Source of the DNA: Candidatus Faecisoma merdavium | GTDB taxonomy: Bacteria; Bacillota_I; Bacilli_A; RF39; UBA660 | DNA: 34,888 bases | Assembly (NCBI GenBank): GCA_018716405.1 | Contig: DVJX01000046.1 | Coordinates: 1 to 34,888 of the forward strand | Direction: 5' to 3' | Shown here: positions 1 to 34,888 of the stretch, piece by piece | Position numbering within the stretch: the stretch's first letter is position 1 | Layout of the letters: every line of letters begins with the position of its first letter | Translations under genes and position numbers: made by a program | Notes under the pieces: model-generated | What the model saw: only the letters and a program-made list of their open reading frames with translations | What the model was told of the DNA's origin: nothing | The model's database searches: none

Positions 1-2
1 AA

Positions 3-608
3 AGTAAAAAATTAATTGAAAAAATACCAAATTTAAAATATTTTTCATTTCCTAATTATGATTCTCCAACGGGTAAAATTATAGGCGGGCCTTATTTAGG
101 CAAAAATTATATATGTGATGGTTGGTTTAAAGAAGGCGCTGATAAAGTAGATCCTAAAATTGCTTCTTTATATTTTGCTGCTGATAGAAAATATAATATA
201 AATGTAATTAATAAAATTTTAGATGAAGGTTATAATATCATATTAGATAGATATGTTTACTCTAATTTTGCTCATCAAGGCGGTAAAATAAAAGATTCGA
301 ATGAGAGACATAAAATGTATAAATGGTTAGAACAATTAGAATTTGGTTTATTAGAACTGCCAAAGCCAGATATTAAAATATTTTTATATGTTCCATTAGA
401 AGTTTCAATGGAAATAAGAAAAAATAGAAAAGAAACATTTGATCAACATGAATCTAATATTGAACATTTAAAACATGCTGAAAATTCTTATTTAGAAATA
501 GCAGATTTATATGATTTTGTTAAAATAGATTGCACTGTTAATAATAAAATGAAATCAGTAGAAGAAATAAATGATATTATATTTGATTATTTAAAAAAAG
601 TTTTGTAA
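3..608 (+). CDS. tmk: Thymidylate kinase (dTMP kinase), 5' truncated by the window edge
   Basis: Frame 3 is open from the window edge into the listed ORF at 315. Translation has 'SFPNYDSPTGKIIGGPYLG...ILDRYVYSNFAHQGGK', the dTMP kinase DRY/SN(x)AHQG signature. Confidence 0.88.
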   Translation, partial: SKKLIEKIPNLKYFSFPNYDSPTGKIIGGPYLGKNYICDGWFKEGADKVDPKIASLYFAADRKYNINVINKILDEGYNIILDRYVYSNFAHQGGKIKDSNERHKMYKWLEQLEFGLLELPKPDIKIFLYVPLEVSMEIRKNRKETFDQHESNIEHLKHAENSYLEIADLYDFVKIDCTVNNKMKSVEEINDIIFDYLKKVL

Positions 609-624
609 AGAAACTTTTTTTCAT
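593..624 (+). terminator. Rho-independent terminator of tmk
   Basis: AAAAAAAGTTT(593-603)-TGTAAAG-AAACTTTTTTT(611-621). The tmk stop codon lies in the loop. Confidence 0.6.
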
Positions 625-644
625 ATTATTTAATAGGTGATATT

Positions 645-1286
645 TTGAATATAATATCTCATAGAGGAGCAAATATAAGTAAATATAAAAAAAATACTAA
701 ACAAGCATTGTTAACAGCAATTAATCTAGATTTTATAGATGGAATTGAGTTTGATGTAAGAATTACTAAGGATAAAAAAATAGTAATAATACATGATCCA
801 ATTATTAATTTAGTTAGTAATGGTAGTGGTTTAGTTAAAAAATTAAAATATAAAAAATTATTAAAATATAATTTTGGTACTAAAGAAAATCCAAGTAAAA
901 TATGTACTTTAGAAGAGTTGTTAAATAATATTAAAAATAATAAGAAAATATTAATAGAATTAAAAGAGGAGAGTAATGATTATAAACAATTTGTTGATAT
1001 AGTTTATAAGATAATTAAAAAATATAAATTGAATATTTATATTGCAAGCTTTAATTATGAGTTAATTAAATATTTTAGTTTATTTTATAATAAATGTGGA
1101 TTAATTATTGGTAATGGACTTAATTTAGATAAAAAATATAATAATTTTAATTATAATATTTTAAGTTATAAGCATCGTAAAATATATAATAAAAAAGAAA
1201 CTTTTTTATGGACAATTAATGAATATAAAGAAGATTTAACAAATTACAATATAATTACTGATAACCCATATTTATTTAAAAACTAA
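645..1286 (+). CDS. Glycerophosphodiester phosphodiesterase family protein
   Basis: 'ISHRGANISKYKKNTKQALLTAI...DGIEFDVRITKDKKIVIIHDP' matches GDPD motifs (HRG, E-D, HD). TTG start preceded by AGGTGAT. Confidence 0.85.
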   Translation: MNIISHRGANISKYKKNTKQALLTAINLDFIDGIEFDVRITKDKKIVIIHDPIINLVSNGSGLVKKLKYKKLLKYNFGTKENPSKICTLEELLNNIKNNKKILIELKEESNDYKQFVDIVYKIIKKYKLNIYIASFNYELIKYFSLFYNKCGLIIGNGLNLDKKYNNFNYNILSYKHRKIYNKKETFLWTINEYKEDLTNYNIITDNPYLFKN

Positions 1287-1727
1287 TTGTTTTGCTGATT
1301 CTGATATTATTATTGCTTTGTTATCTATATTTAGTATCTTATCAATTATTTCTTTTCTTTTTTTTCTTTTTACCATAATCATTAAAATATCTTTATTTAT
1401 TAAATAAGTATTTTCTAATTTACTTATTTTTTTATATTTTTTGCTTACTACAAATAACATATTATTACCTAATGCAATTTTTTCTTCTAGTAAAGAGCCT
1501 ACGTAACTTCCTATTAATGAACCAATTGCAAAAATTAATATCTTATAGATGTTATTATTTAAAACAACTAAACTTGTTGATATAATCCATATTAAAGATA
1601 ATATGAAATTTAAAATTGCACCTTCTAATTTTTTACCGTTTGATACAATTATTAGTCTTAATGTTCCAATACTATTTTCTAATATTTTACAAATAAATAT
1701 AAATAAATATATCATATAATTCACCAT
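1272..1727 (-). CDS. DUF2179/DUF5698 (UPF0316-like) membrane protein
   Basis: 'FIFICKILENSIGTLRLIIVSNGKKLEGAILNFILSLIWI...GSYVGSLLEEKIALG' resembles the UPF0316 family. 3' end overlaps the GDPD gene convergently. Confidence 0.7.
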   Translation of the reverse strand: MVNYMIYLFIFICKILENSIGTLRLIIVSNGKKLEGAILNFILSLIWIISTSLVVLNNNIYKILIFAIGSLIGSYVGSLLEEKIALGNNMLFVVSKKYKKISKLENTYLINKDILMIMVKRKKRKEIIDKILNIDNKAIIISESAKQLVFK

Positions 1728-1756
1728 TATTATTATGTAATTTTTAAAATAAATTA

Positions 1757-1785
1757 TTGATTAAAGTTTAATTATAATATATAAT
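1757..1785 (+). promoter_or_regulatory. Putative sigma-A promoter of the prepilin-like gene
   Basis: TTGATT(1757-1762)-17 nt-TATAAT(1780-1785), upstream of an SD-like GAGGTGATGGT and ATG at 1814. Confidence 0.5.
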
Positions 1786-1813
1786 TGTTATAGATAATAT
1801 ATGAGGTGATGGT

Positions 1814-2899
1814 ATGAAAAAAGGTTTTACATTAGTTGAATTACTAGCAGTAATAGTTATTTTGGGCGTGTTAACATTAATAACATTTCCTATAATCGAT
1901 GGAACTATAAAAAATAGTAAAGAAAAAGCATTAGCAAGTACAATTAAAAGTATTGAAGATGCAGCATATAATTATAGTACTAAAAATGATATAGGGTATC
2001 AAACATATTATAAAAAAATAACTTTAGATGAACTAGCTAAATCAGGACTTTTAGATAATGAAATAATTAACCCTGTAACAAATAACAAAATGAATGGATG
2101 TGTATTATATAAATGGGTTGAAGAATATAAGCAATATGAATTTAAATATGATGAAGAATGCAATAATACAGTCCCAGATTCAATATCATTTGCCGAAGAT
2201 TCATGGGAAACAATACATACTATAGTTGAAATGGGATTAGCAAGTGATTTTTATAATGTTGGAGATACAAAGGAAGTTGCTATAGATGGTTATACAAATG
2301 GAAGCGAATCTACATTTACAGTAAGAATAGCAAATATGTCAACTCCAGCAGAGTGTAGTAATGAAGGTTTTTCTCAAACGGCATGTGGATTTGTAGTAGA
2401 ATTTGTTGATATTATAGCAACTATTGCCATAAATTCTAGTGAATCTAATGCGAATGGATGGCCAGCAAGTGAAATGTATAGTTTTGTAAATAATACAATA
2501 TATAACTCTTTACCAACTGAATTAAAAAATATTATAATTAATACATATTCAGTATCAGGTCACGGGAGTTCTGATTCTTATAATTTTACTTCTACAGATA
2601 AATTATATTTATTTTCGACAAAAGAAGTTTGGGGAAAAGATGGTGAAAGTAATACCATATCTGGCGATAGTGCTGAATATGAAACTAGACAATTAGATTA
2701 TTATAAAAATAAAGAAACTACAACTGATAATTATTCGGGTGCTATAAAAAATTATCAAGACGAAGCGTATATATGGTGGTTACGTACAGCTCAATCTTCT
2801 GATTTTAGAAATTTCTATTGCGTTGATTCATTAGGCTCATGGGCTTTAGGTTATCCTTATTATACATATGGTCTAGCTCCATCTTTCAGAATAGGTTAA
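1814..2899 (+). CDS. Prepilin-type N-terminal cleavage/methylation domain protein with C-terminal DUF6273-like domain
   Basis: 'MKKGFTLVELLAVIVILGVLTLITFPII' is a type IV (pseudo)pilin signal. C-terminal 'NGWPASEMYSFVNNTIYNSLPTELKNIIINTYSVSGHG...YIWWLRTAQ...YGLAPSFRIG' is DUF6273-like. Confidence 0.8.
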   Translation: MKKGFTLVELLAVIVILGVLTLITFPIIDGTIKNSKEKALASTIKSIEDAAYNYSTKNDIGYQTYYKKITLDELAKSGLLDNEIINPVTNNKMNGCVLYKWVEEYKQYEFKYDEECNNTVPDSISFAEDSWETIHTIVEMGLASDFYNVGDTKEVAIDGYTNGSESTFTVRIANMSTPAECSNEGFSQTACGFVVEFVDIIATIAINSSESNANGWPASEMYSFVNNTIYNSLPTELKNIIINTYSVSGHGSSDSYNFTSTDKLYLFSTKEVWGKDGESNTISGDSAEYETRQLDYYKNKETTTDNYSGAIKNYQDEAYIWWLRTAQSSDFRNFYCVDSLGSWALGYPYYTYGLAPSFRIG

Positions 2900-2928
2900 A
2901 CAAAATTAATAAATTATAATTAAAAATT

Positions 2929-2964
2929 CTGATAAATATATCAAAGATGTTTATCAGTTTTTTT
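2929..2964 (+). terminator. Rho-independent terminator
   Basis: CTGATAAA(2929-2936)...TTTATCAG(2950-2957) followed by a T tract. Confidence 0.7.
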
Positions 2965-2979
2965 ATAAAATTTTATTTT

Positions 2980-3006
2980 TTAGCACTCATATATTGACAA
3001 TGCTAA
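2980..3006 (+). promoter_or_regulatory. CIRCE element (HrcA operator)
   Basis: TTAGCACTC-N9-CAATGCTAA against consensus TTAGCACTC-N9-GAGTGCTAA: left arm 9/9, right arm 7/9; directly upstream of hrcA. Confidence 0.88.
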
Positions 3007-3022
3007 CATATAATAGTATAAT
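2994..3022 (+). promoter_or_regulatory. Sigma-A promoter of the heat-shock operon
   Basis: TTGACA(2994-2999)-17 nt-TATAAT(3017-3022), perfect consensus hexamers overlapping the CIRCE. Confidence 0.85.
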
Positions 3023-3065
3023 GAAATAGCAGTTAAGAAAATAGACTGCTAAAAGGTGGTGATTT

Positions 3066-4058
3066 ATGTTAAATAATAGACAAACTAAATTGCTAAAAAT
3101 TATTGTAGAAGATTATGTTAAAACTGCTAGACCAGTAAGTTCTAAAGCGATATGTGATATTTTAAATTGTTCTAGTGCAACAATAAGAAATGAAATGAGT
3201 TATTTAGAAGAGACTGGATTATTAGAAAAAACGCATATATCTTCAGGTAGAGTTCCTAGTGAAAAAGGGTATCGATATTATGTTGACCATATTTTAGAAC
3301 CTAAAGAATTAACTGGTGAAGATATGTTAAAATTACAAACAATTGTTAATAATTCATCATTAATGTTAGATGACTATATAACTAAAAGTATGGAAATAGT
3401 ATCAGAGATGACAAATTTAACAGCAATAGTTTTAGGAAAATCTTCTAAAGATAATTGTGTTAGTAAAGTAGAGGTTGTTCCTATTAATGAACATAATTTA
3501 ATTGCAATCGTTATAACTGACAAAGGACATGTTGAACATAAAAATTTAACTATCAAGGAAAATGTTTCAATAAATGATATTAAACAAACAGTAGATTTGA
3601 TTAATAAAATGATTATTGGCACACAATTAAATGAGGTAGGTAAAGTATTAGAATATGAGGTAAAACCTATTATTGCTAGATATGTAAAACAACATGAAGT
3701 ATTATACAATGCTTTTTACACAGCATTCACTGATTTTACTAAAGAATCAGTTACAATGACAGGAAGAAAAAATTTATTAATGCAACCAGAATTTAATAAT
3801 GCTGATAAAATAAGAGACATCATCAGTAAATTTGAAGATAAAGAAATAGTTGATAAAATAGAAGAAAATGATAATGGTATCAATATATATATTGGTAGTG
3901 AAACAGAATTTGATGATGATGTAACAATCGTTAAGATGAAATATGAAGCAAATGGTGAAGAAGGAACTGTTGCTTTAGTAGGTCCAAAAAGAATGGAATA
4001 TGATAAAGTTATTGCTTTATTAGAATATATTAAAGAAAATATGAAAGAAGGTAATTAA
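3066..4058 (+). CDS. hrcA: Heat-inducible transcription repressor HrcA
   Basis: 'MLNNRQTKLLKIIVEDYVKTARPVSSKAI...SSATIRNEMSYLEETGLLEKTHISSGRVPSEKGYRYYVD'; upstream CIRCE and grpE-dnaK-dnaJ downstream. Confidence 0.96.
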   Translation: MLNNRQTKLLKIIVEDYVKTARPVSSKAICDILNCSSATIRNEMSYLEETGLLEKTHISSGRVPSEKGYRYYVDHILEPKELTGEDMLKLQTIVNNSSLMLDDYITKSMEIVSEMTNLTAIVLGKSSKDNCVSKVEVVPINEHNLIAIVITDKGHVEHKNLTIKENVSINDIKQTVDLINKMIIGTQLNEVGKVLEYEVKPIIARYVKQHEVLYNAFYTAFTDFTKESVTMTGRKNLLMQPEFNNADKIRDIISKFEDKEIVDKIEENDNGINIYIGSETEFDDDVTIVKMKYEANGEEGTVALVGPKRMEYDKVIALLEYIKENMKEGN

Positions 4059-4059
4059 A

Positions 4060-4710
4060 TTGGAAGAAGAAAAGAAACATCCAGAACATGAAAATCATAA
4101 ACATCATGAACATAAACATGAAGAATGTAAATGTCATGAACATCATGAACATAAACGCGAGGAATGCAAATGCCATGAACATCATGAACATAAACACGAA
4201 GATTGCAAGTGTCATGAACATCATGAACATAAACATGAAGAATGCAAATGTCATGAACATCCAGAGCCACCTCATGAAAAAAGAATTAAAGAATTAGAAG
4301 ATAGTTTATTAAGAAGCAAAGCTGAATTTATAAATTATCGTAAGAGATTAGAAGAAGAACAATCAAGATTATTAAAATATTGTAATGAAGATTTAATTAA
4401 AGAAACATTACCTATTTTAGATAATTTTGAAAGAGCTATTAAAATGGATGATACTAATTTAGATGATGAAGTATCTAAATTCCTATCAGGATTTAAAATG
4501 ATTTATTGTAATTTAGTAAACATTTTAAAAAATTATGGTGTCATTGAAATAGATGGCAACAATAAACCTTTTGATCCAACATATCATGAAGCTATTATGA
4601 CTGAAAAACGTGATGGTGTCCAATCAGGTATGGTACTTGAAGTACTACAAAAAGGTTATATTTTAAAAGATAGAGTTATTAGACCAGCAATGGTTAAAGT
4701 TAGTGAATAA
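4060..4710 (+). CDS. grpE: Nucleotide exchange factor GrpE with a His/Cys-rich N-terminal extension
   Basis: 'EFINYRKRLEEEQSRLLKYCNEDLIKETLPILDNFERAI...GVIEIDGNNKPFDPTYHEAIMTEK...VLEVLQKGYILKDRVIRPAMVKVSE' is GrpE. TTG start. N-terminus is unusual (see findings). Confidence 0.94.
   Translation: MEEEKKHPEHENHKHHEHKHEECKCHEHHEHKREECKCHEHHEHKHEDCKCHEHHEHKHEECKCHEHPEPPHEKRIKELEDSLLRSKAEFINYRKRLEEEQSRLLKYCNEDLIKETLPILDNFERAIKMDDTNLDDEVSKFLSGFKMIYCNLVNILKNYGVIEIDGNNKPFDPTYHEAIMTEKRDGVQSGMVLEVLQKGYILKDRVIRPAMVKVSE
4102..4257 (+). repeat. In-frame tandem repeat, 4 x 39 bp (13 aa: HHEHKHEECKCHE)
   Basis: Four consecutive 13-aa units HHEHKHEECKCHE / HHEHKREECKCHE / HHEHKHEDCKCHE / HHEHKHEECKCHE inside grpE. 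Confidence 0.93.
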
Positions 4711-4720
4711 GGAAAGGTGA

Positions 4721-6540
<1,820 letters not shown>

Positions 6541-6541
<1 letters not shown>

Positions 6542-6569
6542 GGAAGTTCTAGGATAACTAGAACTTTCT
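6541..6569 (+). other. Intercistronic RNA hairpin between dnaK and the M3 peptidase
   Basis: AAGTTCTAG(6544-6552)-GATAA-CTAGAACTT(6558-6566), extendable to about 12 bp with one G-U pair. No downstream T tract, so not an obvious terminator. Confidence 0.6.
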
Positions 6570-6586
6570 AGTGTAAAGGAGAATAT

Positions 6587-8380
6587 ATGGGAAAATTACA
6601 AAAAACAAGAGATGAAATAGAAACTAAGTATACATGGGATTTAACATTAATCTATAAAACAGATGCATATTTTGAAAAGGATTATGAAAGAGTAAGTAAA
6701 GAAATAAATGATATAACTAGATATAAAGGTATTTTAGTTAAAAATGCTAGTAATTTATTAGGGTATTTAAAATTATCTAATGAATTAGAAAGAAAATTAT
6801 ATAAATTATATTACTATGCTAATTTAAAAAATGATCAAGATACTACTAATACTAAATATCAAGCAATGTTAGGCAAAGTTAAAAATTTATTAACTAAGTT
6901 TGAAGAACTAGATGCTTATGCCCAGCCAGAATTAATGAGTATTGATTATAGTATAATTGAAAAATATTATGAAGAAGAAAAAGAATTAAAAGAATATGAA
7001 TTTGTTTTAAGTAATTTATTTAGATTTAAAAAGCATATTTTATCTAAAGAAGTTGAAGAAGTCTTATCATCTTTAAGTAATTCATTAAATAATAGTAGTG
7101 AAACTTACGAATTATTAACTGATTCAGATATGAAGTTTGGGAAAATATTAGATGAAAATAATGAAGAAGTAGAACTAACAGAAAGTAATTATAGTGTATT
7201 TTTACATTCTAAAGATAGAAGAGTAAGAAAAGAAGCTTTTAATAAGATATTAACTACTTATGGTGAATATAAAAATACTATTAGTTCAACTTTTGCTGGT
7301 AATGTTGATACATTAACAACTTTAGCTAAATTAAAAAAATATGATTCTAGTTTAGAAGCTGCTTTATTTAGTGATAATGTAGATAAAGAAGTATATAATA
7401 ATTTAATTAAAACTGTTAAAGATAATTTAAATGTATTATATAAATATTTTAAATTAAAAAAAGATTTCTTAAAATTAGATGAGTTTCATTTATATGATCA
7501 ATATGTTGATTTAGTAGAAGAAAACACTAAACAGTATACATTTCTTGAAGCTAAAGATTTAGTAATTGAAGCTTTAAGTGTATTAGGTGAAGATTATATC
7601 AAAAATTTAAATAAAGCATTTGATGAAAGATGGATTGATGTATATAATAATAAAGGAAAAAGGGGAGGAGCTTATTCTAGTGGATTTTATGATACTAAAC
7701 CTTATGTTTTATTAAACTATGAAGGCACTATTAATGATGTATCTACTTTAGCTCATGAATTAGGTCATTCTATGCATACTTATTACTCTTGTTTAAATAA
7801 TCCTTACCAATATTCTTCTTACAAAATATTTGTTGCTGAAGTAGCATCAACTGTAAATGAATTATTATTGAATTTTCATTTATTAAATAAAGGAAGTAAA
7901 GAAGATAAAAAATATATTTTAAGTAATTTAATGAATTTATTTAAAGCTACTATTTATAGACAAACTATGTTTGCAGAATTTGAAAGAGATATGCATAATT
8001 TAAAAGAACAAGGTGGCGTATTAACTAACGAAGTATTGTGTGATAATTATTACAAATTAAATTTAGATTATTTCGGACCTGATGTAGTAGTTGATGATGA
8101 AATAAAATACGAATGGGAAAGAATACCACATTTCTATTATAATTTTTATGTTTATAAATATGCTATAGGTTTATCTTGTGCATGTTATATTGTGGATAAC
8201 ATATTAAATAAAAAAGAATATGCTTTAGAAAATTATTTAAAATTCTTAAGTAGTGGAGGATCTGATTATCCAATTAATGAACTTAAAATAGCTGGTATTG
8301 ATGTTACTAAAAAAGATGTTATTGAATCAGCAATTAAAATGTTTGATAATTTTATTGAACAATTTAAAGAACTTATGTAA
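6587..8380 (+). CDS. pepF: Oligoendopeptidase F (M3 family metallopeptidase)
   Basis: 'DVSTLAHELGHSMHTYYSCLNNPYQYSSYKIFVAEVASTVNELLL' has HExxH and M3 context, 597 aa. Confidence 0.9.
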   Translation: MGKLQKTRDEIETKYTWDLTLIYKTDAYFEKDYERVSKEINDITRYKGILVKNASNLLGYLKLSNELERKLYKLYYYANLKNDQDTTNTKYQAMLGKVKNLLTKFEELDAYAQPELMSIDYSIIEKYYEEEKELKEYEFVLSNLFRFKKHILSKEVEEVLSSLSNSLNNSSETYELLTDSDMKFGKILDENNEEVELTESNYSVFLHSKDRRVRKEAFNKILTTYGEYKNTISSTFAGNVDTLTTLAKLKKYDSSLEAALFSDNVDKEVYNNLIKTVKDNLNVLYKYFKLKKDFLKLDEFHLYDQYVDLVEENTKQYTFLEAKDLVIEALSVLGEDYIKNLNKAFDERWIDVYNNKGKRGGAYSSGFYDTKPYVLLNYEGTINDVSTLAHELGHSMHTYYSCLNNPYQYSSYKIFVAEVASTVNELLLNFHLLNKGSKEDKKYILSNLMNLFKATIYRQTMFAEFERDMHNLKEQGGVLTNEVLCDNYYKLNLDYFGPDVVVDDEIKYEWERIPHFYYNFYVYKYAIGLSCACYIVDNILNKKEYALENYLKFLSSGGSDYPINELKIAGIDVTKKDVIESAIKMFDNFIEQFKELM

Positions 8381-8392
8381 GAAGGTGTTGTT

Positions 8393-9478
8393 ATGAAAAA
8401 AGATTATTATGAAATATTAGGAGTTAGTAAGTCAGCTAGTCAAGATGAAATAAAATCAGCTTTTAGAAAACTAGCTAAGAAATACCATCCAGATGTTTCT
8501 AAAGAAGAAAATGCTGCTGAAAAATTTAAGGAATGCCAAGAAGCATATGCTGTATTATCTGATGAAAATAAAAGAAAACAATATGATCAATTTGGTCATG
8601 CTGCATTTGAAAATAATGGTGCTGGTGGTTATGACTTCTCTGGTTTTGATTTTTCAGATATATTTGGGGATATATTTGGTTCAGGTTTTGGTTTTAACTT
8701 TGGCGGTGGTTCTAGAGGTAAATCAAGAGGACGAGATAAAGTTATGCGTGTTGATTTAACTTTTGAAGAAGCTGCTTTTGGTACCAAAAAAACAATTAAT
8801 TTAGATATATATACTGATTGTAGTGAATGTCATGGTAAAGGTGGATTTGATGAAGAAGTTTGTTCAACTTGTCATGGTACAGGTACTGTAGCTGCTGAAC
8901 AAAGAACTTTATTTGGAACATTTATGACAAAAACAACTTGTCCTAAATGTAAGGGTAAAGGTAGATCTTATAAAAAAAGTTGTAGCAAATGTTCTTCTAC
9001 TGGTAAAGTAAAGGTAAATAAAGATATAGAAGTTAAAATACCTGCTGGAGTTGATACTGGCAATCAACAAAGAGTATCTGGTTATGGAGAATATAGTGAA
9101 TATGGTAATGGTGATTTATATTTAGAATATCGTGTATTGCCTCATGAATTATTCCAAAGAGATGGTAATGACATTTATTTAGAAGTACCTTTAACTATTA
9201 CTGATGCAGTTTTAGGATGTAAAAAAGAAATTCCTACTATAAGTGGAAATGTTAAATTAACTATTGAACCAGGAAGTAATACAGGCGATAAATTGAGATT
9301 AAAAGGAAAAGGTATTGAAGATGTTCATAGTTACCGAAAAGGTGATATGTATGTTGTCTTAAATGTAGTTGTTCCAGACAAATTATCACGCGATCAAAAG
9401 AAATTATTTGAACAATTAGCTAAAACTGATTTGGAAACTAAAGAATTTAACAAGTTTAATAATTATATGAAAAAATAA
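8393..9478 (+). CDS. dnaJ: Chaperone protein DnaJ
   Basis: J-domain '[32 protein letters not shown]', G/F region and four CxxCxGxG-type zinc motifs. Confidence 0.97.
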
Positions 9479-9504
9479 GGACTAAGCGTCCTTATTTATT
9501 TTTA
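9473..9504. terminator. Bidirectional rho-independent terminator between convergent dnaJ and the downstream minus-strand gene
   Basis: AAATAAGGAC(9473-9482)-TAAGC-GTCCTTATTT(9488-9497), perfect 10-bp stem. dnaJ TAA (9476-9478) and the minus-strand TAG (9482-9484) both lie within the hairpin. Confidence 0.8.
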
Positions 9505-10663
9505 TTTCTATAAATTTATAATCATTTTTATATTGTTCAAAATAGTTTTTAAAATCTTCATCTAATAATGGATTTTCAGTTATTACATATCTATTAAATG
9601 ATATTGTTGTTAATTTTGGATAACTCGTTTTAAAATTATCTATTTCATTTGGATATAAGAATTCGATTAATGATAGGATAGTGTTATAAGTTAAATTAGA
9701 TAAATTATTTTTTTCAGCAATAACAATGGTTGTTGTTTTTTCGTCTCCTTGTTTATATAATTTTAAATTTCCTTTTTCAATTATTGCAGTTCCAGACTCT
9801 TTTAGAAAACTTTCTTGTTCTTTTAAGTCATTAATTTCGATATACATAGTTTTTAAACTTGAAGTGTCTATTTTTTTATCAATATTTATAGTTATTTCAG
9901 TTCCATTTTCAGTTTGTACTATAGTTATTCCATCAATATTAGTTACAGTTAAATCAACTGAATTTAATAATGAAATTACTTCATTTTCTTCTAAACCATG
10001 TAACATTCCTATACTATCCATAATTATTAAATATAAATTATAATATATATCGTCGTTATTATCTAAAAATTTAAAACTTCTATTTTCTAATGTAAATATA
10101 TACTGTTTAGTACTAATATCTTCTGTATTTTCTATATCTATTTTGTTAACATCCACAATAATTTTATTATCAATAACTTTTGCTACACAATTGTATCCTA
10201 AAGTTTTTAAATTTTGTAATCCACTATGATTATTAAATTTATTAACAATATCATTTAATGTAATTTTTGTTTCAATATTATCAACTGGCTTATTTGGTGT
10301 GGGATTAGGAACATTGTTTGATTTATTAAAAAAAACAAAATATAATATGACTATTACAATAATTGTTATACAAAGCACTAAAGGAATTATAAATTTATTA
10401 ATTTTTCTCTTTGACTTATTTTCACTTTTTATATTATCAATATTATTATTTATTTGTTTAGATTCTAAATTATTATTTTCAATATTTGCTTCTTTAGAAT
10501 CTAAATTATTGTTTTCAATTAATTCTTCAATCTTAATTATTTCGTTTGGATTTAATGGATTAACAATATTTAATTTATTAACTAATGAATTTGTATTTTG
10601 TATAGGTTGAACTGAATTATTTGATTGGTTGTTATTCATATCATTTAATGAATTATTATTCAT
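9482..10663 (-). CDS. Hypothetical single-pass membrane protein with Asn-rich cytoplasmic N-terminus
   Basis: 393-aa ORF; Asn-rich N-terminal region, one TM segment 'FIIPLVLCITIIVIVILYFVFF', then a predicted extracytoplasmic domain. No family recognised. Confidence 0.7.
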   Translation of the reverse strand: MNNNSLNDMNNNQSNNSVQPIQNTNSLVNKLNIVNPLNPNEIIKIEELIENNNLDSKEANIENNNLESKQINNNIDNIKSENKSKRKINKFIIPLVLCITIIVIVILYFVFFNKSNNVPNPTPNKPVDNIETKITLNDIVNKFNNHSGLQNLKTLGYNCVAKVIDNKIIVDVNKIDIENTEDISTKQYIFTLENRSFKFLDNNDDIYYNLYLIIMDSIGMLHGLEENEVISLLNSVDLTVTNIDGITIVQTENGTEITINIDKKIDTSSLKTMYIEINDLKEQESFLKESGTAIIEKGNLKLYKQGDEKTTTIVIAEKNNLSNLTYNTILSLIEFLYPNEIDNFKTSYPKLTTISFNRYVITENPLLDEDFKNYFEQYKNDYKFIEIKINKDA

Positions 10664-10680
10664 ATTATCTATCCTCTTTT

Positions 10681-10705
10681 CTTGTTATATTATATCATTA
10701 ACAAG
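10681..10705 (-). promoter_or_regulatory. Inverted repeat flanking the -10 of the 9482..10663 gene
   Basis: CTTGTTA(10681-10687)-N11-TAACAAG(10699-10705). Minus-strand TATAAT (10689-10694) sits between the arms; candidate -35 TTGTCT 18 nt upstream. Confidence 0.45.
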
Positions 10706-10748
10706 ATTTCCAAGACAATAATAAACAAAAAATATTTTAAATTTTACA

Positions 10749-12680
10749 TTATTCCTCATATTTAATGGTAGGAACATCATCGTCTAGATTTTGATTATAT
10801 GATGGCTCTGTTCCTTTTAAGTAATATAATATAACACTATTTTTATCTTCTTTTGTAGCTATTTCACCAGTTAATGGATTTGCTAATACGCCAACAACAT
10901 TATTTGGCATAGTAAACCAATTATCCTCTTTACCACTTAAATATCTTTCAATTATATCAGCCCACATGTTTTTGTTATTAGTAGCATCGTTATTTTCTAA
11001 TTGTCTATTATCATCATATCCTGCCCAAAGTCCAACTATTACGTCTTTATTGTATCCAAATACTAAATGATCATATTCTGTTGTTCCAGTTTTAATAGCA
11101 TATTTTCTAGTTAATTTGTTTGAAATGACATAAGAAGTTGGAGTAGTATAACTAATGAAATTAGGATTTGAAGTATTTGCTAGTAATTCGCTTAAAATAT
11201 ATGTAATGCTTTTGTTTAAAATTATTTCTTCAGTATTTTTATGTTCATACAATATATTTCCATTAATATCTTCTACTTTATTAATGAAATATGGTCTTAC
11301 ATTTTTTCCTTCACTTGCCAAAATAGCGTATGCATTAGTCATCTCTAATAAACTGATTGGTTCACTTCCTAAAGCTAAAGATGGAATACTATTTAGATTT
11401 GTAGTAACTCCAAATCGTTTCATCGTATCTACTAAAACATCACTACCTAAGAATAAATGAGTTTTTACAGCATATATATTATCTGAGTAAGCAATAGCAG
11501 CAGCTAGAGATATTTCTTGATTAGGATATATTTCTGCATAGTTTGTTGGACTATATGTTTGATTTTCTGAAAAAACAAAAGTTGTTTTCTCACTTGTAAA
11601 TGTAGTGGATGATGTAAAATTATTTTCTAATGCTGCATAATATAGAAAAGGTTTGATTGTGGATCCTACACTTCTATTATTAGATAAAGCACGATTATAT
11701 TGACTTTTATTGTAATCGACTCCTCCAACAAGTCCTAATACTGCACCATTTGGGTTCATTATAACACTAGCTACTTGAATATCTTTTTTTATGTTTTCTT
11801 TAATTGAATATTCTATTGCTTCTTGTGCATTAGGGTCAAAATTTGTATATATTTTTAGCCCTCCAGTTTCTATTAAAGATGCTGGAATAGATTTAATGGT
11901 TTTAAGTTCTTCCATTACAGCATCTTGATAATACATTGAAGAAGTTAAATCATTTTCATCTTTAATATCAAAAACTAATTCTTCATTATAAGAATCTGTA
12001 ACTTGCTGATTAGTTATATAACCATTTTTTTCCATAGCGTTTAATACAATTTTTTGTCTTTCTTTAGCTTTATCATAATTTGAAAAAGGAGAGTATTCAC
12101 TAGGACAATTTGGTATACCAGCCAACATTGCTGCTTCGGCAATAGATAAATCCGAAGAACTTTTACCAAAATAGTATTGACTTGCATTTTCTATACCAAA
12201 TATACCCCCATAATTAATGGTGTTTAGGTATCCTTCTAAAATTTCTTCTTTAGAATAGTGTGTTTCTAATCTTATGGTAAGCCAAGCTTCATTAAATTTT
12301 CTATTCCATGTTTTATCAAAACTTAAATATAAATTTTTAGCATATTGTTGAGTTATAGTAGAAGCTCCTTCATTTCTTGAGTTACTTTTAATATTATTAT
12401 AAAGAGATTTTACTATTCTTAAATAATCAAATCCAATATGATTAAAAAAATTTTTATCTTCTATAGCTATAGTAGCATTAATGACATCTTGATCTAATTC
12501 TTCATAACTTATCCAATCATCAGTACCAGTTATTAAATTTTGGTTGATATCATAAAAATAATAACTTTTAGAGTTATTAACATTTAATTTCGGACTAATA
12601 AAAGCATATAAATATAGACCAAAATATAAAATAATACCTAAAATTAATATAATTAATATTATTTTAATAAATTTTTTCAA
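10749..12680 (-). CDS. Class A penicillin-binding protein (PBP1A family; GT51 transglycosylase + transpeptidase)
   Basis: 'AIEDKNFFNHIGFDYLRIVKSLYNNI...GASTITQQYAKNLYLS...RKFNEAWLTIRLETHYSKEEILEGYLNTINYGG' (GT51); transpeptidase 'SVGSTIKP' (SxxK), 'YSDN', 'KTGT'. TTG start. Confidence 0.94.
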   Translation of the reverse strand: MKKFIKIILIILILGIILYFGLYLYAFISPKLNVNNSKSYYFYDINQNLITGTDDWISYEELDQDVINATIAIEDKNFFNHIGFDYLRIVKSLYNNIKSNSRNEGASTITQQYAKNLYLSFDKTWNRKFNEAWLTIRLETHYSKEEILEGYLNTINYGGIFGIENASQYYFGKSSSDLSIAEAAMLAGIPNCPSEYSPFSNYDKAKERQKIVLNAMEKNGYITNQQVTDSYNEELVFDIKDENDLTSSMYYQDAVMEELKTIKSIPASLIETGGLKIYTNFDPNAQEAIEYSIKENIKKDIQVASVIMNPNGAVLGLVGGVDYNKSQYNRALSNNRSVGSTIKPFLYYAALENNFTSSTTFTSEKTTFVFSENQTYSPTNYAEIYPNQEISLAAAIAYSDNIYAVKTHLFLGSDVLVDTMKRFGVTTNLNSIPSLALGSEPISLLEMTNAYAILASEGKNVRPYFINKVEDINGNILYEHKNTEEIILNKSITYILSELLANTSNPNFISYTTPTSYVISNKLTRKYAIKTGTTEYDHLVFGYNKDVIVGLWAGYDDNRQLENNDATNNKNMWADIIERYLSGKEDNWFTMPNNVVGVLANPLTGEIATKEDKNSVILYYLKGTEPSYNQNLDDDVPTIKYEE

Positions 12681-12754
12681 TTTAAATCACCTACATTTAT
12701 TATTGATAAAAACAAAAAAAATATGATATAATTACCGAAAAAGAGTGTGATTTT

Positions 12755-13102
12755 ATGAGTAAAATAAATATTAATGTTATTATAAAAAATGAAGATGGTA
12801 TTATTGATAACAATTATGTAGCATTAAAAAATAAAAATAGAATAATATATTATGAAAAAGATTATAAAACAACTATTTTTTTAGATAATTTTAAAATAGT
12901 AAGAGAAAATAAAGATTGCATTATAAATATGAATTTTGAACAATCTAAACAAACAATAGGAAATATTGATGTAAACAACAATAAATTAGATTTAGAAATA
13001 TATACTTATTGTTTAGATGTTTTAGATGATTACATTAAATTAAAATATAAAATTATTCCAACAAATCAAGAGATAACTTTTGAACTTAAAAAGTGTAAAT
13101 AA
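12755..13102 (+). CDS. DUF1934-like (YwiB-type) small beta-barrel protein
   Basis: 115-aa protein with the length and strand pattern of DUF1934, immediately upstream of rpoE; sequence match is only approximate. Confidence 0.5.
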   Translation: MSKININVIIKNEDGIIDNNYVALKNKNRIIYYEKDYKTTIFLDNFKIVRENKDCIINMNFEQSKQTIGNIDVNNNKLDLEIYTYCLDVLDDYIKLKYKIIPTNQEITFELKKCK

Positions 13103-13145
13103 ATAGTATATTTAAAAAAATATATATCATATTATAAAAATAGTA

Positions 13146-13173
13146 TTGACACATTTTGAAAATGTGCTAAAAT
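13146..13173 (+). promoter_or_regulatory. Promoter of rpoE with embedded palindrome
   Basis: TTGACA(13146-13151)-16 nt-TAAAAT(13168-13173). Perfect palindrome CACATTTT-G-AAAATGTG at 13150-13166. Confidence 0.6.
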
Positions 13174-13201
13174 TATGATGATATTTTAACAAGGAGGAAT
13201 T

Positions 13202-13636
13202 ATGTTAATTAAAAATATGGCAAAAGAAGATTTAGAAATTTTATCTTATGCAGACTTAACTGAATTGATTTTAAAAGAAGAAAGAAAACCACTAAATACA
13301 CCAACTATATTTAAAAAAATTTGTGATTTATTTAACTATAGTGATGATGAATATACTGATAAAATAGGAGATTTTTATACATCTTTGACTACTGATAAAC
13401 GTTTTGTATTTTTAGATACAAATGAATGGGATTTAAGAGAAAAAAATCCAGTCGACATTGTAATGGATGAAGACGAAGATGAAGATGATGAAGAAATGGA
13501 ATATGAAGAAGATATAGATGAAGAAATAGATGAATATGAAGATGTAGATTCAGTAGTAGATGATGAAATTGATGATGTTGATGAAGATATGGAAGATTTA
13601 GCTATTTTATCTGATGAAGAATTAGAAGAAAACTAG
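13202..13636 (+). CDS. rpoE: DNA-directed RNA polymerase subunit delta
   Basis: 'SYADLTELILKEERKPLNTPTIFKKICDLFNYSDDEYTDKIGDFYTSLTTDKRFVFLDTNEWDLRE' plus a long Asp/Glu-rich C-terminal tail. Confidence 0.93.
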   Translation: MLIKNMAKEDLEILSYADLTELILKEERKPLNTPTIFKKICDLFNYSDDEYTDKIGDFYTSLTTDKRFVFLDTNEWDLREKNPVDIVMDEDEDEDDEEMEYEEDIDEEIDEYEDVDSVVDDEIDDVDEDMEDLAILSDEELEEN

Positions 13637-13715
13637 TTCTTTTTTTTGAAAAATAAAATAAATAGTTTTATGTATAAAAAAAATAAAAACATTCAAAATA
13701 TTATTGGTGATTAAA

Positions 13716-14153
13716 ATGAATGAAAATAATGAGTTATTAGAATATATTTATCAAAATAGTGAAATGGCTAAATATTCTTTAGAAAAACTAATTAATGAAT
13801 TAAAAGGTAAGGATAATAAAATAAAAAAAGATGTTGAAGAGATATTAAAGCAATATGAAGAATTTTATAAAGATTTAAAAAAACATTTAAAAAAGCAAAG
13901 TATAAAACCTAAAGAAAATACTTTTTTATCTAAAATGGGAGCTCTTATGGGGATAAAAAAAGAAGTTATTAGCGATAATAGTGACGCTAGTATTGCTGAT
14001 ATGCTAATAAAGGGTATCTCTATGGGAGTTTTAGACATAGAAAAAAAACTTAGTCAGTATGATGAGAAAACAGATAAAAAAATAATAAACTTAACAAAGA
14101 AATTTTTATCTTTTCAACAAAGTTCAATTGATAATTTAAAAAAATATTTATAG
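13716..14153 (+). CDS. Hypothetical alpha-helical protein
   Basis: The ORF is listed from a TTG at 13704, but ATG 13716 preceded by GGTGATTAAA is the better start. Lys/Glu-rich helical composition. Confidence 0.7.
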   Translation: MNENNELLEYIYQNSEMAKYSLEKLINELKGKDNKIKKDVEEILKQYEEFYKDLKKHLKKQSIKPKENTFLSKMGALMGIKKEVISDNSDASIADMLIKGISMGVLDIEKKLSQYDEKTDKKIINLTKKFLSFQQSSIDNLKKYL

Positions 14154-14212
14154 TTTGCTATTTTTGTAAAATATGATATAATGTTATTGTTATACTTTAG
14201 GAGTGAGTTTTA

Positions 14213-15439
14213 ATGATTCAATTTTTATATTATATTTTATTTATACTTTGTTTGGCTTATGGTTTGTATTTTTTTATTACTGGTTTTTTTGGATTTAAGA
14301 ATATTAATAAGAAATTATTAAAAAAACATAAATCAAAAAATAAATTTGCAGTTTTAATTGCTTCGAGAAATGAAGAGGATGTAATTGGACATTTAGTAAA
14401 AAGTTTATTAGATCAAAATTATCCAAAAGATTTATACGACGTTTATGTTATTCCTAACAATTGTACTGATGAAACTGAAAAAGTTGCTAAAAAAGCAGGT
14501 GCTAAAATAATAAAATGTACTGTTCCAACAAAGTCAAAAGGAGAAGTATTGAAATTTACATTTGAGAAATTATCTAAAAGTAAAGACATTGATGCTTATG
14601 TTATTTTTGATGCAGACAATGTTGTACATCCTGATTTTTTATCAAAAATGAATGACGCTTTGTGTGAAGGATATAAAGTAGCTCAAGGTTTTAGAGATAG
14701 TAAAAATCCAGGTGATAATTGGATTAGTGGAAGTTATTCAATATTTTATTGGATTCAAAATTTCTTTTTTAGTAAGGCACGTATGCAAATGGGTGGATCT
14801 GCAAGTATAAATGGTACAGGCTTTATGATAAAAAAAGAAATAATCGATGAATATGGTTTTAATACTTACACTTTGACAGAAGATGTTGAATTTACAGCAC
14901 AATGTGCTTTAAGAGGTATTAAAGTTATGTTTGTTGAAGATGCAATTACGTATGATGAGCAACCAACTGAATTTAAAGCTTCATGGAAACAAAGAAAAAG
15001 ATGGTCTATGGGGAACATTCAATGTTTTAGAAGATATAATAAGGATTTATTTAGAACTTATAGTAAAACCGGATTTATTCCTTGTTTGGATATGTTATTA
15101 TCTTTTATGGCTCCATATATTCAAATTTTAACAACTTTACTTACAGTTATATTAATATTATTTAAAGTGTTTAATATTGAATTATATGATGTATTTTCAT
15201 ATATGTATGCTTATGGATTACTATTTTTCTTTATAACATATTTGGCAAATGTAATATTAAATATATTTGTAATTAAATATAATAAAAAAAGTGTTAAAGA
15301 TATACTTCCTGGAATATTATTATTTACTTTATTTATGCTAACTTGGATTCCAATAAATTTTATTTGTATGTTTAAAAAAGATTTAACTTGGGAACCAATT
15401 AAACATAAAAGAGGTATGGGGATAGATGAAATTAAATAA
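14213..15439 (+). CDS. Family 2 glycosyltransferase, membrane associated
   Basis: 'FAVLIASRNEEDVIGHLVKSLLDQNYPKDLYDVYVIPNNCTDET...VIFDADNVVHPDFL...LTEDVEFTAQCALRG...QRKRWSMGN' with TM segments; DxD and QRxRW motifs. Confidence 0.9.
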   Translation: MIQFLYYILFILCLAYGLYFFITGFFGFKNINKKLLKKHKSKNKFAVLIASRNEEDVIGHLVKSLLDQNYPKDLYDVYVIPNNCTDETEKVAKKAGAKIIKCTVPTKSKGEVLKFTFEKLSKSKDIDAYVIFDADNVVHPDFLSKMNDALCEGYKVAQGFRDSKNPGDNWISGSYSIFYWIQNFFFSKARMQMGGSASINGTGFMIKKEIIDEYGFNTYTLTEDVEFTAQCALRGIKVMFVEDAITYDEQPTEFKASWKQRKRWSMGNIQCFRRYNKDLFRTYSKTGFIPCLDMLLSFMAPYIQILTTLLTVILILFKVFNIELYDVFSYMYAYGLLFFFITYLANVILNIFVIKYNKKSVKDILPGILLFTLFMLTWIPINFICMFKKDLTWEPIKHKRGMGIDEIK

Positions 15440-15467
15440 AAATGTTTTCGCATTTTTATTTTTTTTA
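15434..15467 (+). terminator. Rho-independent terminator
   Basis: AAATAAAAATG(15434-15444)-TTTTCG-CATTTTTATTT(15451-15461) plus T run; overlaps the glycosyltransferase stop. Confidence 0.7.
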
Positions 15468-15511
15468 TAGAAAATATATAAAAAAAATGTTATAATTAAA
15501 TAGGTGAGAAC

Positions 15512-16252
15512 ATGTTAATAAAAAATATAAATATTAATTTTGTAGATTATGGAGCAAAAGATAATCCTATAGTTTTGTTACATGGTTGGGGACAAAATAT
15601 AAATATGATGAAAGGACTTGGAAATCAACTTAGTAGTACTAATAGAATTATAATAATAGATTTACCAGGTTATGGAGAAAGTGATGAGCCAAAAGAAGTT
15701 TGGAGTGTTGATGATTATGTAACATTTTTAAAAGAACTTTTGGATAGATTAAATGTTGATAATCCTATTATAATAGGTCACTCATTTGGTGGTAAAATAG
15801 GTTTATTATATGCTACAAAATATAATGTTAAGAAATTAGTTTGTTTAGCAAGTCCATACAAAAAAAATGTAAAAAAAATGTCTTTGAAAACAAAATTGTT
15901 AAAAACAGCTAAAAAAATACCAGTTTTAAATAAATTAGAAAATTTTGCAAAAAGACATATTGGATCAACAGATTATAAAAATGCTAGTGATATGATGAGA
16001 AAAATTTTAGTTGAAACAGTAAATTATGATATATCTGATCAATTATACAAAATTAAATGTCCAACTTTACTTATTTGGGGAACTATGGATCAAGCGGTTA
16101 GTATAAATGATGCATATGAATTAGAAAAGTTGATTGCTGATTGTGGTTTGGTTACATATGAAGGATGTTCTCATTATGCATATTTAGAAAGATTTGGTCA
16201 AACAGTAAATGTACTTAAAAATTTTATAGGAGATGATAGAAATGAAAATTAA
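15512..16252 (+). CDS. Alpha/beta hydrolase
   Basis: 'IVLLHGWGQNINMM...IIDLPGYGESDEP...IIGHSFGGKIGLLYA...LLIWGTMDQAV...GCSHYAYLE': nucleophile GHSFGG, Asp and His of an alpha/beta hydrolase triad. Confidence 0.9.
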   Translation: MLIKNININFVDYGAKDNPIVLLHGWGQNINMMKGLGNQLSSTNRIIIIDLPGYGESDEPKEVWSVDDYVTFLKELLDRLNVDNPIIIGHSFGGKIGLLYATKYNVKKLVCLASPYKKNVKKMSLKTKLLKTAKKIPVLNKLENFAKRHIGSTDYKNASDMMRKILVETVNYDISDQLYKIKCPTLLIWGTMDQAVSINDAYELEKLIADCGLVTYEGCSHYAYLERFGQTVNVLKNFIGDDRNEN

Positions 16253-17432
16253 AGTAGGAGTAATATTTGGGGGAGCTACTGTTGAACACGAAGTTAGTAT
16301 TATTTCAGCAGTTCAAGCTATGAAACATTTAAATGAGGAGAAATATGATATTTATCCAATTTATATTTCAAAGGATAGAACATGGTATACAGGTAAAATG
16401 TTAATGGATATTGATATTTATCGTGATTTTGAAACATTAAAAAAGTATGCAAAAAAGGTAGTGCTATATAATCACAATGGGGCATTTAGATTACAAGCTT
16501 TAAATCTTTTTAAGACTATTGTAGCAGATTTAGATATAGTTTTACCTATTGTTCATGGAAACAATATGGAAGATGGTACTATTCAAGGATATTTAGAAAT
16601 GGTAGGTGTACCATATGTTGGAAGTAACGTCTTAGGATCAAGTTTAGGTCAAGATAAAGTTGTAATGAAGCAAGTTTTTGAAAGCTTAAATTTACCTGTT
16701 GTTGATTATATTTGGTTTTTTGACAATGAGTATTTTGAAGAAAAAGAAGAATTGTTAAAAAAAGTGAAAAAAATGGGTTATCCAGTTATTGTAAAGCCAG
16801 CATCTTTAGGAAGTAGTGTAGGGATAACTTTTGTAAAAGATAGTGAAGGAATAGAAAAAGCTATTGATGAGGCAATTAAATATGATACTAAAGTTGTAAT
16901 AGAAAAAGCTGTATCTAATTTAGTTGAAGTAAATTGTAGTGTATTAGGAAATTATGAAAATCAACAAACTAGTGTTTTAGAGGAAGTAATGAGTACAGCT
17001 GAATTTTTAACTTACCAAGACAAATATTTAGGTGGTGGAAAAGGAAAATTAGGCACTAAAGGAAGCAAAGGAATGGCTGGTGCTAGCAGAATCATTCCAG
17101 CAAGATTAGATGAAAAAACGACTTTAAAAGTAAAAGAAATAGCTAAGGAAGCATTCAAGGCTTTAAATTTGAGTGGTGTTTGCCGAATTGACTTTTTAAT
17201 TGATGGAAGTACAAATAAAGTTTATATTAATGAACCTAACACTATTCCTGGTAGTTTATCGTTTTATTTATGGGAAAAGAGTGGAAAATCTTATGAAGAG
17301 TTATTAGATGAAATGATTACTATAGCAATTAAACAATATAAATTACGTCATCAAAAAACATTCTCTTTTGACACTAATATTTTAAGTAATTTTAGTGGTA
17401 CTAAAGGAGTAAAGGGAAAATTAAAATATTAA
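16242..17432 (+). CDS. ddl: D-alanine--D-alanine ligase
   Basis: 'KVGVIFGGATVEHEVSIISAVQAM...PIVHGNNMEDGTIQGYLEMVGVPYVGSNVLGSSLGQDKVVMK...VKPASLGSSVGI...NEPNTIPGSLSFYLWE'. Start 16242 preferred (SD AGGAGATGATAGAA). Confidence 0.95.
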   Translation: MKIKVGVIFGGATVEHEVSIISAVQAMKHLNEEKYDIYPIYISKDRTWYTGKMLMDIDIYRDFETLKKYAKKVVLYNHNGAFRLQALNLFKTIVADLDIVLPIVHGNNMEDGTIQGYLEMVGVPYVGSNVLGSSLGQDKVVMKQVFESLNLPVVDYIWFFDNEYFEEKEELLKKVKKMGYPVIVKPASLGSSVGITFVKDSEGIEKAIDEAIKYDTKVVIEKAVSNLVEVNCSVLGNYENQQTSVLEEVMSTAEFLTYQDKYLGGGKGKLGTKGSKGMAGASRIIPARLDEKTTLKVKEIAKEAFKALNLSGVCRIDFLIDGSTNKVYINEPNTIPGSLSFYLWEKSGKSYEELLDEMITIAIKQYKLRHQKTFSFDTNILSNFSGTKGVKGKLKY

Positions 17433-17466
17433 AAAACAAGATTCAAAAAAGAATCTTGTTTTTTAA
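17431..17466 (+). terminator. Rho-independent terminator of ddl
   Basis: AAAAAACAAGATTC(17431-17444)-AAAAAA-GAATCTTGTTTTTT(17451-17464). Confidence 0.85.
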
Positions 17467-17475
17467 TTTATAAAT

Positions 17476-17496
17476 AAAAAAACTGACATTTGTCAG
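17476..17496 (-). terminator. Terminator of the tRNA operon
   Basis: On the minus strand CTGACA-AA-TGTCAG (17483-17496) followed by TTTTTTT. Confidence 0.7.
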
Positions 17497-17509
17497 AAAT
17501 TTGTATATC

Positions 17510-17586
17510 TGGTGACCAGTACGGGATTCGAACCCGTGAATGCTGCCGTGAAAGGGCAGTGTGTTAAGCCACTTCACCAACTGGCC
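17510..17586 (-). tRNA. tRNA-Glu(TTC), CCA encoded
   Basis: Reverse complement GGCCAGTTGGTGAAGTGGCTTAACACACTGCCCTTTCACGGCAGCATTCACGGGTTCGAATCCCGTACTGGTCACCA; anticodon loop CTTTCAC. Confidence 0.95.
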
Positions 17587-17588
17587 AA

Positions 17589-17665
17589 TGGCGCCTCAAG
17601 TAGGACTCGAACCTACGACCCCTTGATTAACAGTCAAGTGCTCTAACCGACTGAGCTATTAAGGC
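17589..17665 (-). tRNA. tRNA-Asn(GTT), CCA encoded
   Basis: Reverse complement GCCTTAATAGCTCAGTCGGTTAGAGCACTTGACTGTTAATCAAGGGGTCGTAGGTTCGAGTCCTACTTGAGGCGCCA; anticodon loop CTGTTAA. Confidence 0.95.
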
Positions 17666-17668
17666 GTA

Positions 17669-17745
<77 letters not shown>

Positions 17746-17766
17746 GTCTTATCGAAACGCATATTA

Positions 17767-17795
17767 AGTATATCGTATTTTTTTGGTTTTGACAA
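17767..17795 (-). promoter_or_regulatory. Promoter of the tRNA operon
   Basis: On the minus strand TTGTCA (17790-17795)-17 nt-TATACT (17767-17772). Confidence 0.7.
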
Positions 17796-17813
17796 GAGTT
17801 TTTTTAAAAAAAA

Positions 17814-18434
17814 TTAAATTTTTTTAATATTTAAGCTGTAAAAGAAATTATTAAACAGTAAAATGCTATTTTCATCCATTAAAGATTCAGGATGCCATTG
17901 TACTCCGATAAAGAAATTTTTATTTTTATCTTCAACAGCTTCTATTATTTCGTCACTTGCAGATATATTTAAATTTGTATTTAATACATATGAATTATGT
18001 CTGCTATTAACATATATTTTATTTTTTTTAATAATGTCATATAACTTTGAATTTTTATTAATTGTTATTTGATGAACATATTTATTTTTACTATTATGAT
18101 TATTTATTTTATTCATATTTCCATTAAATGCGACTGCCATAGTTTGCATACCCAAACAAATTCCTAGAGTTGGTATATTATTTTTGTATAAATATTTAGC
18201 GATTAATATATCAACATCATAATAATTATCTCCACCTTGCAAAATAAAACCATCACATAAATCAATTATTTTTTTAATTTTATTAAATTCAATATTGGGA
18301 TTATTATTAAAATTAGCTATAATGCCAATTGGAATGCAGTGATATTTATGAATAACATCTATAACTTCGTTATTGAAAGTTACTTTATCATCATTATTCC
18401 TACCGATTATTCCAATATAATACATTCTAATCAC
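17814..18434 (-). CDS. Gamma-glutamyl-gamma-aminobutyrate hydrolase-like / peptidase C26 family
   Basis: 'GFILQGGDNYYDVD...PTLGICLGMQTMAVAFNGNM...VNSRHNSYV...FIGVQWHPESLMDEN': class I glutamine amidotransferase Cys-His-Glu motifs. Confidence 0.88.
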   Translation of the reverse strand: MIRMYYIGIIGRNNDDKVTFNNEVIDVIHKYHCIPIGIIANFNNNPNIEFNKIKKIIDLCDGFILQGGDNYYDVDILIAKYLYKNNIPTLGICLGMQTMAVAFNGNMNKINNHNSKNKYVHQITINKNSKLYDIIKKNKIYVNSRHNSYVLNTNLNISASDEIIEAVEDKNKNFFIGVQWHPESLMDENSILLFNNFFYSLNIKKI

Positions 18435-18462
18435 CCAATATTATAATATGTAATAATAATAA

Positions 18463-18484
18463 AAATAGACATATTAGTCTATTT
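18463..18484 (-). terminator. Terminator of the SPFH gene
   Basis: AAATAGAC(18463-18470)-ATATTA-GTCTATTT(18477-18484). Minus strand reads hairpin then TTTTTATT. Confidence 0.6.
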
Positions 18485-19228
18485 CTTAATAACTTTAGTT
18501 ATATCAGATCCTTCAAATGCTCTTAATACTTCAATGGGAACTGCAAATATAATTGTATTTGATTGATCAGAACTTAGATCATTTAAAGTTGATAGTGTTC
18601 TTAAATGTAATGCACCAGGAGTAGTGGACATTATTTCAGCGGCTTTAGCTAAATTTTGTGATGCTTCAACTTCTCCTTGAGCCTTAGTTATAACAGCTAT
18701 TTTTTCTCTTTCTGCTTCAGCAGCTTTGGCAATAACTCTTTTCATTTCTTCAGGAAGTGAAATATCTTTTAATTCAACATTTTCTACTTTTATTCCCCAA
18801 GGATCTGTTGCCTCATCAATGATTTTACAAATTTCACCAGAAATTTTTTCTCTTTCTCCTAGTAAATCATCTAATGAAACAGCACCAACAGCATTACGCA
18901 TAGTTGTTTGAGCTAATTGACTAACAGCATATCTAAAATTTTCAACAGCTAAAATTGCTTTAGATGCATCAAATACTTTATAGTATAAAACTGCGTTAAT
19001 TTTTACTGAAACATTATCTTTTGTTATTGCTTCTTGTTCTGGAACATCAACAGCTTTTGTTCTAATATCAACTTTTTTGAATGATTGGAAGATTGGCATT
19101 ACGAATCTCCAACCAGGTTCCATTATTTTGCTAAATTTTCCAGTTGTAAATTTAACACCTCTTTCGTATTCATCAATTTGTTTAATTGATGCAACAATAA
19201 TTACTAAAACAACAATTAAAATAAACAT
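18479..19228 (-). CDS. SPFH/Band 7 (stomatin/slipin-like) membrane protein
   Basis: 'IKQIDEYERGVKFTTGKFSKIMEPGWRFVMPIFQSFKKVDIRTKAVDVPEQEAITKDNVSVKINAVLYYKVFDASKAILAVENFRYAVSQLAQTTMRNAVG'. Confidence 0.93.
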   Translation of the reverse strand: MFILIVVLVIIVASIKQIDEYERGVKFTTGKFSKIMEPGWRFVMPIFQSFKKVDIRTKAVDVPEQEAITKDNVSVKINAVLYYKVFDASKAILAVENFRYAVSQLAQTTMRNAVGAVSLDDLLGEREKISGEICKIIDEATDPWGIKVENVELKDISLPEEMKRVIAKAAEAEREKIAVITKAQGEVEASQNLAKAAEIMSTTPGALHLRTLSTLNDLSSDQSNTIIFAVPIEVLRAFEGSDITKVIKK

Positions 19229-19240
19229 AAATATTCCTCC

Positions 19241-20134
19241 TTAATTATATAATTGTTTTTTAAGTTCTTCCATATTTTGATTCATAATAGTGAAGTAATC
19301 TTGTTTATTACTTATTTCGTTCTCGGTTAAGTTAGTTAGCATATGTAATTTAATTACTTCAATATCAGTATTTTCTATCAAATTATTAATTGTATCATTA
19401 ATTTCATCATATTGCTTAATATAAATATATTTCACTTTTCCTTCATTTATTAAATTTTTAACGGTATCAATTGTTTTTTGTGTTGAATTTTCATTTAATA
19501 CATAAACTGTCAATCCATATTTTTCTTTTGACAAAAAATTAAATACTTCATCATTGGTAACTAATATTTTATTGTCAGCACTATTTGTTAAATCAGCAAA
19601 TCTTGCTCCTAATTTATCTAATTCTTCTTTTAATATGTTAAAATTGTTATCAATGTTTTGTTTTAAATAATAATTATCTATATATTCATCAAATCCTTTT
19701 TTAATATTTCTAGCAATTGTCAACAATCTTGTTGGATCAAGCCAAATTTCTTCTAATCCATAGAATTCATTTTCTAATAGATTATCTGTTGCATTTATTA
19801 TTTTTAAATTTTTGTTATTTTTAAACATTGGTTCAACATATTTTCCTTCATATAACAAAGAATTAAAAATAAACAAATCGGTTTTACTATAATCACTTAA
19901 TTGTTTATCGGTTAATGTATATAATAAATTAGAACATTGTTCACAATTTTCAAGTTGAACATTAACTCCATCAGGATAAATACTTTCTATATTGCTATAT
20001 TCACCATATAATCTTTCTGTTATGTAAGTTATTGGGTAAATGGTTGTATATATGTTTATATTTTCCATATCATCTCTTTTAAAACAACCTGTTAAACATA
20101 AAATACTAAGAAATATTATTAATAATTTTTTCAT
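19241..20134 (-). CDS. ZnuA-like (metal ABC transporter substrate-binding family) lipoprotein, divergent ligands
   Basis: Lipobox 'LCLTGC'; 'IYTTIYPITYITERLYGEYSNIESIYPDGVN', 'EEIWLDPTRLLTIARNI', 'YGLTVYVLNENSTQKTIDTVKNLI' follow the ZnuA/TroA fold order. Confidence 0.72.
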   Translation of the reverse strand: MKKLLIIFLSILCLTGCFKRDDMENINIYTTIYPITYITERLYGEYSNIESIYPDGVNVQLENCEQCSNLLYTLTDKQLSDYSKTDLFIFNSLLYEGKYVEPMFKNNKNLKIINATDNLLENEFYGLEEIWLDPTRLLTIARNIKKGFDEYIDNYYLKQNIDNNFNILKEELDKLGARFADLTNSADNKILVTNDEVFNFLSKEKYGLTVYVLNENSTQKTIDTVKNLINEGKVKYIYIKQYDEINDTINNLIENTDIEVIKLHMLTNLTENEISNKQDYFTIMNQNMEELKKQLYN

Positions 20135-20367
20135 TTTTTCTTCCTTTCTGGTACTGGATCGTATCCAAAACTACCAAATGGGTTACACCTTATTATTCTT
20201 TTAATTGTTAAAAAACTTCCTCTTACAGAACCATACTTTATTATTGCTTGAATTCCATAATTAGAACACGTAGGAATATGTCTACAACTTTTGTGCCAAG
20301 GGCCTGGTATCATTTGATATGTTTTAATAAATCCTAATAAAAAATATTTCATAATATAATTATACAT
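20131..20367 (-). CDS. yidD: Membrane protein insertion efficiency factor YidD
   Basis: 'FIKTYQMIPGPWHKSCRHIPTCSNYGIQAIIKYGSVRGSFLTIKRIIRCNPFGSFGYDPVPE'. ATGA overlap with the lipoprotein gene. Confidence 0.93.
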   Translation of the reverse strand: MYNYIMKYFLLGFIKTYQMIPGPWHKSCRHIPTCSNYGIQAIIKYGSVRGSFLTIKRIIRCNPFGSFGYDPVPERKKK

Positions 20368-20432
20368 TAAAAACTAAAAAAAGTAAATTTTGTTTTTTCA
20401 AAAAATTATAGTATAATTATCTAGGTGATATT

Positions 20433-21095
20433 ATGGAATTATTAAGTGATTTGAAAATAAATTATAATAATGAAAATTTATATATTACAGCTTTAACTCA
20501 TACTTCATATGCAAATGAAAATAAAGTAGAAAGTTATGAAAGATTAGAATATTTAGGCGATGCAGTATTAGAATTAGTAATAAGTGAATATTTGTATAAT
20601 AATAGAAACTGTAAAGAAGGTGTAATGACAAAGTTAAGGGCAAAATATGTTTGTGAAGACGCTAATTATGAATATTCTAAAAGATTAAAATTAAATCAAT
20701 ATTTAAAATTGGGTCATGGCGAAGAAGAAAGTGGAGGAAGAGATAGAAAAGCTATCGTTGCAGATATTTTTGAAGCTTTTATTGGAGCGATGTATTTGGA
20801 TTTGGGTTTTGATGAGGTTAAAAGATTTATTTATGATAATGTAATTAAATTAATTGAAGATAATGAAATACAATTTGATACGGATTATAAATCAATTTTA
20901 CAAGAATATGTTCAAACAGATAAAAGATCACTGGAATATATTGTTGTAGATGAGTTTGGACCAGCTCATAACAAAACTTTTAAAGTAATTGTTAAAATAG
21001 ACGATATTACTTATGGTGAAGGAATTGCTCATAGTAAAAAAGAAGCAGAACAACATGCTGCTCATGACGCATTAAAAAAAGCACAAAATGGTTAA
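20433..21095 (+). CDS. rnc: Ribonuclease III
   Basis: 'YERLEYLGDAVLELVISEYLY' RNase III signature, 'DIFEAFIGAMYLDLGF', C-terminal dsRBD 'SKKEAEQHAAHDALKK'. Confidence 0.95.
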   Translation: MELLSDLKINYNNENLYITALTHTSYANENKVESYERLEYLGDAVLELVISEYLYNNRNCKEGVMTKLRAKYVCEDANYEYSKRLKLNQYLKLGHGEEESGGRDRKAIVADIFEAFIGAMYLDLGFDEVKRFIYDNVIKLIEDNEIQFDTDYKSILQEYVQTDKRSLEYIVVDEFGPAHNKTFKVIVKIDDITYGEGIAHSKKEAEQHAAHDALKKAQNG

Positions 21096-21147
21096 AAAAG
21101 GTTGATAAAATAAAAAAATAAATGTAAAATATTAAGAGGTGATTTTT

Positions 21148-21861
21148 ATGGGAAGAGCTTATGAAGTAAGAAAAGCTAGTATTCAAAAAACAGGTGCAGC
21201 TAGAGGAAAAATATATAGTATGTATGCTAAAGAAATATATCAAGCTGCAAAAAATGGTGGGACTAGTTTAGAAGCTAATGCATCTTTAAAAAGATTGGTT
21301 GAAAGAGCTAAAAAAGAACAAGTACCATCAGATATTATTAAAAGAGCTATTGATAAAGTAAATAGTGGAGTAGATGAAAGTTATATAAAAAATACTTATG
21401 AATTATTTGGCCCAGCAGGTTCTACTTTAATTGTTGAATGTTTAACTGATAATGTTAATAGAAGTGTTAGTGAATTAAGAGCTGTGGTAAATAAATGTCA
21501 TGTTAAAATGGGTAATATTGGAAGTGTATCTTATAATTATGATAACTTATGTATTGTAGGTTTTAAAGGATTAAGTATTGATGATACTATTAATGCTTTA
21601 ATAGAAAATGATGTAGATATAAAAGATATTGAAGAAGATGATGGTATTATTATTTATGGTGATCCACAAGATTTATTTAAAATAAAAGAAAGTATAACTA
21701 AAGTATTGCCTAATGTTACATTTGATATGGATGAAATAACTATGTTGGCAAAAGAAAAAGTAGAATTAACTGGTGAGGATTTAGATTTATTTAATAAAAT
21801 GTTAACAATGTTAGATGATATTGAAGATGTTGCTAATATTTATCATAATGTTAATTTATAA
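21148..21861 (+). CDS. YebC/PmpR family transcriptional/translation regulator
   Basis: 'MGRAYEVRKASIQKTGAARGKIYSMYAKEIYQAAKNGG...LKRLVERAKKEQVPSDIIKRAIDKV...YELFGPAGSTLIVECLTDNVNRSVSELR'. Start 21148 after AGAGGTGATTTTT. Confidence 0.92.
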   Translation: MGRAYEVRKASIQKTGAARGKIYSMYAKEIYQAAKNGGTSLEANASLKRLVERAKKEQVPSDIIKRAIDKVNSGVDESYIKNTYELFGPAGSTLIVECLTDNVNRSVSELRAVVNKCHVKMGNIGSVSYNYDNLCIVGFKGLSIDDTINALIENDVDIKDIEEDDGIIIYGDPQDLFKIKESITKVLPNVTFDMDEITMLAKEKVELTGEDLDLFNKMLTMLDDIEDVANIYHNVNL

Positions 21862-21885
21862 GATAGATTTTTCTATCTTTTTTTG
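21860..21885 (+). terminator. Rho-independent terminator of the rnc-yebC unit
   Basis: AAGATAGA-TTTT-TCTATCTT (21860-21879) plus T run. Confidence 0.7.
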
Positions 21886-21908
21886 ATATAATTTAAAAGG
21901 TGATATGA

Positions 21909-23213
21909 ATGTTTGAAAGTTTAGGAGATAGATTAACTAATGTTGTAAATAAAATAAAAGGTTATGGTAAGATAACTGAAGAAAATATTAGTGAAATTAC
22001 AAGAGAACTAAGACTAGCACTTCTTGAAGCAGATGTTAATTATCAAGTTGTAAAAGAATTTATTAATAATGTCAAAGAAAAAGCTTTAGGTAGTGAAGTA
22101 TCTAATAGTTTAAAACCTAGTGAATTATTTGTTAAGATAGTAAAAGATGAATTAGTAGAATTGTTAGGTGGAGAAAAAAAAGATTTAGTTACTAACAAAG
22201 ATTTAAATATTTTAATGTTAGTTGGTTTACAAGGTAGTGGTAAAACTACAACTATTGGTAAATTAAGTTTATTATTAAGAAAAAAATATAATAAAAAACC
22301 ATTATTAGTAGCTTGTGATGTTTATAGGCCTGCTGCAATTGATCAATTAAAACAAATAGGTAAGGAATTAAATATTGAAGTTTATGAAGAAGGTAAAAAA
22401 GATCCTCGTGAAATAGTTACTAATGCTATTAAATATGCAAAAGAAAATAATTTTAATTATATTTTAATAGATACAGCTGGTAGATTACATATCGATGAAG
22501 AATTAATGGATGAATTAAATGATATCAAAGATATTGTAAATCCTGATGAAATATTATTAGTAGTAGATTCTATGACTGGACAAGATGCTATTAATGTTAT
22601 AACTGGATTTAATGATAAATTAGATTTAACAGGAGCTATTTTAACTAAATTAGATGGTGATACTAAAGGTGGTGTTGCTTTATCTGTAAGACATTTAACT
22701 AATGTTCCAATTAAATTTGTTGGTGTATCAGAAAAAATGGATGGATTAGAAGAATTTTATCCTGAAAGAATGGCTACTCGTATTCTAGATATGGGTGATT
22801 TAATAGGGATGATTGAAAAAGCAGAAGGTATCATGGATGACGAAGCAGTTGAATCAGCAAAAAAAATGCAAAAGGGAAATTTCGATTTAGAAGATTTCTT
22901 GGTTCAATTAAAACAAATAAAAAAATTAGGACCTTTAGAAAATATATTAAAAATGTTACCTGGCGCTAAAAAAATGGGATTAAATAATATTCAAATTAAT
23001 CCTAAAGATATGTTACATGTAGAAGCTATTATTTTATCTATGACGCCTTATGAAAGAAAACATCCTGAAGTTTTAAAAGCAAGTCGTAAACAGCGAATTG
23101 CTAAAGGTAGTGGAAGAAGTGTTGAAGAAGTAAATAGATTATTAAAACAGTTTGAACAAATGAAATTATTGATGAAACAATTTAAAAATGGTAATTTTAA
23201 AATGCCATTTTAA
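21909..23213 (+). CDS. ffh: Signal recognition particle protein Ffh
   Basis: 'LMLVGLQGSGKTTTIGKL...VACDVYRPAAIDQL...LIDTAGRLHIDEELM...LTKLDGDTKGGVALS' GTPase plus Met-rich M domain. Confidence 0.97.
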   Translation: MFESLGDRLTNVVNKIKGYGKITEENISEITRELRLALLEADVNYQVVKEFINNVKEKALGSEVSNSLKPSELFVKIVKDELVELLGGEKKDLVTNKDLNILMLVGLQGSGKTTTIGKLSLLLRKKYNKKPLLVACDVYRPAAIDQLKQIGKELNIEVYEEGKKDPREIVTNAIKYAKENNFNYILIDTAGRLHIDEELMDELNDIKDIVNPDEILLVVDSMTGQDAINVITGFNDKLDLTGAILTKLDGDTKGGVALSVRHLTNVPIKFVGVSEKMDGLEEFYPERMATRILDMGDLIGMIEKAEGIMDDEAVESAKKMQKGNFDLEDFLVQLKQIKKLGPLENILKMLPGAKKMGLNNIQINPKDMLHVEAIILSMTPYERKHPEVLKASRKQRIAKGSGRSVEEVNRLLKQFEQMKLLMKQFKNGNFKMPF

Positions 23214-23238
23214 AAAGGACACTGAATTAATCAGTGTC
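23211..23238 (-). terminator. Terminator of the ECF sigma/anti-sigma operon
   Basis: GACACTGA(23218-23225)-ATTAA-TCAGTGTC(23231-23238). Minus strand is followed by CCTTTTTA. The anti-sigma stop codon lies in the loop. Confidence 0.7.
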
Positions 23239-24564
23239 TATTTCGTATTCAATAATTTTACCTGTAGTAGCATTTATTTCATAACTATATTCTTTATTAT
23301 TATATTTAAATTCAATTTCATATTTATTATCATCTAGTTCGATTTCACAATTAGTTATATTAGTAACATTAGCGTGATTTAAAGCGATTTGTTTGGCTTC
23401 ATCTTTACTAATTATAGGATTAGGTTCTTTATGATTAGTATCAATAGAATATTTAATTATTTTGCCAGTAGTAGCATTAATCTCATATTCATATTCGCTA
23501 TTATTATAATTAAATTCAATTTCATATTTATTATCATCTAGTTCAATTTTATAATTGGTTATATCAGTAACATTAGCGTGATTTAAAGCGATTTGTTTAG
23601 CTTCATCTTTAGTAATAGTAGAATTATTGCTAGAACTATTATTTGAATTATTAATATATTCTTTATCATCAATTTCGTATTCTATAATATCTCCTGAAGT
23701 AGCATTAATTTCATAATCGTATTCTTTATTATTAGCTTTAAATTCGATTTCATAAACCATAACATCATCAAAATCTAATTCAATTTTATAATTAGTTATA
23801 TTAGTAACATTAGCATGATTTAAAGCAATTTCTTTAGCTTTATCTTCACCAATATAAGCTTTTTGACTAGCACTACCAGTAGTATTTTCATTGTCATTTA
23901 AAATTAAATTTAATTCATTAATAGATAATTCAGCTAATTGATCAAAAGTTAATAAATTATTATTAGTCATTATTTGTTTGATTATTTTTACTTTACCTAA
24001 AGAAATATTATATTGGTTAGCAAAATCAGTTAATTCTTTTTCTTCATTAACAGTTTGACTAATAATTGAAATATTTTCCATATTAATTTGATTTAAAATT
24101 TCTTGTCTTAAAGATTCTGCTTTTTGATTATTATTATTTTCAACTGATATTAAAATTGAATTTGCTAATTCATTAATATAACCATTTTTAACCATAGATC
24201 CAATTAAGGCATTAACAGCTACATTAATATTACTACCTTTTAAATCCATATCACTAATAATTTTTTTACCATCTTCATTATTAGCGATAACTTCTAAAAC
24301 TTTTTCTTTTTGATTAATTTTTAATTCAACGCTTGGATTAACATCGATTCCTACTTTTGAAGTAACTTTATAATTATTATTATAATATAATCCCCCTATA
24401 AATAATAAACATACAACACAAAGTGTACTGATTGTTGCCATAATAGGCAATTTTCTTTTCTTTTCCATATAAACATATCCTTTCTTATCTAAATTATTTA
24501 AATCGAACTTAGGAAGTTTAATATTATTTAAATTTTTATTAATTCTTTTTTCAATGCTATTCAT
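23227..24564 (-). CDS. RsgI-like transmembrane anti-sigma factor with three C-terminal PepSY-like repeats
   Basis: Short basic cytoplasmic segment, TM 'IMATISTLCVVCLLFIGGLYY', RsgI-like 'SKVGIDVNPSVELKINQKEKVLEVIANNEDGKKI', then three 'xxDEAKQIALNHANVTxITNxxIELDDNKYEIEFxYNNxEYxYEINATTGKII' repeats. ATGA overlap with the sigma gene. Confidence 0.82.
   Translation of the reverse strand: MNSIEKRINKNLNNIKLPKFDLNNLDKKGYVYMEKKRKLPIMATISTLCVVCLLFIGGLYYNNNYKVTSKVGIDVNPSVELKINQKEKVLEVIANNEDGKKIISDMDLKGSNINVAVNALIGSMVKNGYINELANSILISVENNNNQKAESLRQEILNQINMENISIISQTVNEEKELTDFANQYNISLGKVKIIKQIMTNNNLLTFDQLAELSINELNLILNDNENTTGSASQKAYIGEDKAKEIALNHANVTNITNYKIELDFDDVMVYEIEFKANNKEYDYEINATSGDIIEYEIDDKEYINNSNNSSSNNSTITKDEAKQIALNHANVTDITNYKIELDDNKYEIEFNYNNSEYEYEINATTGKIIKYSIDTNHKEPNPIISKDEAKQIALNHANVTNITNCEIELDDNKYEIEFKYNNKEYSYEINATTGKIIEYEIDTD
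23230..23853 (-). repeat. Three near-identical PepSY-like domain repeats (about 60 codons each)
   Basis: Approximate units 23230-23412, 23437-23616 and 23665-23853. The first two are the most similar; all share 'ALNHANVTxIT' and 'YEINATxGxII'. Confidence 0.85.
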
Positions 24565-25067
24565 TTTTTTCCCTCCATTGTAAGTTCTTTTAATTTTTTG
24601 ATTGCTCTATGATATTTAGAGAGAGTAGTAGTTATTTTTAAATCTAAAATCTTAGCAATCTCATAAAATTTAAATCCATTCATAGCATGTAAAATGACAA
24701 TATTTCTTTCATCGTCATTTAAATTGTTTAGTAAATATTCTATCAATATTTTATCATCGTGATTAGGTTTAGATATAAATTCAATTTCATCAACATTAAT
24801 TGTTTTTTTATTACTTTTAATTTTATTATAGGCAATATTTTTAGTAATTGTTAAAATCCAAGCCATTGGTTTATTTTGATTTTGATATTTAAAAGCATTA
24901 TGGTAAATTGTGATAAATACATCTTGTGTAACATCTAAAGCATCTTCGTTGTTTTTTAAAATACTAAGAGCAAAGCTATAAATATTATTATTAATTAAAT
25001 TATATAGTTCATTAAATGCTTCAATATCGTTCATTGCAATTCGTTCTAAGTAGTTGCTAACTTCCAT
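24561..25067 (-). CDS. RNA polymerase sigma factor, ECF subfamily
   Basis: 'FNELYNLINNNIYSFALSILKNNEDALDVTQDVFITIYHNAFKYQNQNKPMAWILTITKNIAYNKIKSNK' (sigma region 2) and 'LNDDERNIVILHAMNGFKFYEIAKILDLKITTTLSKYHRAIKKLKEL' (sigma region 4). Confidence 0.92.
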   Translation of the reverse strand: MEVSNYLERIAMNDIEAFNELYNLINNNIYSFALSILKNNEDALDVTQDVFITIYHNAFKYQNQNKPMAWILTITKNIAYNKIKSNKKTINVDEIEFISKPNHDDKILIEYLLNNLNDDERNIVILHAMNGFKFYEIAKILDLKITTTLSKYHRAIKKLKELTMEGKK

Positions 25068-25222
25068 TTTTTTACTCCTCTCAATATAATAACAATTATG
25101 AGTATTATTTTATTGCATAATTTTTTAAAAATATATCATATTTATATGAATTTGTCAAAATATTTACATAATCGATTGTAAAAAAAAACTAAATGTGATA
25201 AATTATGATAGGAGGTGGGAAT

Positions 25223-25960
25223 ATGGCAACGCCATATCAAAATATTGCAAAAAAAGCTTTAATTAATTGGAATGGGTTAACGGAACAAGAGGCAACAGAA
25301 AAAATTAATAATGAAACTGTTGAACAATTAGAAAGCCAAGTTTATGCAATGGATTCAGTAAAATTTGCTGTTATAGGAATTGGTAAGGAAATTGGCTTAA
25401 CAGAAGAAGAAATTACTAATTTTTTTACAGTAGCGGTTAATGGTCCAGAAAATTCAGAGTTATTTAATTTAATTTCTTCAAAAATTTCTGGTATTAGTGA
25501 ACAACAAAAATTAAATATTTTATCAGTAATTCATGATGGTTGGGTTGTTTCTAATTCAAGTGAAAAAACATTTAATAAAAAAGTTGATAGGCAACAATTA
25601 AGACAATATGCACCACTTGAACTTATTGGATGGAATGAAGTTAAAAGTGATTTATTATTTTTGGAACCTATTTTATCTTCAGTTGGTGTTTCAGTAAATG
25701 AAGAAACATTGCAAAAAGCTTATCATGAAAGAGTAGCTGATTATTTAGAAGATCAAAATATTAATAATCAAACAGATTTAATTAATTTAATTTCGCAAGG
25801 AAAAGCTTATTATTCTGTTCTTACTAGTGAATTAGAAGAAAGATTGAAACCTTATAATGAAGTTGTTGTATCACAAATTTTAGATAATTGGGCAAAAAAA
25901 GATTTGCCAACCAGTCAGTTATTTGAACAACGTAGTTTAGATACAAATAAAACACTTTAA
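25223..25960 (+). CDS. Hypothetical protein
   Basis: ATG 25223 after a strong SD (GGAGGTGGGAAT). 245-aa soluble, helix-rich protein; no family recognised. Confidence 0.75.
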   Translation: MATPYQNIAKKALINWNGLTEQEATEKINNETVEQLESQVYAMDSVKFAVIGIGKEIGLTEEEITNFFTVAVNGPENSELFNLISSKISGISEQQKLNILSVIHDGWVVSNSSEKTFNKKVDRQQLRQYAPLELIGWNEVKSDLLFLEPILSSVGVSVNEETLQKAYHERVADYLEDQNINNQTDLINLISQGKAYYSVLTSELEERLKPYNEVVVSQILDNWAKKDLPTSQLFEQRSLDTNKTL

Positions 25961-25988
25961 AACATATTGTTAAAATATGTTTTTTTTA
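25959..25988 (+). terminator. Rho-independent terminator
   Basis: AACATATT(25961-25968)-GTTAA-AATATGTT plus T run. Confidence 0.65.
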
Positions 25989-25998
25989 ATAAATAGTA

Positions 25999-26048
25999 TT
26001 GACATTAAATTTATAATTGCATATAATTATATAGCACGCTATATAATT
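25999..26048 (+). promoter_or_regulatory. Promoter and putative MarR operator
   Basis: TTGACA(25999-26004)-17 nt-TATAAT(26022-26027). Perfect palindrome AATTATATAGC-AC-GCTATATAATT (26025-26048) starting inside the -10. Confidence 0.8.
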
Positions 26049-26060
26049 GGAGATGATTGA

Positions 26061-26489
26061 ATGGATCGACATATTGGCTTTTATTTTAAAAAAATTTTTC
26101 AGATAATGGAAAAAAATATGAATAAAAAATTAGAAAAAATTGATTTAACTAATAGTCAAGCAAGTATACTAATTTATTTATACAAAAATAAGGAAATAGT
26201 AAATCAAAGAGATATTGAAAGAAAATTTGAATTAACTAATCCAACAGTTAATGGTATATTAAATAGATTAGAAAATAAAGGATTTATTAAACGTACTATT
26301 AGTATGAAAGATGCTAGAAATAAAGAAATTCATTTAACTGAAAAGAGTATATCTTTAATAAATGAAATGCGAAATGAAGCAAAGCAATTAGAAAAAGAAT
26401 TAATAGCAGGCATATCAAAAGAAGAATTAAATATTTTTAAAGAAGTTTTAAAAAAAGTATTTAATAATTTACAAGGAGGATTAAAATGA
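26061..26489 (+). CDS. MarR family transcriptional regulator
   Basis: 'LTNSQASILIYLYKNKEIVNQRDIERKFELTNPTVNGILNRLENKGFIKRTISMKDARNKEIHLTEKSISL' wHTH. Confidence 0.92.
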   Translation: MDRHIGFYFKKIFQIMEKNMNKKLEKIDLTNSQASILIYLYKNKEIVNQRDIERKFELTNPTVNGILNRLENKGFIKRTISMKDARNKEIHLTEKSISLINEMRNEAKQLEKELIAGISKEELNIFKEVLKKVFNNLQGGLK

Positions 26490-28666
26490 AACATGTATTA
26501 AAAACATTAAAAAAGTATAGTTTTCAAATAATACTAGTATTTGTATTACTTTTTATGCAAGCAATGTGTGATTTAAGTTTACCAGAATATACTTCTGATA
26601 TAGTAAATATTGGTATTCAACAAAGTGGTATTGAATTTTCAGTTCCTGAAGTAATTAGAGAAAGTGAATATGAAAAATTATTGTTGTTTGTAAATAATGA
26701 AGATAAAGAAATTATCAATAGTAACTATACTTTAATAACAAAAGATGATACACAGTATTTAGAAAAATATCCATTATTAAATGAAGAAAATTTATATGTT
26801 TTAACTGGTGAGGATAAGTTAAATGATATAATGACTTTACCGATTATAATGGTATATAGTTTTTCTAATAATACAATTGAAATACCAGAATTAAATATTC
26901 CAGATGGTATGACTATTTTTGATGTCTTAAAAAATATGGATGAAGAGACACATAATCAATTTTTAAATAAATTAAAAGAAAATTATTCTAATGAAAAAGT
27001 TAGTTTATTAGAACAAATGGCTACGGTTTATTTAAAAAATGAATATACCGAAATAGGTATCGATGTATCTAATTTACAAATTAGTTATATTGCTAAAACA
27101 GGAGTTAAAATGTTAGCAGTTGCTTTAGCAGTTATGGTATTAACTATTGTAACAGTATTTTTATCAAGCCGTATTGCAGCTTTCTTTAGTAGAGATTTAA
27201 GAAGTCAAGTAGTTAATAAAGTTATGACTTATTCAAATAAAGAATTTGAAAGTTTTTCAACAGCTTCTTTAATTACTAGAAGTACTAATGATATTCAACA
27301 AGTTCAAATGTTAGTTGTTATGTTACTTAGAATAGTATTCTTTGCTCCAATCATGGGAATAGGTGCTTTAACTAAAGTTAGTGGTAATGAAATGAGTTGG
27401 ATAATTGGTTTAGCAGTCTTAGTAATTATAAGTTTTGTAATTATATTATTTAGTATTGCTATGCCTAAATTTAATAAAGTTCAAAAGTTAATTGATAGAG
27501 TAAATTTAGTAGCAAGAGAAATATTATCAGGTATTCAAGTTATAAGAGCTTTTGGTACTGAAAAGCATGAAGAAGAAAGATTTGATAAAGCCAATAAAGA
27601 TTTAATGAAAGTAAATTTATTTGTAAATAGAACAATGACAATTATGATGCCAACAATGATGTTTATTATGAATGGTGTTAGTGTTTTAATTATTTGGGTA
27701 GGTGCTAGTAAAATAGATGCTGGTACAATTCAAGTTGGTACTTTATTAGCATTTATTACTTATACTATGCAAATAATTATGTCATTTTTGATGATTTCAA
27801 TGGTTTCTATTATGGTTCCTAGAGCATTTGTTTCAATGGAAAGAATAGGGGAAGTATTAGATAAAGATACTTCAATTAAACAAAAAGATAAATGTTTAAA
27901 ATTTAATAATAATTTAAAAGGTACAGTTGAATTTAAGGATGTTTATTTTAGATATCCAGATGCTGAAGAAGATGTTTTACAAAATATTAGTTTCAAAGCA
28001 ACAAAAGGAACAACTACAGCCTTTATCGGTTCAACTGGTTCAGGTAAATCAACTTTAATTAATTTAATTCCAAGATTTTTTGATGTTACAGGTGGTAAAA
28101 TTTTAATTGATGGAATTGATATAAGAGATGCTAATATCAAAGAATTAAGAGATAAAATTGGTTATGTGCCACAAAAAGGAATATTGTTTACTGGTACTAT
28201 TCTTTCAAATATTGGTTTTGGATTACACAAAAAAGATGATGAAGTAATTAAAAAAGCAGCTAAAATAAGTCAAGCTCTAGAATTTATCAATGATAAAAAA
28301 GATAAATATGAAAGTGCTATATCACAAGGTGGTACTAATGTATCAGGCGGTCAAAGACAAAGATTAGCAATTGCAAGAGCTATTGCAACAAATCCAGAAA
28401 TATATATTTTTGATGATAGTTTTTCTGCATTAGATTATAAAACAGATGCTAAATTAAGAAAAGAATTAAATAAAGTAACTAAAGATTCTACTATATTTAT
28501 TGTTGCTCAAAGAATAAGTACTGTTATGAATGCTGATCAAATTATTGTTTTAGATAAAGGTCATATAGTAGGAATTGGTAAACATAAAGACTTATTAAAA
28601 AACTGTGATATTTATAAAGAAATAGCTTACTCACAATTATCAAAGGAGGAGTTAGAAAATGAATAG
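26486..28666 (+). CDS. ABC transporter, fused permease/ATPase (multidrug exporter-like subunit with degenerate catalytic site)
   Basis: Walker A 'GSTGSGKST', signature 'VSGGQRQRLAIARA', Walker B 'IYIFDDSFSALD', 'IVAQRIST' in place of AHR. Large insert between TM1 and TM2. Confidence 0.93.
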   Translation: MKHVLKTLKKYSFQIILVFVLLFMQAMCDLSLPEYTSDIVNIGIQQSGIEFSVPEVIRESEYEKLLLFVNNEDKEIINSNYTLITKDDTQYLEKYPLLNEENLYVLTGEDKLNDIMTLPIIMVYSFSNNTIEIPELNIPDGMTIFDVLKNMDEETHNQFLNKLKENYSNEKVSLLEQMATVYLKNEYTEIGIDVSNLQISYIAKTGVKMLAVALAVMVLTIVTVFLSSRIAAFFSRDLRSQVVNKVMTYSNKEFESFSTASLITRSTNDIQQVQMLVVMLLRIVFFAPIMGIGALTKVSGNEMSWIIGLAVLVIISFVIILFSIAMPKFNKVQKLIDRVNLVAREILSGIQVIRAFGTEKHEEERFDKANKDLMKVNLFVNRTMTIMMPTMMFIMNGVSVLIIWVGASKIDAGTIQVGTLLAFITYTMQIIMSFLMISMVSIMVPRAFVSMERIGEVLDKDTSIKQKDKCLKFNNNLKGTVEFKDVYFRYPDAEEDVLQNISFKATKGTTTAFIGSTGSGKSTLINLIPRFFDVTGGKILIDGIDIRDANIKELRDKIGYVPQKGILFTGTILSNIGFGLHKKDDEVIKKAAKISQALEFINDKKDKYESAISQGGTNVSGGQRQRLAIARAIATNPEIYIFDDSFSALDYKTDAKLRKELNKVTKDSTIFIVAQRISTVMNADQIIVLDKGHIVGIGKHKDLLKNCDIYKEIAYSQLSKEELENE

Positions 28667-30458
28667 AGGTCCAGGTGCAATAGGTAATGTTCAAAAAGCT
28701 AAAGATTTTAAAGGAACATTAAAGAAATTATTTAAAAGTATGAGCAAATATAAAGTACAATTAATAATTATATTTATATTTGCTATTGCTAGTACTATAT
28801 TTTCAATAGTAGGACCTAAAATATTAGGTAATGCTACAACAGAATTATTTAATGGGATAATAAGTAAATTATCAGGTGGTGCTGGTATTGATTTTGATAA
28901 AATTGCGTCTATTTTAATATTTTTGATAATTTTATATATTATAAGTGCATTATTTTCTTATGTTCAAGGATTTATAATGACAGGTATAAGTCAAAAATAT
29001 ACATATCAATTAAGAAAAAAAGTATCTATCAAAATAAATAAATTACCTATTTCTTATTTTGATAAAAAAACTCATGGTGAAGTTTTATCTATTATAACTA
29101 ATGATATTGATACAATGAGTCAAAGTTTAAATCAAAGTGCAACACAATTAATAACATCTATTACAACTATTATTGGTATATTAGTAATGATGTTATCAAT
29201 AAATGTTACAATGACTATTGTTGCTATATTAATTTTACCAATTGCATCATTTATAACAATGTTTATTGTTAAACATAGTCAAAAATATTTTGCTAAACAA
29301 CAAGAATATTTAGGCCATGTTAACGGTAAAATTGAAGAAATGTATTCTGGTCAAAATGTTATTAAAGTATTTAATGCTGAAAATAAAGTTTTGAAAGAAT
29401 TTGAAAAAGATAATACTTATTTAAGTAATGTTGGATGGAAGAGTCAATTTTTCTCTGGGATGATGCATCCAATTATGAATTTTATTGGTAATTTAGGATA
29501 TGTTGTAATTGCAATATTAGGTGGTTATTTTACTATTTTAGGTAAAATAACAGTTGGTAATATACAATCATTTATTTCTTATACTAAAAACTTTACAAAT
29601 CCAATTGCTCAATTAGCCCAAGTATCAAATATGATTCAATCAATGATTGCAGCTAGTGAAAGAGTATTTGAATTCTTAGATGAAAAAGAAGAAAAAGAAG
29701 TTAAAAATCCACTTAAAGTAGATAATATTGAAGGAAATGTTACTTTTGATCATGTTAAGTTTGGTTACAATGAAGATCAAATAATTATTAAAGACTTTAG
29801 TGCGAATGTTAAAAAAGGACAAAAAATCGCTATAGTAGGACCTACTGGAGCAGGAAAAACAACAATGATTAAATTACTTATGAGATTTTATAATGTTAAT
29901 GATGGCTCTATATTAGTAGATGGTAAAAATATCAATGATTTTAAAAGAAGTGATTTAAGACATATATTTGGTATGGTTTTGCAAGATACTTGGTTATTTT
30001 CAGGAACTATCATGGAAAATTTAAGATATGGTAATTTAGATGCGACTGATGACGAAATAATTGAGGCAGCTAAAAAAGCTCATGTTCATCATTTTATTCA
30101 AACTTTACCAGATGCTTATAATATGCAATTGAATGAAGAAACAAATAATATATCTCAAGGACAAAAACAATTATTAACAATTGCTCGTGCTATTTTAGCT
30201 AACCCTAAAGTATTAATATTAGATGAAGCAACAAGTAGTGTTGATACAAGAACAGAAATATTGATACAAAAAGCAATGGATGAATTAATGAAAAATAGAA
30301 CTTCTTTCATAATAGCTCATAGATTATCAACTATAAAAGATGCTGATTTAATATTGGTTATGAATAATGGTGATATAGTAGAGCAAGGAAATCATGAAGA
30401 ATTATTAAATAAAAAAGGATTTTATTATAATTTATATAATTCACAATTTGAGTCATAA
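28659..30458 (+). CDS. ABC transporter, fused permease/ATPase (partner subunit)
   Basis: Walker A 'GPTGAGKTT', signature 'ISQGQKQLLTIARA', Walker B 'VLILDEATSSVD', H-loop 'IIAHRLST'. Overlaps the upstream subunit by 8 bp. Confidence 0.93.
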   Translation: MNRGPGAIGNVQKAKDFKGTLKKLFKSMSKYKVQLIIIFIFAIASTIFSIVGPKILGNATTELFNGIISKLSGGAGIDFDKIASILIFLIILYIISALFSYVQGFIMTGISQKYTYQLRKKVSIKINKLPISYFDKKTHGEVLSIITNDIDTMSQSLNQSATQLITSITTIIGILVMMLSINVTMTIVAILILPIASFITMFIVKHSQKYFAKQQEYLGHVNGKIEEMYSGQNVIKVFNAENKVLKEFEKDNTYLSNVGWKSQFFSGMMHPIMNFIGNLGYVVIAILGGYFTILGKITVGNIQSFISYTKNFTNPIAQLAQVSNMIQSMIAASERVFEFLDEKEEKEVKNPLKVDNIEGNVTFDHVKFGYNEDQIIIKDFSANVKKGQKIAIVGPTGAGKTTMIKLLMRFYNVNDGSILVDGKNINDFKRSDLRHIFGMVLQDTWLFSGTIMENLRYGNLDATDDEIIEAAKKAHVHHFIQTLPDAYNMQLNEETNNISQGQKQLLTIARAILANPKVLILDEATSSVDTRTEILIQKAMDELMKNRTSFIIAHRLSTIKDADLILVMNNGDIVEQGNHEELLNKKGFYYNLYNSQFES

Positions 30459-30488
30459 ATATGATGATTTCACATCATATTTTTTTTA
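30457..30488 (+). terminator. Rho-independent terminator of the marR-ABC-ABC operon
   Basis: AATATGATG(30458-30466)-ATTTCA-CATCATATT(30473-30481) plus T run. Confidence 0.8.
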
Positions 30489-30550
30489 AATTTATATTGA
30501 TATAATAAAAAAAATAATATATAATACTTAATAGAATATGAGGGATGAAG

Positions 30551-31930
30551 ATGAAAAAAACAGTATTATTTTTAATGAATGGATTTGGAATTGAACAATT
30601 AAATTCTTATAGTATATATAATGCTAATTTAATGCCTAATTTAGATAGTTATACAAAAAAATATTTATTTTCAACGATTGAATCAAATGCAACTGATTTA
30701 AGTAGTGGCTATAGATTATTTAGTACAGGCTCAAAATTGGCTCTTACTTATAGTTTGATTGATAATTATTATACAAAATTTAGTGAAAATAAAAATCTAA
30801 ATTATTATTTGAATACTATTAAGAAAGAAGGAAAAGTTCATTTATTTTTATTTTATGATAATGAAAAAAGTTTAGAGCATATTAAATATTTTTGTGAGTA
30901 CATAAAAACAAAGAATGATAAAATATATCTACACTTGATTTTAACTTCAAATAATATAGATAATTATAAAGATATAGAAAAATTTATTAATAAAGTAACT
31001 TATGATTTTAAACAAATAAAGATAGGAATTATCGTTGGAATAAATGTTATTTCTTCAATTAATTTAAATCCTTTTATGAACATGTTTCAAAATGAAATAG
31101 GAGAAAAATGGAAAGAAATAAGTAAGAAGATAAGTTCTCTTAATGCTTCTAAAATTAAACCTAATAATGTTAAAGAATTTTATATGAATGAAGGATTTAA
31201 ATTTGATATTAATGATAGTTTATTTTTCTTTAATTACTCATATTTTGATATTTCTAATTTTATAGCAAATATAAGTAAAATTAATAATGTTTTTGATTAC
31301 TGTTCTTTATTTCAATTAAATGGTGTAAAATATCCAATGTTTTCTTATCCTTCGTCTGGAATATCAATGAATAATTCATTAAAAAAAATAGAAGCTAAAT
31401 CTTTATTTTTAGCTAATTCTAAAGATATTAGATTTATTAATTACTATTGTAATGGATTAAAAAATTTAATTTCTGAAAATGTTTGTTTTACAAAAACAGA
31501 TGATGGAATAAATAATAATTTCTTAAAGTCAGTAATTCGAGATTCAAACTATGATTTAATAATAATTAATTATCAAATTGATAATGTTAATACAGTTTCA
31601 GAATTAACTGATAAATTAGGTAAATTAGATTCTATGTTAAAAGTTGTTCATGATATATGTTTAGAGTTAGAAGTAAGTTTATTTATTTCTTCTTTATATG
31701 GAATGCAAAAAGAATTAATGGTTGATAATTTTTCTAAGGTAATGGTTGATTTTTCACTAAAGGTTCCTGTTATTGTAATTGATCAAATATTTAATAAAAA
31801 AAATTATATACTAGGTTTTGGAAATACTTATACTTTAGCAAATACAATTTATACTAATATAAATCCAAAAATCGATGAAGAAGTATTAATAAAAAGAAAA
31901 GGCATCATAAGTAAATTCTTAAAAAAATAG
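30551..31930 (+). CDS. Phosphoglycerate mutase (2,3-BPG-independent)-like protein, probable pseudoenzyme
   Basis: Order and spacing follow iPGM ('VLFLMNGFGI', 'YNANLMPNLDSY', 'LNYYLNTIKKEGKVHLFLFYDN', 'IYLHLILTSNNID', 'NDSLFFFNYSYFDI'), but the catalytic motifs are not conserved. Start may be 30545 or 30551. Confidence 0.65.
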   Translation: MKKTVLFLMNGFGIEQLNSYSIYNANLMPNLDSYTKKYLFSTIESNATDLSSGYRLFSTGSKLALTYSLIDNYYTKFSENKNLNYYLNTIKKEGKVHLFLFYDNEKSLEHIKYFCEYIKTKNDKIYLHLILTSNNIDNYKDIEKFINKVTYDFKQIKIGIIVGINVISSINLNPFMNMFQNEIGEKWKEISKKISSLNASKIKPNNVKEFYMNEGFKFDINDSLFFFNYSYFDISNFIANISKINNVFDYCSLFQLNGVKYPMFSYPSSGISMNNSLKKIEAKSLFLANSKDIRFINYYCNGLKNLISENVCFTKTDDGINNNFLKSVIRDSNYDLIIINYQIDNVNTVSELTDKLGKLDSMLKVVHDICLELEVSLFISSLYGMQKELMVDNFSKVMVDFSLKVPVIVIDQIFNKKNYILGFGNTYTLANTIYTNINPKIDEEVLIKRKGIISKFLKK

Positions 31931-31959
31931 TTGACTAACTTAATTTTATGTATTAAAAT
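31931..31959 (+). promoter_or_regulatory. Candidate promoter for the 32001-glyQS unit
   Basis: TTGACT(31931-31936)-17 nt-TAAAAT(31954-31959), with an imperfect inverted repeat (TAACTTAATTTTA...TAAAATTAGTTA) over the same region. Confidence 0.4.
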
Positions 31960-32000
31960 TAGTTATTAAATATTTGTCTTTATAAAAGGGAAGTGAAATT

Positions 32001-32840
32001 ATGATGGATATTTTGAAACTAAGAAGATTTTTATCAAATGATTTTAATAATGCAATTTTATCAATAAAAGAAAAAAATGGTGAAATAATTCCACATTTAA
32101 ATTTAATAGAAAAAAGTCAGTTAGATGAAAGAACGATTGGAATATATAGCGAAAATATAAAACAAATGCGAAAAGAACCTTTAAGATTATGTCGTTATAT
32201 GTTGGATTCATTTTTAGAAAATAATACAGTACTAGGAATTAATTATTCTTATAACAACCCAAATTATCCTTCTAATAAATGTTTTGATATCATTACTATT
32301 AAAGGAATTTTTACTATTGCAATTGGAAATGTTAAATTGAATGATATTTTTCCTAATTTTATTGAAAAACTTGAATCAGCTAAGCATAAAGGTATAATGG
32401 AAACTATTGTTAAAAGTAATTTTGATGAAAAAAGAAAATTTTTTCTAACATTTGATAAAACTAAAACAATTACTGGTTATGATTATAATAGTTATCAAAT
32501 GTTGATGCTTAAAAGTAAAGGCAAATTTTTTGTACCAAAATTTGAATATAATTTTACAAAAAAAGTTGTAAAAGAATTGATTGAAATGTATACTAATTAT
32601 AATGATTATAATGCTTTGCTTTGCGAAATAGATAGAATAAAACAATTTAAAAAATACAAAAATTGTAATAGATTTCAAAATGTATTTCTTTCTGCTGGAA
32701 AAATTAAATTTGAACTTAGTGAAGATAAGTTTGAGTTTCAAATAAATTTATTAGAAGAAGTTGTTAGAGAATTAGTCTCTGAAATAGATTTTGAAGAGTC
32801 TAAACAACTAGTTATAACTTATGGAGGAAAAAGGATATGA
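32001..32840 (+). CDS. Hypothetical protein translationally coupled to glyQS
   Basis: 279-aa ORF with SD (GGGAAGTGAAATT). TGA stop overlaps the glyQS ATG (ATGA). No family recognised. Confidence 0.7.
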   Translation: MMDILKLRRFLSNDFNNAILSIKEKNGEIIPHLNLIEKSQLDERTIGIYSENIKQMRKEPLRLCRYMLDSFLENNTVLGINYSYNNPNYPSNKCFDIITIKGIFTIAIGNVKLNDIFPNFIEKLESAKHKGIMETIVKSNFDEKRKFFLTFDKTKTITGYDYNSYQMLMLKSKGKFFVPKFEYNFTKKVVKELIEMYTNYNDYNALLCEIDRIKQFKKYKNCNRFQNVFLSAGKIKFELSEDKFEFQINLLEEVVRELVSEIDFEESKQLVITYGGKRI

Positions 32841-34207
32841 ATAATTTATCAATGGAAAAAATGGTTAATTTATGTAAACAATATGGTTTTATATTTCAAG
32901 GAAGTGAAATATATGGTGGATTAGCTAATACTTGGGATTATGGACCATTAGGTTCAAGATTAAAAAATAATATAAAAGATGCATGGAGAAAAAGATTTAT
33001 TCAAGAAAGAATGAATAGTTATGAAATAGATGCTGATATTTTAATGCACCCAAGAGTTTGGGAAGCATCAGGTCATGTTAGTTCTTTTTCTGATCCACTA
33101 CTTGATTGTAAGGAATGTAAAACTAGACATAGAGCTGATAATTTAATTGATGATTTTGATAGTAATGCTCATGCTGATAGTATGACACAAGAAGAAATGA
33201 TAAATTATATTAAAGAACATAAAGTTCCATGTCCAAAATGTGGAAAATCTAATTTTACTGATATAAGACAATTTAATTTAATGTTTCAAACTTATCGAGG
33301 TGTTACCAATGATGCTAAATCTGTTGTATATTTGCGCCCAGAAAATGCACAAGGAGAATATGTCAATTTCTTAAATGTTCAAAGAAGTATGAGAGCAAAG
33401 TTACCTTTTTCAATTGGACAAATTGGTAAAGCTTTTAGAAATGAAATAACACCAGGTAATTTTACTTTTAGAACAATTGAATTTGAACAAATGGAATTTC
33501 AAACTTTTTGTAAAGAGGGAACTGATTCAGAAACTTATAATTATTTTAAAGAATATGGTAAAAAATTCTTTATGGATTTAGGTTTGAAAGAAGAAGATTT
33601 AAGATTTCATGATCATGAAAAATTAGCTCATTACGCTAAAGAAGCTTGTGATATTGAATATAAATTTCCATTTGGTTGGGGAGAAATAAATGGCACTCAT
33701 AACAGAACTAATTTTGATTTATCTAGACATCAAGAATATAGTGGACAGTCACAAACTTATTTAGATCCTGATACAAATGAAAAATATATTCCATATATTA
33801 TTGAATCAACTTATGGATTAGATAGAACTTTTTTAGCTGTTATGTTTGCTTCATATCATGAAGATACTTTAGAAGATGGTACAACTCGTGAAGTATTAAG
33901 TTTATCACCATTTTTAGCTCCTTATAAAGTGGCAGTATTACCATTAATAAAAAAATTACATTCTGCTAAGGCATTAGAAGTTTATGAAAAATTATCAAAA
34001 TATTTTATGACTAATTATGACGAAGCTGGAAATATTGGTAAAAGATATAGAAGAAATGATGTTATTGGTACACCATTTTGTATAACAATTGATGATGAAA
34101 CAATTAACAATAATACAGTAACATTAAGAGATAGAGATACTATGAATCAAATAACTATTAATTTAGATCAAGTTGTTGATTATGTTAACGAGAGACTAAA
34201 ATTTTAA
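32837..34207 (+). CDS. glyQS: Glycyl-tRNA synthetase (alpha2 type)
   Basis: 'KMVNLCKQYGFIFQGSEIYGGLANTWDYGPLGSRLKNNIKDAWRKRFI...VYLRPENAQGEYVNFLNVQRSMRAKLPFSIGQIGKAFRNEITPGNFTFRTIEFEQMEFQTF'. Confidence 0.97.
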   Translation: MNNLSMEKMVNLCKQYGFIFQGSEIYGGLANTWDYGPLGSRLKNNIKDAWRKRFIQERMNSYEIDADILMHPRVWEASGHVSSFSDPLLDCKECKTRHRADNLIDDFDSNAHADSMTQEEMINYIKEHKVPCPKCGKSNFTDIRQFNLMFQTYRGVTNDAKSVVYLRPENAQGEYVNFLNVQRSMRAKLPFSIGQIGKAFRNEITPGNFTFRTIEFEQMEFQTFCKEGTDSETYNYFKEYGKKFFMDLGLKEEDLRFHDHEKLAHYAKEACDIEYKFPFGWGEINGTHNRTNFDLSRHQEYSGQSQTYLDPDTNEKYIPYIIESTYGLDRTFLAVMFASYHEDTLEDGTTREVLSLSPFLAPYKVAVLPLIKKLHSAKALEVYEKLSKYFMTNYDEAGNIGKRYRRNDVIGTPFCITIDDETINNNTVTLRDRDTMNQITINLDQVVDYVNERLKF

Positions 34208-34222
34208 TATTTTAGTTTTTTT
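34196..34222 (+). terminator. Rho-independent terminator of glyQS
   Basis: CTAAAAT(34196-34202)-TTTAAT-ATTTTAG(34209-34215) plus TTTTTTT. Confidence 0.6.
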
Positions 34223-34304
34223 AGAAAATATTATTCACAATTTAATTATTTTATGATAAAATTAATATAGTATGTGCAGTGTATGCATCAAGGAGGAAAA
34301 GGGT

Positions 34305-34709
34305 ATGAATTTAAAGAAATGGTTTTCAGCAGATGAAAATGATATATTAACAGATACTACAAATGATCAATATTATAGTGTGAAATCTAGTGAAGCAGTA
34401 GCTGAGGATGGAAGTACTAAGTTGGTTTTATTAGAGCCACGCGCATTTTCTGAAGCACAACAAATAGCCGATCAACTAAAAAGTAGAAATACTGTTGTTG
34501 TTAATTTAAAAAGAGTAACATCAGATCAAGCAAAAAGAATTGTTGACTTTTTAAGCGGAACTATATATGCAATAGGAGGATCTTTACAAAAAATTGGTGG
34601 TGGAATATTTTTGTGTACACCTAACAATGTTAAAGTAAATGGTAAAATATCTGATGATAGTGAAGGAAAAGAAGTTCACGATAATGGTGATATTAATATA
34701 GAATGGTAA
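34305..34709 (+). CDS. sepF: Cell division protein SepF
   Basis: '[73 protein letters not shown]'. Start 34305 after AAGGAGGAAAAGGGT. Confidence 0.93.
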
Positions 34710-34733
34710 ATATACTTATTTTGAGGTGAAGTT

Positions 34734-34888
34734 ATGGAAAAATTCAGCCGTGTATTAAGGGGATATGACCCTGAAGAAGTTAATAATTTTCTTGATAAAG
34801 TTATAGAAAAAGTAGAATCGATGGTTAGTGAAATTGAAGCTAAAGATAAAAAAATAGTTGAACTAAGTAATTTAGATAAACAAACAAA
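34734..34888 (+). CDS. divIVA: DivIVA domain protein, 3' truncated by the window edge
   Basis: 'MEKFSRVLRGYDPEEVNNFLDKVIEKVESMVSEIEAK' matches the DivIVA N-terminus; follows sepF. Confidence 0.85.
   Translation, partial: MEKFSRVLRGYDPEEVNNFLDKVIEKVESMVSEIEAKDKKIVELSNLDKQT

Follow-up and report, generated by a model that had tools for sequence, protein, structure and literature searches.

Ligand-rich extensions of chaperone proteins

The closest described system is HspA of Helicobacter pylori, a co-chaperone with a His/Cys-rich extension that binds metal, namely nickel, and serves in its sequestration; deletion of the extension leads to lower cell nickel and to higher nickel sensitivity (PMC3856676). 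In E. coli deprived of oxygen, the DnaKJE system is known to guard against the aggregation that copper induces (PMC9040851). The tail of E. coli GrpE transiently enters the substrate groove of DnaK through an IIM motif and drives peptides off (PMC12915176). Metal, zinc and histidine are not mentioned in a recent review of GrpE-like proteins (PMC12987570), and no earlier description of a His-rich or Cys-rich GrpE has been found in the open-access papers searched.

The heat-shock operon and its GrpE

The current analysis concerns a window of 34,888 nucleotides, by which we mean the whole stretch of DNA analysed, from Candidatus Faecisoma merdavium. It encodes an ordinary HrcA/CIRCE heat-shock operon with the gene order hrcA-grpE-dnaK-(oligopeptidase-like)-dnaJ. 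The grpE gene is the single copy of its genome and shares the operon with hrcA and dnaK. The features are as follows.

2980..3006, + strand: CIRCE operator (HrcA site), 2 mismatches against TTAGCACTC-N9-GAGTGCTAA
2994..3022, + strand: promoter TTGACA-17-TATAAT, 12/12 matches, overlapping CIRCE
3066..4058, + strand: hrcA, heat-shock repressor (Pfam HrcA, 1e-46)
4044..4051, + strand: likely (putative) grpE ribosome-binding site AAAGAAGG, 8 bases 5' of the start
4060..4710, + strand: grpE, 216 aa, TTG start (Pfam GrpE, 3.4e-48, residues 72-216)
4273..4707, + strand: coiled coil, helical bundle and beta domain of GrpE, the ordinary core (Pfam, AlphaFold2, Foldseek)
4727..6541, + strand: dnaK, partner Hsp70 (Pfam HSP70, 1.2e-252)
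6587..8380, + strand: oligopeptidase-like metalloprotease gene with HELGH motif, assigned from its sequence alone
8393..9478, + strand: dnaJ with CXXCXGXG zinc domain (Pfam DnaJ, DnaJ_C and DnaJ_CXXCXGXG)

The search for CIRCE gave one match against 0.01 expected by chance. The assignment of GrpE is based on PF01025 (163.9 bits against a cut-off of 25.8), on NF010738, which also scores above its cut-off, and on Foldseek, in which all the significant matches are GrpE or GrpEL1 structures (4ani, E-value 1e-12). The core is predicted by AlphaFold2 with pLDDT mostly above 85, while residues 1-64 are predicted to be disordered (pLDDT below 50). No second Pfam family has been found across the arm that precedes the core.

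The N-terminal arm and its repeat units

The arm is comprised largely of four consecutive units of 13 residues, the consensus of which is HHEHKHEECKCHE.

4060..4281, + strand: N-terminal arm rich in His and Cys (residues 1-74), free of hydrophobic residues past residue 1
4102..4140, + strand: unit 1, HHEHKHEECKCHE, residues 15-27, 13 residues
4141..4179, + strand: unit 2, HHEHKREECKCHE, residues 28-40, 13 residues
4180..4218, + strand: unit 3, HHEHKHEDCKCHE, residues 41-53, 13 residues
4219..4257, + strand: unit 4, HHEHKHEECKCHE, residues 54-66, 13 residues

An earlier sequence-only reading of this DNA had reported four tandem 13-residue units with about two dozen His and eight Cys before the coiled coil. 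The units are borne out at residues 15-66 by Tandem Repeats Finder (positions 4095-4261, period 39, 4.3 copies, 89% match, no indels), and residues 1-74 are counted to hold 24 His and 8 Cys. Residues 2-74 are free of A, I, L, M, V, F, W and Y, and the hydrophobic pseudo-substrate motif exemplified by IIM of E. coli, which is common in GrpE and not a defining feature, is missing from them. Against the composition of the 31 other genes of the window, the content of the arm has binomial probabilities of about 4e-28 for His and about 2e-7 for Cys. The densest 60 residues of GrpE contain 30 His and Cys, compared with 10 in DnaJ, with its zinc domain the next gene of the window in this respect. The composition of the arm is far beyond chance.

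The TTG start is replaced by ATG at the same codon in 8/8 relatives compared, and the 40 bases 5' of grpE, including AAAGAAGG, are almost identical in these eight; translation of the arm is therefore well supported. A wrong start codon is ruled out by the same observations together with the finding that no ATG, GTG or TTG start occurs after the arm and before the core in the window grpE. An antisense reading frame at 4030-4275 on the minus strand, rich in Met and Phe, is an artefact of CAT- and GAA-type codons read in reverse.

The N-terminus of GrpE had been described in the sequence-only reading as normally short and acidic. The tails of the Bacillaceae GrpE compared are acidic and practically without Cys or His; they are not short, being 52-79 residues in length. 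Hence the arm, as judged from this comparison, is best described as an ordinary disordered tail with a replaced composition and not as an insertion before a short N-terminus.

Constraint on the repeat units

Nine genomes of the clade of the window supplied 32 units for comparison, and C-K-C-H is kept in 32/32. The codons of Cys and His vary silently among them, the two Cys being encoded by TGC/TGT in ratios of 19/13 and 7/25 respectively. The pN/pS is about 0.13-0.16, a value obtained from substitutions between units of one protein, the pairs of which are not independent, so that it serves as a description and not as a test. These observations suggest that selection has preserved the ligand residues from species to species, and such purifying selection is consistent with the putative metal-ligand role that had been proposed. 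The number of CKC units is 3 or 4 between close relatives (one genome per species), which agrees with the earlier suggestion of expansion by slippage.

Distribution among related bacteria

A similarity-picked set of 80 related loci has been arranged on a tree built from HrcA, the core of GrpE and DnaK; 69 of the loci fall in a single clade of Bacilli MAGs. Ligand-rich GrpE arms are encoded in 61/69 clade members, the window included (39 Cys, 16 mixed and 6 His), and in none of the outgroup rows. Cys-only, His-only and mixed arms swap on this tree, where at least 5 changes are needed for the mixed label and at least 2 for the His-only one. The His-only arms have 0-1 Cys and 15-27 His and are found in at least two lineages (L009; L049, L053, L057, L058 and L062). 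One named clade member, Candidatus Pelethosoma, is filed under Mycoplasmatota. L015, a MAG titled Actinomycetes, has an HrcA-GrpE-DnaK set lying deep within the Bacilli clade and is probably mislabelled.

Since the 69-member set had been picked by similarity, an even draw of 109 other genomes was taken from the order of the window, an arm with at least 4 Cys or at least 8 His being regarded as ligand-rich. Such arms are present in 42/109. Of the 109 arms, 67 contain 0-1 Cys, one contains 2, none contains 3 and 41 contain at least 4, a gap that is as expected if about four thiolates were required per site. C-x-C placement accounts for 232/286 Cys. On a GrpE tree the trait requires about 21 changes, at least 11 of them on well supported branches, compared with about 34 for shuffled labels; the tree is made of 139 columns and the exact count is accordingly soft. 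The ligand-rich arm is absent from some three fifths of the genomes drawn from the order, which indicates that it is dispensable, and arms with few or no ligands repeatedly take its place.

Outside the order of the window, ligand-rich GrpE arms are encoded in 7/88 genomes of the rest of the class. The GrpE of L306, from another family of Bacilli, has a repeated ESxCCSD with six Cys-Cys pairs and 12 Cys, and this array is clearly an independent invention. Milder CC arms are seen in class mates of L306 (L248, L250, L255, L256 and L263). A further Bacilli genome, L318, encodes a GrpE with an Asn/His-rich arm (10 His) without Cys.

The sequence-only reading had held that relatives without the repeat would point to a strain-specific insertion. 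The close relatives of the window have the repeat, and the search of the wider family has brought out separate Cys-rich or His-rich versions of the arm. A strain-specific insertion is ruled out, the arm being common to relatives.

Uniqueness of the pattern and metal genes of the genome

Within its own genome the dense HxH..HxH..C pattern forms a protein repeat only in grpE, and the C-x-C pair pattern occurs at about 30 places with no Cys-dense protein nearby. In six genomes with Cys arms, a triple C-x-C in a plausible frame is GrpE in 5/6; in the sixth (G037) the GrpE arm departs from this pattern. From these searches the ligand-rich arm is seen to be a feature of GrpE and not of a lineage-wide scatter of Cys and His. 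The only other Cys-dense protein found in the six genomes, and the only other plausible one with the triple C-x-C, is L350, a 258-aa reading frame of genome G114 that holds CDCEICGCDKNSCIC.

The assembly also encodes a metal export cluster.

L358, 759-6107 of the 7487-base contig C69 of the same assembly (binning error possible): ArsR/SmtB-type repressor, small HMA protein and Cd/Zn-type P-ATPase; CsoR/RicR-like repressor, CopZ-like protein(s) and Cu-type P-ATPase

With these repressors, P-ATPases and CopZ-like proteins the assembly is equipped for excess of Zn/Cd and of Cu. The presence of a copper P-ATPase is not associated with that of the arm (Fisher p 0.32). The Zn/Cd-type P-ATPase gives an uncorrected p of 0.009, for which its presence was judged by scores below the cut-off of a model for the copper family, and a median p of 0.63 with the tree allowed for; the link is suggestive and does not go beyond ancestry.

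No match to GroES (Cpn10) has been obtained in the genome (a 91% complete assembly), and there is accordingly no HspA-like GroES tail in it. In this bacterium, protein folding may depend chiefly on the DnaK system.

A ZnuA-type metal-binding lipoprotein is encoded in the window at 19241-20134 on the minus strand (Pfam ZnuA, 1.3e-33), with no transporter partner apparent among the long reading frames listed beside it. Three other genes of the window are described here by their sequence features only: an anti-sigma-like protein with three tandem PepSY-like repeats (KDEAKQIALNHANVT...) at 23227-24564 on the minus strand, an adjoining sigma-factor-like gene at 24561-25067, and a small protein with a long acidic Asp/Glu tail at 13202-13636 on the plus strand, likely the delta subunit of RNA polymerase.

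Potential role of the arm

On balance we lean towards a metal-binding arm that works as a tethered, heat-inducible metal sink, and we infer both the binding step and the sink role. The C-K-C-H of each unit and the neighbouring His would help to coordinate ions of soft or borderline character such as Zn2+, Cu+ and Cd2+, and with two arms per GrpE dimer several metal sites would be available. Heat or metal stress would unfold proteins, HrcA would release the operon and more GrpE would be produced; the arm could then take up loose metal beside DnaK and its unfolded clients in the manner of HspA. Tuning of DnaK by the metal occupancy of the arm is a possible addition to the sink role. The heat-inducible sink is the best-supported mechanism because of the ligand property shared by the arms, the P-ATPase cluster, the role of DnaKJE in copper stress and the precedent of HspA. 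The earlier statement that GrpE is not a metalloprotein cannot be generalised to this lineage, where metal binding is putative.

Metal coordination is favoured over redox chemistry since it is common to Cys-only, His-only and mixed arms, which disulfide formation is not. A thiol switch, in which pairs of arm Cys form disulfides under oxygen and thereby switch GrpE, would suit the many Cys-only arms and the seeming life of these bacteria in the gut, where oxygen would be a stress, and it has a precedent in the proposed Cys87 switch of vertebrate GrpEL2 (PMC12987570). It cannot, however, explain the arms with 0-1 Cys and 15-27 His in at least two lineages, and a purely redox role is made less likely by them. 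C-x-C pairs are poor at forming disulfides and common as metal ligands, a chemistry that also favours metal, and we regard the redox switch as quite improbable. An origin by neutral drift is likewise thought to be decidedly unlikely. It supposes that any polar disordered tail suffices and that slippage of a 39-mer coding for His, Glu, Lys and Cys has filled it with no ligand function; the slippage-prone 39-bp tandem array, with 3-4 units between species, and the many relatives that live without the arm are in line with it. But the low pN/pS and a CKCH that is fully kept despite changing codons are not what one would expect of a polar linker that drifts neutrally, nor does neutral drift agree with the near absence of arms with 2-3 Cys from the draw across the order or with the repeated emergence of unlike sequences (CxC, CC, HxH) in separate clades.

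A different role for bound metal is conceivable, though rather unlikely, in the release of substrates: metal would compact or cross-link both arms, and its level would set the action of GrpE on DnaK. The arm occupies exactly the position from which the E. coli tail acts (PMC12915176), and in the window it has lost the IIM-type motif along with all hydrophobic residues past the first. Runs of two hydrophobic residues are rarer in ligand-rich arms (10/42) than in others (33/67; p 0.009), but this association weakens to a median p of 0.125 with the tree allowed for, and the tail mechanism itself is described in the review as structurally constrained and not directly seen (PMC12987570). In its broader form, held just as tentatively, this would be a recurrently evolved metal-sensing GrpE, whose loaded arm alters the DnaK substrate cycle; it would have arisen in this order and independently in other families of Bacilli, and Cys and His arms would be able to stand in for each other. 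Least of all do we expect delivery in place of storage, with the arm passing Zn to the zinc domain of DnaJ or to unfolded metalloproteins that DnaK has bound as clients. The dnaJ with its zinc domain does share the grpE operon, and a role in supplying the nickel that hydrogenase maturation requires has been proposed for HspA (PMC3856676); but the armless relatives in the order would require another route, and no specific client is indicated.

The tail is the least understood part of GrpE, a universal chaperone cofactor, and it appears to have been loaded repeatedly in evolution with putative metal ligands. If the arm binds metal, a second chaperone machine would stand beside the single precedent of HspA, and the approximately 20 switches between armed and armless states within one order would form a natural set for probing the function of the GrpE tail. 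The metal sink that we favour may combine protein repair and metal buffering in one protein and may be one way in which Bacilli with small genomes handle metal excess. Should the metal-sensing reading be true, metal homeostasis would be tied directly to the control of Hsp70.

Comparison with known systems

Bacterial metallothioneins resemble the arm in their clustered C-x-C and few hydrophobic residues, chiefly with regard to Cys-only relatives such as L032, L034 and L152. No sequence relation to them has been found, and the arm is fused to a chaperone cofactor whereas they are free small proteins. Hpn and the tail of SlyD are also His-rich, low-complexity cytoplasmic arms of metal proteins; the arm of the window differs in its regular 13-residue units, its invariant CKCH and its co-chaperone context. 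Vertebrate GrpEL2 is an exchange factor of the GrpE family for which a Cys-based regulation has been proposed (PMC12987570), but the proposal concerns a single Cys near the coiled coil and disulfide chemistry, and GrpEL2 is mitochondrial.

The ordinary GrpE of E. coli and Geobacillus has the same core fold, operon, partner and position of the tail. The tail of the window protein is His/Cys-rich in place of acidic, and the hydrophobic motif of the E. coli IIM type is missing from it.

The closest likeness is to H. pylori HspA, also a heat-shock co-chaperone in which a universal chaperone bears a lineage-restricted His/Cys-rich tail. HspA belongs to the GroEL/GroES machine, has its tail at the C-terminus and is linked to nickel and NikR control, whereas the present system is that of DnaK and GrpE, with an N-terminal arm and HrcA/CIRCE control. 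The window protein is a GrpE without a GroES domain and is therefore not an HspA, though by analogy its arm may work like the tail of HspA. A metal-storing co-chaperone is already known in HspA; a ligand-rich tail on GrpE is apparently new to the open-access literature.
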